Assembly (NCBI GenBank): GCA_018821305.1
Contig: JAHJMN010000014.1
Coordinates: forward strand, 1 to 64,000
Length of the DNA: 64,000 nucleotides
Source of the DNA: Myxococcota bacterium
Lineage (GTDB): Bacteria; Myxococcota_A; Polyangia; HGW-17
Direction: 5' to 3'
Shown: one piece after another, positions 1 through 64,000 of the stretch
How positions within the stretch are numbered: position 1 is the first letter of the stretch
How the letters are laid out: each line of letters starts with the position of its first letter
Program-made: the position numbers and the translations under genes
The notes under the pieces: model-generated
Told to the model about the DNA's origin: nothing
The model's input: the letters and a program-made list of their open reading frames with translations, nothing else
Database searches by the model: none

Positions 1-222
1 AATAGCATGTTTTCGTAAACATGCTCAATTTTGATAAAAATTGAATTTCAGGACACGAACTAATTAGTTAATGTCCTGTAATACCAAGTTTTCAAGTTTA
101 GGCCAAATTCCTGCACAGGACATTAAGAATGAAGACCTTGATATTATTGCAGTGTTCTGAATAGCATGTTTTCGTAAACATGCTCAATTTTGATAAAAAT
201 TGAATTTCAGGACACGAACTAA
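1..222 (+). repeat. Dispersed repeat family A, two direct copies plus inverted-repeat core
   Basis: A 63-bp block at 1-63 is repeated without change at 160-222. Each copy holds two palindromes: GCATGTTT/AAACATGC around a 4-base loop, and CAATTTT/AAAATTG. Between the copies lies a perfect 12-bp inverted repeat, TTAATGTCCTGT (68-79) and ACAGGACATTAA (115-126), followed by a segment (AAGAATGAAGACC...) that recurs at 43.8 kb and 47.8 kb. The same module occurs in reverse orientation at 2601-2700 and near 58322. It has no coding capacity and no recognisable transposase. It looks like a non-autonomous or REP-like palindromic element. Confidence 0.8.
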
Positions 223-302
223 CCTCAAAACTTGATCAGACATAAAAATGTTTTTATTTGCCACTCAGAAAAAAACTGATATATCCCAAATGGGAGGTAA
301 TT

Positions 303-572
303 ATGAGAAAACTTCTTTTTTCGTCTTTACTTGTTGTGGTTTTTCTTTTTTCCTGCACATCAGAGACGGATTATTGTCGTGCATTTTGCCAGAAGGCAGG
401 TGAGTGTGCAAACTGTGGTGGAGTGGTTGATATTGATGGGTGCATTGACGACTGTAAAAATCTGGATGATGAGACTCAAGAAAAACTGGTAGATTGTTAC
501 AAAGGTGAGTGTGAAAATTATTTTATGTGCGCTGATATTATTGGCCAGAATCCACCATCCCCATGTAAATAA
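303..572 (+). CDS. Small Cys-rich lipoprotein
   Basis: This encodes an 89-residue protein. The ATG at 303 follows a good ribosome binding site (GGGAGGTAATT); a longer frame from 258 exists, but this start puts the signal peptide at the N-terminus. The hydrophobic stretch ends in the lipobox LFSC, so the mature protein would be lipid-anchored at Cys18. The 72-residue mature part has eleven cysteines, including spaced pairs (YCRAFC, ECANC, CIDDC), which suggests a small disulfide-bonded fold. Similar short Cys-rich lipoproteins are common in myxobacteria-like genomes. Function is unknown. It stands alone between repeats. Confidence 0.75.
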   Translation: MRKLLFSSLLVVVFLFSCTSETDYCRAFCQKAGECANCGGVVDIDGCIDDCKNLDDETQEKLVDCYKGECENYFMCADIIGQNPPSPCK

Positions 573-645
573 TTGTTTTATTTGATAATTTTTTCATATT
601 TACTAAGAGCTTCTGAATTTAATCATCAGTGGAATTAGATATATT

Positions 646-1122
646 TTGAGAAAGACCAATATAAAGACTTCAACGGATCTGAAATCTTCAATTATTTCCC
701 TTCTTGGATCTACACGTGGGACAGTACACGTTGCTGGTCCTCCTGCAATTTTGAAAATTCCCGCGCTTAACCACTTTGATTTGGCAGATGAAAATCATGG
801 ACCTTGGGATGCTTGTATTATTTATAGAAAATTAGGAAAAGATAAAGGCTTAAATAAAAAGATCCTCAACTGGTATATTCTAAACACTAAAGATGATGGA
901 ATAATTATAAGTATTGATTATAGTATTATCAGAGAAGGAAATGGGACGTTCTTCCATCGCCTTGCAGATAAAACGGGCCTTACGATAAATGCCGCAGATA
1001 TGACAGAACTTTTTATGAGTTGCTCTTTGAAATATCCTACTCAGGTCTGGACTCAGGGGATAAGAAGTTTTGTGGTAACATCCGGCATTAAAAAAAATCC
1101 AATTTTTGAAGTAAATAACTAA
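646..1122 (+). CDS. Hypothetical protein, possibly a C-terminal methyltransferase fragment
   Basis: The frame is open from 607 to 1122 with no ATG near its beginning; the first plausible start is TTG at 646, and no ribosome binding site is visible. The protein is about 158 residues. The middle (PWDACIIYRKL, then LNTKDDGIIISIDYS) resembles the post-SAM-site part of class I methyltransferases, where an acidic-loop sequence is followed by a strand and a Gly-rich turn. The N-terminal GxGxG SAM-binding segment is absent. It may therefore be a decayed remnant rather than a working gene. The methyltransferase reading is a weak inference. Confidence 0.4.
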   Translation: MRKTNIKTSTDLKSSIISLLGSTRGTVHVAGPPAILKIPALNHFDLADENHGPWDACIIYRKLGKDKGLNKKILNWYILNTKDDGIIISIDYSIIREGNGTFFHRLADKTGLTINAADMTELFMSCSLKYPTQVWTQGIRSFVVTSGIKKNPIFEVNN

Positions 1123-1141
1123 TACAACTATGCCCACGTAT

Positions 1142-1312
1142 TAGACCGCTTGCGGAATAAAAGGATCGAAATTGGGAAATTGAATATTTGTTTCCAGTCT
1201 TTGTAATTATCCATTGATATTGAATATTTACGCTCTAATCCTGATCCTGATCCTGTTTGCCTGACTATCTGAGTCCCTGTTAAAAAATTTCAGATAAACA
1301 GGAAAACAGGGG
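1142..1312 (+). repeat. Dispersed repeat family B, copy 1 (truncated)
   Basis: This stretch matches the left two-thirds of the element at 59759-60024. It shares the segment TTTGTAATTATCCATTGATA (1199-1218), then a run of CCTGATCCTGATCCTG and AACAGG/CCTGTT palindromic pieces. It lacks the right-hand end and its left end differs (ACCGCTTGCGG, itself a small hairpin). It ends a few bases from the stop codon of the minus-strand GGDEF gene. Confidence 0.7.
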
Positions 1313-1316
1313 GTTG

Positions 1317-2411
1317 CTATTGAGGATTGGCGGATACAGCTGGAACTACGCGATCCCTGCCTCCACCCTTTGCCCGGTAGAGAGCTTCATCAGCTTTTTT
1401 AAGGATCTCTTCCATACTTGAAGCGTCCTGAGGATAAGTTGCCACCCCAATACTGACGCTGAGGTGCCCAAGAGGCTGCTGCTTTGCCCCTGGAACATCC
1501 AGAAGATTTATACCCTGACGAAGTCTTTCCGCTCTGATTAGAGCTCCTTCTTTACTTGTCTGCGGGAGTATTAGAACAAATTCCTCACCTCCATACCTGC
1601 CTATTATGTCAGATTTACGGGAAGGTGAAATGTCACTATTTCCATCGATAAGGAACTTTGAGACAGATTTTAATACTATATCTCCTACATCGTGACCGAG
1701 CCTGTCGTTGTAAAGTTTAAAATGATCAACATCACAGAAGAGAATTGAGACTTCACTCGAATATCGTTGAGATCTTGCAATTTCTTCTTCCAATCTGGAC
1801 TTGATAGTAACATGGTTGTATAATCCAGTGAGCCCATCACGGATAGCAGCTTTTTTTAATTCGGCGTTTGCCTCTTCAAGGTCCCGGAGCGCTTCCATCA
1901 ACTGATTGGTTCGTTCATCAAGAGATTGTCTGAGCAGTTCCCGGTGGCGTTTTAGTTCTTCATTGGTTGCTATCAGAGATTGATTGGCGTACTTCAGTTC
2001 AAGAAGTAAAATTTCATTCTTTTTCTCCAGATCCGATAATTGATTCATTTGATGAAGGACCGCTGTCAGTTCATGAAGATCCCAGGGTTTTTGTATAAAA
2101 TAATTTATGGATCCCATATTGACAGCCTTCATAGCTATCTCTGCATCACTCCGTCCTGTCATCAAAATACGTTTCGCTTGTGGAGCTAAACGCTTGGTTT
2201 CCCCAAATAATTCAATACCATTGATTCCCCCGGGCATGAACATATCACTTATTATAATTTTTACATCCAAACCGGATCTCAGGAGGGACAGTGCCTTTTC
2301 ACCGGATTCTGCTTCGGTAACTTGATATTCATCAAATAGAGCTCTCCGGATTGAGGATCTGATGTGTGGTTCATCGTCAACAATAAGAAGTCCTGATAAC
2401 TGTTCTGTCAC
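1317..2411 (-). CDS. Response regulator with GGDEF output (diguanylate cyclase)
   Basis: The GTG start at 2411 has GAGG six bases upstream; a TTG twelve bases earlier has no ribosome binding site. The 364-residue protein has a receiver domain (residues about 6-125) with acidic pocket DDE, phosphoacceptor Asp56 in IISDMFMPGG and Lys108. A coiled-coil linker (about 126-190) leads to a GGDEF domain (about 195-360) with signature GGEEF at 274-278 and metal-ligand Asp in FCDVDHF. An RKSD inhibitory I-site lies five residues before the signature. It should make cyclic di-GMP when phosphorylated and be inhibited by its product. No cognate kinase is adjacent. Confidence 0.9.
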   Translation of the reverse strand: MTEQLSGLLIVDDEPHIRSSIRRALFDEYQVTEAESGEKALSLLRSGLDVKIIISDMFMPGGINGIELFGETKRLAPQAKRILMTGRSDAEIAMKAVNMGSINYFIQKPWDLHELTAVLHQMNQLSDLEKKNEILLLELKYANQSLIATNEELKRHRELLRQSLDERTNQLMEALRDLEEANAELKKAAIRDGLTGLYNHVTIKSRLEEEIARSQRYSSEVSILFCDVDHFKLYNDRLGHDVGDIVLKSVSKFLIDGNSDISPSRKSDIIGRYGGEEFVLILPQTSKEGALIRAERLRQGINLLDVPGAKQQPLGHLSVSIGVATYPQDASSMEEILKKADEALYRAKGGGRDRVVPAVSANPQ

Positions 2412-2898
2412 AACGTTCCTCAAAATCTTAAAAGATAATTAGTTCCTATAAATTCCGGTTAAAAAAATCAGGAATAAAGGTAATTTTAAGATCATATACT
2501 TTCATTGAAAAAACTCAATTTTTATGGCAATTACCGCAATGACCAATAGGAGTCATAGAGGGAATTCCGAGAAAATATAATCCTGATTTCCTGTCCTGAT
2601 TTAGCTCGTGTCATGAAATTCAATTTTTGTTAAAATTGAGCATATTAAAAAATATACTATTCAGAACACTACAATAATTTCAAACTTTTCATTCTTAACG
2701 TCTAAAACGCATTTCCGAAGGAAATCGTAAAAGACGGCAACTGTTTTCGTAGAAACCAGAGAGTCCTGTGCCCAAATTTGATGAAAAATCTGAAATCAGT
2801 ACTTCAGGACTCCAACAAATTATATGTATATTCAAGTTCTAAACTCTTTTATCGGACTCTTTTGGAATAAATAAAGAAGAAAATTCGTAAGAGAAGAG
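2412..2898. other. Intergenic region with an inverted family A repeat
   Basis: No gene is visible in about 490 bases. 2601-2700 is a reverse-orientation, diverged copy of the module at about 119-222. 2708-2727 carries a hairpin with arms ATTTCC/GGAAAT and a 3-base loop. Further GAGTCCTG/CAGGACTC-like pieces flank 2770-2812. Confidence 0.6.
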
Positions 2899-2926
2899 TT
2901 GAAAATCGTCGGACGGGTAGTATTGT
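2899..2926 (+). promoter_or_regulatory. Candidate sigma-70 promoter for the tail-lipoprotein cluster
   Basis: TTGAAA at 2899-2904 and TATTGT at 2921-2926 are separated by 16 bases, 37 bases upstream of the first lipoprotein start. This is a pattern match only. A separate perfect TATAAT (3798-3803) without a good -35 box precedes the third lipoprotein. Confidence 0.4.
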
Positions 2927-2963
2927 GTTTACTCTGGAGATTAACCTGAAATGGAGGCCAATT

Positions 2964-3197
2964 ATGTATAAACTAGCGTTAGTAATATTTATTATTCTGT
3001 CCACAGGATGTGCATCAAGACAAAATTCCCATCAACAAATGAATACATCGGAAGAAAAAATGGCTCCGGGAAAAACTGAAGATCAGACAAAAACTACCGG
3101 AGCTGCAACTCCAGCAATAAAAACACCTGGAAATAAAGTACAACCAACTACCAGTGGTCATCGTAATGATATGGAAGGTACTGAAGATATACAATGA
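2964..3197 (+). CDS. Small lipoprotein 1 of 3 with conserved C-terminal tail
   Basis: This encodes a 77-residue lipoprotein starting at the ATG at 2964 (site GGAGG seven bases upstream). The signal peptide ends in lipobox STGC at residues 14-17. The mature body is low-complexity and rich in Lys, Thr, Pro and Glu, with no recognisable fold. The last residues read TSGHRNDMEGTEDIQ; the first 13 of these are identical to the ends of the next two genes. The stop codon overlaps the next start (ATGA), so the first two genes should be translationally coupled. The function and meaning of the tail are unknown. Confidence 0.8.
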   Translation: MYKLALVIFIILSTGCASRQNSHQQMNTSEEKMAPGKTEDQTKTTGAATPAIKTPGNKVQPTTSGHRNDMEGTEDIQ

Positions 3198-3763
3198 AAA
3201 CATTAATTATTTGCTTTATTTTTGTATCTTTCCTGGGGTGTTCTAAAAAAGAAAAAGAACCAAGAACAGCTCCGGATGAAAAAAATAAAATAGAAATAGC
3301 CCCTGAGGAGAAAAAGACAGTTCCCGACAGTGAACCTTTAAAACAAAAAACAAATCAGGATGTGAAAACTGATACATTAAAGGAAAAAGAGTCGAAGGAT
3401 TCTACAGATCTGAAAAAAGTCGAAGATAAATCTGCTGACGAAAAAGTTCCCAATGCACCTGCAAAAAAGCCTGCTCCCAAGAGTGAAGATCTTAAGAAAG
3501 AACTCAAAGGTATTATGGGAAATGGATTAAAAATGAAATCCTTTGGTGGAAGCGGAGGTAAGGGAGGGATTGGTGGAGGAGGCGGTAGCAGTGGAGGTTT
3601 TGGATTAAAAAGCGGACGTGGAGGAGCACGTAGTAGCAGACCCATAGGTGCGATGTCTTCTTCAATGCGTAGAAAATGCAATCCGGGAGATCCTCTGTGC
3701 GGAGCTGGAACTAAGACTTCCGGTCATCGAAATGACATGGAAGGCACAGAAGACGCCGATTAG
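3194..3763 (+). CDS. Gly-rich lipoprotein 2 of 3 with conserved C-terminal tail
   Basis: This encodes a 189-residue lipoprotein overlapping the previous gene by 4 bases. The lipobox FLGC ends at Cys16. A long Lys/Glu/Asp-rich linker (about 17-108) is followed by a Gly/Ser-rich segment (about 115-150) and a short CNPGDPLCG motif that could form a small disulfide loop. It ends TSGHRNDMEGTEDAD. The architecture looks like an anchored flexible stalk presenting a C-terminal peptide. No catalytic domain is visible. It was probably formed by sharing or duplicating the tail with its neighbours while the bodies diverged or were exchanged. Confidence 0.8.
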   Translation: MKTLIICFIFVSFLGCSKKEKEPRTAPDEKNKIEIAPEEKKTVPDSEPLKQKTNQDVKTDTLKEKESKDSTDLKKVEDKSADEKVPNAPAKKPAPKSEDLKKELKGIMGNGLKMKSFGGSGGKGGIGGGGGSSGGFGLKSGRGGARSSRPIGAMSSSMRRKCNPGDPLCGAGTKTSGHRNDMEGTEDAD

Positions 3764-3835
3764 TTTTTCGGAAAAAGATTTGTTTTGATTACTGGGATAT
3801 AATAGTTCTGAATTGGATTTAATATAAGGAGAAAA

Positions 3836-4114
3836 ATGTATAAGTTACTGATAGCTATTGTTATTGTTGGAATTTATGGTTGTTCCAAGCCGCAACCAAA
3901 AGATTGCGCTCATCCAAGACCCACGGCTGATTCCACAGTCAAAGAACGGGGCACAACTGCCGACACTGATAAAAGGAAGACCATTAAATTAGAGGAATCC
4001 AAAGGTCCTAAAAAAGATGTAATTGCTCCAATGATCCCATCAAAACCAGATGGTTCTGATAAAGAAACTTCTGGTCATCGAAATGACATGGAAGGCACCG
4101 AAGACGCTGACTAA
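3836..4114 (+). CDS. Small lipoprotein 3 of 3 with conserved C-terminal tail
   Basis: This encodes a 92-residue lipoprotein whose ATG follows AAGGAGAAAA. The lipobox IYGC is at residues 13-16. The body is short, charged and low-complexity (Lys, Asp, Thr, Pro), and the protein ends TSGHRNDMEGTEDAD, identical to lipoprotein 2. It is 72 bases from the previous gene, with a TATAAT box in the gap, so it may also be transcribed separately. Its stop overlaps the stop region of the convergent recD2-like gene by 4 bases. Confidence 0.8.
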   Translation: MYKLLIAIVIVGIYGCSKPQPKDCAHPRPTADSTVKERGTTADTDKRKTIKLEESKGPKKDVIAPMIPSKPDGSDKETSGHRNDMEGTEDAD

Positions 4115-6318
4115 TTGCTTTTTATATATTTTTGAATTTTTTCAGCCAGTTTCGAATATCTCTTTGTCCTTGCAAAATTAGATATTGCCATTCTCATTGC
4201 CTTTTTTGTTCCAACCATTACTACAAGTTTTTTTGCTCGCGTAACAGCGGTGTAAATTAGATTTCGCTGAAGCATTATCGTATGCTGGGTGTGAACCGGA
4301 ATTATCACGGCGCTGTATTCACTCCCCTGGCTTTTATGAATACTTATAGCGTATGCCAAAGAGAGATCTCCCATATCTGATCTCTGTACTTCAATAATTC
4401 TTTCATCAAACTGAACGTTGATGCTGGTGTTTTCACGGTCGATAGAGACAATTCTACCAATATCTCCATTAAAAACGCCAAGATCATAATTGTTCCGGAG
4501 TTGAATTACGCGATCTCCTGTGTGCCAAATGTAGTTATTAAATTTAATCTGGTCACTACTGGAATTCAGGTTTTTCTGTAAAATTAAATTAAGATTTTCC
4601 GTACCAAGCACGCCCCGATGCATGGGTGTGAGAACCTGAACTTCTGAAAATGGATCAAAGGCATACGAGTCTGGAATACGTTTAGTTACAAGTTCGTTAA
4701 TTATCCTTATAACATCCTGTGGATCTTCTTTTTCAATAAAAAATAAATCACCATTTCCACCCTTGCCAGTTATCAGATCCAGACCATTATTGATATTGTG
4801 AGCACATTTCACAATAAAGCTTTCTTCCGCCTGACGATAAATTGTATTGAGGCGTACTACACATATTTCACCACATTCAATCAGATCCTCTAAAACAGTT
4901 CCTGCTCCAACAGAAGGTAACTGATCATGATCTCCCACCAGGATAAGGCCTGCGGATGATGGAAGTGCTCTTATAAGGTGATACATAAGGGCAAGATCAA
5001 CCATGGAAACCTCATCAATGATTAGATAATCTGTTTCAAGTTGATTTTCATGGTTTTTTCCCCAGGTTCTCAGTCTTGGTTGAAATTCAAGCAAGCGATG
5101 GATCGTTTTTGCTTCTAATCCGGAAGCTTCTGAAAGTCTCTTTGCCGCTCTTCCCGTTGGTGCCGCGAGCATAATTCTGAAGCCTTCATTCATTACTATT
5201 TCACAAATGGCACGGACAAGGGTTGTTTTTCCTGTACCTGGCCCACCAGTAATGACAGTCACACCTCCACCGAGGGCTGTTTTTACAGCTGTTATCTGTG
5301 TTTCATCAAAAACCATATCCATTTTTTCATCAACAAGTTGTCGGATATCTTCTCTATCAGGATTTATGCCTGATTTAGGAGTATTAAGAAGATCCCCAAG
5401 TTCTTTTGCGAGAAAAGTTTCATATATATGGAATCTTTTAAGATAGACATCATCGTTTTCAATAACGATATTATTTCTAAAAACCAATCTCTCAAGAATT
5501 GCGTCGATATCAAGATCTGGAATTTCAAGATAAAGCGAAGCCTTTTCAAGAACATCTGTTTTAGGAAGAAATACATGTCCAGCGTTTTCAGATTCTTTCA
5601 GAATGTACAAAACAGCCGCTTCCAACCGAAAGGGACTGTTTGAATCAAAACCCATGGTTCGAGCTATTCGATCTGCTGTATGAAAACCGATTCCCCATAT
5701 TTCATCTGCAAGTCGGTATGGGTTTTCTTTTACCACTTCAATAGTTTTGTCTTTATATTTACTGTATATTTTCAGTGAAGTCCCCAGCCCAACACCATAA
5801 CTTTGAAGCCATACCATGACTTGAGCCATGTGTTTTCGTTCTAAAAAACTGCGAGAAATACTTTCACACCGGACTTTTCCGATTCCTTCAACTTCCATAA
5901 GTTTGTGCGGCTTATTTTCTATAATACTAAGAGTGTCTGCACCGAAATGATTAACTATTCGTTCGGCAAAAGAGATACCGATCCCGTTAACAAGACCGCT
6001 ACCAAGAAATCGTATAAGTCCTTCTTTAGTCGCCGGTTGGGTCATTTCCCATCGCGTAATCCGAAACTGTGGTCCGAATTTTCCGTTAATTTCCCAAGTG
6101 CCTTCAGTTTTGAGCCATGTACCGGGTGCAAGATCGCCAATCATTCCAACGCAGGTTAAAATGTTATCTTCACCTTCACGACGGGCTTTCAGAACGGTAA
6201 ATCCAGAATCGGAGCTATGAAAAGTAATTGTAATTATTTCACAATTGAAAATTTCGGTCCTTCCGGCCAGAGAAGGATCAGGTATTTCAAGTTTTCCTGT
6301 TCTGAAAAAGTTATCCAC
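4111..6318 (-). CDS. recD2: RecD2-like superfamily 1B DNA helicase
   Basis: This encodes a 735-residue protein starting with GTG. An N-terminal OB-like/helix-hairpin-helix portion (about 1-300; GSGLVNGIG, EGIGKV, GIGFHTADRIA) is followed by the helicase core. Walker A GGPGTGKTT is at about 358-366, Walker B IIDEVSM at about 433-439, GDHDQLPSVGAG follows, and the late motif HKSQGSEY lies near the C-terminus. The length and N-terminal extension fit stand-alone RecD2 (5'-3' helicase) rather than RecBCD-bound RecD; no recB or recC is nearby. Its likely role is DNA repair or replication-fork processing. Confidence 0.93.
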   Translation of the reverse strand: MDNFFRTGKLEIPDPSLAGRTEIFNCEIITITFHSSDSGFTVLKARREGEDNILTCVGMIGDLAPGTWLKTEGTWEINGKFGPQFRITRWEMTQPATKEGLIRFLGSGLVNGIGISFAERIVNHFGADTLSIIENKPHKLMEVEGIGKVRCESISRSFLERKHMAQVMVWLQSYGVGLGTSLKIYSKYKDKTIEVVKENPYRLADEIWGIGFHTADRIARTMGFDSNSPFRLEAAVLYILKESENAGHVFLPKTDVLEKASLYLEIPDLDIDAILERLVFRNNIVIENDDVYLKRFHIYETFLAKELGDLLNTPKSGINPDREDIRQLVDEKMDMVFDETQITAVKTALGGGVTVITGGPGTGKTTLVRAICEIVMNEGFRIMLAAPTGRAAKRLSEASGLEAKTIHRLLEFQPRLRTWGKNHENQLETDYLIIDEVSMVDLALMYHLIRALPSSAGLILVGDHDQLPSVGAGTVLEDLIECGEICVVRLNTIYRQAEESFIVKCAHNINNGLDLITGKGGNGDLFFIEKEDPQDVIRIINELVTKRIPDSYAFDPFSEVQVLTPMHRGVLGTENLNLILQKNLNSSSDQIKFNNYIWHTGDRVIQLRNNYDLGVFNGDIGRIVSIDRENTSINVQFDERIIEVQRSDMGDLSLAYAISIHKSQGSEYSAVIIPVHTQHTIMLQRNLIYTAVTRAKKLVVMVGTKKAMRMAISNFARTKRYSKLAEKIQKYIKSN

Positions 6319-6618
6319 TTTGGGTTCTCAAATCCGGTGATTAGTATTTCTTTGAATTATTTTCAAAATTACAGTTGAATCACCTGAAAAACAAAAATCA
6401 TTAACGATGGTATCTGTGTATTTGCCATAAACTCGGAAATTTGTTATACAACATCACTGTCGGATTACAAAAGATAATTCCGAAAACTGGACTCTAACCG
6501 GGGATTCGGAAAAAACTCATTATCCGGAGTATTATCCCGTTTTTTGTCATGAAGTTGCAAAAAATTTTGTGCAGAAACATGTATTTTGTTAAATTTTTTC
6601 GTAAATTAAGTTTAATAT
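6319..6618. other. Divergent intergenic region
   Basis: About 300 AT-rich bases between two divergent genes. I see no open frame, tRNA or clear repeat. The regulatory regions of both flanking genes presumably lie here, but no convincing promoter stands out. Confidence 0.5.
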
Positions 6619-7176
6619 ATGAATAGTTTCCTCAGGTTTAAAAAAATTGAAATACCTCAAGGTACCCTCTGTGGGGTTATCAGTGACACTCATTCGACTT
6701 TTTTGGACGACGACACTGAAAGAACAATAAATAATTATTTCAGTAATATATCTACAATTCTCCATCTGGGAGATGTAACTCATCCATCAGTAATCAATGA
6801 TCTTGAGGCCCTTGGTTACACCGTCCATGCGGTTTTGGGAAACAATGACCGACTTTTAGCATCTCCTCATGTTATTATTATTGAGTCTGGACCGTTTAAT
6901 ATTGCTATGATTCATGGTGGTGGTGGTGGTTATCAGACTGTTGAAAATAGAGCACTGAGAATTGTCAGAACATTGTATTCAGGGCCAATTGACTGTTTGA
7001 TGTATGGACATACCCATGTTCCCCGGGATCATTTTCGCGACGGGATCAGGTTTTTAAATCCAGGTTCCCTTTGTTATCCAAGAGAAGATATTGAAAGCCT
7101 ATTCCCCCCCGTTCCCCATGCTGCATTTTTCAGTACTGATTCAGATGGAATTAATTTTGATATATTTACAGTATGA
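6619..7176 (+). CDS. YfcE/MJ0936-family metallophosphodiesterase
   Basis: This encodes a 185-residue protein with the full set of calcineurin-like metal ligands: SDTH (about 23-26), LGD, GNND, an IHG histidine and C-terminal GHTHVP. The family hydrolyses phosphodiester bonds with Mn or similar metals and is cytoplasmic; the physiological substrate is usually unknown. The start ATG lacks an obvious ribosome binding site, and the first 16 residues precede the usual family N-terminus. It stands alone. Confidence 0.88.
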   Translation: MNSFLRFKKIEIPQGTLCGVISDTHSTFLDDDTERTINNYFSNISTILHLGDVTHPSVINDLEALGYTVHAVLGNNDRLLASPHVIIIESGPFNIAMIHGGGGGYQTVENRALRIVRTLYSGPIDCLMYGHTHVPRDHFRDGIRFLNPGSLCYPREDIESLFPPVPHAAFFSTDSDGINFDIFTV

Positions 7177-7220
7177 CAAAGACTTTTTTTATCTTTTTTT
7201 TATCTTTCGTTGAATGCATC

Positions 7221-7270
7221 TTGAAATTGCCCGTATGTGCGCTTATAACTGGAAGTGGTTTGCTAACCAC
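7221..7270 (+). promoter_or_regulatory. Strong sigma-70 promoter candidate plus 5' leader hairpin
   Basis: TTGAAA (7221-7226) and TATAAC (7244-7249) are 17 bases apart, predicting a start near 7256. A perfect 6-bp hairpin, GTGGTT/AACCAC with a 4-base loop (7255-7270), would lie at the very 5' end of the transcript, a placement known to protect mRNA. The gene it serves begins at 7295. Confidence 0.65.
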
Positions 7271-7294
7271 TAAAACCTAATGGAAGGAGTAAAA

Positions 7295-7699
7295 ATGAGG
7301 AAATTAGCTATTTTGACAAGTATTTTAACTCTCAGCGCTGCAACAATTCTCTCTGGATGCGTTGTATCAGCACAGCCCGCAACGGTTTCCTATTCGTACG
7401 GAGGATGGAATCCCTATTATTATCAAGGAGCTTTGGTATACTTTGATAGTTTTGGAAGACCCTATTATTACGCTGGTGGTGTAAGAGTTTGGGTTCCTTC
7501 AACATGGGTACAATACAATTCTGCAGTAAGTTATTACAGAGTTAACAGACACCGTTATACCAGATGGCATGGCAGATATCATAGACCTTCACACTTCAGA
7601 TATCGCAGACCTGTCAGAACCGTACACAGAACTCGCGTTGTACATCGCCGGACACCTGCCCGTACCCGTACAGTTCGTGTAAGACACAAACGCCGTTAA
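7295..7699 (+). CDS. Tyr/Arg-rich lipoprotein
   Basis: This encodes 134 residues; the ATG at 7295 is preferred over one at 7280 because GGAAGGAG lies just ahead of it. The lipobox LSGC follows a 20-residue signal. The mature part begins with an aromatic stretch (YSYGGWNPYYYQG, SFGRPYYYAGG, VWVPSTW) and ends in a strongly basic Arg/His-rich tail (about 85-134). Basic tails of this kind can bind polyanions such as peptidoglycan-linked polymers, LPS or nucleic acid; this is inference. It is monocistronic, with its own promoter, leader hairpin and terminator, which suggests an abundant structural product. Confidence 0.75.
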   Translation: MRKLAILTSILTLSAATILSGCVVSAQPATVSYSYGGWNPYYYQGALVYFDSFGRPYYYAGGVRVWVPSTWVQYNSAVSYYRVNRHRYTRWHGRYHRPSHFRYRRPVRTVHRTRVVHRRTPARTRTVRVRHKRR

Positions 7700-7720
7700 T
7701 CTAAACTGATTTCAGTTTTA

Positions 7721-7748
7721 AACCCCCTCACAGCAGGGGGTTTTTTTT
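7721..7748 (+). terminator. Rho-independent terminator
   Basis: A perfect 8-bp stem, AACCCCCT/AGGGGGTT with a 6-base loop, is followed directly by eight T residues, 21 bases after the stop codon of the Tyr/Arg-rich lipoprotein. Confidence 0.93.
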
Positions 7749-7775
7749 CTCAATTGTATGTACTTATTTTAAATA

Positions 7776-8807
7776 TTACTTATGAAAAGTTGAATGATTT
7801 TCTTTTGAAATCAGATTGCGATCTTCACAACAGCCAAATTCCAGTTGGAGAGTTACATGAGAAATACCGAATTCTTTTAAAATGGATTCAATTTGTTTTC
7901 TGATATCTGCAGTTTCAGATATCAGGCAATCAGACTTAAGATCTACATGTGACTCGAAAAAGACATCAATTTCATTGAGCTGCCATATATGAACATGGTG
8001 AATCCCATCTATATGAGGGAGTTCCATAATTTTATTTTCAATTTCCAGAATATTTAAACCATCCGGAACTTTGTGCATCAAAATACCAGAGGCTTCTACA
8101 ACTATGGATATTGCTGATTTTATTATAAAAAGAGCGATTAGAATGGTCAAAACCGCATCAATCCAATAAATTCGGAAAAAATGCATAATTATTCCACCTA
8201 CAACAACGGCCAAAGAAGAAAGAGCATCCCCGAGGAGGTGGATATAAGCACTTTTGACGTTGAGATTGTGCTTGGAGTCTTTATGTAAAATAAGTACAGA
8301 AATAGTATTTGCGCAAAGACCAACCAAAGCAACAGTTATGACAATAAATCCATTTATTTGAACAGGTTTAAGGATTCTTTCAATTCCCTCTTTAATGAGA
8401 AAAACCGAAACAGTTACTAAAAAAAGGGCATTGATTAAAGCAGCAAGTATTTCAATTCTACGATAACCAAAAGTTCTTTCCAGGGTGTTTTCTTTTCTGG
8501 AAATCTTTGAGGCCGTATAACTTATTATGAGAGCGATGGCATCAGTAAAATTATGTAAAGCGTCACTCAGGAGCGCGAGGGATCCACTTAAGACTCCGCC
8601 AATTATTTCTCCTGTTGTTATTAAAAAATTGAGACTTACAGCTATAAGTAATCGGGAAGTAGAAAGCTTGCCTGTATCAGGGTGATAATGGTTGTGTTTG
8701 TGATGGTTGTGTTTGTGGCTGTCGTGACCATTATCTTTATCGTTATTAATTTCATGATGATTTTTTATATTTTCTGTGCCCATGCTAAAAACATCCCGAC
8801 TGATCAT
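7776..8807 (-). CDS. Cation diffusion facilitator (CzcD-like zinc/metal exporter)
   Basis: This encodes a 343-residue inner-membrane protein. A His-rich cytoplasmic N-terminus (about 18-43, HDSHKHNHHKHNHYH) precedes six membrane segments. Metal-site motifs are SDALHNFTD in the second segment and HLLGD in the fifth. A cytoplasmic C-terminal domain (about 245-330) follows. The family exports Zn(II), Cd(II) or Co(II) in exchange for protons. A second possible start lies eight codons in (MGTEN). No metal regulator gene is adjacent. Confidence 0.92.
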   Translation of the reverse strand: MISRDVFSMGTENIKNHHEINNDKDNGHDSHKHNHHKHNHYHPDTGKLSTSRLLIAVSLNFLITTGEIIGGVLSGSLALLSDALHNFTDAIALIISYTASKISRKENTLERTFGYRRIEILAALINALFLVTVSVFLIKEGIERILKPVQINGFIVITVALVGLCANTISVLILHKDSKHNLNVKSAYIHLLGDALSSLAVVVGGIIMHFFRIYWIDAVLTILIALFIIKSAISIVVEASGILMHKVPDGLNILEIENKIMELPHIDGIHHVHIWQLNEIDVFFESHVDLKSDCLISETADIRKQIESILKEFGISHVTLQLEFGCCEDRNLISKENHSTFHK

Positions 8808-8944
8808 TACTCTTTGTTATTAAGTCTTGCAATTAAATCCGTAATCATAGATACACAAGTTACGTTCCGGGAGAACTTGTTCACCGTGGTTCCTGAGTCG
8901 AAAATGAGATCGAAAAAAAGGAATCAGCGTAACTGGAGAATGTT

Positions 8945-9388
8945 ATGAATCTTAAGAAAGTTCTGAACAAAAAAACTATAGTGGTAGATCTTAAAAGCAA
9001 TGATAAAAACACTGTTATTGAAGAACTTCTTGATACAATAGTAAATACCGGCGATGTCTCTTCGCGGGAAGCAGCTCTTAGAGCTCTTTTTGAAAGAGAA
9101 GAGAAAATGTCAACCGGTATGGAGCTCGGGATTGCAATACCTCATGCCAGAACTGATGCAGTGAAAGAACTTCATACAGCCGTCGGAATTCATAGAACGG
9201 GAGTTGATTTTGGCGCCCTTGATGGTAAGCCCTCAAATATCTTTATAATGACACTTTCCCCTACGGGTAAATCTGGTCCCCATATAGAATTTATAGCCGC
9301 TATCAGCACTATTCTTTCTAAGGAAGAAAAACGTCTTGCGCTTATAACCGCCCAATCTTCGGAAGATGTCTTTAAAATACTTACCTGA
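8945..9388 (+). CDS. PTS EIIA (fructose/nitrogen type) domain protein
   Basis: This encodes 147 residues, a single PTS_EIIA type-2 domain. The phosphorylatable histidine is His67 in AIPHARTD, and the second conserved histidine lies in SGPHIEF. GGAG precedes the ATG. No EIIB or EIIC sugar permease is linked. The next gene, 20 bases on, is a CPA2 antiporter, so the protein probably acts as a PtsN-like regulator that adjusts ion transport to PTS phosphorylation state. The regulatory role is inferred from the pairing. Confidence 0.88.
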   Translation: MNLKKVLNKKTIVVDLKSNDKNTVIEELLDTIVNTGDVSSREAALRALFEREEKMSTGMELGIAIPHARTDAVKELHTAVGIHRTGVDFGALDGKPSNIFIMTLSPTGKSGPHIEFIAAISTILSKEEKRLALITAQSSEDVFKILT

Positions 9389-9408
9389 ACAATGAAAGGT
9401 GCAGAATT

Positions 9409-11028
9409 ATGACTCATTTAATGACCAGACTTGTTCTGCAACTGGCAATTATTGTGATTGCCGCAAAAATTATCGGACAGATCTTTGAGAAATATCTTAG
9501 ACAACCAAGAGTTTTAGGTGAACTTACAACGGGGATAATTATTGGTCCCTATATGCTCGGACAATTTGCATTGCCACTTTTAAATGGCCCGCTTTTTCCG
9601 ATTCCTGCAGGAAGTACGATTCCGGTAAGCCCTGAACTCTATGGATTTGCTGTAGTCGCATCAATTATTCTACTTTTTTTAGCAGGTCTTGAAACAGATC
9701 TTTCCACTTTTTTAAAATTTGCTGTGGCTGGAACTGCTGTTGGTGTGGGCGGAGTAATCCTCAGTTTTTTCCTTGGATCGGCACTAACCTGGTTGTTTGT
9801 TCCGGGCGTTCCCTCAATGTTTCATCCTACAGCACTCTTTATGGGCACGCTTGCTACTGCTACAAGTGTTGGAATTACTGCCCGAATTCTATCGGAGAAG
9901 AAAAAAATATCATCTCCCGAAGGCGTCACAATTTTAGCTGGTGCAGTTTTAGATGATGTTCTCGGCATTGTAATTCTTGCCGTTGTAGTTGGTCTGGTGA
10001 AAGTGAACAAAGCCGGAGGTAGTCTTGAGTGGATCAAAATAGTGATGATTGCTGGGAAAGCCTTCGGATTCTGGATAGTTTGCACTTTAGTTGGGGTTTT
10101 AATAGCTCCTAAAATTTCCAGATCTCTCAAATGGTTTAAAAAGCCAGAAACTATTGCTGGAGTCAGCCTTGGAATCGCCCTTATTCTCGCAGGATTAAGC
10201 GAAATGGCTGGGCTTGCCATGATTATAGGAGCCTATATTACGGGTCTTTCTCTGTCCCGTACTGACGTCGCATCTCTTATTGAGGAAAAGATTACAGGAA
10301 TTTATGATTTCTTTGTACCAATTTTCTTCTGTGTAATGGGTATGATGGTGAATTTCAGCGCCATGAAAGGTGTTGTGCTTTTCGGTTTTGTTTATACACT
10401 CGGAGCAATTATTGGGAAAATTGTTGGATGCGGTGGTCCCGCCCTACTGATGGGATTTAACCCTCGGGGTGCTTTTAGAGTCGGAGCAGGAATGCTTCCC
10501 CGCGGGGAAGTAACCCTTATCGTTGCGGGAGTTGGTTTATCATCAGGAGCCATTGGCCAGGATCTTTTTGGTGTTGCAATTATAACTTTGCTTGTTGCTT
10601 CCGTTATTGCACCACCGATACTGGTAAAGAGCTTCGATGGTGGACCTGGACTAAAAAAAGAGCTTGAAGAAAAAAGAGAAGAGTTATCAACATTTGAACT
10701 TGATCTTAAAAATGAAACCATGGCAGAATTTATGGCTTCAAGAATACAAAATGCGTTTGTTTCAGAAGACTTTTTTGTTCATAGATTACACAGTGCCCAT
10801 CCAGTGATATATCGAATTCGTAAAGAAGATATATTTATAACAATGACTATACATGGAGAGACGTTGGAATTTTCAACGGCTCCATCTAATGCACAACTTG
10901 TTCGTCTTATGGTTTTTGAAGAAATTCTGGTTATGAAAGATCTACTTGCTTCTCTTGACAAAATGCAGAATCCTGCGAGTATGGGGACCGAACTTCTAAC
11001 AGGATTCTTTTCAGGTATTAGACCTTAA
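9409..11028 (+). CDS. CPA2-family Na+/H+ (or K+/H+) antiporter
   Basis: This encodes a 539-residue protein with about 12 membrane segments over residues 1-410. Typical CPA2 sequences are LRQPRVLGELTTGIIIGP near the N-terminus, FLAGLETDL, a segment with AVLDDVLGIV (the Asp pair expected for ion binding) and PRGEVTLIVAG. The last 130 residues are cytoplasmic and do not look like a TrkA-N domain. AAGGTG precedes the start. It forms a two-gene unit with the EIIA-type protein. Confidence 0.9.
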   Translation: MTHLMTRLVLQLAIIVIAAKIIGQIFEKYLRQPRVLGELTTGIIIGPYMLGQFALPLLNGPLFPIPAGSTIPVSPELYGFAVVASIILLFLAGLETDLSTFLKFAVAGTAVGVGGVILSFFLGSALTWLFVPGVPSMFHPTALFMGTLATATSVGITARILSEKKKISSPEGVTILAGAVLDDVLGIVILAVVVGLVKVNKAGGSLEWIKIVMIAGKAFGFWIVCTLVGVLIAPKISRSLKWFKKPETIAGVSLGIALILAGLSEMAGLAMIIGAYITGLSLSRTDVASLIEEKITGIYDFFVPIFFCVMGMMVNFSAMKGVVLFGFVYTLGAIIGKIVGCGGPALLMGFNPRGAFRVGAGMLPRGEVTLIVAGVGLSSGAIGQDLFGVAIITLLVASVIAPPILVKSFDGGPGLKKELEEKREELSTFELDLKNETMAEFMASRIQNAFVSEDFFVHRLHSAHPVIYRIRKEDIFITMTIHGETLEFSTAPSNAQLVRLMVFEEILVMKDLLASLDKMQNPASMGTELLTGFFSGIRP

Positions 11029-11136
11029 GATATTCGATATCAACTCTTTGCGGTCACTATCCTGAAATAAAAAAAGACTAAAACTTGGAAAAACTGTATT
11101 TCAGTACAGTAACCAATTAAAATCGAAACGAGGAAA

Positions 11137-11466
11137 ATGATGATAGTAATCTCTACAGAAACAATTCCAGGCTGGAAAATAACAGAAGTAAAAGGACTGG
11201 TTCAGGGCAACACAGTTCGAGCAAAGCATATTGGTCGAGATATTGCCGCTGGATTTAAAAATATCGTTGGTGGCGAACTCAAAGGATATACCGAACTTTT
11301 AACGGAAGCCCGAAGAGAAGCTCTGGAACGTATGATGTCTCAGGCAAAAGAACTGGGAGGCAATGCGGTTGTCAATTTGCGATATGCAACCAGTATGATT
11401 ACCTCTGGCGCTGCAGAAATGATGGCTTATGGAACTGCTGTTGTGGCAGTTAAAGAACAGGAATAA
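11137..11466 (+). CDS. YbjQ/UPF0145 family protein
   Basis: This encodes 109 residues covering the whole YbjQ_1 domain: an initial strand with TTETIPG-like sequence, central GLVQGNTVRAKHIGRD, FKNIVGGELKGYTELL, an amphipathic helix and GGNAVVNLRY. The family forms beta-rich oligomeric rings; its biochemical role is not established. GAGGAAA precedes the start. It is followed within 6 bases by a second YbjQ protein with a membrane anchor. Confidence 0.87.
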   Translation: MMIVISTETIPGWKITEVKGLVQGNTVRAKHIGRDIAAGFKNIVGGELKGYTELLTEARREALERMMSQAKELGGNAVVNLRYATSMITSGAAEMMAYGTAVVAVKEQE

Positions 11467-11471
11467 CTACT

Positions 11472-11918
11472 ATGGAAGAACTGGAATTTTTTATTTCCAC
11501 CGGTAGCTTTCTGGTTCTTTTTATGATCGGATTTATTTTCGGTCGATTGAATGAAAAACGACATTTAGCAAGACTTGCAAAAGAACAGAAAGAATTGAAT
11601 GATATTTTATGCACCGATTTGAAAAGATATCCCGCGGACATTGATAGTTCGATAACGCCTGTTTTGGTTACAGGGCATGTTGTAATTGCAAATGATTATT
11701 TTAAAATGATCGCAGCCTCCTTAAGAAATATCTTTGGAGGTTCTGTTAAAAGTTACGAAGCTCTGATTCATAGAGCCAGATGGGAAGCATCTATACGAAT
11801 GCTTAAAGAAGCCAGAGAAAACGGTTTTGATGCCATTTGTAATATAAGATTTGAAACAGCAAATATTTCAAATGGTGTAGAAGTATTGGCCTGGGGCAGT
11901 GCCTTCAAACGAAAATAA
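11472..11918 (+). CDS. Membrane-anchored YbjQ-domain protein
   Basis: This encodes 148 residues. An N-terminal membrane segment (about 8-24) and a basic coiled stretch lead to a YbjQ domain (about 50-147) with VTGHVVIANDYFK, IFGGSVKSYEALI and NIRFETANIS. It is paralogous to the preceding gene but diverged. Since YbjQ proteins oligomerise, the anchored copy could tether rings of the soluble copy to the membrane; this is inference from the pairing. It is two bases from the following PrsW-like gene. Confidence 0.8.
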   Translation: MEELEFFISTGSFLVLFMIGFIFGRLNEKRHLARLAKEQKELNDILCTDLKRYPADIDSSITPVLVTGHVVIANDYFKMIAASLRNIFGGSVKSYEALIHRARWEASIRMLKEARENGFDAICNIRFETANISNGVEVLAWGSAFKRK

Positions 11919-11919
11919 C

Positions 11920-12666
11920 ATGAGTAAAGACAATAGTGTTTTTTCTGAACCTCACATGATGGAGGATTTTTCATCAAATCCTTCGGATATCAATTCTGAG
12001 CATATGGAAGATTCCCGGGATATTTATGAAAAATCAGAACAAAGTGTTTTTTCTGAAAACATTACAACATTTTCTACAGGGGAATCGGGTGACACTAGAC
12101 TGAATTACCATCACATTTATGAAGAAAGTATTCAAACGGTTACGTTATATAAAACTCTTCTGATAACTGTTCTTCTGGCTTTATCAGCAGGACCTCTGGC
12201 GGTTGCAGGGGTTTTTATGAGCTCTTTTGAGTACAGTTCATTTTTTCTTCTGAACGTTGTAATCATAGGGCCAGCAATGGAAGAAGCTTTGAAAACCGGA
12301 GCTCTTCTGATGACTGTGGAAAAAAGACCTTGGTTTTTTAAAAATGGATTACAAATTATTTTAATAGCAGCAGCGGGTGGTTTGCTTTTCGGAGTAATTG
12401 AAAACCTGTTGTATTTTAATTATTATATCAAGAATCCAACTTCGGAAATAATTCGTTTTCGCTGGATAGTCTGTACTTCTTTACATGTTGGTTGCAGTTT
12501 GATTTCGGGAATGGGTATCCGCCGTGTGTGGTTGTCTTCAATGAAAGATAAGACACAGCCCAGAACAACTATCTGGTTTCCATGGTTTATAACGGCATTT
12601 ATTGTTCATGCTATATACAATGGTTCTGTTACTCTGGCAGAACTTGGCAAGAATTACTTTTTTTAA
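11920..12666 (+). CDS. PrsW-family intramembrane metalloprotease
   Basis: The ATG at 11920 (MSKDN) lies two bases after the previous stop; an earlier in-frame GTG overlaps that gene. The 248-residue protein has an acidic, Ser-rich soluble N-terminus (about 1-75) and then membrane segments. These carry the PrsW signatures: PAMEEALKTG (Glu-Glu-x-x-Lys), FGVIENLLYF, SLHVGCSLISG and FIVHAIYNGS. The family cuts membrane proteins such as anti-sigma factors. No anti-sigma gene is adjacent; the neighbouring YbjQ proteins are candidate partners by position only. Confidence 0.83.
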   Translation: MSKDNSVFSEPHMMEDFSSNPSDINSEHMEDSRDIYEKSEQSVFSENITTFSTGESGDTRLNYHHIYEESIQTVTLYKTLLITVLLALSAGPLAVAGVFMSSFEYSSFFLLNVVIIGPAMEEALKTGALLMTVEKRPWFFKNGLQIILIAAAGGLLFGVIENLLYFNYYIKNPTSEIIRFRWIVCTSLHVGCSLISGMGIRRVWLSSMKDKTQPRTTIWFPWFITAFIVHAIYNGSVTLAELGKNYFF

Positions 12667-12681
12667 AGATTCTGGCTGTCT

Positions 12682-14505
12682 TCAGGGTATGAGAGTCGGA
12701 ACTGTTCTATTGTTATTATCACCAAGCCCCAATTGTCCTGAATAGTTTGATCCCCAGCAGTATATTTCTCTGTTTTTATAAATACATGCATGATTTTCCC
12801 CTCCGTCTATACTCATCGGGGATGTCACGGTATTTTGTAAAACAGGAGTGCTGTGGGTCAAATCATCTCCCACACCAAGTTGGTAGGTATCATTTCGACC
12901 AAAGCAATATACTGAACCATTTGTGACTGCACATGAGAAATAACATCCACAACCAGTCATTGAATATCCTCCGGCATTATTAACTTTCGCCGGCTGATCC
13001 CGCACTGTTGTGTCGCCAAGACCCAGTTGACTCCAATTGTTGTAACCCCAACAATACAAATCTCCTCCGGAAATTGCACAGGTATGATCCATGCCTGTAC
13101 AAACCGATTGCCAGTCAGTATTTACACCTACTTTGACCGGTGAATTTCTGTTAGTCGTATCATTCAGACCCAGTTCCCCCTGCTCATTTGATCCCCAGCA
13201 ATAGATCTCGCCAGTTATTATTATTCCACAAGTATGTCCAAATCCCGTCGAAACTTCGATCCAGTCATTGAAAGATCCAATTTTAACAGGATTATTTCTT
13301 GGAACTGTATCACCACATCCAAGTTGTCCAAACATATTTGCTCCCCAACAATATAGTTCACCATTGGTTTTAATTGCACAGGTGTGGGAGGATGATGCTT
13401 TCACAATTGACCAATCAGAATCGGTACCTACCATAACCGGAAGGGCTTGATCCTGAACATCTCCCGTTCCCAGTTGACCATAAAAGTTCTTTCCCCAGCA
13501 ATAAAGACTTCCTGCAGAAACTGCGCAGGTGTGGTTTGCCCCGGCGGAAACAGATGTGAAAGTATTCATTGAGGTTATTCTTACTGGTGTAATCCGGTCG
13601 GTGTAGTCACCAACTCCCAGTTGACCATCCTGATTTTCTCCCCAGCAGAAGAGTTCACCACTTTTTACAGCGCATGTATGATGGCCTCCAGCGGAAACAC
13701 CAGCCCATCCACGGATATCATGAATTTCCAGATTGAAAGATAAACTATCTTCCTCAATAGAATCGCTGCAGCGGATATCAACAGTGCAATTCCCTGGTGC
13801 AGCGGGTTCAAAAGAGTATATACCGGTTCCAGCAAGTTGAGAATGAATATAGCCGTTGCAGGTGTCAGCGACCCCAACAGTTAAAGTCAGGAGGTCACTG
13901 TCGATATCAAGGCAGGTAAAATGATAATCAAACATTTCAAAAACAGTAGCATCTGATACTGGTACGGAATTGAAATAAGGGGCATTATTTACACACTGTA
14001 TTGTAAGAATTTCTTCATCTCTGACTAGAGATTCTCGCGCCATTTCAACGCTTACCGTAACTGAACAGGTTTCAATCTCACCACAATTCCATTCAATAGT
14101 ATGTTCCGGTGTAAGAGATACCGGAAAACTGCAATTTGAATCTGAAATATTAATTACCATTATTTCATTTTCAACCCCAACGTATTGTGGTGAAAAACTT
14201 CCACCATAACGCCAGGAACTGGAAACACTTGTGGGCAGATTTGTAAAGTATGGCAAATCCTCAATAAGGGCACACCCACTGCCTGTATCGAAATACCCTG
14301 GATCACAATCACAAATGGGAATTTCATTTTCAAGAATACAAGTACCATGTTCGCCACAATTCAGATTGCTGCAGGTTATATTATTAGTATTATTAGTATT
14401 ATTAGAGTTGTTTGTGATGTTGTTATTATTGGCAATATGAGCCGAAGGGGAATCGTCACATGCGCCTGATATTAAAAAAACTGAAACTATAAATATATAT
14501 TTCAT
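12682..14505 (-). CDS. Lipoprotein with EGF-like module and seven RCC1 repeats
   Basis: The ATG at 14505 gives a 607-residue protein with lipobox SGAC at Cys16. A poly-Asn/Thr linker follows, then an EGF-like module (CNCGEHGTC-type spacing, about 45-80), cadherin/Ig-like sequence with paired cysteines, and seven RCC1-type blades (about 260-607). Each blade has a HTCA...YCWG cysteine pair and QLGxGD, predicting a disulfide-strapped seven-bladed propeller at the cell surface. Such proteins are frequent in Myxococcota and Bradymonadota and probably bind ligands. It converges on the prsW gene with a 15-base gap. Confidence 0.88.
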   Translation of the reverse strand: MKYIFIVSVFLISGACDDSPSAHIANNNNITNNSNNTNNTNNITCSNLNCGEHGTCILENEIPICDCDPGYFDTGSGCALIEDLPYFTNLPTSVSSSWRYGGSFSPQYVGVENEIMVINISDSNCSFPVSLTPEHTIEWNCGEIETCSVTVSVEMARESLVRDEEILTIQCVNNAPYFNSVPVSDATVFEMFDYHFTCLDIDSDLLTLTVGVADTCNGYIHSQLAGTGIYSFEPAAPGNCTVDIRCSDSIEEDSLSFNLEIHDIRGWAGVSAGGHHTCAVKSGELFCWGENQDGQLGVGDYTDRITPVRITSMNTFTSVSAGANHTCAVSAGSLYCWGKNFYGQLGTGDVQDQALPVMVGTDSDWSIVKASSSHTCAIKTNGELYCWGANMFGQLGCGDTVPRNNPVKIGSFNDWIEVSTGFGHTCGIIITGEIYCWGSNEQGELGLNDTTNRNSPVKVGVNTDWQSVCTGMDHTCAISGGDLYCWGYNNWSQLGLGDTTVRDQPAKVNNAGGYSMTGCGCYFSCAVTNGSVYCFGRNDTYQLGVGDDLTHSTPVLQNTVTSPMSIDGGENHACIYKNREIYCWGSNYSGQLGLGDNNNRTVPTLIP

Positions 14506-14816
14506 TATTACACACTTATCCTCTATATATTTATCGGCAATTTTAGTGTTTTTTTTAGTGTTTATCAGGGAATTCGAAAAAGCGTTGTTTTTGGAGATTT
14601 TTAAATCCAGCACAAATACTGCAAGATGCTGAAAATATAATTAGGGGCATTTCATGGTTTTGGCGAAAATACTCGTCGACTTTGACGATTTCCTTTGGAA
14701 AATACATCATAGAAGAGGATTTCCTAAAAAATTTTAGATAAAATTATATTTATAGCATTTTTGACATCCTGCAGAGATTGCTTAGAATCAAAGAGACTGT
14801 TTACTGCGAGGTTTTT
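14506..14816. other. Divergent intergenic region
   Basis: About 310 AT-rich bases without an open frame. A small hairpin at about 14682-14696 (TTTCC/GGAAA, 3-base loop) resembles the one near 2710. Promoters for both flanking genes presumably lie here; none is convincing. Confidence 0.5.
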
Positions 14817-15140
14817 ATGAGCGACAAAAAAATATTAGTTGATTTCAGTATGTATCCTCTGGATAAAGGACCAGGATTAAGCCAATATGTTGTAGAATCC
14901 ATGAAAATCATTGAAGAAAGTGGTCTTGAGTACTATCCGTCTCCGATGTCGACAGCAATTGAAGGCACTTGGGATGAATGCATTTCTTGTATCGAAAAAT
15001 GCTTTGAAACCATGACCAATGTAAGTGACAGGGTTGCAGTGAATATGCGTATTGATTACAGAAAAGGACGTAATAACGCTCTAAAAACCAAGTTGGATAG
15101 TATTGAAAGTAAACTGGGACATCCATTGGCAAATCGCTGA
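14817..15140 (+). CDS. MTH1187/UPF0045-family (thiamine-binding-like) protein
   Basis: The ATG at 14817, preceded by GCGAGG, gives 107 residues. The pattern VDFSMYPLDKGPGLSQYV, then YYPSPMSTAIEGTWDE and RVAVNMRIDYRKG, fits the small ferredoxin-like MTH1187/YkoF family, whose tetramers bind thiamine-related molecules. A longer frame from 14778 has no better start signal. No thiamine gene or TPP riboswitch is adjacent, so the ligand is uncertain. Confidence 0.82.
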   Translation: MSDKKILVDFSMYPLDKGPGLSQYVVESMKIIEESGLEYYPSPMSTAIEGTWDECISCIEKCFETMTNVSDRVAVNMRIDYRKGRNNALKTKLDSIESKLGHPLANR

Positions 15141-15186
15141 AACCAATGTCTGAATCACCGGAAACGGTATATCGAAAGGAAAACGA

Positions 15187-16245
15187 TTGAAAAAAATCGT
15201 TTTGACAATTGTTTTTTCCCTGGGAGCTTTCGCATCATTTATAATATTAAGTTCCCTTTTAGCTGCCGGAATAGGTGAGGGAAAACTGCATACTAGTCTT
15301 TCGATCATCCTCTTTTTAGTCCTTCCTTTTATTATTGCAGTTACACTTTCAAAAGAAAGACATCATCGTTTTTTTGTATCCATTGCCATGTGGGGTACTT
15401 TTGGGTGGATTATTTCTTTTGTTCTGTTTGCTGGGGCAAGGCATACTGTAAAACGCAATATTGGAAAACATGGCGGTTGGGTTGCTGCAATTACCGGTCT
15501 AAAATCAAGAACTTCCAGCGATCGAATAATAAAAAAAGTTCTTGAAAAGCTTCCTTCTGATGGAACATCCTCTTTTCGCTACAAAGGGGGATCGATCATC
15601 ACAGATGTAACCCTTGAAAATGGTAATAAAAAAATAAGAATTCCCATGATTCTGGATACGGGAGCAACAATAAGTACAATTTCCGAAGAAACGGCACAGC
15701 GGCTTGGCGTTAAGCTTATTTCATCGCCTATGGAGGTCCAAACCGCTGGTGGAAAGACATCCATGACCCTTGGGATTATCAAGAAAGTCTCTATTGGCGG
15801 ATTCAGTGTATCTCCTGTTGCCGTTGCTGTTTGCAAAAATTGTCATGATCGTGAAACAGGTGGATTAGTTGGTCTTAACTTTACCAGGCACTTTCATATA
15901 TCGATTGATACGGTGGCGGGGAAAATCAATCTTGAAAAAACAGACTCCTGGGTTGATCGGAAAGATGAAATAGAGCCTTTTATAGAAACAACACAGTTAA
16001 AGGGCGAACTAAAAAATGATTCTCTGGAAATTTCAGCTATTGTAACAAATCATGCGGATAGACGCCTGCGCAACCTTGTGTTTGAATGCAGTATTCTGGA
16101 TGAAAAAAAGCGTAGTGTAGAAAAAATTAAATATACGATTCCTGTGCTGGAAGCTGGTAAAGAAACAAAAGTAGTTATCCGATCCTCACCTGAATTTAAA
16201 GTAAGTTCACTAAAATGGGAACTCCAGCGAGCCTTCTGGAAGTAA
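15187..16245 (+). CDS. Membrane-anchored retropepsin-like aspartic protease
   Basis: TTG start after GAAAGGA; 352 residues. Three N-terminal membrane segments (about 1-28, 36-53, 62-84) are followed by a clan AA aspartic protease domain (about 130-245): catalytic Asp157 in ILDTGATIS, flap-like AGGKT, and the second psi-loop LVGLNF. A C-terminal beta domain (about 255-352) resembles FxLYD-type folds. Bacterial retropepsins act as dimers and have been described in a few proteobacteria. The soluble part follows an odd number of membrane segments, but which side it faces needs a topology test. The porin-like gene starts 7 bases after its stop. Confidence 0.8.
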   Translation: MKKIVLTIVFSLGAFASFIILSSLLAAGIGEGKLHTSLSIILFLVLPFIIAVTLSKERHHRFFVSIAMWGTFGWIISFVLFAGARHTVKRNIGKHGGWVAAITGLKSRTSSDRIIKKVLEKLPSDGTSSFRYKGGSIITDVTLENGNKKIRIPMILDTGATISTISEETAQRLGVKLISSPMEVQTAGGKTSMTLGIIKKVSIGGFSVSPVAVAVCKNCHDRETGGLVGLNFTRHFHISIDTVAGKINLEKTDSWVDRKDEIEPFIETTQLKGELKNDSLEISAIVTNHADRRLRNLVFECSILDEKKRSVEKIKYTIPVLEAGKETKVVIRSSPEFKVSSLKWELQRAFWK

Positions 16246-16252
16246 TTGATTC

Positions 16253-17416
16253 ATGAAAAAAACATTGATAATATTAATTTTAATTATTCTTTATCCGGTT
16301 CTCTCAACTGCCAGTGATTCTGAAGAATCTCGATCATATCCTGACTGGGTAAAGCGATTTACACCTTCTCTTGATGGTCTGGTTTATGGAAGTTTTAACA
16401 GTTTGGGAAGTCCATTAAAAAAAGGAAGTACTAAGCACTATCATTTCAATGGAGCGGTAAATGCTGGGGGAGAGTTTCAATTCAGTAAAAATCTCTATTT
16501 CGGGGCAATGATTCACTTCGGAAATGGTGGAGATTCTTATGGTTTTAAAACTGATGATGGCGTTGTTGTTACAGACTTATACATGCGCATTGAAAGCGTA
16601 ATTTTTAAAAAGCTTAATTTCACAATTGGTTCTTTTGATATGCCATTTGGAGAACAGACTGAAGTTGTTACAAACAACGCGAGCTCTATAAATAATCCAT
16701 TTCTTGTGAATTCTCTTTTTTATTCAATACTTTCGTCTCCTACTGGTACTTTGAATACTGTTGGCATAATGGGCGAATTTGAACTAAATCACCTGAAAAT
16801 AACTGCAAGTATTTCAAATGGGACCGGAGAAGGAGCTGCAAATCCAGAAGAGCGTTTTGCTTCTGTACTAAAAATATCTTATAACTACGAAAATAAGTTA
16901 AAGTTCGCAATTTCTGGTATTTTCAGTGATGACCGAAAAAATGATTTGTTATACACCGGTCTTGCTTCAAAATTATTGGGTGGACTTTTTGATTTTCACT
17001 GGAATTTTCATTCTGGAAAATTTGATTTTAATTTAAGAAATTACATATCTATTTTCCGATTTGATGATGAAAATAAAATTACCAATAAAGAGATTTTTTA
17101 CGCTGGAATGAGTCAAATTAAAATAACTTGGAACAAAAAGTTTTATCTTGCTTTTCGGGGCAGTTTCTGGCGACCGGAAGATACTGATGGAGATGGAAAT
17201 AATATCACTTCCTCTGCTCCCTGTGCAGGCTATGGTTGTGTTTGGTCAGAATCAGCAGATTTAATACAAAAAGATCAAATGGTTATCAGATATCAGGCAG
17301 CTTTGGGATATTACTACGCAAAGAATATTCTTTTTAAAATAACAGCATTTACTGATCATTACCAGTATTCATCAGATGCTTTTTCCTTTGTATTTTCAGG
17401 AACAGTTAATTACTGA
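16253..17416 (+). CDS. Porin-like outer-membrane beta-barrel protein
   Basis: This encodes 387 residues with a cleavable signal peptide (about 1-20, ending STAS). The rest alternates hydrophobic and polar residues in amphipathic strands rich in aromatics, with acidic turns such as DTDGDGNN that may bind calcium. It ends in GTVNY; a C-terminal aromatic residue is the usual BAM recognition signal. The pattern GGEFQFSKNLYFGAMIHFG and FTIGSFDMPFGEQ resembles phosphate-selective or alginate-type porins. The substrate is unknown. It is the second gene of a probable two-gene operon with the retropepsin. Confidence 0.75.
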   Translation: MKKTLIILILIILYPVLSTASDSEESRSYPDWVKRFTPSLDGLVYGSFNSLGSPLKKGSTKHYHFNGAVNAGGEFQFSKNLYFGAMIHFGNGGDSYGFKTDDGVVVTDLYMRIESVIFKKLNFTIGSFDMPFGEQTEVVTNNASSINNPFLVNSLFYSILSSPTGTLNTVGIMGEFELNHLKITASISNGTGEGAANPEERFASVLKISYNYENKLKFAISGIFSDDRKNDLLYTGLASKLLGGLFDFHWNFHSGKFDFNLRNYISIFRFDDENKITNKEIFYAGMSQIKITWNKKFYLAFRGSFWRPEDTDGDGNNITSSAPCAGYGCVWSESADLIQKDQMVIRYQAALGYYYAKNILFKITAFTDHYQYSSDAFSFVFSGTVNY

Positions 17417-17541
17417 AAAGTTGGTTTATAATTTGAAATTCACTGGTTAAACAGCTTTCTGCGTAATAAGGTAGTCACTTATTTTAATAAATGTCTGAGG
17501 AGGGTTAAGGATTTCAAGAAAATCCCAATGGGTAAAAAGAA

Positions 17542-18714
17542 TTACCAGTTTTCAAGGACGTAGGAGGGCCAATTATCAGGATCTAGGCCAAACTGACAGC
17601 AGAAGGCATAGACCCATCGCTCAACACCAAAAGCGACGCAGGCAGTACCACTTTCATTTTCTCCAGCATTAATCTGGAAACGGTTTCCGAAAAAGCTCTG
17701 ATGCCAGTTAAATGATGCTGCCGCAAGACTGTGGTCTTCTTTATAGGGAAGGTATAAACGAAGTTCATACTTGGTTTTATGACTGAGTTGGTAGAAAGTC
17801 TGACCGCTGTAATTATTAACGAAAAATGGATCCGAAGCGGTTTCGATATGAGAGCGAAGTCCGATGGCATCAACAAAATTCATTACTGGTTCCATAGCAC
17901 TTAATCGAAGTTCATCAACTTCATTTACAGGGCCTACAAAAATTATTTCTCTCATATGGAAATCCCATAGACGTTCCAGAGTCTTCATGTTTGAACTCTC
18001 ATAACGAAAACATGGGCCAATTGCAGTTTTCCTGACTACTTTATCTAAATTTTGACCTTCAAGGGCTTGATACAAGTGAAAACAAACTGCCGGAGAGCAT
18101 ACATGGGCTGTTTTTTCGGAAACTTCAGTTAAGTCCAGGTCCTTATCCCCGCTGTAAGCTTCAGAAAATGCAGTAATTTTCTCAGGATCTTCTACCAGAT
18201 GAGTTGCCAGTGTAATATGATGAGGAAAGCTTGCAAAATAGTCTGCTTTTTTCAGGGTATCGACACTAATCAATGTGGGAAAATTAACAGGAGAAGCGTT
18301 GTACTGTTCTGCAATCTTAACAAATTCTCTATCAAAAAAATCATAAAGTCTTGCCGCTGAGCCATTAAGCATTACCCGGCCCGTTTCATATTCAAAAACC
18401 CAGCCTTGCTCCTTCATTTCGTCATAAACATCTGTTTTTCCAGGAACAGATACATCACTTCGATCAAAAAGAATTTCTTTTTCTATCTCAAGAAAACCTC
18501 TGGAAAAGCCACGAATGAGATCTTCCATGGTTTTCTGAACTGCTGTAGTATCTGTATCTTCGTTGCATACTACAGTAATCAGCGGTTTTCCTTCAGAAAC
18601 AGTATTTATTGTTACAGAGCTTATGTTTTTTGATGAATAAACAAGTTTCTCCTCCAGTGTCGATTTGACTGTTGGTTTTAGTCTTACTGGAGAAGTAAAT
18701 TCGAAAGTTTTCAT
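17542..18714 (-). CDS. Class II aminoacyl-tRNA-synthetase-like amino acid ligase
   Basis: This encodes 390 residues with ATG after AAGAGG. Class II catalytic motifs are clear: motif 2 FRYE (236-239) and motif 3 GVERW (363-367). Cys206 (or Cys211), Glu256 in REIIFVG and Cys359 in TACVAFGVERW match the Cys-Glu-Cys zinc site of atypical seryl-tRNA synthetase and its truncated relatives, the amino acid:carrier-protein ligases. No N-terminal tRNA-binding arm is present; instead there is an unrelated region of about 150 residues. It should activate an amino acid with ATP, but the acceptor is unknown and no carrier protein gene is in the window. It lies 41 bases after rpoD, on the same strand. Confidence 0.78.
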   Translation of the reverse strand: MKTFEFTSPVRLKPTVKSTLEEKLVYSSKNISSVTINTVSEGKPLITVVCNEDTDTTAVQKTMEDLIRGFSRGFLEIEKEILFDRSDVSVPGKTDVYDEMKEQGWVFEYETGRVMLNGSAARLYDFFDREFVKIAEQYNASPVNFPTLISVDTLKKADYFASFPHHITLATHLVEDPEKITAFSEAYSGDKDLDLTEVSEKTAHVCSPAVCFHLYQALEGQNLDKVVRKTAIGPCFRYESSNMKTLERLWDFHMREIIFVGPVNEVDELRLSAMEPVMNFVDAIGLRSHIETASDPFFVNNYSGQTFYQLSHKTKYELRLYLPYKEDHSLAAASFNWHQSFFGNRFQINAGENESGTACVAFGVERWVYAFCCQFGLDPDNWPSYVLENW

Positions 18715-18755
18715 TATAAACCTCTTATATATAATTATAGTGGGGAGATAGATTC

Positions 18756-20807
18756 TTATTCACTGAAGCCCTTAAGAACCTTTGCCCTTGAAGGATGACG
18801 AAGTTTGCGAAGAGCTTTTGCCTCAATCTGTCTGATGCGTTCACGGGTCACTGAAAAATCCTGACCCACTTCTTCGAGAGTATGATCACTTCTAGCGCCA
18901 ATACCAAACCGCATCCGCAGAACTTTTTCTTCTCGCGGGCTTAAAGTAGCGAGAACACGTCTTGTCTGTTCTTCGAGGGAGCGGGCAATAACAGCATCCT
19001 GAGGGGCAATTACACTCTTATCTTCAAGGAAATCACCAAGATGAGAATCTTCTTCGTCACCTACTGGACTTTCAAGACTGATGGGCTCTTTTGCAATTTT
19101 AAGAACCTTAAGAACTTTATCAGCAGGGATTTCCATTCGGTCAGCAATTTCCTCAGGAGTGGGTTCACGACCCAGTTCCTGAACCAGAAGTCTTGAAACC
19201 CTGTTGAGTTTGTTTATGGTTTCAATCATATGCACAGGTATTCGAATTGTACGGGCCTGATCCGCAATGGAGCGGGTAATGGCCTGACGAATCCACCAGG
19301 TTGCATAAGTAGAGAATTTATAACCACGAGTATACTCAAATTTATCAACAGCCTTCATAAGGCCAATGTTACCTTCTTGAATAAGATCCAGAAACTGCAG
19401 TCCTCGATTTGTATATTTTTTTGCAATAGAAACAACAAGTCGTAGATTTGCTTCAACCAGCTCACTCTTGGCATTTTCCGCCATAATTTCGCCAGCTTTA
19501 ATTTTATGATAAGTATCGCGAAGCTGGGTACAGGATAGCTCTGTTTCCTTCTCAAGTTTAAGAATGTTTTTCTGGCATTCTTTGATTCGTCTGTCAAATT
19601 CCTGAATTTTATCAACAGAAAATCTATGAGACTTTGTTTCATGACCCTTCAGGTTTTTGGCAAGATTTTTTATTGATTTAACATCCAGAGCTGTGAGTTG
19701 TTCCACATCCTGAATAGATTTTTCTGAATCCTGGATCTGGTTAAGAGATGTTCTCATCTGATTAACGATAGTTTGAATTTGTTTTTTAGTAAGTTTCAAT
19801 TCGCACAGGGTCTGGAAAAGTTCCTGCTGAAGTTTTTCCAGCGGTGTTAAATTTCGCCTTTTCAATAGATTTTTTATTGAAAAATCACTGACAGAACGAT
19901 CTTTATTCTGGCTCTCCAGTCGAGTAATGTCTTTTTTCAGTTTTTTAACTTTTTCTATAAGTCGAACAATGACATCTCTCTGGGCATTTTCATCCGCATC
20001 TGGAGCTTCATCATCAAACCGTTTTGTTACATCACGAACGCGAATTTTTGCTTTTTTGAGAAGTTCGCCGAGCTTAATTATTTCCGCTACGGCCATCTGG
20101 CTGTTTAAAACGACTTCCAGAACCTGGTTTTCGCCTTCTTCAATACGTTTAGCAATATCAACTTCACCTTCACGAGTTAAAAGGGCTACTTCACCCATTT
20201 TGCGAAGATACATCCGAACCGGGTCGTTGTTGTGCCCTGTTCCAAATTCTTCGACCTCTTTTGTTTCATTAAAAACTTTTTCTTCTTCGTTTTCAACTAC
20301 ACTCACGCCGGCTTCAGAAAAAATGGAGTAGATCTCATCCAGTTGGTCAGCTTCCATATCCTCGGGGATGATATCGTTAAGTTCTTTATAGGTTACGAAC
20401 CCCTTTTCCTTGCTTTTCATGAACAGTTGAGTGGCAGCCTCTTTAACGATTAACTGATCGTTAAAGTCATCTTCCGCTTCAAAATCATCCACTTCATCTG
20501 AGTGCCCAAATTCCATTTCCTCAGGTTCAAATTCATCTTCAACTTTTACGGCAGTCTTTTTTACTGTCTTTCCTTTTGATCCTTTTGGATCCTGCACAGC
20601 AGCAGTTTTCTCAGTTTTCAGGTTTCTTTTAGGTTTTTTCTCAATGAAAAAATCATCATCGTCATCGGAATCCAATTCGCTTTCTGCGTCAAAAGCATCG
20701 TCGTCAATTATTTCAGTTACGACCTTTTTAGTTTTTTTGGATTTCCCAGCGGAATGATTTTGAGATCCTGTATTTTCCTGAACTTTCTTAGTATTTTTTT
20801 CTGCCAT
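18756..20807 (-). CDS. rpoD: Primary RNA polymerase sigma factor
   Basis: This encodes 683 residues. An acidic/Lys-rich N-terminal extension (about 1-120) precedes region 1.1-like sequence (about 120-165). Region 1.2 begins [12 protein letters not shown], a non-conserved insert spans about 235-440, and region 2 contains [25 protein letters not shown] and [11 protein letters not shown]. Region 4 ends in [20 protein letters not shown]. It recognises -35/-10 promoters of the kind noted in this window. GAGAGGTGAC precedes the ATG. It is 20 bases downstream of dnaG, the conserved macromolecular-synthesis arrangement. Confidence 0.97.
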
Positions 20808-20827
20808 TTAGCGTCACCTCTCAGGAG

Positions 20828-22615
20828 TTATTCTGTTTTTATGCGTTGACGTTCCAGATTCAATTTTTTATTTAATAAACTACTTAACTTTTCAGTATCA
20901 CCGTCTTTTTTTGCCTCCATGATCTGATAGTCCATTAGTTTTATCTGACGTTTTAATGCTGTTTTTTTAATATTGAATAGAATTTCGCTGTATATCTGTT
21001 TGATATCAACGGTTTCTGGTATTGACTCAATAGCCATTTTAAATTCTTTCAATAGTGCATCTCCGAAAAAAACGGCCCAGTTATCGGGTTTTGGTAGACC
21101 CTCTTCCACGAAGGCCCTTAGTAAATCTCTTGCAAGATTGCCCATTACCAGGTCTTCGAATAGACCGGGATCCGGTGTGGGAAGTTCTAATTTATGATCG
21201 CGTAAATACAGAGCAAAAAGATGCATTAACGCAATCAGTTCAGATCTCTCCTCCACACTCAGGCTTTTAATAGCGAGTTTTTCAGTTTTTGGAATATTAT
21301 TTTTTAATTCTTCTGATTTTGTATGTTTATTTAAGTATGTCCTGATTACCCGGAGGTCAACATCCAGCATAAGACTTACCTGTTCTAGATAAACATCTGC
21401 AATTTCAGGAGGTAGTACTTCCCACAATGGAGCCAGAGCAGTAAGTGAAGCAATTCGGTCAGAAACTGGTTTTTCACGGGATACAAGAGTCCGAGAAAGA
21501 AATGTTTCTATGTGTGGTTGGCTTTTGCCTATAATTTCGATAAGTTCTGCATATTTTCCAGACCGAATCATACTGTCGGGATCTTCGCCTTCGGGTAAGA
21601 TCACGGTTCTGCCTCCCATGCGCATCCGGGCCAGAAGAGGAATGGTTTTTAATGCGGCATTTATACCAGCGTGATCTCCATCAAACATTATTATTATGTC
21701 TCGGGAAAACCGATGCAGAATTTTTATCTGGTCTTCAGTAAAAGCTGTACCAAGGGGAGCTACAACGGATTTGAGCCCCGCTTGATGCATTGAAACAACA
21801 TCGATGTTTCCTTCTACGACTATGGGAATCTGACCATCTCTGACAATGACCTGTCTGGCGAGGTTTATTCCAAAAAGCGAAAGACGTTTTGAATATATTA
21901 TGCTTTCTGGTGAATTGACATATTTTCCCTCAGGTCGAGTAGAATCAAGAATTCGTGTGGAAAAAGCACAGACTCTACCCGATGTATCAATGACAGGGAA
22001 TGTAAGTCTGTGGCGGAAAAAATCATAATATCGACCCGTTTCTTCCTTTTTTTTAAGCAATCCCAACTCTACACCTTCGTTGAGCCAGGAACGGCGGTGC
22101 ATTTCCTCTGTGAGCATATCCCACTCGTCACATGCATATCCCAGGCGGAACATTCGGGCCGTTTCCAATGAAATACCGCGCTGTTCAAGGTATTCCCGTG
22201 CGCTTTTTCCCACGGGTCTTTCCAGTTGTTTCTCAAAAAACTGGCAAACCTGCTCATTAATATTATAAAGGTGTTGCTTTCGCTCGTGGTCTTTTTTTAA
22301 TCCAGCCTCTTTTTCAGAATCTTCCCATTCTAATGTAACATTGGCCTCCACTGCACATTTTTTAACAGCGTCACCAAAAGAGATCCCCTCATATCGCATA
22401 ATAAAATCGAAGAGATCTCCTTTTGCTCCACATCCAAAGCAGACGTAACTTTCTCTATCGGGATAAACAAAAAAACTGGGTGTTTTTTCTTCATGGAAAG
22501 GACAACGTCCTTTAAGTTGGCTTCCGGAAGGTCGCAGTGGTACATAACGGCTGATATAATCGCCGATTCTTAGGACCTGTCTGATTTCCTGCAGGTTCTG
22601 TGTACTAAATTTCAA
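20828..22615 (-). CDS. dnaG: DNA primase
   Basis: I place the start at TTG 22615: GGAG lies eight bases upstream, the protein then begins MKFSTQNLQEIRQ as primases do, and the longer frame would start inside the promoter. The 595-residue enzyme has a CHC2 zinc ribbon (CPFH ... CFGCG, about 38-65), a TOPRIM core (VVEGNIDVVSMHQAG and IIMFDGDHAG) and a C-terminal helicase-interaction region. It makes RNA primers for replication. It is first in the operon with rpoD and the synthetase-like gene; rpsU is not linked. Confidence 0.95.
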   Translation of the reverse strand: MKFSTQNLQEIRQVLRIGDYISRYVPLRPSGSQLKGRCPFHEEKTPSFFVYPDRESYVCFGCGAKGDLFDFIMRYEGISFGDAVKKCAVEANVTLEWEDSEKEAGLKKDHERKQHLYNINEQVCQFFEKQLERPVGKSAREYLEQRGISLETARMFRLGYACDEWDMLTEEMHRRSWLNEGVELGLLKKKEETGRYYDFFRHRLTFPVIDTSGRVCAFSTRILDSTRPEGKYVNSPESIIYSKRLSLFGINLARQVIVRDGQIPIVVEGNIDVVSMHQAGLKSVVAPLGTAFTEDQIKILHRFSRDIIIMFDGDHAGINAALKTIPLLARMRMGGRTVILPEGEDPDSMIRSGKYAELIEIIGKSQPHIETFLSRTLVSREKPVSDRIASLTALAPLWEVLPPEIADVYLEQVSLMLDVDLRVIRTYLNKHTKSEELKNNIPKTEKLAIKSLSVEERSELIALMHLFALYLRDHKLELPTPDPGLFEDLVMGNLARDLLRAFVEEGLPKPDNWAVFFGDALLKEFKMAIESIPETVDIKQIYSEILFNIKKTALKRQIKLMDYQIMEAKKDGDTEKLSSLLNKKLNLERQRIKTE

Positions 22616-22653
22616 TGCAAAATCTCCGGAATTTGCGGAAAAAGATTGGGCAG

Positions 22654-22681
22654 AATATAGGGAAATTGAACTTTTAGTCAA
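22654..22681 (-). promoter_or_regulatory. Sigma-70 promoter candidate for dnaG-rpoD
   Basis: On the minus strand TTGACT (22681-22676) and TATATT (22659-22654) are 16 bases apart, predicting a transcript start near 22647 and a leader of about 30 bases ahead of the dnaG TTG start. The -35 hexamer coincides with the TTG that a longest-frame call would use as the start. Confidence 0.6.
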
Positions 22682-22785
22682 CGGTATGGAAAAAAAAAAC
22701 TATTTTTATATTGATTTTTCAGAATTACTTTTTATCTTCACTTGCGGTTTCAGGGCTCAATTCCACACGACAGGTTGATTCAATG

Positions 22786-22814
22786 TTGACCAAGTGTCTC
22801 TTCTCTGATACACC
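22786..22814 (+). promoter_or_regulatory. Weak promoter candidate for yajC-secDF
   Basis: TTGACC (22786-22791) and TACACC (22809-22814) are 17 bases apart, about 67 bases before the yajC start. The -10 box is a poor match, so this is tentative. Confidence 0.35.
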
Positions 22815-22881
22815 AAGCTGACCTGCCTTCTATTTTGGCTGGCAAATGATGGCAAAAAATATTGCCTTCTGGAGGTAATCC

Positions 22882-23376
22882 GTGAGTATACTTATACCTT
22901 TTCAAACCCCTGACGGGCCTACTGTAAGCGGTGGAATGCAGGTTTCAGGACCTGCTCCCGCAAACACTCAGGTTGCAGCTCCCGGGGCTGATTCGGGGAA
23001 CGCTACGATGAGCGTTCCACCGAAAGATAAACAACAAAATCAGCAACCTGGCTGTGGCGGCGGCGGTAGTGGCGCGTTAATGCAGTTTGGTATTATTGCG
23101 GTGCTGGTGGTATTTATGTATCTTTTCCTCATCCGTCCTCAGCAAAAAAGGCAAAAAGAGCACCAGAGTCTGCTCAATGCGCTTATGAAGGGCGATAAAG
23201 TAATCACAACTGGAGGAATGCTTGGTACAATTGTGGCAATTAACGATCGTATTGTCACATTGGAGATCGCTGATAAAACAAGAGTCAAAATATTAAGAAG
23301 TTATATACAGGGAAAACAATTTGGAAACATCGAAACCGAAGGCACACCAGCCGAGGGCGATGCAAAAAAAGATTAG
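22882..23376 (+). CDS. yajC: Sec translocase accessory subunit YajC
   Basis: GTG start after CTGGAGGTAATCC; 164 residues. A single membrane segment (about 69-87, IIAVLVVFMYLFLIRPQQKRQKEH) is followed by the conserved small domain (LMKGDKVITTGGMLGTIV). Unusual is an N-terminal extension of about 65 residues rich in Pro, Ala, Gln and Gly with CGGGG just before the membrane helix; typical YajC has almost nothing there. It is the first gene of yajC-secD-secF. Confidence 0.93.
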   Translation: MSILIPFQTPDGPTVSGGMQVSGPAPANTQVAAPGADSGNATMSVPPKDKQQNQQPGCGGGGSGALMQFGIIAVLVVFMYLFLIRPQQKRQKEHQSLLNALMKGDKVITTGGMLGTIVAINDRIVTLEIADKTRVKILRSYIQGKQFGNIETEGTPAEGDAKKD

Positions 23377-23390
23377 ACGGGGTTTAGACC

Positions 23391-25286
23391 ATGGAACGAA
23401 AGTGGTTCTGGAGAGCATTTTTCTTTCTGTTTATTACGGCATTTTCAGTAGTTTATCTTCTTCCTACGTTTGTAAGTGAGAAGAAACTGCCTGACATTGT
23501 TAAAAAAATGTTTAACAAGAAGGTCCTTCAAGGACTTGATCTTGCAGGCGGTGTACATCTTGAATATGCCATCGATACTGATATCATTATTGAAAATCAG
23601 CTCGATAACTTTGCTGAAGATATCAAAGTAAGACTAATGGAAGCTTACGGAGAGAAAAATAAAGCAAAATCAGAGCATTTTGATATCACCGTTAAAGGTA
23701 CGCGCATTGAAATTCAGTTTAAAAATGCCATTGATAAGGCTAAACTGAACAAAGCTGTGGACAGTTATACGGATCGTCGGGATCCCCGTCTGGTTAAAAC
23801 CGGAGAAGAGAAAAACTCAGTCTTCTTCGTAATGGACGGAAAATATGCGAAAGATCTCGAAACAAAAGCTCTCGCACGAGCTGTTGATACAATTCGAGAT
23901 CGCGTTGACCAGTATGGTGTTGCTTCTCCGGAAATTTACCGCAAAGACGACATGATCGTCGTTGAACTCCCGGGTCTTGATAAAAGTTCCCAGGAAAGGG
24001 TAAAAGCAAACATTACTCGAAGTGCCCATCTGGAATTCAAAATAGTAGATTCTCAGACCCGTTACATGCATGACGTAGTAAAATACCTCAAAACCAAGTA
24101 TGGTTTTGGCAAGTTTAATACTATTAAACAGGGGCCTTACAAGGGATTCCGCATTGAACGAGATGATTTTAAAGCTCGTAAAGGCGGCAAAGATCACAAA
24201 GCAATTTACATAATTGCCGATATTCCTACCCGCAACCTTCCTGTAGATCAGCAGAAGGAATTTATTAAAGCCAGAGATATTCTTGAGAAACAACTCTTTG
24301 GAAAAGAACTCCCGGCGGCAGGTATCGCAATTCCTAAAAATCGAGAGATCGGTTTTGAGCGTGATTATAAAACGACCCAGATGGGTACTCGCACTGCTCA
24401 GCGGATTCTTCGTGCTATGGTTTTATACAAAACCACAAAGGTCAGTGGTGAGTACATCATTAATGCTCAGATTGGCTACAATCAGGAAAATCAGGCTGTA
24501 GTAAACGCCACATTTAATCGCACCGGCGGCAAATATTTCTCTGAAATGACGGGAGCCCACACTGGCTGGAAAATGGCCATTAAACTCGATAAATGGGTTG
24601 AAAGTGCTCCGGTAATCCAGGACAAGATCTTTGAAAATGTGCAGATTACTGTAGGTGGCTTCGGTGGCGGTGATGAAAGACTTAAACAGGTCAACGATCT
24701 TATAAATGTTCTTCGCAGTGGTTCTCTTCCTGCTCCTCTTACCATGGAAATGGAACTCAATGTTGGTCCGTCCCTCGGTAAAGAATCAATTAAAGCAGGA
24801 ATCTATGCAATGGGACTTGGAGCGCTGTTTGTAATATTCTTTATGATTTTCTACTACCGGTGGAGTGGTGTAATCGCCATTTCCGCTCTTATAGTGAACG
24901 TCATTCTGATGCTCGCCATCATGGCAGGACTTGAAGCCCGTCTGACGCTTCCCGGTATGGCTGGAATTGTTCTAACTCTGGGTATGGCCGTTGACGCCAA
25001 CGTTATTATTTATGAACGTATCCGTGAGGAACTCCTCGCGGGTAAAAACGTCCGTGCTGCCATTGATGCCGGTTACAGCCGAGCTTTTTGGGCCATTATG
25101 GACGGTCAGTTAACCACTATGATCGCCGGTGTCGTTCTCTACGAGTTCGGTACGGGACCCATCAAGGGTTTTGCCGTTACCCTCATCATCGGAATTATTA
25201 CTTCAATCCTCACTGGTGTTTTCTTCACCAGGGTTATCTACGACTTCATTACTTCCAGACGGAAGATGGAAAGTCTGAGTATATAA
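23391..25286 (+). CDS. secD: Protein-export membrane protein SecD
   Basis: This encodes 631 residues. The first membrane segment (about 7-25) is followed by GLDLAGGVHLEY, the periplasmic P1 and base domains (about 60-450, with ARAVDTIRDRVDQYGV), and five membrane helices near the C-terminus. Typical sequence there is GMAVDANVIIYERIREEL. With SecF it uses proton-motive force to drive late steps of protein export. It begins 14 bases after yajC. Confidence 0.97.
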   Translation: MERKWFWRAFFFLFITAFSVVYLLPTFVSEKKLPDIVKKMFNKKVLQGLDLAGGVHLEYAIDTDIIIENQLDNFAEDIKVRLMEAYGEKNKAKSEHFDITVKGTRIEIQFKNAIDKAKLNKAVDSYTDRRDPRLVKTGEEKNSVFFVMDGKYAKDLETKALARAVDTIRDRVDQYGVASPEIYRKDDMIVVELPGLDKSSQERVKANITRSAHLEFKIVDSQTRYMHDVVKYLKTKYGFGKFNTIKQGPYKGFRIERDDFKARKGGKDHKAIYIIADIPTRNLPVDQQKEFIKARDILEKQLFGKELPAAGIAIPKNREIGFERDYKTTQMGTRTAQRILRAMVLYKTTKVSGEYIINAQIGYNQENQAVVNATFNRTGGKYFSEMTGAHTGWKMAIKLDKWVESAPVIQDKIFENVQITVGGFGGGDERLKQVNDLINVLRSGSLPAPLTMEMELNVGPSLGKESIKAGIYAMGLGALFVIFFMIFYYRWSGVIAISALIVNVILMLAIMAGLEARLTLPGMAGIVLTLGMAVDANVIIYERIREELLAGKNVRAAIDAGYSRAFWAIMDGQLTTMIAGVVLYEFGTGPIKGFAVTLIIGIITSILTGVFFTRVIYDFITSRRKMESLSI

Positions 25287-25298
25287 GGGGGTTTGCAT

Positions 25299-26768
25299 AT
25301 GGTACGTTTTTTTAAAAATTCTAATTATGACTTTATGGGCGGCCGTAAGAAAGCTGCAGCCATTTCAATGACAGTTATCGGGATTAGCGTCCTTGTGATG
25401 ATTGCTAATCTTTTTATACCCGGTCGCGGAAGCATTCTCAACTGGGGTATTGACTTTCTTGGTGGTACACAAATTCAACTTGAAATGCCGAAGGATTCTA
25501 ACAAAGAAGCTATTGCAAAAGCAATGGATTCCCTTGGATATAAAGATTTCGACGTTGTAAAATTCGGAAGTGCAAAACGCTATTATATTCGTATGAGATC
25601 ATTTTCTTCTCTTGCGGATGATAAGAAAATTGCAATTGAAAATGCATTCAAAGCAAAGTACACAACGAATTTCTTTCGTGTAAGATTTTCAGAATCTGGC
25701 GATAGCGTAAAAGTTCGCTTCTTCAAACCCGTTGATCTTAAAGAATTTAAACCCATACTGGATCAACTTGGTATAAATCATAAACTGCCGAAAGTTAGAC
25801 TCAGTCAGGAAGCTATTGAGTATAAAGCTAAAGTTAAAAGAAATGAAAAAGCTGTCTGGGAAAAAGACCATTCGGCGGATTTGGATTTTGCTGAAGTTAC
25901 TGGCGTTTCTCCTATGAAAAACGAGTATACTATTACTCTTAACTCAATTTCTGAAAAACTTCAGACTGAACTTAACGGCAAATTCGGATTTAAACTCGAT
26001 AATAACGCCGAAGGTGGTGTCAAAGTTTTAAGTGTTGAAAGTCGTGGTCCTCAAGTTGGACGTCGTCTTAGAGTAAACGGTATACTTTCTCTTCTTTATG
26101 CAATTGGGTTTATCCTTCTCTACATCGTTATCCGATTCGATCTTAAATTTGCACCCGGTGCAGTTGTTGCTCTTGTGCATGACGTTATGATAACCGTTGG
26201 AATTTTTGCTGCTTTGTATATTGAGTTTTCACTACCAATCCTGGCGGCGCTACTAACAATTATCGGGTACTCTCTTAACGACACAATTGTTATTTATGAT
26301 CGTATCCGTGAAAACATCATAAAACTGAGAAGCAGAGATCTTGCCAAAGTTATCAATACTTCACTGAATGAGACTCTTTCGAGAACAGTGCTTACATCTC
26401 TTACAACGCTCTTCTCCGTTCTTGCTATTGCAATCATGACAACGGGTGTTTTAAGAGAATTTGCCGTTGCGATGGTTATCGGTGTATTAATTGGAACATA
26501 TTCTTCTATTTATGTAGCGAGCCCAATGGTTTTATGGTTTAACGCTACTTTTGAAGAAATTGCCGAACGTCTTTCTTCAAGGCCCCGGGAAGAACAACCT
26601 GAAGATTATCTTGATGATGAAGATGATGATGAAGGCAGTAGCGAATCTTCTGAAGACAAGAAAAACCCTGAGCGTGAGCTTTCGGAAGAAGAACAGAAAA
26701 AACAGGCTATCCGCAAGGCAAAACGCGCTATGCGTAAAACCAAAGGCGGCCGTGGTGGCCGGCGCTGA
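25299..26768 (+). CDS. secF: Protein-export membrane protein SecF
   Basis: The ATG at 25299 follows AAGGGGG. 489 residues, longer than the usual 300-330. SecF hallmarks are GIDFLGGTQIQLEM, VGRRLRVNG, GYSLNDTIVIYDRIREN and GTYSSIYVASP. The periplasmic part (about 55-255) contains an extra segment, and the C-terminus has a cytoplasmic tail of about 75 residues that is first acidic (DDEDDDEG) and then basic (RAMRKTKGGRGGRR). The tail's function is unknown. Confidence 0.96.
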   Translation: MVRFFKNSNYDFMGGRKKAAAISMTVIGISVLVMIANLFIPGRGSILNWGIDFLGGTQIQLEMPKDSNKEAIAKAMDSLGYKDFDVVKFGSAKRYYIRMRSFSSLADDKKIAIENAFKAKYTTNFFRVRFSESGDSVKVRFFKPVDLKEFKPILDQLGINHKLPKVRLSQEAIEYKAKVKRNEKAVWEKDHSADLDFAEVTGVSPMKNEYTITLNSISEKLQTELNGKFGFKLDNNAEGGVKVLSVESRGPQVGRRLRVNGILSLLYAIGFILLYIVIRFDLKFAPGAVVALVHDVMITVGIFAALYIEFSLPILAALLTIIGYSLNDTIVIYDRIRENIIKLRSRDLAKVINTSLNETLSRTVLTSLTTLFSVLAIAIMTTGVLREFAVAMVIGVLIGTYSSIYVASPMVLWFNATFEEIAERLSSRPREEQPEDYLDDEDDDEGSSESSEDKKNPERELSEEEQKKQAIRKAKRAMRKTKGGRGGRR

Positions 26769-26794
26769 TTACTTTAAAGGCAGCAAATTGACCA

Positions 26795-28516
26795 GTGAAT
26801 TCTTCTCCCAAACCGATCCCTGTATTCAGTAATGCATTCGAAAAATCTGTTGAAATAGAGAGAAAATACGGAATTAACGCCGCAGTTTCCAGAATACTTG
26901 CAGTCAGGGGTTTTGATGCAGGGGATGATCTACTTGATTTTCTACAACCAAAACTTAAAAACATTCCTCTTCCGGACACCCTTCCGGATATCGATCGTGC
27001 AATTACTCGGATTATCAGGGAAATTGAGATTAAAAAAAATACGATTGGAATTTTTGGAGACTACGATGTGGATGGCATAGGCAGTGCTTCCATGTGGCAA
27101 AAATTCTTGAGTTCAATAAAAATTAATACGTTTCCATTGATTTCCAGAAGAGGTAGAGGTTATGGGTTAACATCAGCAGATATTGATGACTATATCGCAA
27201 TGCAGGTTAAGTTGTTGATAGCAGTTGATGTAGGATCAACGGATTATGAAGCAGTAAGGCATGCTAGAGATAATGGGATCGATATTGTTATAATTGATCA
27301 CCATCATATTACCGAACCCTGGCCCGATGCTTACGCAATTGTGAATCCATTGCGTCATGATAGTCTTTTTAAATATACGGCAATGGCAAGTGTTGGGCTT
27401 ACTTTTTATATGATTGCAGCCCTGAGATCCAGACTCGCTTCTGACGGTTATTTTCCGGAAAACGAGCTTCCCGATGTAAAAAATTATCTTGATATTGTTG
27501 CACTTGGCACATTAGCTGATGTGGCTCCCCTTAGAGGAATAAATAGAAATCTGGTTCATTACGGATTGAATTTAATCCGAAAGAAAGTCAATCCAAGCAT
27601 AAAAGCCTTGTGTGATGTTGTTGGAATTCAGCACGTTGATCAAATAAATGAGAAATCTATTGTTTTTAAAATCGTGCCCAAATTAAATGCTCCTGGTCGT
27701 ATGGGTGATGCAAGAATAAGTTTTGAACTTTTAACAAGTATGAATTATACCAAGGCACAGGGTATCTCGCATCAGTTAACTGAAATTAATCATAAACGTC
27801 AGAAAATACAGGAGAAAATGCTTCAAGAAGCAATGGAGCAAGCCGCTGCCTCATTAGAATACAGATGGCCAATTATTGTCAGCGGTGAAGACTGGCATCC
27901 GGGTGTTGTCGGAATTGTAGCCGCAAAACTCGCAGAGCAATTTAAAAGACCCGCCGCAGCAGTTGCTTTACTCGATGAGAATACCGGTCGTGGCAGTGTT
28001 CGAAGTTACGGTGGGGCAAATATTTATGAAGTGCTTGATAAATTAAAGCACCTTCTTATATCTTTTGGTGGCCATGAAGGAGCAGCGGGAATTGAGATCG
28101 AGCGAAGCAAAATCGGTCGTTTTGCAGCGGATATGGATTCCATCCTTAAACCACTCAGCGACGTAGATCAACTGGAAGTTAATGTAGATATTGAAGCGAC
28201 ATTCGTTGAGATTACAGAAGAATTTCTTAATCAACTTGAAATGCTTGCTCCTTTCGGAAATGCAAATCCTGAAGTTGTAGTCTACACAAAAAAACTGGAA
28301 GTTGTCAGTGTCAGATATCCGAAAGCTCAGCATCTATCCGTACTGCTCAGGGATCCTGTCACCAGAACGGTCCTGAGGGCCATTGGATTTAATATGGCTT
28401 CACTTATGACCGAGCTCAGTCAATTTGTAAATATAATATATGTCCCGGAAAAAGATCAGTTTCGCGGCGGAAGAGTACCTCAACTCAGGTTGCTCCATAT
28501 CTGGTCAGACAATTGA
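26795..28516 (+). CDS. recJ: Single-stranded-DNA-specific exonuclease RecJ
   Basis: GTG start, 573 residues. The DHH phosphoesterase motifs are present: GDYDVDG (about 89-95), VDVGS, IIDHHHITE (about 167-175) and ALGTLADVAPL. The DHHA1 domain contains SFGGHEGAAG, and the C-terminal OB region NQLEMLAPFGNANPE. It degrades single-stranded DNA 5' to 3' in repair. It follows secF by 26 bases, so co-transcription is likely. Confidence 0.95.
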   Translation: MNSSPKPIPVFSNAFEKSVEIERKYGINAAVSRILAVRGFDAGDDLLDFLQPKLKNIPLPDTLPDIDRAITRIIREIEIKKNTIGIFGDYDVDGIGSASMWQKFLSSIKINTFPLISRRGRGYGLTSADIDDYIAMQVKLLIAVDVGSTDYEAVRHARDNGIDIVIIDHHHITEPWPDAYAIVNPLRHDSLFKYTAMASVGLTFYMIAALRSRLASDGYFPENELPDVKNYLDIVALGTLADVAPLRGINRNLVHYGLNLIRKKVNPSIKALCDVVGIQHVDQINEKSIVFKIVPKLNAPGRMGDARISFELLTSMNYTKAQGISHQLTEINHKRQKIQEKMLQEAMEQAAASLEYRWPIIVSGEDWHPGVVGIVAAKLAEQFKRPAAAVALLDENTGRGSVRSYGGANIYEVLDKLKHLLISFGGHEGAAGIEIERSKIGRFAADMDSILKPLSDVDQLEVNVDIEATFVEITEEFLNQLEMLAPFGNANPEVVVYTKKLEVVSVRYPKAQHLSVLLRDPVTRTVLRAIGFNMASLMTELSQFVNIIYVPEKDQFRGGRVPQLRLLHIWSDN

Positions 28517-28579
28517 CTTGACTCCAAAAGAAACTATTATCTTCGTCACGGGGCAAATGCCTGCCTGAATGTGATCAAA

Positions 28580-28843
28580 ATGGATAAAGAAAATAAAAAT
28601 GAAATAAGTGAACCGGAAGAAATACCACCTGCCATATTAAGACGTCGTAAGACTCCTGCGTACAGGGTAAACACATCTTCACAGACTTTTGACTGGGTTA
28701 TTATAATAATAGCCCTTGGCGCAGCGCTGATAATGATTAAAACAAGAGGGTGTAATACATCTTTAAAAAATATGGCTGAATTTTTCACAAACACAACACA
28801 GAATACCAGTCAGGTTGAGGATAAAATAAATGAAGGAAAATGA
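28580..28843 (+). CDS. Small single-pass membrane protein
   Basis: ATG at 28580 (a GTG three codons earlier is an alternative); 87 residues; no ribosome binding site seen. A charged N-terminus containing PPAILRRRKTPAYRV precedes one membrane helix (about 38-55) and an Asn/Thr-rich tail. Its end overlaps the next gene by 14 bases, which supports its being real and coupled. No family recognised. Confidence 0.55.
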   Translation: MDKENKNEISEPEEIPPAILRRRKTPAYRVNTSSQTFDWVIIIIALGAALIMIKTRGCNTSLKNMAEFFTNTTQNTSQVEDKINEGK

Positions 28844-30461
28844 TATAATTCTTTCAGAAGATATTGATAAAGCAGTTAAAAACGCGATTTCCAACCGCAG
28901 AACTGATCCTCTTCTTGAAATTGGAAACCCATTGGAAGTTATTCCTGGCCTTCGCCCGGTAGAATTATATGGAGTCATAAAGGCTTCAGGAATAAACGAT
29001 TGTGCTGAGCTTTTACTTTATGCCAGCACAGAGCAGATTCAGTGTTTTCTGGATTTTGATTGCTGGAACCGGGATTCCTTTCTCCCGGCAAATTTTTTTG
29101 ACTGGTCAAGTGCAATTACTGCCCTTGGTTTTGAAAAAACTGGTCAGGTTTTTCGAGAAATGGATGAGGAAATACTGGCTCTGGTCCTGCTGAAAAGTGT
29201 TGTAATATTGAACCTTAAAGAAGTTGAAGTTCCCGAAGACGATATTGACTACTATCGCACCCCTGACGGTTTTTTTGAACTCCGACCCATTGAAGGTATC
29301 AATGAGGATGTGTGGAAAAATGTAGTTTCGATAATTGAATCTTTGTACGCTGATAACATTGAATTTGCAATTGAAGTACTGACCAAAGCCGCCTGGGAAG
29401 TAGAACTTCAACTGGAAGAAAACGCGTATCATTGGATGTCAGGCCGGATGGAGGAGCAGGGATTTACTAATTATCTAGATGCTTTAAGCGTTTATCGTTT
29501 CCTTGATCCATCTTCTGTAACCCTTAACGAAAGCTCTGTGGGAAGACTGGTCGGTTTAAAATCTGACGCTATTATTTCCACCAATCTCAACTGGAAGGCA
29601 TCATCGGCTGTTTTAGAGGCGATGGCTGAACTCGAGAATACCGAGGTTGATCGGGTTAAAATGGGAATTGCAAGTCTAGTAAATAAAATGGCCATTGCTG
29701 ATGGAATACGCCTGGATGACGAAGACAGCCTTGAAATAGTTGCACAGTATGCTTCTTCAACGGTGAATCTGGGCCTTGAGTTCATTACTGGTGGGGATGC
29801 AGGGAAAATACCGTCTGCTCTTCGTAGTATTGCAATTGAACGAATTTTCCGGGCAGGATACAGCCTGCTGCTGAAGCTTAAGGGACTTGCTCAGACTCTT
29901 TCCCGCAGCGGGCATATTTCACTTTCTCCCCGGTCGTATACTTTGCTGGAAGGTCCCTGGGTTAAATTTTACAAAGCAATTGTTACCGAGCACCCGATGC
30001 TTCATTTAGGCTTAAAAGGTGTTGGCGAGGAGAGAAATTTTCAGAGTCTTAGAGATCTGGCTTTTGCTGGAGACATAGTTGAAGATATGAGTACTCTAAA
30101 GTCAGTAATTTTTTATGGTCTGGAAATGAATGCAGCACTTTTAACTGATGAAGGAATCAGCAACACCTCCCGAAAAACGGCTGCGGAGATTACTTTTGGG
30201 GATCTTATTCGCACTGCGCTTATGCTTAATTATAACAAACTACCGGTTCATTCAATACCAACGAAGGATCATATTAATGCATGGAAGGAAGCAAGTCAGT
30301 CTCTGGAATCCGCTTCCAGGAATATGATGAATATTATAAAGAAAAACTTTATAAAGAACTCGCTTCCATCTCATCCGCGTCTGGAGCGAATTTTAACAAC
30401 CCACCTTGAACCTCTCTACTCAGGTCTTGAAATAAGCGGCCTTATCATATATCGCGTTTAA
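28830..30461 (+). CDS. DUF6178-like protein
   Basis: This encodes 543 residues with no signal peptide or membrane segment; GAGG precedes the ATG. The protein is mostly helical and acidic. The opening pattern (PGLRPVELYGVIKASGINDCAELL, CFLDFDCW) and the later DALSVYRFLDPSS fit the DUF6178 family, which I recall from deltaproteobacterial genomes; this assignment is from memory of the pattern. The family has no established function. It lies downstream of recJ and the small membrane protein, probably in the same transcript. Confidence 0.65.
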   Translation: MKENDIILSEDIDKAVKNAISNRRTDPLLEIGNPLEVIPGLRPVELYGVIKASGINDCAELLLYASTEQIQCFLDFDCWNRDSFLPANFFDWSSAITALGFEKTGQVFREMDEEILALVLLKSVVILNLKEVEVPEDDIDYYRTPDGFFELRPIEGINEDVWKNVVSIIESLYADNIEFAIEVLTKAAWEVELQLEENAYHWMSGRMEEQGFTNYLDALSVYRFLDPSSVTLNESSVGRLVGLKSDAIISTNLNWKASSAVLEAMAELENTEVDRVKMGIASLVNKMAIADGIRLDDEDSLEIVAQYASSTVNLGLEFITGGDAGKIPSALRSIAIERIFRAGYSLLLKLKGLAQTLSRSGHISLSPRSYTLLEGPWVKFYKAIVTEHPMLHLGLKGVGEERNFQSLRDLAFAGDIVEDMSTLKSVIFYGLEMNAALLTDEGISNTSRKTAAEITFGDLIRTALMLNYNKLPVHSIPTKDHINAWKEASQSLESASRNMMNIIKKNFIKNSLPSHPRLERILTTHLEPLYSGLEISGLIIYRV

Positions 30462-30560
30462 AATCGCTGTTGAAAACTTCAGGTCTTTTAATCTTGAGTT
30501 TTGATTTGTATTCTGCAAGAGTATCAAATTCAGATACACTACTTTTTTCCGGAGATAACC

Positions 30561-33029
30561 ATGAGCGATTTTGAACCAAATCTTGAACTTGAGAATGTTG
30601 GAGTTTTTAAAAAGGCGATAAGGGAAATAGTCGGTCCTTTCAAAAGTCTTGCCCATACTTCTCGTGCATTGTGGGGTCTCTATATTTCTTATGTTTTTGA
30701 AGGTTTGGTCTATTTCGGGGTTCTAACCATATTAGGAAAATATCTTTCAGAAAATGTTGGTCTCACCGACCTTCATGCTGGTTGGGTTTACAGTCTTTTT
30801 ACCGGTGGGATTACTCTTGCAATGCTGTTTCTTGGTGGCATTGTTGATAAAATAGGTGTACGAAAGTCAATGCTTCTGGCACTCCTGTTGCTTTTAGGAG
30901 GTCGAATTTTTCTTGCATTATCTGGAATTATGCCTCACGGCCATGGGGCTTTTTCAATGATGTTTTTGCTTATACTTGTCGGGTTGATTATTACTGTTCT
31001 GGGGTATGGTATGTACCAACCGGCAGCATATGCCGGCGTTAAGCAGTTTACAGATGAAAAATCAGCTACCATGGGTTATGCAATGATTTATGGTCTGATG
31101 AACCTCGGAGCTTTTTTTTCAGGTTTACTCTCTCCGATCATCAGAGAAAATTATGGTATTGTTGCAGTTTTTATAACTTTTGCGTTCTTTTCTTTTCTGG
31201 CTTTTGTCTCATTTTCACGAATTACGACTGAAATGGCAGCAAAAGCTGGCACACTGACTGAAATTGATAAGAAGGGTGAAAAAAAGGATGATGAAAATAA
31301 AGAAAAAGACGATCAGCCTGAGCTCCCTGTTTTTAAATCACCTTATATGTGGGCACTGATATCAGGTGCTGTTATCTCCGGCGTAATTCTTATTTATCTC
31401 CAGATTACTGCGCCAGCAGGCTATGGTGATAATTTTATTTCAACTCATGTTAAGAAAACCGGTGAAGCTGCAAAATGGATAAAAACCGAAATTACTAGAG
31501 TTAAGAAAATAAAGGAAAATAAGGAGAAAATTTCAGACAAAGAGAAAACTCCGGATACTAAAAAACTTAAGGAAATTTCAGATAGTCTTGCTAAAAATAT
31601 AACTTCTGTAAAAGCACCGGCAAATCTGGCTAAAGGTCTTAAGGTAGATAATAAGATATATGAAATTATAAAAACTTTATTTTTATCTGATATCGAAATT
31701 TTGAGCGAGTTCAGTAAAGATTTCAGTAAATTCACTGTTGAAGACAAGTTTGAAAAAGAACTCAAGGATGAAATTTACAGTGAATTACGCTCTCTGGGTA
31801 TTTTTTATATGTCAATATCTTACTCAATGAAGAGTGAATTTAATGGTCGAGCTCTTCGTCGACTTCAAGCAACCCAGAAAAAGACAAAAGAATCCAGAAT
31901 TCCTCTTTCAGAAACCTGGAGGAAAACAATTCTTGAAACAAACAAACTTCCTCTGGAAAAAAGGATCAATTCTCTTGAAACAGTTGTGACAGGGATAAAA
32001 GATAAGTTTTATGGTAAAATACAAAAAAATCAATGGTTTATTCTAATTATGACTAAAGAAATAGAGCTGCTTAAAAAGCTTACTGCTTTTTCCAGTTCTA
32101 ATTTCAGCGCGGCCTCGAGAGAGATTATCGTTTCGAGGCTTTATTATACAGGTCATTTTTATATTAAAACCTTAGCGGAAGATATCAATTCGGAGAAAGA
32201 TCCTTTTTCCATTGCATCCCAGGTTGCTTCTAATTTAAAAATAACATCACAGATTTCTGAAACACTTAAGTCATCATCTGAGGCTGGAATAATCAAGCCG
32301 GCAAGCTATAGTTTAAAAAAATTCATGATCAGATATGGCATTTTATCTTTTATTTGTCTGCTTTTTATAATTTTAGCGATTCACTTTACGCTCAGTAAAA
32401 AACCAGATCATCCTTTCCATAATTCAAAATTTGTGTTTTTCATTTTTATTCTTATCCCAGTCCAGACACTGTTTGCGCATAACTGGTTAACGCTTCCTTA
32501 CTATATTGATAGAGCTTTTGCCGGAACAGCAATAAGTAAGAAGTTTGAATTGTTTTCAAATATTAATCCATTATTGATTTTCCTGCTTACACCTTTTGTC
32601 GGAGCATTAACTCAAAGAATTCATGTCTATAAAATGATGCTTGCAGGAACTCTGGTAATGGCTATCCCAACTTTACTGCTGGTTTTCCCACCTTCTCCTG
32701 TACTTTTACTTACCTATATTCTTCTCATGTCTATTGGTGAAGCCATGTGGCAGCCAAGATTTCTTCAATGGGTTGCACAAATCGCTCCCGAAGGAAAAAC
32801 AGGAATATATATGGGTATCGCACAATTCCCGTGGTTTTTAACAAAAGTGCTTACCGGATTATACAGCGGATATTTACTCTCAAAATACTGTCCGCTAATC
32901 GGGCCCCAGAATACTGAAATGATGTGGCTTATTCATACTGTAATCGCACTTGTTACTCCAGTTGGCCTTATTCTAGCTGCATCATGGATGTTAAAGGGCG
33001 GCATTTCCTCAACTGCTTTAAAAAAATAA
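30561..33029 (+). CDS. POT/PTR2-like MFS transporter with large extracytoplasmic insertion
   Basis: The ATG at 30561 follows CGGAGATAACC; 822 residues, versus about 450-500 for a normal member. Six membrane helices come first, with POT-like EGLVYFGVLTILGKYL and YGLMNLGAFFSG, then a charged cytoplasmic loop and helix 7. About 290 charged, helical residues follow between helix 7 and helix 8 (about 295-590). The remaining helices contain PYYIDRAF and GEAMWQPRF. With the usual 12-helix topology the insert faces the periplasm. POT members import di- and tripeptides with protons; the substrate here is unknown. Confidence 0.75.
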   Translation: MSDFEPNLELENVGVFKKAIREIVGPFKSLAHTSRALWGLYISYVFEGLVYFGVLTILGKYLSENVGLTDLHAGWVYSLFTGGITLAMLFLGGIVDKIGVRKSMLLALLLLLGGRIFLALSGIMPHGHGAFSMMFLLILVGLIITVLGYGMYQPAAYAGVKQFTDEKSATMGYAMIYGLMNLGAFFSGLLSPIIRENYGIVAVFITFAFFSFLAFVSFSRITTEMAAKAGTLTEIDKKGEKKDDENKEKDDQPELPVFKSPYMWALISGAVISGVILIYLQITAPAGYGDNFISTHVKKTGEAAKWIKTEITRVKKIKENKEKISDKEKTPDTKKLKEISDSLAKNITSVKAPANLAKGLKVDNKIYEIIKTLFLSDIEILSEFSKDFSKFTVEDKFEKELKDEIYSELRSLGIFYMSISYSMKSEFNGRALRRLQATQKKTKESRIPLSETWRKTILETNKLPLEKRINSLETVVTGIKDKFYGKIQKNQWFILIMTKEIELLKKLTAFSSSNFSAASREIIVSRLYYTGHFYIKTLAEDINSEKDPFSIASQVASNLKITSQISETLKSSSEAGIIKPASYSLKKFMIRYGILSFICLLFIILAIHFTLSKKPDHPFHNSKFVFFIFILIPVQTLFAHNWLTLPYYIDRAFAGTAISKKFELFSNINPLLIFLLTPFVGALTQRIHVYKMMLAGTLVMAIPTLLLVFPPSPVLLLTYILLMSIGEAMWQPRFLQWVAQIAPEGKTGIYMGIAQFPWFLTKVLTGLYSGYLLSKYCPLIGPQNTEMMWLIHTVIALVTPVGLILAASWMLKGGISSTALKK

Positions 33030-33036
33030 ATTATAT

Positions 33037-33247
33037 CGCTTCCTGAGTAAGTTGAAAATTACGTTTTTTAGTAGTACTTATTGATGTTGAATGGTTAAGA
33101 CCGAGCTCCTGAACCTGTTTTCTTACTGCCTGAAGAATAATCAGAAACGCAGAGAATCAGGAGCAAGAACAGGAAAATCAGGGTCTTTTTCCTGAAGCAT
33201 TTCTTTAAAACGGATCACTATATCACTATCGTATTACCCATGAAGCG
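33037..33247 (+). repeat. Dispersed repeat family B, copy with inverted ends
   Basis: Begins CGCTTCCTGAGTAA and ends TTACCCATGAAGCG, imperfect inverted ends. The interior has the shared TTGATGTTGAATGGTTA block followed by CCTGAACCTGTTTT and CAGGAGCAAGAACAGGAAAA palindromic parts and GGGTCTTTTTCCTGAAG. It fills the gap between convergent genes. Confidence 0.75.
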
Positions 33248-33254
33248 GTCTATT

Positions 33255-33848
33255 TCAGAAGGAGGTGCGGAAGCGGAAGGCGCGGGAGATGGTTACTCCG
33301 TCAGTATATTCAAGTTCGCCTCCAAAGGGAAGCCCGGCGGCAAGTCGAGAGACTTTAACATCGGATGAAATTATGGAGGAAATATAGTGAGCGGTAGTAT
33401 CGCCATCTACAGTGTTATCAAGGGCCAGAATCAATTCGTTTACTTTTCCATCCCCGATGCGGCTCAGAAGTTCGGAAATACGCAGATCCTGAGGACCAAT
33501 ACCGTCGAGAGGGCTGATGTTTCCCCCAAGGATATGATAAAAACCACTGAAAGAGTGGCTGTTTTCAATGGCGAGCACATCCTGTGGTCTTGAAACAACG
33601 CATATTATTGATTTGTCACGATTAAAATCATTACAAATGTGACAGTTCTCTCCGGAAGGAGCATATAGACCACATACGGGGCAGCGACCAATGTGCGAAA
33701 CTGCTTCAGTAATTGCTTTAGCAAGACGGCTTCCAACTTCGGAATCTGATTCGATTACAAAAAGAGCCAGACGTCTGGCAGTTTTCTTGCCAATTCCCGG
33801 TAGCGTTGAAAATGCCTCAACTAGTTCTTCAAGCCAGACTAAATTCAT
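33255..33848 (-). CDS. recR: Recombination mediator protein RecR
   Basis: This encodes 197 residues. A helix-hairpin-helix (STLPGIGKKTARRLA), a C4 zinc finger (CPVCGLYAPSGENCHIC) and a TOPRIM domain (ICVVSRPQDVLAIE) are followed by LAAGLPFGGELEYTD, all as expected. With RecF and RecO it loads RecA onto SSB-coated DNA. AAGGAA precedes the ATG. Third gene of dnaX-ybaB-recR. Confidence 0.97.
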   Translation of the reverse strand: MNLVWLEELVEAFSTLPGIGKKTARRLALFVIESDSEVGSRLAKAITEAVSHIGRCPVCGLYAPSGENCHICNDFNRDKSIICVVSRPQDVLAIENSHSFSGFYHILGGNISPLDGIGPQDLRISELLSRIGDGKVNELILALDNTVDGDTTAHYISSIISSDVKVSRLAAGLPFGGELEYTDGVTISRAFRFRTSF

Positions 33849-33856
33849 AAAATTCC

Positions 33857-34204
33857 TTAAAAATGAGGAGCAAAAGGAGAGTTTCTCATCATTGCACCAA
33901 GGGCACCGAGTTCCTGAGTAGTTATTTCACCAGTACGCTCATGACATTTTTCGATGAATTGATTGAAGGCAGCGGCAACAAGATCAGACGTCATATCCAT
34001 GTCTTCCATGGAAAGTAATGCACTATCCATTTCTACATTTTGAACACGCATATTTGCATAGCCCGAAATCTTAACCATTCCGCCACCGGATTCTGCAGTA
34101 ACGATTTCTGTGGCGAGTCGCTGCTGCATTTTTTCCATTTTTGAATTAAGATCGTTAAGATCCGGAAGAAACTGACCAAGTTGGCTGAAATCCATTGGAT
34201 CCAT
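33857..34204 (-). CDS. ybaB: YbaB/EbfC-family nucleoid-associated protein
   Basis: This encodes 115 residues, a single YbaB domain: a long N-terminal helix (LNDLNSKMEKMQQRLATE), a strand pair (ESGGGMVKISGYANMRV) and a second helix. The family forms dimers that bind DNA. It sits in its conserved place between dnaX and recR, 8 bases from recR and 11 from dnaX. Confidence 0.95.
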   Translation of the reverse strand: MDPMDFSQLGQFLPDLNDLNSKMEKMQQRLATEIVTAESGGGMVKISGYANMRVQNVEMDSALLSMEDMDMTSDLVAAAFNQFIEKCHERTGEITTQELGALGAMMRNSPFAPHF

Positions 34205-34215
34205 TATTTACTCCA

Positions 34216-36156
34216 CTATTCCTCACTGTCGTTTTCGGTGACGTTAAATTTAAGCAGTTCACCCTGGAAATCATCCAGAAGCGTTCTTACATAGGGATTG
34301 TCTCGAATTGTTTCTTCTACCTGTTTTCTTCGGACTGCAGCTTTCTGCATCAATACATCCCGAGCACTTTTAACAGGTTTACCCGGCGCAAAACCAGTTT
34401 GTGAACCAATCTCTTCATGGGTCGATAATTCAACTCTTACGGGAAAGCCGGTAATTGAGGAAACGAGTTCATTTATTGTTTTTAAACGGCCAGAAAGTTG
34501 CTGCTTGAGAAATTCTGCAGAAGGATCAAGAGCAAGATGAATATCTAAAATTCCGCTCTGGACTTCACTCGAGGAAAACTTTGCTTCCTCAAGTTGAAAA
34601 CCAAGACTGTTTTGAATTTTTTTTATTTCACCAATTATATTCAACCAGTCATCCATGCCCAATAGGCGAACTGTTCCGGATGGAGTTTCTGAACTAAATG
34701 CAGGCGTTTCCGAAACCGGTGACTGAGGGGCTTTGTTTTGTTTTAAAAAATCAGGAATAACAGAAAATGGTTCAGGTTTTGTTGGCTCAACTGATTCTTT
34801 TTTATCAACTTTTCTACGGGTAGAGACAGGTTCTTCCACAGTTGGTTTTACTGTTGGAACTGCGGGTTGTCTGGAAATTTCGTTGCTAATTGAGGCTGGC
34901 GCCGCTTCAGTCCGCTTTTTATTTGAGGAAGCTTGAGAAGATTTTCTATCCTCCGCGGTTATGGAAACTGGTGTTGTTGCCGAAGTCGCACCAGCGGGAA
35001 TATATGTGGGCTGCGCAGGGAGTTCCTTTATAGCAGAGATTATTTCCTTTAGAGGCATGAGTGGTTCTGCAATACACATATCCACTAAAACCATTTCAAG
35101 GGCAGTTTTAGGTGAATAACTCCTGGAAATGTACTCGGAAGATGAAAATAATCTGAGTAGAAGATGATGAATATGTTCCACGGAGTACGGTTTTGTTATC
35201 TTGATAATCAGGTCTTTCTCTTCATTGCTCAGGTCCGTTAAATTACCAGAATCTGGAATTGAGCGAATAATAAGAAAATCTCTGAATTGACGCACAAGTG
35301 ATTTTGTTAGATTACCAATATCAATACCGTTAAGGAAAAGTTCATGAACTTTTGTAAGAATTTCAGGTGTATTTCTTTCCAGAACGTGTTTTACTATATT
35401 AATAAGAGTTTCTCTGTCAGTAATACCAAGTATTCTTCTTACTTCAGGAGTTTTAATTACGTCATCAGAAGGGTGCTGAGCAAGAACCTGATCCATAATT
35501 GAAAGGCTATCTCTTACGGAGCCCTCACCTTGAATAGCGATTAATCGGGCAGCATCGGGCTCTATTTGAAAATTTTCCCGTGAAATTACAGAAGTCAGGT
35601 GGTCAGCTAAAACTTGAGTTTCGACTCTGTGAAAATCAAAGCGCTGAACTCTGGAAAGTATTGTAGCGGGTATTTTCTGTGGTTCAGTCGTTGCAAAAAT
35701 AAAAATTACATGAGCTGGAGGTTCTTCAAGGGTCTTAAGCAGAGCATTGAAAGAAGCTGTTGTAAGCATATGAACTTCGTCAATAATTACGATACGATAA
35801 CGACAGAATGAAGGCATATATCTGATATCTTCACGAAGAGCCCTCACATTATCTACACCGGTATTTGTAGCACCATCGATTTCAAGAACATCAACACTTT
35901 TTCCGTCTGTAATATCAGTACAACTCTGGCAGACATTACAGGGCTCAGCTGTGGGTCCGTTAATGCAGTTTAATGCTTTCGCCAAAAGCCTTGCACTGGT
36001 GGTTTTTCCTGTTCCCCGCGCGCCTGTAAAAAGAAATGCATGATGAATTCTTGAGGTGTTTATTGCGTTTGTGATTATTTGGACAATGTGATCCTGACCA
36101 ACGATTTCGGAAAACGTCTGCGGTCTATATCTTCTGGCAAGAACAACGTATGACAC
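34216..36156 (-). CDS. dnaX: DNA polymerase III subunits gamma/tau
   Basis: GTG start, 646 residues. The AAA+ clamp-loader core has Walker A GARGTGKTTSAR, zinc module CINGPTAEPCNVCQSC, DEVHML and the SRC-like LSRVQRFDF. A Pro/Ser/Thr-rich linker (about 385-480) and a C-terminal tau-type domain follow. It loads the sliding clamp and links polymerase to helicase. I looked for a poly-A slippage site producing gamma and did not identify one. The SRP RNA gene lies 64 bases upstream on the same strand. Confidence 0.96.
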   Translation of the reverse strand: MSYVVLARRYRPQTFSEIVGQDHIVQIITNAINTSRIHHAFLFTGARGTGKTTSARLLAKALNCINGPTAEPCNVCQSCTDITDGKSVDVLEIDGATNTGVDNVRALREDIRYMPSFCRYRIVIIDEVHMLTTASFNALLKTLEEPPAHVIFIFATTEPQKIPATILSRVQRFDFHRVETQVLADHLTSVISRENFQIEPDAARLIAIQGEGSVRDSLSIMDQVLAQHPSDDVIKTPEVRRILGITDRETLINIVKHVLERNTPEILTKVHELFLNGIDIGNLTKSLVRQFRDFLIIRSIPDSGNLTDLSNEEKDLIIKITKPYSVEHIHHLLLRLFSSSEYISRSYSPKTALEMVLVDMCIAEPLMPLKEIISAIKELPAQPTYIPAGATSATTPVSITAEDRKSSQASSNKKRTEAAPASISNEISRQPAVPTVKPTVEEPVSTRRKVDKKESVEPTKPEPFSVIPDFLKQNKAPQSPVSETPAFSSETPSGTVRLLGMDDWLNIIGEIKKIQNSLGFQLEEAKFSSSEVQSGILDIHLALDPSAEFLKQQLSGRLKTINELVSSITGFPVRVELSTHEEIGSQTGFAPGKPVKSARDVLMQKAAVRRKQVEETIRDNPYVRTLLDDFQGELLKFNVTENDSEE

Positions 36157-36220
36157 TTGAGCAACCTAACAATCCGGCATGAAAAACGCCAATCAGATAT
36201 CAGGGGCTTATAAAAAGAAC

Positions 36221-36318
36221 GCCCTTGAGGCTTCGGGCACCCGGTTTTTCCACTACCGTTGCTTCCTTCCGGACCTGGCGGGGTTCATAGAACCACCGTC
36301 ACCCGAAGCATCAAGGGC
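36221..36318 (-). ncRNA. ffs: Signal recognition particle RNA (4.5S-type)
   Basis: The minus strand contains the domain IV core GCCAGGTCCGGAAGGAAGCA, with the ends GCCCTTGA/TCAAGGGC pairing into one long 98-nt hairpin. This is the short bacterial type without an Alu domain. It binds Ffh to target membrane proteins for insertion. Its position upstream of dnaX is conserved in many bacteria. A T-run (TTCTTTTT) follows the 3' end. Confidence 0.96.
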
Positions 36319-36326
36319 ATTAATTG

Positions 36327-36638
36327 CCTGAGCTTTACTTTGTAAAGCTCTTTAGCGCCCGCGTATTTACTTCGTAAAAACGCTACACGCTTTATTACCT
36401 GAGCTTTACTTTGTAAAGCTCTTTAGCGGAGAGAAAGGGATTCGAACCCTTGGTACCTCGCGATACACACGATTTCCAATCGTGCTCCTTCGGCCTCTCG
36501 GACATCTCTCCAGAATAAGAGAAAAAAAACATGTTATCAGAGCTTTACTTCGTAAATCTCCTTAGCGCCCGCGTATTTACTTCGTAAAAACGCTACACGC
36601 TTTATTATCAGAGCTTTACTTCGTAAATCTCCTTAGCG
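36327..36638 (-). repeat. Tandem 210-bp repeat units interleaved with tRNA-Ser genes
   Basis: Each tRNA is followed on its transcribed strand by a spacer made of a direct repeat (31 bp at 36327-36357 and 36398-36428; a 33-bp variant at 36535-36567 and 36606-36638) flanking a 37-bp core that is identical at 36358-36394 and 36568-36604. The first direct repeat holds a perfect 9-bp hairpin GAGCTTTAC/GTAAAGCTC with loop AAA; in the second spacer the variant has one mismatch. Both copies within one spacer share the same variant. Confidence 0.85.
36427..36511 (-). tRNA. tRNA-Ser(GGA)
   Basis: A class II tRNA of 85 nt plus CCA: acceptor arms GGAGAGA/TCTCTCC, anticodon stem-loop CACGA-TTGGAAA-TCGTG (anticodon GGA, reading UCC/UCU), a long variable arm and T-arm GGTTCGAATCC. 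The discriminator is G, as required for serine. CCA is not encoded. Confidence 0.96.
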
Positions 36639-36723
36639 GAGAGAAAGGGATTCGAACCCTTGGTACGGTTGCCCATACACCTGATTTCGAGTCAGGCTCC
36701 TTCGACCTCTCGGACATCTCTCC
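36637..36723 (-). tRNA. tRNA-Ser(CGA)
   Basis: A class II tRNA of 87 nt with the same acceptor and T arms as its neighbour, but anticodon stem-loop CCTGA-CTCGAAA-TCAGG (anticodon CGA, reading UCG) and a different variable arm. The discriminator is G and CCA is not encoded. It is first in the transcript, followed by tRNA-Ser(GGA). Confidence 0.96.
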
Positions 36724-36757
36724 AAGATGGGAGGAGTCTCCCTTCCCACGAAGGCTT

Positions 36758-36786
36758 CTTATAAGGTTTCATATCAAAAAGATCAA
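36758..36786 (-). promoter_or_regulatory. Sigma-70 promoter for the tRNA-Ser genes
   Basis: On the minus strand TTGATC (36786-36781) and TATAAG (36763-36758) are exactly 17 bases apart, 35 bases ahead of the first tRNA. A GGGAG/CTCCC pair lies just before the tRNA. Confidence 0.65.
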
Positions 36787-36904
36787 GCTGAAATTTTGCA
36801 AAAAAACCGGAGTCAAAGTAACTGAGTAAGTAATAAAATGAACATGAACGTTATTGCGTCGACTGGCGATTGTGAATTCATGAATAAGTTCTGAATCTGG
36901 TATT

Positions 36905-39232
36905 TCAGGGTAGAGACTGATTATCCAGAGTATAGCGAATTTTTTCTGCAAGAGAAGACGGCGTGTACGGTTTACTTAAAAAATTAACATTCTGATCAAT
37001 TACTCCGTGGTGAGCAATGGCATTTTCTGTATATCCTGATGTGTAAAGAATTTTTAAGTCAGGAATGATTTTTTTCATTCGCTCACCAAGTTGCTTACCA
37101 TTCATCCCTGGCATAATTATATCTGTAAACAGTAAATGTATTCTGCCCCCATACATCTGGGAAACCATGAACGCATTTTGCCCATCGCAGGCCTCAAGAA
37201 CATAGTAGCCAAGTTTTCTTATAACCTTTGCCGCAAGATCTCTGACACTTTTATCATCTTCCACAAGAAGTACTGTTTCTTTGCCACCTGGAAGTGCTTT
37301 TACGGCCCCTTGCCTTCGAATTTTTTCGGGCTTCTCCATTACTGCAGGGAAGTAAATTTTAAATGACGTCCCTTTTTTTAATTCAGAATAAACTTCTACT
37401 ATTCCTCCAGACTGCGAAACAATTCCGTAAATAGTCGCGAGCCCAAGTCCCGTACCTTTTCCCTTGGGTTTAGTAGTAAAAAATGGTTCGAAAATATGCT
37501 TTTTTACTTCTTCGCTTATACCACTTCCCGTATCGCTTACGGCGAGCATAACATAGGAACCAGGAGTTACTCCTGTGTGCTTACTGCAATAACTTTCATC
37601 AAGAAATTTGTTTGAAGTTTCTATTATAAGATTGCCTCCGGTTGGCATTGCATCTCGTGCATTGATTGCCAGATTAACTAGAATCTGTTCAAATTGCCCT
37701 GGATCTATTTTTACAGAATCTAGGTTTTCTCCCTGACTTGTGCTCAGTTTTACATCTTCACCGATTATCCTCGCAAGCATCCGGTGAAGGGAAGAAATCA
37801 GATCGTTTAGATCAAGTACCCTCGGCTCAATCATTTGCCTACGGGAAAATGCCAGTAATTGTCTCGTAAGATCCGCAGCACTTTCCGCTGAATGTTTTAT
37901 TTCAAGTAAACATTCTGTAATGGGATCGTCCATGGAAAGATCTAATAGAGCATACTCAACATTGCCTGTAATTGATGTGAGAAGATTATTGAAATCATGT
38001 GCAATACCACCTGCAAGGCGGCCAACCGCTTCCATTTTCATTGCTTGATGTAATTGTCCTTGCAGTTTTTCTTTTTCAAGATCTGCAGTTTTTTTCTCCG
38101 TAATATCAATTCCGGCTCCAATAAATAAAATCCTATCTCCTGCGTTCATGCTTTTAAAATACCACTCTACAATTACAGAAGAGTTTGAAGAGGTCCGAAT
38201 GCTTCCTTCGAACTGTATTTTTGCAGTAAGTTCTGCAGTCGAAATCAGTTTGTCAGTAGAATAATCATGGGTAGTGTTTATTATATGATCAAAAAAATTT
38301 TTACTCTTCAACTCTTCTTGAGAAAGCCCCATTAAATTCATCATTGCCTTATTTACCATCAGTATCTGAGCTTTGGAATCAAGCATAACAATGAGAGCAG
38401 GAGATGTATCCAGAAGTAATTGATTGAAGTTTTGTTCTTTGCTTATTTGCTTATTACTGTAATTGAGATCTTCCAGAGCTTTTCGACGGTCGATATTGAG
38501 CATCACCTGCCCGATTATTGCTGAAACAGTTCGAAGAAAAGACTCCTCGTCCGGGTGCCAATTCCGGATGTTTTTCTTTTGCTCTACACAAATAACTCCC
38601 TGAAGTCTGCCTTCAATGATTATTCCCGTATCCATAAGAGAAAAGATTTCACATGGTTTAAAATAGGACTCGGAAAAGGCAGTTGTTGCAGTATGTTGTC
38701 TTGCGTCAGAAGCAATAATTGTACCTGTAGATTTTATTGCGGCGAAATATTCTGGAAACTCACTGATTTTAAGTACATTTTGTGTCTCAATAATCTCTTT
38801 TTCATCATACTGGATAAGGCATATCAGTTCATCGGTTTCACGGGAAAACTGCCATATTCCTGCCCGGTGTACATCTAAAGTGTTGGCAATAATACTCGCA
38901 ACGGTCTTAAGTACATCTATGAGATTTTCTTCTGAAATGGATGTTTCATGTAATAATTTTGTGAGTACGTTACGTTGTATCTCCTGCTGAACTTCTCGGT
39001 GCTTTAAATGGTCAGTAGTCTTCTTCTGTTCATTTAAAAGAATAGTTAATTTTTTATTTGCAAGTTCAAGTTCCCGGGTCCGCTCCTCTACGAGCTTCTC
39101 AAGGAGTATATTTCTCTCAAAAATGGAGTAATCGTTGCCAGAAGAGTTGACGGAGTTTTCCACACGTTCCATTAAAACACGGTTTACTTTTCTTAATGCA
39201 ACTATTTCTTTTTCAAGATTGGCTTCAACCAT
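36905..39232 (-). CDS. Hybrid histidine kinase (coiled coil-GAF-PAS-HisKA-HATPase-REC)
   Basis: The ATG at 39232 overlaps the stop of the FIST gene and has TTGGAG upstream; 775 residues and no membrane segment. An N-terminal coiled coil (about 5-85) is followed by a GAF domain (about 95-245) and a PAS domain (about 265-385). The kinase core has His412 in GGIAHDFNNLL, the ATP-binding motifs NLAINARDAM, DTGSGI and GKGTGLGL, and a C-terminal receiver with Asp704 in FTDIIMPGMNG and Lys in LSKPYT. It is a soluble sensor kinase with its own receiver, translationally coupled to the FIST sensor. Confidence 0.93.
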   Translation of the reverse strand: MVEANLEKEIVALRKVNRVLMERVENSVNSSGNDYSIFERNILLEKLVEERTRELELANKKLTILLNEQKKTTDHLKHREVQQEIQRNVLTKLLHETSISEENLIDVLKTVASIIANTLDVHRAGIWQFSRETDELICLIQYDEKEIIETQNVLKISEFPEYFAAIKSTGTIIASDARQHTATTAFSESYFKPCEIFSLMDTGIIIEGRLQGVICVEQKKNIRNWHPDEESFLRTVSAIIGQVMLNIDRRKALEDLNYSNKQISKEQNFNQLLLDTSPALIVMLDSKAQILMVNKAMMNLMGLSQEELKSKNFFDHIINTTHDYSTDKLISTAELTAKIQFEGSIRTSSNSSVIVEWYFKSMNAGDRILFIGAGIDITEKKTADLEKEKLQGQLHQAMKMEAVGRLAGGIAHDFNNLLTSITGNVEYALLDLSMDDPITECLLEIKHSAESAADLTRQLLAFSRRQMIEPRVLDLNDLISSLHRMLARIIGEDVKLSTSQGENLDSVKIDPGQFEQILVNLAINARDAMPTGGNLIIETSNKFLDESYCSKHTGVTPGSYVMLAVSDTGSGISEEVKKHIFEPFFTTKPKGKGTGLGLATIYGIVSQSGGIVEVYSELKKGTSFKIYFPAVMEKPEKIRRQGAVKALPGGKETVLLVEDDKSVRDLAAKVIRKLGYYVLEACDGQNAFMVSQMYGGRIHLLFTDIIMPGMNGKQLGERMKKIIPDLKILYTSGYTENAIAHHGVIDQNVNFLSKPYTPSSLAEKIRYTLDNQSLP

Positions 39233-40331
39233 GGGGTACTCCAAGAGCAATTCCGGTTAATGTCTGATTAATATGTAGACCGCCGTATTGTTCTCCAAAT
39301 GTGGAAAATCCAATAAAGGGATATGAACTTATTAATTGATTCATTTTTGCTACAGAGTTAGTGTTTTCCAGTTCAAGGCGACGAAGAATACAATCGCAAC
39401 CCAGTATAAGCTCGAGTTTATCAAATTCTGATTTTAAATTTTTAAGTTGAATCTCAAGTTGTCGGGTTATATCTGTTGTTTTTCCAAGTGTTAAAACAAG
39501 ACCATTTTCTATAGCACAAAAGAAAGTAAGGCTCCCATTTGAATTGAGTTTGGAAATTGATCTAACATAGTAAGAACCACCAATTTTCAGCATTACCGGG
39601 TTTGCTGCAAAGATATCACTTGAAAGCAGGTGGACGGGGTATCCTGTCAGTCTGGCATATTCCTCTGCCGCTGGTTCACCGTTAATTTCAAAAACTGTTC
39701 GAGTTTTTACATCAGCCTCGGTAATTACAAGTCTGGTATCAGTAGGTTCAATATGCTGAAACATGAATGTTTTAAATGGATGTATTGTTTTAAAAATACC
39801 CAAAACTGCAGCATTGGAGAGAAACTGACCGTCAGAATAGACATAAGTTTCTTTGAAATTCATATTATCTCCGGCGCTGCCTCCAATTAAGGGTATTCGT
39901 AAATTCTGATAAATAGCCGCGGTGATGCGTTCTTCCATCATTGAAAGCCCATCAATAAGTAAAAGACCAAAATGAGTAGAGGCCGATACTGGAATTGTAG
40001 GAAAAACAAATTCATTCGTTGAAAAATTATTCAAATGAGAAATTAAAACAGGTTCAAGGTTAACTATTCCACCGGAAAACCCTACGGCAACGATACTATT
40101 TTTTACAAATCCGCTTGTAAAAAGAATTTCTCCCGCTGTTGTGCAACCTATTGCAGGACATGGCCAGTTAGTTTTGATTGTTCTGGCAATGATTTGTAGG
40201 TCATAAGATGGACTGCAGAAAAAAACAAGAGCGTCTATATCTATCCCAAGGGTATTTAAAATATCAGATACAGCGGCATAAGCATCGGGATTCGAAGAAA
40301 ATGCAAAATTTACATTATTTAAGTGTGACAT
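39225..40331 (-). CDS. FIST domain sensory protein
   Basis: This encodes 368 residues, a FIST_N region (about 10-200: VFFCSPSYDLQ, PAIGCTTAGEI, GFVKNSIVAVGFSGG) followed by FIST_C (about 215-360: EINGEPAAEEYARLTG, GFSTFGEQYGGLHINQTLTGIAL). FIST domains are thought to bind small ligands and feed signal-transduction proteins. AAAGGAAACC precedes the ATG. The stop overlaps the start of the hybrid kinase, so this protein is likely the kinase's partner sensor. Confidence 0.9.
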   Translation of the reverse strand: MSHLNNVNFAFSSNPDAYAAVSDILNTLGIDIDALVFFCSPSYDLQIIARTIKTNWPCPAIGCTTAGEILFTSGFVKNSIVAVGFSGGIVNLEPVLISHLNNFSTNEFVFPTIPVSASTHFGLLLIDGLSMMEERITAAIYQNLRIPLIGGSAGDNMNFKETYVYSDGQFLSNAAVLGIFKTIHPFKTFMFQHIEPTDTRLVITEADVKTRTVFEINGEPAAEEYARLTGYPVHLLSSDIFAANPVMLKIGGSYYVRSISKLNSNGSLTFFCAIENGLVLTLGKTTDITRQLEIQLKNLKSEFDKLELILGCDCILRRLELENTNSVAKMNQLISSYPFIGFSTFGEQYGGLHINQTLTGIALGVPHG

Positions 40332-40593
40332 GGTTTCCTTTGGCTGTTTGTTAAACAGTCTACCATATGATAATCGAAAAAAATTAGAAAAAAATTAGAA
40401 AAAAATTAACGCATTCTATATTTTCTTTATTGTTGAAAAAAAACAGGGAGAAGGATATAAAATGAGCCCTGCGCCGGCATATTTCAGGATTGGAATACAA
40501 GTTTTTTCCACATGTTATCCGTCGGGGCTATGTCCGGAAGGGTCAATAAAAAATTTTTGACACTCAGTTCGGCAAATATTATTTGGAGGAACA

Positions 40594-42327
40594 ATGAAAG
40601 TATCAGGCCTCGTTGGTAAGACGCTCAGAGAAGATCCTAAAGATGCAAAACTTGTAAGTCACAGGTTTTTACTCAGAGGTGGTTATATAAGACAAGTTGC
40701 AGCGGGTATATACAGTCTGCTGCCAATTGCTAAACGAATTACAACAAAGATAGAACGGATTATTCGGGAGGAAATGGATGCCATCGGTGGACAGGAAATT
40801 CTAATGCCTGTGGTTATGCCGAGGGAACTATGGGAAGAAGCCGGACGCTATCAGTCGATAGGCGGGGAAATGTTACGGTTCAATGATCGAAATGGAATGG
40901 ACATGCTGTTAGGTATGACCCATGAAGAACCGGTTGTTGCTATTGGGCGTAGTGAAATAAATTCATATCGCCAACTTCCTGCTATGCTTTATCAGATACA
41001 GACAAAGTTTCGTGATGAGGCTCGGAGCCGTGGCGGGCTTATCCGTGTTCGTGAGTTTACGATGAAAGATGCATATTCGTTCCACACGGAAACAGAGGAT
41101 ATGCAAAAATATTATTTTGACGTTCATAAAGCCTATTCCCGTATCTTCAAGCGCGCTGGACTTGAAAAATTCATTGATGTGGAGTCGGACACTGGCATGA
41201 TGGGTGGAGGAATGAGCCATGAATTCATGGAACTGGCTGAAAGCGGAGAAGATACACTGTTTTTATGCAATACATGCTCCTATCGTGCTAATCGTGAAGT
41301 TGCAAATTGTATATTTACTCATGTAAAGGAAGATGAGCTTCCACTGGAAAAAGTAGCGACACCGGGAAAAAAATCCATCGAAGAAGTTGCAGATTTCCTT
41401 GGTATCAATCAGTCTCAGACCGCAAAAGCAGTATTTTATGTTCATGCTGAAAAAGGCTTTATTTTTGTATTAATCCGTGGGGATATTGAAGTTAATGAAG
41501 TTAAACTGCAGAAATTGCTTGGAAAAGGTGAGCTTCGTCCCGCCCACGAGGAAGAAATAAAAGCTACAGGAGCTGTTGCAGGTTTTGCAAGTCCCCTGGG
41601 CTTGGATTATAAAAAATTTACACTTGTGGTGGATGAAACGGTTAAAGAAGGCTCTAATCTAGTTTGTGGCGCAAATGAAGAAGATATGCATATGCGTAAT
41701 TTTAACTTTGCACGGGATCTCAACGCCGGACAAGTAGCAGACATCAGTACACCAAGAGAAGGTGATGCATGTCCTTCATGTAGTGGAGGTAAACTTCAAT
41801 CCCAGCGAGGTATTGAAATAGGAAATATTTTCCAACTTGGAACTAAGTATTCTGAACCCATGAACTGCCGATATCTGGATGCAAACGGGAAAATGCAAAC
41901 TACAGTTATGGGTTGCTACGGTATCGGGGTTGGCCGACTTTTAGCATCTGTTATGGAAGAAAAGTTCGATGACTATGGCCCAATCTGGCCTATGTCCATT
42001 ACTCCCTGGCAAGTTCAGATATGCAGTCTGGATCAGAAAAAGGAAAATGTTTACGAAGTTTCCGAGACTATTTATCAGAACCTGACTAAAAAACGGATCG
42101 AAGTTTTGTGGGATGATCGAAATGAAAAGGCCGGTGTTCAGTTTGCCGATGCTGATCTTCGCGGTATACCTCTAAGAATAGTTATTTCACCACGTAATCT
42201 CGCGGCAGGAAATGTGGAATTTAAAATTCGCGGTTCAAAAGATACGGAGCTTGTTTCAGTGGATCAAATAGTTGATTTTGTATCATTAAAAGTAGAAGAA
42301 GAACTTGCGAAATATTACCGGTTCTGA
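40594..42327 (+). CDS. proS: Prolyl-tRNA synthetase, bacterial type
   Basis: This encodes 577 residues. The class II core has RDEARSRGGLIRVREFTMK-type motif 2 and GCYGIGVGRLLA motif 3. A YbaK-like editing insertion (about 235-385) and a C-terminal anticodon-binding domain (about 470-575) define the bacterial-type ProRS. It charges tRNA-Pro and hydrolyses mischarged alanyl-tRNA. TTTGGAGGAACA precedes the ATG. The next gene starts on the last base of its stop codon. Confidence 0.97.
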   Translation: MKVSGLVGKTLREDPKDAKLVSHRFLLRGGYIRQVAAGIYSLLPIAKRITTKIERIIREEMDAIGGQEILMPVVMPRELWEEAGRYQSIGGEMLRFNDRNGMDMLLGMTHEEPVVAIGRSEINSYRQLPAMLYQIQTKFRDEARSRGGLIRVREFTMKDAYSFHTETEDMQKYYFDVHKAYSRIFKRAGLEKFIDVESDTGMMGGGMSHEFMELAESGEDTLFLCNTCSYRANREVANCIFTHVKEDELPLEKVATPGKKSIEEVADFLGINQSQTAKAVFYVHAEKGFIFVLIRGDIEVNEVKLQKLLGKGELRPAHEEEIKATGAVAGFASPLGLDYKKFTLVVDETVKEGSNLVCGANEEDMHMRNFNFARDLNAGQVADISTPREGDACPSCSGGKLQSQRGIEIGNIFQLGTKYSEPMNCRYLDANGKMQTTVMGCYGIGVGRLLASVMEEKFDDYGPIWPMSITPWQVQICSLDQKKENVYEVSETIYQNLTKKRIEVLWDDRNEKAGVQFADADLRGIPLRIVISPRNLAAGNVEFKIRGSKDTELVSVDQIVDFVSLKVEEELAKYYRF

Positions 42328-43064
42328 TGGTTAAGATGACAGGTTTTCTTCATTCTTTTTCCAGCCACTTGGATAAAGCGTATAAGATTTTCATATCCTT
42401 TGTAATTATTGCATCTGTAATTGGGTCTGTAAATTATTATTACAAATGGAACTATAAACCTGGCAAATATAGGTCTAATATAGAAAAATACATTAAAACT
42501 GAATATGGTGTTGAAGTTAAAGGTGGGAATCTTGTTGTCGGGGCCTTTATTGGAGCTCAGATGCGTGCAGTATGGTTTATTGGGAAAAAACATGGTCAAA
42601 CTGATGTTTATTTTATTCCAATCAGACTCAGTTCCGGACAGGTTCCTCTGGAGTCAGCAGAACCAGTTAATGTTTCAAATACATCCGGTTGGGATGAAAT
42701 GACAATGTCTGTATACCAGGACACAGTTGCGTTTTTTAATGGAGAATCTATAATAACAGCACGTCCCTTGATGGAAAAGCAATCAATTTCTGGTTCAATA
42801 TATTATCTATTTAAATCAGGAATCTGGAAGATAATTATTGCAAAACAATATACCCCCGATGAAAAATGGATTGAAAACTATAGAATGAAATCAAGGAATA
42901 TTTTACAAGTTCTTACTTGTGATAATTTAAAAAAATGCTTGATAAGTATTGATCTATCAAATAGTCTTGCTTCAGAATCCCGCCAGATTATCGAATCAGG
43001 GGCTTTTAAGTTTAGAAAGAAATTAACTGCTTTTTTTCAAATTTTTGCCAGGAGAAATCCATGA
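42327..43064 (+). CDS. Hypothetical membrane-anchored protein
   Basis: This encodes 245 residues coupled to proS by TGATG; a second ATG three codons in is equally possible. One membrane helix (about 20-38) is followed by a mainly beta, moderately basic domain with YKPGKYRSNIEKYIKTEYGVEVKGG-like opening. I recognise no family. Its end overlaps deoC by 4 bases, so it lies in a tight three-gene operon between proS and deoC. Confidence 0.7.
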   Translation: MVKMTGFLHSFSSHLDKAYKIFISFVIIASVIGSVNYYYKWNYKPGKYRSNIEKYIKTEYGVEVKGGNLVVGAFIGAQMRAVWFIGKKHGQTDVYFIPIRLSSGQVPLESAEPVNVSNTSGWDEMTMSVYQDTVAFFNGESIITARPLMEKQSISGSIYYLFKSGIWKIIIAKQYTPDEKWIENYRMKSRNILQVLTCDNLKKCLISIDLSNSLASESRQIIESGAFKFRKKLTAFFQIFARRNP

Positions 43065-43726
43065 ATATTACACCCGAATCAATGGCGTTGAAGATAGAGC
43101 ACACTATTTTGAAACCAGATGCTGATTATGCCTCGGTGGATAGAATAGTCGATGAAGCAATAAAATATAAGTTTGCTGCAGTGTGTGTAAATCCTTGTTT
43201 TGTTTCAAGAGTTGCCACAAAACTTCGAGGTTCGAGTGTTGGGATAACAACTGTTGTTGGTTTTCCACTTGGAGCTACCTTTTCCAGTGTAAAAGCGTTT
43301 GAAGCGGAAAAAGCTGTTGAAGTAGGAGCCACGGAAATTGATATGGTTATCAATACTGGGGCTGTTAAAAGTCATGATTATGATAGAGTTATTGATGATA
43401 TCAGGATTGTCAGAGCTGCAGTACCCGGAGTTTGTTTGACAGTCATCCTGGAAACCGGTTTACTCGAGAATGATGAAATTATAATGTGTTGTAAACTTGC
43501 GGTGGAAGCCGGTGCGGATTTTGTCAAAGCTTCCAGCGGTTTTGTCAGTACCGGAGCAAAAGCCAGTCACATTGCACTTATGCGAAAAGCTGTGGGAACA
43601 AAAAAAGGCGTTAAGGCTTCCGGAGGAATCCGAAATCTTAAAGATGCTATTGAAATGCTTGAGGCCGGGGCAAACAGATTGGGCTGTAGTGCTAGTATAA
43701 ATATCGTGGATGAATTATCCCGGTAG
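43061..43726 (+). CDS. deoC: Deoxyribose-phosphate aldolase
   Basis: This encodes 221 residues, the normal length for the short bacterial form. The Schiff-base lysine is Lys156 in FVKASSGF, the second lysine Lys185 in GVKASGGIR, and EIDMVINTGAVKS provides the conserved Asp. It splits 2-deoxyribose-5-phosphate to acetaldehyde and glyceraldehyde-3-phosphate in deoxynucleoside catabolism. GGAGAAATCC precedes the ATG. Confidence 0.96.
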   Translation: MNITPESMALKIEHTILKPDADYASVDRIVDEAIKYKFAAVCVNPCFVSRVATKLRGSSVGITTVVGFPLGATFSSVKAFEAEKAVEVGATEIDMVINTGAVKSHDYDRVIDDIRIVRAAVPGVCLTVILETGLLENDEIIMCCKLAVEAGADFVKASSGFVSTGAKASHIALMRKAVGTKKGVKASGGIRNLKDAIEMLEAGANRLGCSASINIVDELSR

Positions 43727-43730
43727 TTAG

Positions 43731-43827
43731 TTACTGTCATGTAATTCCCTGTTATCAAGTTCAAGTCAGATTTTTTCACAGGACATTAAGAATGAAGACC
43801 CTGAAATTATTGTAGTGTCCTGAAATA
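43731..43827 (+). repeat. Dispersed repeat family A, copy
   Basis: TTACTGTCATGT (43731-43742) and ACAGGACATTAA form a slightly degenerate version of the 12-bp inverted repeat, followed by AAGAATGAAGACCCTGAAAT and ATTGTAGTGTCCTGAAAT as in the first copy. It fills the gap after deoC. Confidence 0.8.
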
Positions 43828-43924
43828 AGGGTTTTCCAATTTTTAGTCGATTCTTCGCGAAATGATTATTTAAGAACGACCCATTATTGGTCTTTACTAT
43901 AAACGCGTATGAGATATTTATTAA

Positions 43925-45037
43925 ATGACTCCCCTTGAACTGTCAATTATGGCCAGTGTATTTCTTGTTGTACTCATGACGGCTCTCACCTTCATGTTCT
44001 TTTTTTCCACTACATGGGAGCGAAAGGATGATAGTTCAGGAAGTGATACGGATCTGGGACCTCTTCTTTCAAATCTTTATTTAGATGAGAATTTGGAGTG
44101 TGAAGAATTCGCACCTGATGCAATGTCATTGGAAGCGCGGGGTAAAGAAGCCGCGGGAGAAGGGCATTTAATAGAGTCTGTTTATAATTATATGTCTGCA
44201 GCAATAATCCGTGGGGAGGCTCCATTACCTCCTCCATTCCTGAGGGAAGTTTTATTGCCGGACATTACTCGAATACGAAAATATATTCCTCCTGAAATAT
44301 TTCATGATCACATTGCTCATAACTGCATCAGGAATCCAATTACTGTACTTTTCAACGCTCTTTCCCAGCCTGGTTTGGATTTAAAATCGGATTCTCATGG
44401 TGGGTTTGGATTAAAACCTGAGCATCAAGCATCAAATCATCGAAAATTGGAAACCGTTTCGGGATATACGGCGCTTATAAGCAGAGTTTTTCTAAAATTT
44501 GAGCCGGATATCTATTTTCGGCCTGATCTTCAGTCGATTTATCATGCCCCGACAATTAAGCTGGGTAAATGGTTTCCGTCCCTTGTAATCGGAGGTGATG
44601 TAACTGGTTTGGCGGAGAACGAAATCATTTTCAGTCTGGCGAGGAAAATTGCTCTTTTTCGTCCGGAACTTCGATTTCTTACATTTTTTGATTCAAATGA
44701 AGATTATGTAATTTTTTCAGAGGATTTTGTTAAGAACAAGGACAAATCTGTTGTTCTAAAAAATCTCATGGCAGGTATTTCTCCTTTGAAAATAAAATTA
44801 ATAGTAGACACAATTGAATCTCTTAAAGAGTGCACAGTGAAAGACTTAGTGTCCTGGCGAAAAGGCGCTTTGCTTACTCTTCACCGCTGTGCCTTTTTAG
44901 TTATGCCCAGATGGATTGAAGTGAACCATTTGATTTCCTCTGAGGAAAGTGAATATATAAAAAATGATCTCTCTTCATGGATGATTTCCCCGGATTTTTT
45001 CTTCATTCTGAAGTATCTTGATATTATTCCTGAATAG
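43925..45037 (+). CDS. Membrane-anchored hypothetical protein
   Basis: This encodes 370 residues with no clear ribosome binding site. One N-terminal membrane segment (about 8-27) is followed by an acidic region and a helical domain (SLEARGKEAAGEGHLIESVYNYMSA resembles a single TPR). A second domain (about 180-365) contains LAENEIIFSLARKIALFRPELRF. That last pattern resembles C-terminal regions of long TPR proteins in Myxococcota that sit where a peptidase would, but no HExxH metal motif is present. Function unknown. Confidence 0.65.
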   Translation: MTPLELSIMASVFLVVLMTALTFMFFFSTTWERKDDSSGSDTDLGPLLSNLYLDENLECEEFAPDAMSLEARGKEAAGEGHLIESVYNYMSAAIIRGEAPLPPPFLREVLLPDITRIRKYIPPEIFHDHIAHNCIRNPITVLFNALSQPGLDLKSDSHGGFGLKPEHQASNHRKLETVSGYTALISRVFLKFEPDIYFRPDLQSIYHAPTIKLGKWFPSLVIGGDVTGLAENEIIFSLARKIALFRPELRFLTFFDSNEDYVIFSEDFVKNKDKSVVLKNLMAGISPLKIKLIVDTIESLKECTVKDLVSWRKGALLTLHRCAFLVMPRWIEVNHLISSEESEYIKNDLSSWMISPDFFFILKYLDIIPE

Positions 45038-45149
45038 CAATTTATTGCGACTCTGGGCCTTGCCGGCCCATCACCCTTGACTAAAAAGCCAGCGTTTATT
45101 CGTGATGATCATGAGTGTGCAATTCTTTATAAATTAATGATTTACTGAA

Positions 45150-45285
45150 TATAAATGACCCCTGATTCCCTGATCCTGAATCGGTTTCTGATTACCTGAA
45201 ATATTTAAAGGCAAGGAATCAGGAAAACAGGTTCAGGTTCAGGATCAGGGCGTAACCATTCAATATATCTGGAATTAAGTTTTTT
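45150..45285 (-). repeat. Dispersed repeat family B, reverse-orientation partial copy
   Basis: Read on the minus strand it gives ATTGAATGGTTACGCCCTGATCC followed by CCTGAACCTG and TTTTCCTGATTCC, matching the interior of the elements at 53459 and 59759. The terminal inverted ends are not visible. A TGGGCC/GGCCCA hairpin near 45054-45070 lies outside it. Confidence 0.65.
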
Positions 45286-45304
45286 CAGGTAAAATCAGAA
45301 AAAA

Positions 45305-47782
45305 ATGTTATTATCTCCGCATGCTGTCCCGTTTCGGACGCAAACCGGGTATGATGTGGCATTGAGAGAACTATTGCGAAAAAACTCCGGAAAAATCCTG
45401 GGTCTGATGGTTTTACCCTTCATCGGACTTTTTGCGATTAGCCGTATATTCGGAGATGCATTTCAATATTTTTTATTGGCTTCGATATGGTTATCTTTTT
45501 CCGGTGGCCTGTATTTTGTTTCTGAAAAAGTAAGAAACTGGGGCAAATGGCTGGGCATGCACCTGTTTGGACTTGCAATATTTCTGCTTTTACCTGGTTT
45601 TTTCTTTGGAGCTTTTACCTGGGATTCTGTTCTTTTCATTTCTCTGGGTGTTCTGTTTTTTTTATGGCACACTGCCCTGATTTTTCATTTTACGATGTTG
45701 TGGGGTATGTTGCCGGAATATCCCAAAAACTATGATAACTTCAGAAATTTTATTTTTCTCCAGATACTCTCGGTAGTTGAAATTTCGATTATTTCCGGTG
45801 TTTTTCTCTATTTCCGGATAGTTGCTTTTTCGATGGAAAATGCGAGAGAAATAATAATTTCAGTATTTGTATTTCAGATTCCATCAATTATTTTACTCCG
45901 GGTTTTAAGTGACAGATTTATTTCTCCTGTGAGAAATTATTTTAGAAACGAGCAACACCCTTCAGATTCCATCATGGCTTTTCGGAGAATCCAATTAATT
46001 CCTTGGCTTTCAGTGATACTTAGCCTGATTTATTTTATAACCGGAACAATTTTTGCGGTTTTTGCAGGTACCGTTATTTTTTCCGGTCCCCTCTACCTGC
46101 TTGTAGGTCTTTTCTTATTTCTTTTTATTGTCTTTCTTGTATCTCAGTTGTATTCAGTTATTGTATTAAGAAAGATTACTACTCCAATACTTGAAAAAAT
46201 AACAGTATCTGAACAACTACGTCATTATTCTCTGAGGTCACCATTATCAATCAGGTTTAAATTAGGTGTATGGTTCGGGCTTCTGGTTTTTATTGGAATT
46301 TCTTTTAGTGCATTCTGGAGTTATTTGCAGTATGACAATCTTGTGTCTTCTTTCCTCGGAAAACGTGCGGTGATACGTACAAAGAATTTCAAAAGAATAC
46401 TTGATGAGCGGCTTGATTCAACGGGCGGGACTGATTCCATGCAGCACATTAACCGGCTTATAATAGAATATTCAAAGGAAGATGATGGATTTTATTACCA
46501 TCTTCCAATTTCTGGAAGAATGTTTTACCCGAAAAAACCAAGCGTTGTATATCCAGGACATGAAATTCGTTATAAAATGCGTACGGAGAAATCCGGGGTA
46601 ATTTCTATAAGACAAAGAGGACTTTATGGGGCCTTCCTTCAGTTATATCGGGATCAAGAGTACCTTGGAAGTATTATGGTGCTTTATTCTGAATCCAGTA
46701 GTTTTAAAGCTGGTAATGTGAGTACGGTTACAAAAGCATTGATTTTCTTTCTTGTCCTTTTTGGGATATCTATTGCTGGTGTCGCATATTTCATCAATGA
46801 ATTCAGTATTCCACTCCGACGTATGGAACAGCATCTGGCTGCAATTACCAGTGGTAAGATGGATGAGGAAATTAAACCGGAGGGTGAAGCTGATGAATTG
46901 GGTAGACTCAGTTTAACTCTGGAACTGATGAGAAAAAATATACATGAAAAAATTGCAACTATTGAAAATCTAAATACAAATCTTGAAGGCATGGTAGTTC
47001 TACGTACAGGTGAACTTGAAACTGCAAACGAAGAATTGCGAAAGACTCTGTCGGAACTCGAGAAGGCTCAAGGCCAACTTGTTATAACCGGTAGACTCGC
47101 GGCACTTGGTAAACTTCTGGCAGGCATTGCCCATGAAATTAACAATCCAGTCAATGCAATTACAAATATTCTGGGGCCTCTGGCAGAAATACTGGAAGAT
47201 TCCAGCCGTGTTTCTTCAGAAGAAGACCGGGAAGACTTAAAAGTTATGCTGAAAGTCCTGAGTGGATCAAGTAGAAAGATCAGGGATGTAATCGACAGAA
47301 TAACTAATACTATGGCTCATAAGGAAAATCCTTTTTATCCTGTTAATATTGCAGATGTTATTTCCGAAGTGACTGGTATATTAGGATATAGAGCAGGAAA
47401 TGTTGTAATTAATACGGATATACCTGAAAATGCAGTGATTATGGCGCATAAGACTCCCATGGTTCAGGTTTTTGAGAATATCGTTTCAAATGCACTTCAT
47501 GCTCTGGAAAATTCAAGTGTTAAAATAATCAATATCGTCTCTGAAGTTACTGAAGAAACTGTAAAGGTTGAAGTTTCGGATACCGGAGCGGGTATTTCGC
47601 CGGAAGTTATGGAAAAAATATTTGATCCTTTTTTCACTACCAGAGATGTAGGAAAAGGAATGGGGCTTGGACTTTCCATTGTGCATGATATAGTAAATCG
47701 TTATAACGGAAGGATTGATGTAGACTCCACTGTGGGAAAGGGTACTAGAATTCGGATAGTATTTCAGATTGAAAAAATATAA
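45305..47782 (+). CDS. Membrane histidine kinase with HAMP domain
   Basis: This encodes 825 residues. About eight hydrophobic segments (about 30-300) precede a further membrane segment near 335, an extracytoplasmic sensor region (about 350-470), a membrane helix (about 473-495), HAMP (about 498-550), a coiled coil and the kinase core. His610 is the phosphoacceptor in GIAHEINNPVNA; ATP-site motifs are ENIVSNALHAL, DTGAGI and GKGMGLGL. No response regulator is adjacent. The HxxNNPxN style resembles kinases that pair with NtrC-type regulators. Confidence 0.92.
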   Translation: MLLSPHAVPFRTQTGYDVALRELLRKNSGKILGLMVLPFIGLFAISRIFGDAFQYFLLASIWLSFSGGLYFVSEKVRNWGKWLGMHLFGLAIFLLLPGFFFGAFTWDSVLFISLGVLFFLWHTALIFHFTMLWGMLPEYPKNYDNFRNFIFLQILSVVEISIISGVFLYFRIVAFSMENAREIIISVFVFQIPSIILLRVLSDRFISPVRNYFRNEQHPSDSIMAFRRIQLIPWLSVILSLIYFITGTIFAVFAGTVIFSGPLYLLVGLFLFLFIVFLVSQLYSVIVLRKITTPILEKITVSEQLRHYSLRSPLSIRFKLGVWFGLLVFIGISFSAFWSYLQYDNLVSSFLGKRAVIRTKNFKRILDERLDSTGGTDSMQHINRLIIEYSKEDDGFYYHLPISGRMFYPKKPSVVYPGHEIRYKMRTEKSGVISIRQRGLYGAFLQLYRDQEYLGSIMVLYSESSSFKAGNVSTVTKALIFFLVLFGISIAGVAYFINEFSIPLRRMEQHLAAITSGKMDEEIKPEGEADELGRLSLTLELMRKNIHEKIATIENLNTNLEGMVVLRTGELETANEELRKTLSELEKAQGQLVITGRLAALGKLLAGIAHEINNPVNAITNILGPLAEILEDSSRVSSEEDREDLKVMLKVLSGSSRKIRDVIDRITNTMAHKENPFYPVNIADVISEVTGILGYRAGNVVINTDIPENAVIMAHKTPMVQVFENIVSNALHALENSSVKIINIVSEVTEETVKVEVSDTGAGISPEVMEKIFDPFFTTRDVGKGMGLGLSIVHDIVNRYNGRIDVDSTVGKGTRIRIVFQIEKI

Positions 47783-47786
47783 ATAG

Positions 47787-47865
47787 TTAATGTCATGTAA
47801 AACGATTTTTAAGTTTAAACCTAATTTTGGCACAGGACATTAAGAATGAAGACCTTGAAATTAAG
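47787..47865 (+). repeat. Dispersed repeat family A, copy abutting a ribosome binding site
   Basis: TTAATGTCATGT and ACAGGACATTAA (47832-47843) flank a 33-base spacer containing the shared TTTTTAAGTTTAAACC-like piece; AAGAATGAAGACCTTGAAAT follows. Similarity ends just before AAGGAGATTAAT, the ribosome binding site of the next gene. Confidence 0.8.
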
Positions 47866-47874
47866 GAGATTAAT

Positions 47875-49854
47875 ATGAAGAGACTTGCCTTGATACTTTT
47901 GCTTGTAGTGTTCGGTTGCGATGACGATTCGACAAATACAAACAATAATAACACAAATAATACCAACACAAATAATACCAACAATTTGCCCCTGCCGAGA
48001 TGTCATGCAAATTCTTCAACAGAAATTGAATTTACCGATGTAAGCTCGGAGGTTTTAATAGATCCCGAAAACCTTCATCTTCTAGGAAATCGCATGGCAG
48101 CTGTAGATATCAATGGAGATGGATGGCATGATATTATAGTACACAAGGGCAATGGAGCCAACAGAGATGAAGTTTCCACGGAAGAACACATGAGAGGCAA
48201 AAGAGTTTTGCTCAACTCTGAAGATCCGTTAGTGCCAGGAAAACGCATCTTCGTAGATTTTACATCTGAATCAGGTTATGACTTAATACCCGGAACAAAT
48301 GAAAGAGGCCGTGGCGCATCTTTTGCTGTTGCCGGGGACTTTAATAATGACGGAAACTTGGATCTTTTAAGCGGTGTATATGCCTCAATAACCGATACGC
48401 AAGTTGTTGACAGGCCAGTAGTTTTACTTGGTGATGGACAAGGGCACTTTTCAATTTCCACGGGTACTCTACCTTTTAATGATGAAGATCTTAATAGTGT
48501 GACATCAGCAGCCCTGACGGACTACAACCGGGATGGAAATCTTGATATTTTCATGGGTTATTTCTATCTGGAATTCGGTTCAAATCCACAACAGGACAGA
48601 CTTTACAAAGGTTCTGGAAGTGGTGGATTCCGTGATGTTACAATTGAAACCGGTCTTGAGACTTTTCCCGGTGGTGCTGATGAAAATATTAATCACAAGC
48701 CCACATATGGGGTAACAGTTTGTGATGCCGATGGAGATGGATGGCCGGATCTCATGAGTTCAAGTTATGGTAGGGCTTTCAATATGTTATGGAAGAGCTC
48801 TGAAGGCAGTACCTTCACTGATGCAGGAGAAACATCAACTTTCAGGGCTGATGATCAGATGGATTATTCGGATAATCAGTTCTATGCATGTCACTGTCAA
48901 TTGAACCCTGGCCCTGAGTGCACCGAGGTTCCTGCAGATACACCTATGATTCAGTGCAGTTCTGATTACTGGTATGTTGGAAATGATGATCAACCTTTCA
49001 GAAATGGTGGAAATACTTTTTCCACCATTTGTGCTGACTTTAATAATGATGGACACATGGATGCATATCATGCAGAGATCAGGCACTGGCATATAGGAAA
49101 CTCCTCAGACCCAAGTCAATTACTTGTTAATACCGGATCCGCAAATCTTCTTTACTCAAGACCTGGAAATGAAGTCACAGGACTTGATAGAAATCATGAA
49201 ATGGTAGACTGGAACGAAGGAGATATTACCGCAGTTTATGGCGATTTCAACAATGATGGCTTACTAGATATTTTTGTTGGCGATTCAGATTATCCTGGAG
49301 CCAAGGGTAGACTTTTTATTCAGAATCAGGACCATACTTTTGAAGAGCGAGCTGAAGAACTTGGGATCTATGCTCCCCGCGCTGGTGGAGTAACCTGGAT
49401 TGATTATGATCAGGATGGCGATCTGGATCTTCTGGTCGGATTTTCAACAATGAGATGCACAGCCGGTGACGATGATTGTATTTATTCAGAACCCGTTGTC
49501 AGACTCTTCAGAAACGATGGTGGAAGCAATGCAAATCGTGTTGTTGTAAGATTAAAAGGAGCGGGGATGTACAATTACTCAAACAGCTCTGCTATCGGGG
49601 CTAAGGTTCGGATTACCGCTGGTGGAGTTACTCAGATCAGAGAACTTCAATCCGGGTTTGGCCACTTCGGTATCCAAACTCCCCTTGAACTTCATTTCGG
49701 TCTTGGTGATATCTGTGAAATTGAATCTCTTGAAGTTATCTGGCCTGATGGAACAAATAAAACTACTGTAATCAACAACTTGAGTGCTAATTATATATAT
49801 AATATCCATGAGATAGACGGAGTAACCTCCTGGCAGGAGCTTTCCGTAAACTGA
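47875..49854 (+). CDS. FG-GAP/VCBS-repeat lipoprotein with UnbV/ASPIC domain
   Basis: The ATG at 47875, seven bases after AAGGAG, places a signal peptide at the N-terminus (lipobox VFGC); the frame is open from 47827, inside a repeat. 659 residues. A poly-Asn/Thr linker is followed by about seven FG-GAP/VCBS blades with calcium-type loops (DINGDGWHD, DFNNDGNLD, DYNRDGNLD, DYDQDGDLD). The C-terminus is an ASPIC/UnbV domain (GAKVRITAGG, LEVIWPDGT). It is predicted to be a surface beta-propeller that binds calcium and probably carbohydrate or protein. Confidence 0.92.
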   Translation: MKRLALILLLVVFGCDDDSTNTNNNNTNNTNTNNTNNLPLPRCHANSSTEIEFTDVSSEVLIDPENLHLLGNRMAAVDINGDGWHDIIVHKGNGANRDEVSTEEHMRGKRVLLNSEDPLVPGKRIFVDFTSESGYDLIPGTNERGRGASFAVAGDFNNDGNLDLLSGVYASITDTQVVDRPVVLLGDGQGHFSISTGTLPFNDEDLNSVTSAALTDYNRDGNLDIFMGYFYLEFGSNPQQDRLYKGSGSGGFRDVTIETGLETFPGGADENINHKPTYGVTVCDADGDGWPDLMSSSYGRAFNMLWKSSEGSTFTDAGETSTFRADDQMDYSDNQFYACHCQLNPGPECTEVPADTPMIQCSSDYWYVGNDDQPFRNGGNTFSTICADFNNDGHMDAYHAEIRHWHIGNSSDPSQLLVNTGSANLLYSRPGNEVTGLDRNHEMVDWNEGDITAVYGDFNNDGLLDIFVGDSDYPGAKGRLFIQNQDHTFEERAEELGIYAPRAGGVTWIDYDQDGDLDLLVGFSTMRCTAGDDDCIYSEPVVRLFRNDGGSNANRVVVRLKGAGMYNYSNSSAIGAKVRITAGGVTQIRELQSGFGHFGIQTPLELHFGLGDICEIESLEVIWPDGTNKTTVINNLSANYIYNIHEIDGVTSWQELSVN

Positions 49855-49902
49855 AATAGTTCTGGCGAAGGTATTTCAGTACGTTAATGGGACAGGGAAG
49901 AA

Positions 49903-51888
49903 ATGAAATATTTAAAGTATATTTTGGTTTTATTGCTGATAGCAGCTTGTGATAACGGAAACGATGATGATACCAATGAAACCCCGGCGGAATGGGGTTT
50001 GATCACCCTTTCTGATGCATGGCCAACTATTGTACTGCCTGAATCGAAAATTTTTATTTCCGGGGAAGTCTTTCCAGATTCCAGTTTTGGCACACTGGAG
50101 TTAAATATTTCCGGTAATTTTACGGATGGAAGTGGAAACGTAAGGAGCTACACTGTTTCGGATACATTGACAAGGCAGCAATGGAATCAGGGTTTCTGGG
50201 TATTATCATCAGACATAACTGGGACTGCTGACTTCGGATCTTTTACTGCAGAAATTACTGTCAGTGCCGTAAGCAGCAAAACGGGACTTAAATATCAGTC
50301 AAGCACTTTATCTAAAACATTTCAATATGTTACTGAGCTTGTACCAGTTCTTAATTCGGTTCAGAGTAGTGGGGTAGAATATTTTGAAACACCAGTAACA
50401 CTGGAAGCTGAGAATTTATGTATTACAGAGGAAGAGTGCGAATCTGTTATTGTATTTGACGGCTGCTTTCTCCCGGAAGGTTCTTCAGGACCATGTATAT
50501 CGGAAGGAACAACAATTTCAGATGCACAAGTGCCTGTTTTTAATGTTAATAATGTAACTCGTTCTGATGGAAAAATGAGCTTTGGTGTGGATGTTTTCGG
50601 AGTAACTCCTGGGAATTTCACCGGGGAAGTCTTCATCCGGAATTACATGAATCCAACCAAATTCAATGATTCCGCTTCCGTTTCAATGGACATTGAACTT
50701 CTTGGCAGTACATTATATGGGGCCCTCACAACGGCTTCTTCTCTTGGAGGATTTATTGAATTTGAAGGGGATGGATTTGCACCTCAAGGCGATATCTGCG
50801 GAACTCAAATTAGATTTGAAGGATATTTTCATTCTGAAAAGAATAATGCAGACACGGATATAATTCTACTTTTTGTCCCGGAAGTAATTTCTTCTCAGAA
50901 GGTCAGAATTATTGTCGAAGAAAATTCAGGATTTGGTGATTATATCGATCTTCGCAATGATTATGGCAGCCTCGAAGGTGAATTTTTCTCAGAAGTTTGT
51001 TGTGGAGGCAGTTGTATTGAGAGTTCACCGATTACTGAAAGTATTGCTCTTGATTCAGTAAAACAGTTAATTCAGTTGGATTTTATGGATAGTTACGTTG
51101 TTGCTCTTTCCATGTTTGGCCTTGAAAGACTTGATGAAGAGATAAGAATGAGGGCCGTTGAAACCATGGATAATATTTATCGAGGTATAAATATTGAAAT
51201 ACGTCGAAATAAAATACAGGACTACGCCCTGTACAGTCGTGTGGAGATCCATGGAGCGGATCCCAATGGGCTCAATCTTCTTGGTTATGATAATACAGTT
51301 GGTAAAGATGTCGGGAATATCAGACTTCATGATGTTCTTGGCGGTGTTAATTCTCGAACTCAAGAAGACGGGTACCCGGGATACGGTGGTGTTTTTCTGG
51401 AATCATATTTCGGATTTTCCAATCATCCTCCTCAGGGTATTTTTCGTCTGGAAATGGCAAGTGATCTCTTTGATGGGATTTTTGATGAGTTCCGCCCGGA
51501 TCAGGGTGGTACAAGTGTAACTCTGGAGGAAGTCACTCAATTCATTCCTTCCATGGATGGGAGTGAATGCTTTCTGACTTCTCCGAATCGCAGGCAGAAG
51601 ATGGCGTGTGCCGTTTTTGTTCTCGGAAATATGCTTGGTGGCACTCTTGCACATGAATTAGGTCACAGCTTTGGTCTTGCTCAACCGGATTCAACAACTT
51701 CTTTTCACAACGAAGGAAATGAGGAACTTCGATTGATGGATTCAGGAACTGAAAGACCATTTGAAGAACGCAGCGGTCTTCATATTCAGGGTTTTGAAAG
51801 ATTCTGCCGGGAAAATTACGACTATTTACGCTCAGTTCTTCTGAAAAGAACAGAAGTTGATCCCATTTCAAATCGCCCTGGCTGCTGA
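49903..51888 (+). CDS. Lipoprotein with metzincin-like zinc protease motif
   Basis: This encodes 661 residues with a signal peptide ending IAAC. Three Ig-like beta regions (about 30-370, with cysteine pairs) precede a C-terminal catalytic-looking domain: His584-Glu585 and His588 in HELGHSFGLAQPD, then a candidate Met-turn at Met612 (RLMDSG). The usual third ligand position of HExxHxxGxxH is Gln594; Asp596 or His602 may replace it. This suggests a secreted, membrane-tethered protease, possibly with altered metal coordination. It follows the FG-GAP gene by 48 bases. Confidence 0.78.
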   Translation: MKYLKYILVLLLIAACDNGNDDDTNETPAEWGLITLSDAWPTIVLPESKIFISGEVFPDSSFGTLELNISGNFTDGSGNVRSYTVSDTLTRQQWNQGFWVLSSDITGTADFGSFTAEITVSAVSSKTGLKYQSSTLSKTFQYVTELVPVLNSVQSSGVEYFETPVTLEAENLCITEEECESVIVFDGCFLPEGSSGPCISEGTTISDAQVPVFNVNNVTRSDGKMSFGVDVFGVTPGNFTGEVFIRNYMNPTKFNDSASVSMDIELLGSTLYGALTTASSLGGFIEFEGDGFAPQGDICGTQIRFEGYFHSEKNNADTDIILLFVPEVISSQKVRIIVEENSGFGDYIDLRNDYGSLEGEFFSEVCCGGSCIESSPITESIALDSVKQLIQLDFMDSYVVALSMFGLERLDEEIRMRAVETMDNIYRGINIEIRRNKIQDYALYSRVEIHGADPNGLNLLGYDNTVGKDVGNIRLHDVLGGVNSRTQEDGYPGYGGVFLESYFGFSNHPPQGIFRLEMASDLFDGIFDEFRPDQGGTSVTLEEVTQFIPSMDGSECFLTSPNRRQKMACAVFVLGNMLGGTLAHELGHSFGLAQPDSTTSFHNEGNEELRLMDSGTERPFEERSGLHIQGFERFCRENYDYLRSVLLKRTEVDPISNRPGC

Positions 51889-51922
51889 AAAGACCTTCTG
51901 GATGGGGACTACATATTATCAA

Positions 51923-52960
51923 ATGTCTGCAGTAAAAGTGTCATTTAAAATAAAAAAAATTCCTTTTGTCTATATCATCCTGAATATTGCAATCGTAATT
52001 ATAACTGCAACTTCCTGCAGTAAAAAAAAATCTGCTGACGAAAGTAACAAAGAGAAAATTACAGAGCAACTTAAAGGAGAAACAGGTGATGTTTTAAGAA
52101 GGCTCTATCCAGGAGAAAACTGGGATTTATTTGTTTCTTCAGATCGAAAGTTACGACGAAAAAGCACTAGTTATACAGTCACATCGTGGCTCAATGAAAA
52201 AAAAACTTTATCCATACTTGTGTCTTCCGCTCCTAAAAAACCGGCAATCATTAAACGATATGATGGAATAATAGATGAGCTCTATACGGTCAGATTCGGC
52301 CCTGATCCAACAAACTGGCTTATTTTGCTTAGCAGACATGAGAAAAGTGCCGAAATGGTAATTCAGAAAACGGAATTTTTGGATCTTAAAGGTGATACTT
52401 ATATTAATAAATGGGGAATAACGAGTAGTTATGATATTGATTTAAAAGATACTTACCATCCCCCAACTTTTCATTACTGGGATACTGATGATGATGGCGT
52501 GCAAGAGCTTATTTTAAAAAATCCCAACCCTGACAGGACAAAACCGTTTCCATGGAAATTAAGGTGGGCCGTATTTCGATGGATTCCTGGGAAACGGGAA
52601 TTTGTGCCTTTTCGAGGGCTTATATTGAGTCCATATAGGGATCAGAATCCACTCTGGATGGCATTTTCAATATTTGAAGCTGCCAGGAATCAAAAACCAG
52701 ATATGATTTTACCCGGTCTTCGAGTTCATACAGCCTGTGACGCTCATCAAGCGTTGATGAAACTTTTGTTTTTACGCAAGTGGAGCGCCCCAGCGAAAAT
52801 TTTTCAGTCAGGGACAGATGAGCGGAATCCGGAAATTGTTATTGATACTGTAGCTGATAAAGAAAAATTTCGGATAGTGTTTGTTTTAAACCGGCTAAAG
52901 TCCGGTACCCATTATTTTTATCGTCTGTGTCGAGCCCGCCTTTACTCAAAAAACAACTAA
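51923..52960 (+). CDS. Hypothetical lipoprotein
   Basis: The frame is open from 51857, overlapping the previous gene. The ATG at 51923 gives the best signal peptide (Lys-rich start, hydrophobic core, lipobox ATSC); one at 51902 is possible. 345 residues. The mature part has a Lys/Glu-rich linker and then a beta-rich domain with HYWDTDDDGVQELIL, one VCBS-like calcium loop. It has no recognised family. It probably belongs with the two upstream lipoproteins as an operon. Confidence 0.65.
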   Translation: MSAVKVSFKIKKIPFVYIILNIAIVIITATSCSKKKSADESNKEKITEQLKGETGDVLRRLYPGENWDLFVSSDRKLRRKSTSYTVTSWLNEKKTLSILVSSAPKKPAIIKRYDGIIDELYTVRFGPDPTNWLILLSRHEKSAEMVIQKTEFLDLKGDTYINKWGITSSYDIDLKDTYHPPTFHYWDTDDDGVQELILKNPNPDRTKPFPWKLRWAVFRWIPGKREFVPFRGLILSPYRDQNPLWMAFSIFEAARNQKPDMILPGLRVHTACDAHQALMKLLFLRKWSAPAKIFQSGTDERNPEIVIDTVADKEKFRIVFVLNRLKSGTHYFYRLCRARLYSKNN

Positions 52961-53036
52961 AAATTTAAGTTATCGTGAAAAAATCCGATATTTGTTCTCG
53001 CATGCAAATGAACAATAACTGGAAAGGAGTAATTTA

Positions 53037-53453
53037 ATGCCATCAAAAGTATTCGAAATACCCGGAAAATTGTCAGTTGAATGGGAAACAGACGTAAAAG
53101 CGATAGTTGATACCTGGACAAATTACACTGTCACACTTGAACAATTTAAAGATGCAGTTCTTGGAAAAGGAGTAAGTTACGCCAGTGGAAAAGGAGTTAA
53201 AGCCTGGATTGTTGATTCATCACAGGCAAATGGTGCTTTTTCACAGGAAATACAGCAATTTATTGGTTCAACCGTATTTCCTAAGTTCGCTGAAATTGGA
53301 GTAAAATATTTTATTACAATCACCTCATCTGTTAGTGCTGTAACAAAAATGACTGTTAAGTCATATTCGGCAAAAACCGGTCCGAATGGGCTGAAGTTGG
53401 TGGAAGCAAATAGCAGAGCAGATGCCATCGCCTGGCTCAAAGAAAACAAGTAG
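53037..53453 (+). CDS. STAS/SpoIIAA-like domain protein (possible)
   Basis: This encodes 138 residues with an excellent ribosome binding site (GGAAAGGAG). No signal or membrane segment. The pattern of a strand-rich start, KAWIVDSSQANGAFSQEIQQ and a final helix (SRADAIAWLKEN) resembles small STAS/SEC14-like single-domain proteins, which act in regulation by phosphorylation or binding. A serine pair (DSS) is in the place of the STAS phosphoserine region. The assignment is tentative; no kinase or sigma factor is next to it. Confidence 0.5.
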   Translation: MPSKVFEIPGKLSVEWETDVKAIVDTWTNYTVTLEQFKDAVLGKGVSYASGKGVKAWIVDSSQANGAFSQEIQQFIGSTVFPKFAEIGVKYFITITSSVSAVTKMTVKSYSAKTGPNGLKLVEANSRADAIAWLKENK

Positions 53454-53458
53454 TTAAA

Positions 53459-53730
53459 CCGCTTCCTGAGTAAAAGATTTAAAAAATCGAGAGGTGGAAT
53501 GTATATATATTCATCCATCTTTTTATAATTTTTCATAATGAAAAAGAACGAAATTTTTAATTGATATTGAATGGTTACGCCCTGATCCTGCTGAACCTGT
53601 TTTCCTGACTTCCTGAATGCCTGTTAAAAAAATCAGGAACAGGTAAACAGTAGCAGGAACAGGACAATCTGGGTCTTTCTCCTGAAGAATTTCATTCTAG
53701 TAATTTAATATCGTATTACCTCGAAAGCGG
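53459..53730 (+). repeat. Dispersed repeat family B, full-length copy
   Basis: A 272-bp element starting CCGCTTCCTGAGTAA and ending TTACCTCGAAAGCGG, with interior TTGATATTGAATGGTTACGC, CCTGATCCTGCTGAACCTG, CAGGAACAGG blocks and GGGTCTTTCTCCTGAAG. It lies directly after the STAS-like stop codon. A short palindrome, AGCGGTCTAGACCGCTT, sits at its right edge. Confidence 0.8.
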
Positions 53731-53759
53731 TCTAGACCGCTTGTGGAATAATATAAATA

Positions 53760-54530
53760 TTAAAGATTGCAGGGATTTTTTAATGTGCAGTTTGTGCACT
53801 GAGCGCAGATAAGTGTTGAGAGATCTTCAGAAAATATGTAAGTTGAATCAAAAGGATAATCTGTGCAGTCCATGGGCTTTTTATCAGTATCAATAGGTTT
53901 ATGTGCGCTTTCACCATAAAAAATAACATTTCCGGTGGAATCGACATCTACCGCTGCAGAAGGTGCATGGGAATTAACTTTGTTATCACTTTTTACTGCA
54001 ATTATAAAAGTTGAGTTGGATAAAACTCCGTCGAACGGTTTTACTCGCCCAATTACACTTACCTTGGGTCCTCCTCCGGAATACAGACCAGCACTGTAAC
54101 TTGAAAGCCAGCCGTTTGACATCTCAAGATCCGTACCCCCACCAGTCATTGTATATACTATGTAGGCATATTCACCGCCATCCCATGTTATTGCTTCAGC
54201 TCTGCCGTCAGGGCTTTGGGTTTCATGTTCGATACAGTAAATCTGCCTGCTATCATCCATTCTAATGAGGAGGGGATTCTGGTTATTGTCTTTTTGAATA
54301 TAACCAACAAAAAGACTTGTCGTGTCTACAGTGACCCTCGCGGCAGATGATTCTGCGAGCTCATCATAGGTCATTGAGCAATCAATGGACGCACTTGAGG
54401 AAGTATAATCAGATATCCAGATACCTGTAGATCCCGGCACAGGGGCGGAGTTGTGGGATGAATTATTACTACAGGCTAAATTAAAATAACATACAAATAG
54501 AAAAAGAAAATATCTAAAAAAGGCCATCAT
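53760..54530 (-). CDS. Hypothetical lipoprotein
   Basis: ATG at 54530 (an in-frame TTG three codons earlier is less likely); 256 residues. Signal peptide with lipobox NLAC, then a beta-rich domain with GGxY repeats and a Cys-rich end (CAQCTNCTLKNPC). Family not recognised. It begins 10 bases after the HEAT-repeat gene on the same strand, so it is likely co-expressed. Confidence 0.65.
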   Translation of the reverse strand: MMAFFRYFLFLFVCYFNLACSNNSSHNSAPVPGSTGIWISDYTSSSASIDCSMTYDELAESSAARVTVDTTSLFVGYIQKDNNQNPLLIRMDDSRQIYCIEHETQSPDGRAEAITWDGGEYAYIVYTMTGGGTDLEMSNGWLSSYSAGLYSGGGPKVSVIGRVKPFDGVLSNSTFIIAVKSDNKVNSHAPSAAVDVDSTGNVIFYGESAHKPIDTDKKPMDCTDYPFDSTYIFSEDLSTLICAQCTNCTLKNPCNL

Positions 54531-54540
54531 TGTCTTCAAA

Positions 54541-56466
54541 TTATTTTTTTCCGGAGCTTTTCAGCCATGATGCACAGCGCCTGATGTGCCTGTAAACTCC
54601 ATATTTTGAATACGTATCAAGCAGGGATGGGTTCTTCAGACAATTTAATGCTTCACAAACTACTGTCGTATCAGGGTGAAAAAGCTCTTTTGTGCAGATA
54701 GTTGTTGTATCCGGAGAAGACGGGGCTGTAAGGGCTAGAGCTCTTATAATTGCACCACGGTCTGCATATTGGGCTTCAAGGGAATCTTCTGAAAGGATAT
54801 GTCGGTATTTTTCTGCCATTGCTCTTGCCCTTATTCTACCAAGAGTAATCGCAGTATCTGCAACAGGATTAGTGTTAAATTCCTCAATAAGGCGTCTAGT
54901 TACGGCCTCGCCACCCGTTCGTGCACAGTAATCTAACACTGCAGCTCTGACAGGAGCAGAAGGATCATTTAGTAAATTAAGAATTTGAGAAGTAGCACGA
55001 TGATCAGAAGCAACAATCACCGCTGCAAGACGTATTGAATCGTCGGGATCCGAAAGAGCGGAAACCACTTGCGCGGGAATTTTCAATTCACTCCGACCGG
55101 GCTTCAAAGCTTTCAATGCGTTTGCTTTAATTCGCCCTTGAGAGGATTGAACAATTCTCAAAAGTAGTGGTCTAGCTTCAAACACCCCTGTGAGCCCTGA
55201 TAACCGACGTGCGAAAAGATCTGCATCAAAAACCGGCATGAAAAGCTCAGTTTCCTCATTTACAGTTACTCTTTTCTTGAATGAAGCCAGGAATTTCTCT
55301 CGATCTGTTTTAGGTTTTGATACCGGAACATCAATACCCTGAATTTCTATTTTCTGCCAGTTTGTCTCGGTAATCCATTTTTCATGGTGAAAACGAAATT
55401 GCTTCCAGGAATTTTCCATAAAATCTACAACGGATTTTCTATATTCTTCAAAGGCTGCTAAAACTGCAATTGCATCAGGTGAAAGATCTCCAGAATCAAA
55501 ACATTTTTTCATAGCGTCTTTTAAAGATTTTCCTGATGAAATATGCCTCATTACGAGTTCGGTGCAGGGGCTCTGACCTTCTGGAATTTTGCAATTGCGG
55601 TTTATAAAGAAATTTTTAAATGAATACAGTTTAAGAAATTCACTGCATGGCGGTAAATATTTAGAAGGATTAGTTAATTTTAGAACTTCTTCAAGTTCAA
55701 GACCACTTGAAATAACAGTTTTAATTGATTCGTCTGTTTGTTTCCATGAGTTAGACAACCATACTTTGAGCGATTCCTTTTTGTGATGTCCTGAAGGAAG
55801 AGCGGATAAAATACCAAGGTGATCATCACTGCCATCCGTAAGTATTTTAAGAATTTTTGAAACTACAAAGGCATCTTTGATAAAGATACCGCCATAAACA
55901 ATTCCATCATCAAGTTCATTTCCAAGGCTACCAAGGTTATCCAAACCAACCGCAATATCTTCTCCACGATTGGATGCAGTATTTTTTAATGCAGAAAGTC
56001 TCAACGTAAACTGTTTCAGTGTAAGGATTTCGTCATCGCTCCATTTTTTTGATCTGAAAAATGAAAGAACACTCGAACGAATAATGTTATTTTTATGCGT
56101 TAAATATTTTATAAGTGCGATATTGACATAATCCAGGTCCGGAAGAGTACCGAGGGCTTCAATTACCTTGAGTTTAACACTTATTGAAGAGTCATTGAGT
56201 GTTCTTACCAGGGGCCAGGCTGTTTCAATACCACGATTTTTCAGAGAATCAACGGCGGCCACTCTCACTTCCGGGGAAAAATCCCTGAGGGCGGAAATCA
56301 GGGCTTTAGTAGATTGCTCAGAAGGATAATGGCGCAGTTTTTTTGCCGCTTCTATCCGGGATGCTATATTTCCTTTTAGAAGGCTTTCTATTAGAAATTC
56401 TTCCTTGGAAGCACATCCTGAAATGGAAACAAAGAACAATATTATTAAAATTTTTTTAATCATCAT
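54541..56466 (-). CDS. HEAT-repeat lipoprotein
   Basis: 641 residues from ATG 56466 (a second ATG follows immediately). Signal peptide with lipobox ISGC. Helical HEAT-type repeats cover about 25-150 (TKALISALRDFSPEVRVAAVDSL) and about 440-610 (SALSDPDDSIRLAAVIVAS, NDPSAPVRAAVLDYCA), flanking a less regular middle region with cysteines. Such solenoids are protein-binding scaffolds. Its start overlaps the end of the DUF4178 protein gene by 11 bases, which suggests a joint role at the envelope. Confidence 0.82.
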   Translation of the reverse strand: MMIKKILIILFFVSISGCASKEEFLIESLLKGNIASRIEAAKKLRHYPSEQSTKALISALRDFSPEVRVAAVDSLKNRGIETAWPLVRTLNDSSISVKLKVIEALGTLPDLDYVNIALIKYLTHKNNIIRSSVLSFFRSKKWSDDEILTLKQFTLRLSALKNTASNRGEDIAVGLDNLGSLGNELDDGIVYGGIFIKDAFVVSKILKILTDGSDDHLGILSALPSGHHKKESLKVWLSNSWKQTDESIKTVISSGLELEEVLKLTNPSKYLPPCSEFLKLYSFKNFFINRNCKIPEGQSPCTELVMRHISSGKSLKDAMKKCFDSGDLSPDAIAVLAAFEEYRKSVVDFMENSWKQFRFHHEKWITETNWQKIEIQGIDVPVSKPKTDREKFLASFKKRVTVNEETELFMPVFDADLFARRLSGLTGVFEARPLLLRIVQSSQGRIKANALKALKPGRSELKIPAQVVSALSDPDDSIRLAAVIVASDHRATSQILNLLNDPSAPVRAAVLDYCARTGGEAVTRRLIEEFNTNPVADTAITLGRIRARAMAEKYRHILSEDSLEAQYADRGAIIRALALTAPSSPDTTTICTKELFHPDTTVVCEALNCLKNPSLLDTYSKYGVYRHIRRCASWLKSSGKK

Positions 56467-57796
56467 CGCCACTATAATTCTGAATCAAAAATAAAATAAG
56501 GAAAAACGCAGGAAAGATAATAACAATCCAGCCATAATATAGCAGGGGACTTGGATACCATGAACCTTCACGGATCTGCATGCGAAGTCTTATGTTGGCA
56601 TCATAATATTTGTCCATGTTCTGATTAGCACCAGTGGCAAATTTAAAATAATATTCTTTTCCTTTTTTTAAGCCCTTGAGGTAAGTGCGATCTACAAGGG
56701 ATGATTCACTCCAACTCTCTCCTTCATCGACTCCTTCCGCCATCCAGAAATCTGTGTTAATGGTCCGAATATGTTTATCGAGGCCGTTTGGACCTTTTTC
56801 GTAAAGTTCCGCAGTAAGCCACCAGCCTGCTTCCCTATTAATACTTGACCCATAGCGACCGTACGGGAAAGTTCCAGAATCAAACCGGACAGTAATAAGA
56901 GGACCTTTTTTCAGTTTAAATGTCACCGGTTTTCCTGAAACATCGGTGAAAATAAACTCAGTTTCTCCAAGTCTTTTAACCCGGACAACACCTGTATGCT
57001 CCAATGCAAGATCACCGGAATCCTTGAGAAAAAAGTAACCACCTAAAAGGGCAGCAGCGCCAAAAATACCCATAAGAACAAAAACGGTTTTCCAGGAAAT
57101 GGGTTTCTTTTCAGATTCACTGATTTTTTTATCAATGGTTTTATCCTGAATTTTCAACCCGAATGCTTCTTCCAGTTCCTGTTTTTTAAGGCCTTTGCCC
57201 TTAAGATACTGAATTTCTTTTGAATTATACTCAATACTGAATCGTTCAATACCCTTGCGTAGATCAACATAACTGAAGGTTTCCCCAGGGCGACTTTTCC
57301 AGGTGAGCTCGCCTTCGATATACTCAACAGTAGCGTAATCACTTTCTTCAACAGTAAAGGACTCATTTTCTATGAAGTATCGATCCGAAATTTCATAGGG
57401 GTCAATATAACGATCAGCTACATAGGGACGGAAAAGAGTATACCCGTTTTCATCTTCCTGAAGCCAAAGAGGAAAACCGGTTTCGGAGATCATGAACCAT
57501 TCATCCCAATCCCAGACATCCAGAACATCGTGTAGATCCCTCCCGGAAAGCCTTATTCTCCCGACTATTTGATAGGTACGTCCAAGAAATTGCCCTTTCA
57601 TGCCAAGTTTTAAAAAACTTCGAGGGGCAAATCTTTCCTTAAGTCCATGTTGTTGCTGAAGGGAAACTACCTGATTGTTCTGACAGACTGCACCGCAGTA
57701 GTCACAAGCAAACGTTTTACTACGGAGTCCACATCTGATGTCGATTTTAGCGGCGCAGTTGGCACATTCGATCTGTCTGATTTTTAGTTCCGCCAA
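56456..57796 (-). CDS. DUF4178 protein with zinc ribbon and two membrane helices
   Basis: TTG start after GGAGGAAATGCT; 446 residues. An N-terminal zinc ribbon (CANC ... CDYCGAVC, about 11-37) precedes a DUF4178 domain (about 60-195: YQIVGRIRLSG, WDEWFMISETGFPLWLQEDENG), a charged linker, a membrane helix (about 233-250), a beta-rich extracytoplasmic region and a second helix (about 420-440). DUF4178 is often found near DUF350 and PspA-type or polyamine-synthase-like genes; its function is not established. Confidence 0.82.
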   Translation of the reverse strand: MAELKIRQIECANCAAKIDIRCGLRSKTFACDYCGAVCQNNQVVSLQQQHGLKERFAPRSFLKLGMKGQFLGRTYQIVGRIRLSGRDLHDVLDVWDWDEWFMISETGFPLWLQEDENGYTLFRPYVADRYIDPYEISDRYFIENESFTVEESDYATVEYIEGELTWKSRPGETFSYVDLRKGIERFSIEYNSKEIQYLKGKGLKKQELEEAFGLKIQDKTIDKKISESEKKPISWKTVFVLMGIFGAAALLGGYFFLKDSGDLALEHTGVVRVKRLGETEFIFTDVSGKPVTFKLKKGPLITVRFDSGTFPYGRYGSSINREAGWWLTAELYEKGPNGLDKHIRTINTDFWMAEGVDEGESWSESSLVDRTYLKGLKKGKEYYFKFATGANQNMDKYYDANIRLRMQIREGSWYPSPLLYYGWIVIIFPAFFLILFLIQNYSGDDD

Positions 57797-57908
57797 AGCA
57801 TTTCCTCCAGTCAGTTCCTGTCCGGAATATAATCAAAATGATAAATACCAATCAAATGAATTGAGTTTGTAAAATTATCAGTCTGCCGGATACGAAAACA
57901 GAGTTTAG

Positions 57909-58313
57909 TCATGGACTCATTATGGCGGCTGCAACAATTATACAAAGTCCAATAATAATAGCTCCGCATACTATTCCAAGGGCTGTATTTTGATCAATTT
58001 CCAGCTCCTTTCGAAGGTCGAAAGGTGTAATCCAATCATAAACTTTGTAACCGAATAGCGCGATTACAAGTCCCATCAGTGAATAAATAAGAGTAGCAAC
58101 GATGTCTGCAATATAAATGCGACTAAAAATTCCACTACGGTCTTTTCGACTCCGTTTGATTTCCGGAGCAGGAGCGGAAGGGGGCGTTGTTGTGGGGGCT
58201 GTGGCCGTGACTTTTGCAGTTTCCGGCTGCATAGTCTGTGCGCTTGATACTCGCACAAATCCGGCAATTGTAGCAACCGCAACAATACTTAAAATAAAAA
58301 CTGTTTTATTCAT
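57909..58313 (-). CDS. DUF350 family membrane protein
   Basis: This encodes 134 residues with CGGAGG ahead of the ATG. A signal-like helix (about 4-24) and a Pro/Thr-rich linker precede the DUF350 core: IADIVATLIYSLMGLVIALFGYKVYDWI, then TPFDLRKELEIDQNTALG and a second helix. The core is shorter than the usual 130-140 residues with two repeats, about one repeat long. It is predicted to be an inner-membrane protein; its neighbours are both DUF4178 genes. Confidence 0.82.
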   Translation of the reverse strand: MNKTVFILSIVAVATIAGFVRVSSAQTMQPETAKVTATAPTTTPPSAPAPEIKRSRKDRSGIFSRIYIADIVATLIYSLMGLVIALFGYKVYDWITPFDLRKELEIDQNTALGIVCGAIIIGLCIIVAAAIMSP

Positions 58314-58321
58314 TAAAACCT

Positions 58322-58654
58322 CCGTTATGGTAAGTTCGTGTTATAAAAAGCATGTTTACGAAAATATGCTTTTCGGAACACTATAATAATTTCAAGTATA
58401 GCACTATCGAGAAGCGGCAACTGCGTTGCCGAGAGCGTCTTCATTATTAATGCCTGAGCGAAATAGTTCGTGTCCGGAAATTCGCTTCGCAAAGAATTTT
58501 ATTAAAAATTCTATCCGGCCACTATTAATATTTTCAACACCTTGCGGTTACTGTTCTGAGCAAAAAACCGGCGAAAAATTTGATTTCCCGTATTTCAGGA
58601 CAGTAACGAAATACCTGCGAACTTGGAAAAGCTCTATTTCAGGACATTAACTGG
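58322..58654. repeat. Gap with family A module and several hairpins
   Basis: 58330-58400 is a family A copy in the orientation of the 2601-2700 copy (AGTTCGTGT, AGCATGTTTACGAAAATATGCT, GGAACACTATAATAATTTCAAG). Then follow a perfect hairpin CGGCAAC/GTTGCCG with loop TGC (about 58414-58430), a TTCGC/GCAAA hairpin, and TATTTCAGGACAGTAAC and ATTTCAGGACATTAAC pieces. No gene. Confidence 0.7.
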
Positions 58655-58828
58655 TTATCTTTTTCCGCCTCGATAGTATCGTCCACCCCCGGTAGCAGAT
58701 TTGGAACTTCCCTGACGCGTGGATTTTTCAGAAACCGAATCGGCTCCAACGCCCATCCGGGAGGCCATCAGGGTGAGGCCAAGACCACCAGTGATAAGTC
58801 CAATGAGGATCCATTCAGTTAATCTCAT
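58655..58828 (-). CDS. Small membrane protein of the DUF4178/DUF350 island
   Basis: A 57-residue frame reading MRLTEWILIGLITGG at the start. GAGGTGGTGAAAC precedes the ATG at 58828, and the gene begins 10 bases after the upstream DUF4178 stop. One membrane helix (about 6-22) is followed by a Ser/Lys-rich tail ending GGGRYYRGGKR. Good start signals and tight spacing support a real gene. It is probably an accessory of the DUF4178 protein. Small membrane proteins are commonly found in clusters of this kind. Confidence 0.7.
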   Translation of the reverse strand: MRLTEWILIGLITGGLGLTLMASRMGVGADSVSEKSTRQGSSKSATGGGRYYRGGKR

Positions 58829-58838
58829 GTTTCACCAC

Positions 58839-59549
58839 CTAGAAAGCACCCACAGTATCTTTGGGATTTGGCTCATCTTCCGTCTGAATCTGCTCATAAT
58901 TCAGGGGCCAACCCTTGCAAAGGGAAGCACTTTGCCCATTTTCATCTATTTCCAGCGAAAAACGGACACCATCCCCTGCTCCATCAATATAAATTACTTT
59001 GTGACCTTTGCGTACTGGTGAAGGAAGAGAACCTTCAGAACTACTCACAAAGGCGTTACCATATTCAAACATAGTCCATGTACCCATATCATTGTACAGC
59101 GGTCTGAGAAGTTTACCAACTCTCAGTTCGTCATTCTCAGTTTTTGCAAGTTGATGTAACATCTGAACTATACTGTAATCAACGATGGGAACTTCAATGA
59201 AGAGAATATATACACCTTCATCTTCCTGAAGCCAGTAACCCTGCCCTCCAATGTCTATATACCACTCAAACCAGTAGCCGCCATCGTATTCATACATGAT
59301 ATTACCGGTGATTATCCACTCAGAAACATCGTTGTTCCACCTTATGTACCCCCGCTGGCCCGTATGAAAACGACTGAAGTTATCTGTGAGAGTTGCATGG
59401 ACGTCTTCTCCGCTTTCGGCGGAAATTGCCTTTGTTGAGTCACCAACATAAGACTGGGTATTGCACCAGGGGCAATTTATATAGTCTTCAAACCTGTGTG
59501 ATGAATCAACGGGTGCTCCGCAGGCGGGGCAGCTCATTTCTCCAGGCAT
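58839..59549 (-). CDS. DUF4178 protein with N-terminal zinc ribbon
   Basis: The ATG at 59549 follows GGGAGCACAT; 236 residues, no membrane segment. A CPAC ... CPWC zinc ribbon (about 6-33) is followed by a DUF4178 domain (about 55-195: GQRGYIRWNNDVSEWIITG, WYIDIGGQGYWLQEDEG). It is the soluble relative of the larger membrane DUF4178 protein 1 kb downstream. The first gene of the island. Confidence 0.8.
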   Translation of the reverse strand: MPGEMSCPACGAPVDSSHRFEDYINCPWCNTQSYVGDSTKAISAESGEDVHATLTDNFSRFHTGQRGYIRWNNDVSEWIITGNIMYEYDGGYWFEWYIDIGGQGYWLQEDEGVYILFIEVPIVDYSIVQMLHQLAKTENDELRVGKLLRPLYNDMGTWTMFEYGNAFVSSSEGSLPSPVRKGHKVIYIDGAGDGVRFSLEIDENGQSASLCKGWPLNYEQIQTEDEPNPKDTVGAF

Positions 59550-59758
59550 ATGTGCTCCCTTCAATTAAGAATGTGTCAGTGACCGCATTGCGGTAAAAGT
59601 CTAATAAAAATTCTAACCTGACACAATAAATATTTTGTACAATGCAATAGAATCGGAAATTTGGAAAAATGGTTATTCCTGTTTCCCTTGAGAGTGAGTA
59701 TATATTAAATTGTAAATACCTACAAGTACAAGGCAAAATTTAAAAGTATTTAGTTACT
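59550..59758. other. Intergenic region with hairpin
   Basis: 59582-59596 carries ACCGC/GCGGT with loop ATT. The following AATAAAAATTCTAACCTGACAC resembles ATTAAAAATTCTATCCGGCCAC at about 58500-58521, suggesting a third, weaker repeat. No gene seen. Confidence 0.5.
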
Positions 59759-60024
59759 GCTTCCTGAGTTAAAGGATCGAAATCTAAAAAGTGAATATTT
59801 GGTTCCATTCTTTGTAATTATCCATTGATATTGAGTGGTTACGCTCTAATCCTGAACCTATTTGCCTGAAAAACTGAGTTCCTGTTTAAAATTTCAGGTA
59901 ACCAGAAAATCAGTAGCAGGAACAGGACAATCAGGTAGGCAATTTCGCGCAGCGGAATGCTTTAGAGGGTCTCTTTCCTGAAGATTTTCTTTAGAATAAC
60001 TCACAATCGTATTACTCAGGAAGC
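59759..60024 (+). repeat. Dispersed repeat family B, full-length copy with best inverted ends
   Basis: A 266-bp element beginning GCTTCCTGAGTTAA and ending TTACTCAGGAAGC, which are inverted repeats apart from one inserted T. It shares AATTATCCATTGATATTGA, TTACGCTCTAATCCTGA and AGCAGGAACAGGACAATC with other copies. Near its right end (about 59935-59966) it carries an extra segment of about 30 bases absent from the copies at 33.0 and 53.5 kb. Confidence 0.82.
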
Positions 60025-60156
60025 GGTATAGTTACTGTCCTGAAATACAGTTTTTTTTATTTTTCGTCGCTTTTTTGCTCAGGAAATTAACCGTAAGGTG
60101 GTGAATTTTTGAGAAATACTCAGGAAAACGAGGGTGAGGATGAGATAAAAGCGGAA

Positions 60157-61908
60157 TCAGTTGCAGATTTCGTTGTTGTTTGCCTGACAATCAGGATCCT
60201 GGCAATCTCTGAGACCGTCGAAGTCATTGTCAATGTCGTCCTGACAGAGCTGCTCGGTGAGGGGGAAACCGGCGCAGGTAATGGAAGCGCGGGTTCCGGG
60301 AGCTGGATTTGTCTTACGGCTGATGATAATTTCAGCACCGCGGGAGGGACCGTAATTTGCATCTGGAGCAGCACACTCTTCATTGAAGGTAACATGCCAG
60401 CACTGATTAACCGGAAGATTGGGATCGCGTTTTTGTGGGTGACCGCCCATGTATGTATCAGGACAAATGGTAATAGGTACTGTTTCTCCAGTGGAAAGAA
60501 TATCTTTTACTTCGCAGTTTGGGTTACATGTTTGGGCTTCTGCATCAGAAAGTGAAGTAAGTTTTGTACCACCATTTGCAAAGGAAGGATCCGGACAGCC
60601 TTTAAGAGGAGTAGTAATACACTGAACCTCAACGAGAGCTTTGATTTTTTCACCAAGACCTTCAAGGGCCTGACTGTAATCGGGGTTACAGATAGAAGTG
60701 TATGCCCAGTTGAGATCCGCTTCATCTGTAAGGAAATAATTTACAAATTCAAAAAGGCGAATACCGGATACTGCACCGACTGTATCACTTGGAGCATAGC
60801 AAACGGGCTGAAGTTCCGGCCAGGAGTTTTCATCGACACCCACGGAAAGAGCACCATTATTGTATGGACCGCCGATGGCGCCGACAATGGTAAGCTCTGA
60901 GGATTTGATGGTCGAGAGGAAGTTTGTATAAGTAGAAACAGGCTGGAGAAGATTGTTATTGTCATTGGCAGGGCGGGAGTGACAATTCTGGTAGTTTACT
61001 ACACCACCGGTAATAACACGCTGCCATGCGTTGTCGCATACAATACCGAATTCAGTACAGCGGAAAGAACTTAGAGGACCGAGGTTTCCGGAGATTGAAG
61101 TGTCGGAATCATCGAAGATTGTTCCGGGCTGTTTGGCACTGCAGTCGTCTTCGTCGGAAATGAAGAAGAGAGCAAGATAGGCATTACTACGGATAAATCC
61201 GGGGTTTTTGCCAGGTGTTAGTGAGCGGAGCATAGCTTCGAAGTGCTGCTCAAAGCCGCAACCGGATGTTCCAGCATCAGCCATACAACTGAAAACATCT
61301 TCAAGATCTTCACCGGTGTAGTTACGGCAACGGGGGCAACCGTCTTCGTCTGTAGCAAACTGAAGACCTGCCGGTTCTGTGGCAACACCTTCAATGGTAA
61401 AAGCAGAAACTTCACAGTTTGTCTGACTGCAGTCGTGAGCAGAACAAATGTTTGTATCGTTGTCACGAGTGATGGTGCATCCTGCTGGTTCAACATCAAC
61501 AACGAAGTTCTGGCCAACGGGGTTTGCGCAGCCGCCTTTAACTAAAAGGCCATCATCGCCGACGCCTTCACAACCACCAACGTTGAAAGTGTACGTTCCA
61601 ATATCTGGAGTGATAACACCAATATGAACGTTGGGAAGACCACCGGAGATGTCCTTCAGAACGCGCATAAGTGAACTGAAGTTGTTTCTCAGTGTTTCCT
61701 GTTCACCCCTCATGGAGCCGGAGGTATCGATCTGGAAAAGAATGTCAACATCTCGAGTTGATGCCTGAACAGCACTGAAGTCAGAGATGACGTCGGGCTG
61801 GGGATCTGCAACTTTCATGGGTCTTTCGATGCATGACCATACGAAGACCAGAGAAGTCACTGCCGTGAGTGTTGCGAGAAACCGCAGGAAAAATCTTTTG
61901 TTTTTCAT
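60157..61908 (-). CDS. VWA-domain lipoprotein with MopE-like C-terminal motif
   Basis: This encodes 583 residues; the ATG follows GGAGGATGAAAT. Lipobox VWSC at Cys26. After the conserved stretch IERPMKVADPQPD comes a von Willebrand A domain whose MIDAS is DTSGSM (61-66), interrupted by a Cys-rich insert (about 110-230). FISDEDDCSAK follows, then further cysteine-paired sequence. The end (CQDDIDNDFDGLRDCQDPDC) is a MopE/thrombospondin-type Asp-rich motif likely to bind calcium or copper. It is predicted to be a surface adhesion or metal-dependent binding protein. A close paralogue lies just upstream. Confidence 0.9.
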   Translation of the reverse strand: MKNKRFFLRFLATLTAVTSLVFVWSCIERPMKVADPQPDVISDFSAVQASTRDVDILFQIDTSGSMRGEQETLRNNFSSLMRVLKDISGGLPNVHIGVITPDIGTYTFNVGGCEGVGDDGLLVKGGCANPVGQNFVVDVEPAGCTITRDNDTNICSAHDCSQTNCEVSAFTIEGVATEPAGLQFATDEDGCPRCRNYTGEDLEDVFSCMADAGTSGCGFEQHFEAMLRSLTPGKNPGFIRSNAYLALFFISDEDDCSAKQPGTIFDDSDTSISGNLGPLSSFRCTEFGIVCDNAWQRVITGGVVNYQNCHSRPANDNNNLLQPVSTYTNFLSTIKSSELTIVGAIGGPYNNGALSVGVDENSWPELQPVCYAPSDTVGAVSGIRLFEFVNYFLTDEADLNWAYTSICNPDYSQALEGLGEKIKALVEVQCITTPLKGCPDPSFANGGTKLTSLSDAEAQTCNPNCEVKDILSTGETVPITICPDTYMGGHPQKRDPNLPVNQCWHVTFNEECAAPDANYGPSRGAEIIISRKTNPAPGTRASITCAGFPLTEQLCQDDIDNDFDGLRDCQDPDCQANNNEICN

Positions 61909-61946
61909 ATTTCATCCTCCAAAGGGCATTTGCCGCAGGTTACATA

Positions 61947-61975
61947 TATATAATTTAAAAATCCTTTTTTCACAA
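61947..61975 (-). promoter_or_regulatory. Sigma-70 promoter candidate for the VWA lipoprotein
   Basis: On the minus strand TTGTGA (61975-61970) and TATATA (61952-61947) are 17 bases apart, about 38 bases before the start codon. This indicates that the second VWA gene can be transcribed independently of its paralogue. Confidence 0.55.
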
Positions 61976-62176
61976 GCTGATTAAACCAATTTTACGGAAT
62001 AATACAATGTTCAGCACATATACAGTGTACCCCTGGAAGAAAAAAGAATGGACTAAAATTGATTTTTTTTCCAGAAAACTGATTTTTTTTATTTTCTTAT
62101 TTCGTAGTGGACTTATTTGTGATAGAGATTAAATCATTAAAAATCTGGAATATCAGGACATTAACTTCCTGCAGAA

Positions 62177-63976
62177 TCAATTTTGAGGACAAATTTGACT
62201 CGGATATCCTCCCGGAAATTGGCAATCGGGATCTTCGCAATCCTTAAGACCATCGAAGTCATTGTCGATGTCATCCTGACAGAGTTGTTCGATGAGGGGG
62301 AAACCAGCACAGGTTATAGACGCTCTGGTTCCTGGCATTGGATTTGATCTTCTACTGATAACGATTTCAGCTCCCCTGGAAGGACCGAAATTATTATCCG
62401 GATCTGCACATTTTTCATTATATCTCACATGCCAGCACTGATTCACTGGTAAGTTGGGATCTCTTTTTTCTGGATGTCCCCCATTATAATCTTGTGGGCA
62501 CATATTTATAGTAACACGTTCACCCGTAGTAAATAGATCATTTACACTGCAATTAGCTTCACAAACATCGGCACAGGGTTTTCCTTCTTCACACTCATTT
62601 CCTCTCGGGAGTTCAGTCAGGGGAGTCTGTCCATTAAAAGCGGCAGGATCAGGGCAACCTTTTAAGGGAGTAGTAATACACTGAACCTCAACGAGAGCTT
62701 TGATTTTTTCACCAAGACCTTCAAGGGCACCGGAATAGTCATTGTTACAGATAGATGTAAAAGCCCAACTGAGATCATTTTCATTGCTGATAAACTCGGA
62801 GATAAATTCATATAATCGGATTCCAGGAGCGGCTCCATCGGTATCTCCGGCGGCGGCGCAAACTGGGTTTACATCAGGATTGTTATTTCCATTAAGACCT
62901 ATACTTAAGTTTCCATTGTTGTTTGGTCCTGTTATTGCGCCGGCTATTATCATTTCTGGAGATTTTATTGTTTTAAGAAGATTTGTAAACTGGGAAACAG
63001 GCTTTAAAAGATTGTTTGCATCCGTAGCAGATCTACTATGGCACCCCGTATAGTTTTCGGAACCACCACGAATAAATCTATTCCAGGTCTGATCACAGAC
63101 GAGACCAAATTCCAGACATCGAAAGTTATCAAGAGGACCAAGATTTCCTTCAAGAGATGTGTCGGAATTATCAAAAATGGTTCCCGGAGACTTTGCACTG
63201 CAATCATCTTCGTCTGAGATAATAAAAACAGCGAGATAGGCGTTATCCCGGAGAAAACCCGGATTATGATTGCCTGATAGGGCTTTTGTTACCGCTTCAA
63301 GATGCTGCTCAAACCCACAACCTCCGGTTCCAATGTCCGCCATGCAGGTGAAAACCTGTTCGAGATCTTCTCCTGAGTAATTTCGACATCTTGGACATCC
63401 GTTGTCATCGGAGTAAAGAGTCAGACCTGCCGGTTCACTTGATGTACCATTTATAGAAAATGCATCCTGTTCGCAGTTAGCCTGAGAACAGGTAGAATTA
63501 CTGCAGATTCCCGTTTCCTCATCTCTGGAAAAACTGCATCCTGAAGGTTCTATATCCACTATGAAGTTCTGTCCAATTGGATTACTGCAACCACTTCCTT
63601 TAAGAAGTTTTGCATCATCTCCAATACCTCCGCATCCTGGAACACTGAAATTGTATGCTCCGATATCCGGAGAAATAACACCGATATGAACATTTGGAAG
63701 TCCACCACCAATATCTTTAAGAACGCGCATTAAATTTGGGAAGTTATTCAATAATGTAGATTGCTCTCCGGCCATGGAAACCGAAGTATCAATCATGAAA
63801 AGAATATCCACATCACGGGTTGAAGACTGAGCAGCGGAAAAGTCACTGATTATATCCGGCTGAGGATCTGCAACTTTCATTGGCCTTTCAATGCAGGAAA
63901 AGGCCATGGCAAGCATCAGTGTTGAAACCGTTAATATGGCTATTCGCAAAAACATACGACGAATTGTAAATTTCAT
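62177..63976 (-). CDS. VWA-domain lipoprotein, paralogue
   Basis: The ATG at 63976 follows GAGGAGGACTTGCT, so the gene is complete; the frame continues to the window edge. 599 residues with lipobox AFSC at Cys28. The architecture matches the neighbouring gene (IERPMKVADPQPD, VWA domain, Cys-rich insert, ISDEDDCSAK, closing DNDFDGLKDCEDPDC). The MIDAS reads DTSVSM (63-68): the Asp-x-Ser-x-Ser metal ligands remain, but the usual Gly is Val. The two genes clearly arose by tandem duplication and have since diverged. Confidence 0.9.
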   Translation of the reverse strand: MKFTIRRMFLRIAILTVSTLMLAMAFSCIERPMKVADPQPDIISDFSAAQSSTRDVDILFMIDTSVSMAGEQSTLLNNFPNLMRVLKDIGGGLPNVHIGVISPDIGAYNFSVPGCGGIGDDAKLLKGSGCSNPIGQNFIVDIEPSGCSFSRDEETGICSNSTCSQANCEQDAFSINGTSSEPAGLTLYSDDNGCPRCRNYSGEDLEQVFTCMADIGTGGCGFEQHLEAVTKALSGNHNPGFLRDNAYLAVFIISDEDDCSAKSPGTIFDNSDTSLEGNLGPLDNFRCLEFGLVCDQTWNRFIRGGSENYTGCHSRSATDANNLLKPVSQFTNLLKTIKSPEMIIAGAITGPNNNGNLSIGLNGNNNPDVNPVCAAAGDTDGAAPGIRLYEFISEFISNENDLSWAFTSICNNDYSGALEGLGEKIKALVEVQCITTPLKGCPDPAAFNGQTPLTELPRGNECEEGKPCADVCEANCSVNDLFTTGERVTINMCPQDYNGGHPEKRDPNLPVNQCWHVRYNEKCADPDNNFGPSRGAEIVISRRSNPMPGTRASITCAGFPLIEQLCQDDIDNDFDGLKDCEDPDCQFPGGYPSQICPQN

Positions 63977-64000
63977 AGCAAGTCCTCCTCTGGAATACAC

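Follow-up and report, generated by a model that had tools for sequence, protein, structure and literature searches.

Three neighbouring small lipoproteins with unrelated bodies end in one common peptide, and the same motif was found internally in two further classes of membrane-anchored proteins encoded by this genome and at the ends of a syntenic lipoprotein pair in a sister species. The common peptide probably serves as a tag for docking or processing, and the best explanation, to which a probability of about 0.45 is given, is that disordered stalks anchored by lipid present a docking motif specific to one genus. According to this explanation, H-R-x-D-[M/K/T]-E-G-T-E-[D/E] would be a short linear recognition motif located on disordered parts of membrane-anchored proteins, the carriers of which would belong to one deltaproteobacterial-type genus. 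In the three lipoproteins, the lipid anchor and a flexible spacer would set the motif at a fixed distance from the membrane; a putative envelope protein would bind the motif, and different kinds of proteins would thereby gather on one partner. We infer that such a binding partner exists, that all copies of the motif face one compartment and that binding, not chemical change, is the purpose.

Lipoprotein genes, their tails and bodies

The stretch of DNA analysed here (the window, 64,000 nucleotides) is carried by contig C169 of a 5.2-Mb draft genome. Three short genes of the plus strand are located between a divergent gene for a response regulator with a GGDEF domain (1317..2423, minus strand) and a convergent gene for a RecD2-type helicase (4111..6318, minus strand). 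Their products are 79% and 58% identical, respectively, to those of the sister genome; the helicase was used as a synteny marker only, and the response regulator, likewise a synteny marker, gave no evidence of membership in the lipoprotein system. Gene lip1 (2964..3197, plus strand), whose start codon ATG at 2964 is preceded by GGAGG, encodes a 77-aa lipoprotein with a 46-aa disordered body; gene lip2 (3194..3763, plus strand), sharing an ATGA overlap with lip1, encodes a 189-aa lipoprotein with a 158-aa basic Gly/Lys-rich body; gene lip3 (3836..4114, plus strand), with AAGGAG before its start, encodes a 92-aa lipoprotein with a 61-aa body, and its last four bases are shared with the convergent RecD2 gene at the 3' end of the latter.

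At the N-termini of the three proteins, a hydrophobic signal leads up to the Cys of a lipobox (TGCAS, LGCSK and YGCSK, respectively). Read by eye from the ORFs, the lipoboxes are ILSTGC-AS in lip1, FLGC-SK in lip2, IYGC-SK in lip3 and ILISC-GK in a 599-aa protein of contig C167, which carries an internal copy of the motif; by the lipobox criterion, all four are predicted to be bacterial lipoproteins (SPII substrates). No Pfam or NCBIfam family covers lip1, lip2 or lip3 at its cut-off, and no relative was found among PDB sequences.

The tail is represented by the 13-residue peptide TSGHRNDMEGTED followed by two residues, namely, IQ, AD and AD in lip1, lip2 and lip3. It is encoded on the plus strand at 3150..3188 in lip1 (from the match 3144-3194 and the codons), 3716..3754 in lip2 and 4067..4105 in lip3; the protein ends are TSGHRNDMEGTEDIQ in lip1 and TSGHRNDMEGTEDAD in both lip2 and lip3. 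Three plus-strand ORFs confirm the report of the earlier note that three neighbouring lipoproteins have one common tail, and the synonymous codon differences listed there are correct.

Pairwise comparison over the 13 tail codons of both genomes gave pS of 0.24 to 1.0 and pN of 0 to 0.15. The tails of lip1 and lip2 differ by seven silent codon differences and no replacements (pS 0.89, P 1e-5), and the lip2 tails of the two species differ by eight silent differences and one replacement. Because silent sites are near saturation while pN is at most 0.15, the codon comparison indicates that the tail peptide, not its DNA, is kept by peptide-level purifying selection, as had been suggested earlier. 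For the same reason, the DNA-level likeness, including silent sites, of a coding DNA repeat of the palindromic-element type is absent. The closest pair in DNA is lip2/lip3, with two of 13 codons different, both silently; the five DNA differences between these tails, the stop codon among them, are all silent. Copying of the tail between these two neighbours, followed by selection, appears likely, because they are the most alike in tail DNA and all of their differences are silent. Two other interpretations were rejected, namely, tail DNA as a Shine–Dalgarno sequence for the next gene, since conservation of the tail extends to copies with no gene downstream, and the RecD2 3' overlap as the cause of conservation, since it touches the last codons of the last gene only.

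The bodies, described earlier as unrelated, aligned no better than shuffles, with z of -0.6 to 2.0 for proteins and values equal to shuffles for DNA. The spacer of lip1 has 46 vs. 50 aa and a net charge of +2/+1 in the two orthologues, and that of lip2 has 158 vs. 138 aa and a net charge of +12/+14. The AlphaFold model of lip2, which as a single-sequence model is weak evidence, has a mean pLDDT of 53 and contains the signal helix and one weak helix only; the disorder call was made mainly from composition, the AlphaFold run having used a single sequence. A free sequence with kept length and charge and a conserved end is the pattern expected of a tether, and the bodies may be of this kind. Lipoboxes, body composition and pLDDT all support the lipid-anchored flexible stalk proposed in the earlier note.

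Sister species and distribution of the motif

The sister genome belongs to the same genus (metagenome-assembled deltaproteobacterium, contig JAFGWM010000032.1) and contains a syntenic lipoprotein pair, identical in gene order and ATGA overlap, that ends in TSGHRNDTEGTEEMQ and TSGHRNDMEGTEEIQD. The final residues in the five lipoproteins of the two species are IQ, AD, AD, MQ and IQD. Flanking orthologous proteins of the window and the sister genome are 55-79% identical, and the two species are therefore far apart. The tail, which had been called invariant, is so within this genome; in the sister species, one copy has T for M, and both have E in place of the final D. It is not confined to copies with near-identical DNA, the tail DNA of the sister genome being strongly diverged.

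Searches of 318 genomes of the class and 379 genomes of the phylum revealed nothing convincing, and a pattern search of about 85,000 species revealed nothing convincing beyond the sister genome: all of its 59 stretches, except those of the sister genome, were chance-like by inspection (unrelated frames or proteins). Among other family members with a sufficient contig, small tail lipoproteins beside RecD2 were not found. Motif carriers are represented by two genomes only, both of one genus, and the distribution at the level of class, phylum and species-wide searches is narrower than the earlier claim implied. Apparently, the motif either arose within this genus or has diverged elsewhere so far that it is no longer recognisable. 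No published peptide matching this sequence was found in the literature searched, in agreement with what had been stated earlier.

Several similar matches were rejected. Hits of EGTE[DE] in Cys-rich repeats (CGxGxxEGTE[DE]C) belong to a different, ordinary repeat. The class-level match in genome G177 (E 0.0055) has only nine matching positions, and the frame read there encodes a LysR-type regulator that lacks the motif. In other family members, hits with three mismatches proved not to be the motif wherever their frame was readable, some minus-strand ones excepted. A repeat protein of genome G003 (L172) contains the look-alike ISDAMEGTDDIDGDGIPN in an apparent Ca-binding-type repeat, which is probably a coincidence.

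The motif inside other membrane-anchored proteins

The motif GDHRLDMEGTEDIS was found internally, in the context PAIGDHRLDMEGTEDISDDEM, in the 599-aa lipoprotein of contig C167; the match was obtained by the tail-profile search (E 4.8e-4 with this protein held out of the profile). Among its orthologues, the motif loop is missing in genomes G004 and G006, and G002 has the loop without the motif. Immediately upstream of this gene, a 750-aa lipoprotein is encoded (L161:4284-6536), in which SHGCHRLHN resembles an L,D-transpeptidase signature; its match to Pfam YkuD is below cut-off.

Another internal copy, KHRNDKEGTEDIS, is present in the context NNDMKHRNDKEGTEDISSV in a tandem family of membrane-anchored proteins encoded beside a radical-SAM enzyme on contig C76, where a shortened copy, NNDMKGTEDISSV, also occurs. 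In proteins of this family, the N-terminal domain is followed by a hydrophobic stretch, the last residue of which is an invariant Cys, and by a Pro-rich tail; judging from the one hydrophobic stretch, the motif is probably outside the cytoplasm. The locus (L024:8503-13023) comprises a SPASM-like radical-SAM enzyme and, after it, four tandem proteins, in which the N-terminal domain is conserved and IEVRxxPP motifs are repeated; the family is multi-copy in related genomes, with 11 matches in G006, and the locus is possibly a system, so far undescribed, for modifying peptides or proteins. The N-terminal domain looks FHA-like by eye, an assignment rejected as unconfirmed by Pfam and PDB profiles.

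The codons of both internal copies are independent of, and differ from, those of the lipoproteins, and both host proteins are missing from the sister genome. The pattern H-R-x-D-x-E-G-T-E-[D/E] gave about 57 chance hits in 257 Gb, or 0.0012 per genome of this size. Accordingly, with this empirical background from the 85,000-species scan, the probability of two extra copies by chance is about 7e-7, a somewhat optimistic value because the pattern was picked after those hits were seen.

Internal occurrence in two unrelated protein types is a new finding, and it follows from it that the motif would work without a free C-terminus. The earlier description of the motif as specifically C-terminal is not supported, and the suggestion of C-terminal sorting or C-terminal release is weakened by the internal copies.

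Possible roles of the motif

The internal copies in two unrelated protein types favour a position-independent docking or modification motif over a C-terminal sorting signal; accordingly, the earlier functional guess should be changed from a C-terminal signal to a linear motif that can be used in either position, terminal or internal. A short conserved peptide in a disordered context and its presence in unrelated families (lipoprotein tails, the C76 family and the C167 lipoprotein) are characteristic of short linear motifs. Counted against the docking explanation is that the motif-bearing loci are not co-located, and no conspicuous candidate for the partner gene adjoins the lipoproteins in either genome.

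Short peptides common to unrelated exported proteins have often led to a dedicated machine, namely, sortases, exosortases, myxosortase and MNIO enzymes. In bacteria, little is known of peptide tags that bring lipoproteins together on one envelope partner. Conservation of the peptide, which is terminal or internal, contrasts with the free variation of the remaining lipoprotein sequence, so a reader should exist. With rather less than even odds, the 11-13-residue peptide may have been acquired by at least three unrelated envelope protein types as a genus-specific address tag, terminal or internal, for one dedicated extracytoplasmic hub or modifying enzyme; no description of an address tag of this kind was found in the literature searched. 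The range of one genus limits the interest of the motif.

Two well-known types of functional C-termini are comparable with the tails. The Braun lipoprotein (Lpp) is likewise a small envelope lipoprotein with a functionally important C-terminus, but lip1, lip2 and lip3 have neither a C-terminal Lys for peptidoglycan linkage nor a coiled-coil body. SSB-Ct and the EEVD tail of Hsp70/90 likewise place a conserved acidic peptide at the end of a disordered linker whose sequence is free; unlike these cytoplasmic tails with known binders, the motif is located on exported lipoproteins, is unrelated in sequence and also occurs internally.

The main rival of the docking motif, though an unlikely one, is a substrate site of a modifying or cleaving enzyme, whether as a RiPP-like core carried by lipoproteins, as a site of glycosylation or crosslinking, or as a target of proteolysis; unrelated proteins would be tagged because the enzyme reads the short motif alone. 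There is a precedent in an MNIO subfamily that recognises diverse proteins, lipoproteins included, by a C-terminal 7-residue motif alone (PMC12636315), and one internal copy of the present motif belongs to the tandem family beside the SPASM-like radical-SAM enzyme; however, the sister genome has the tails without the radical-SAM-linked family. DAG-RiPPs are lipoprotein–RiPP hybrids modified by MNIO enzymes, with the motif CPxCxMG or other Cys motifs, and their C-terminal motif alone suffices for recognition (PMC12636315). They resemble the three lipoproteins in that an N-terminal SPII signal and a short conserved C-terminal motif enclose a variable middle part and that the hosts are diverse. 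In contrast to DAG-RiPPs, which have an MNIO gene in the cluster, the tail here contains no Cys core such as CPxCxMG, and no Tyr or Trp, and the motif can be internal. No RiPP enzyme was found among the scanned neighbours in both genomes (upstream reach of about 3 kb in the contig), nor any other modifying enzyme near the lipoproteins in either genome. The known versions of an enzyme site are weakened because Cys and a nearby enzyme are missing.

A sorting or surface-display signal read at the C-terminus of lipoproteins is improbable. The motif is strictly C-terminal in all five lipoproteins of the two species, and a short C-terminal signature on unrelated exported proteins is also typical of MYXO-CTERM/myxosortase and other tripartite sorting tags (PMC11980579). 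However, two other protein types carry the motif internally, and the hydrophobic helix, basic end and Cys of known C-terminal sorting tags are lacking (PMC11980579). All three defining features of MYXO-CTERM, the invariant Cys, transmembrane helix and Arg-rich end, are absent from the tails, the anchor being the N-terminal lipobox.

It is hardly probable that the peptide acts alone, by metal ion binding through His and clustered acids or as an envelope charge pattern. HRNDMEGTED has one His and five Asp/Glu residues, and a look-alike string, ISDAMEGTDDIDGDG, occurs in a repeat protein of a related genome; however, exchanges between D and E and shifts in spacing are usually tolerated at metal sites, whereas R, G and T are here as fixed as the acids, and the DxDxDG of a Ca-binding TSP3/EF-hand loop is absent from the tails, with no Pfam hit.

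Recent duplication or gene conversion without selection on the tail, consistent with the closeness of the lip2 and lip3 tails in DNA and the likely copying between neighbours, is very improbable, since lip1, lip2 and the sister copies combine near-saturated silent sites with few replacements and the tail is kept between species whose flanking proteins are only 55-79% identical.

Other genes of the window were also noted. A PrsW-family intramembrane protease (11899-12666; L013:15761-16513 in the sister genome), syntenic in both genomes, is encoded about 8 kb downstream of the lipoproteins, with several unrelated genes in between. A small protein with a lipobox (7280-7699), Tyr-rich in the middle and basic (Arg/His-rich) at the C-terminus, belongs to no Pfam family, and its synteny is kept in the sister genome and G003. 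Tandem paralogous large Cys-containing lipoproteins (60157-61908 and 62177-64000), mutually very similar by eye, have a DxSxS-type (VWA-like) start.
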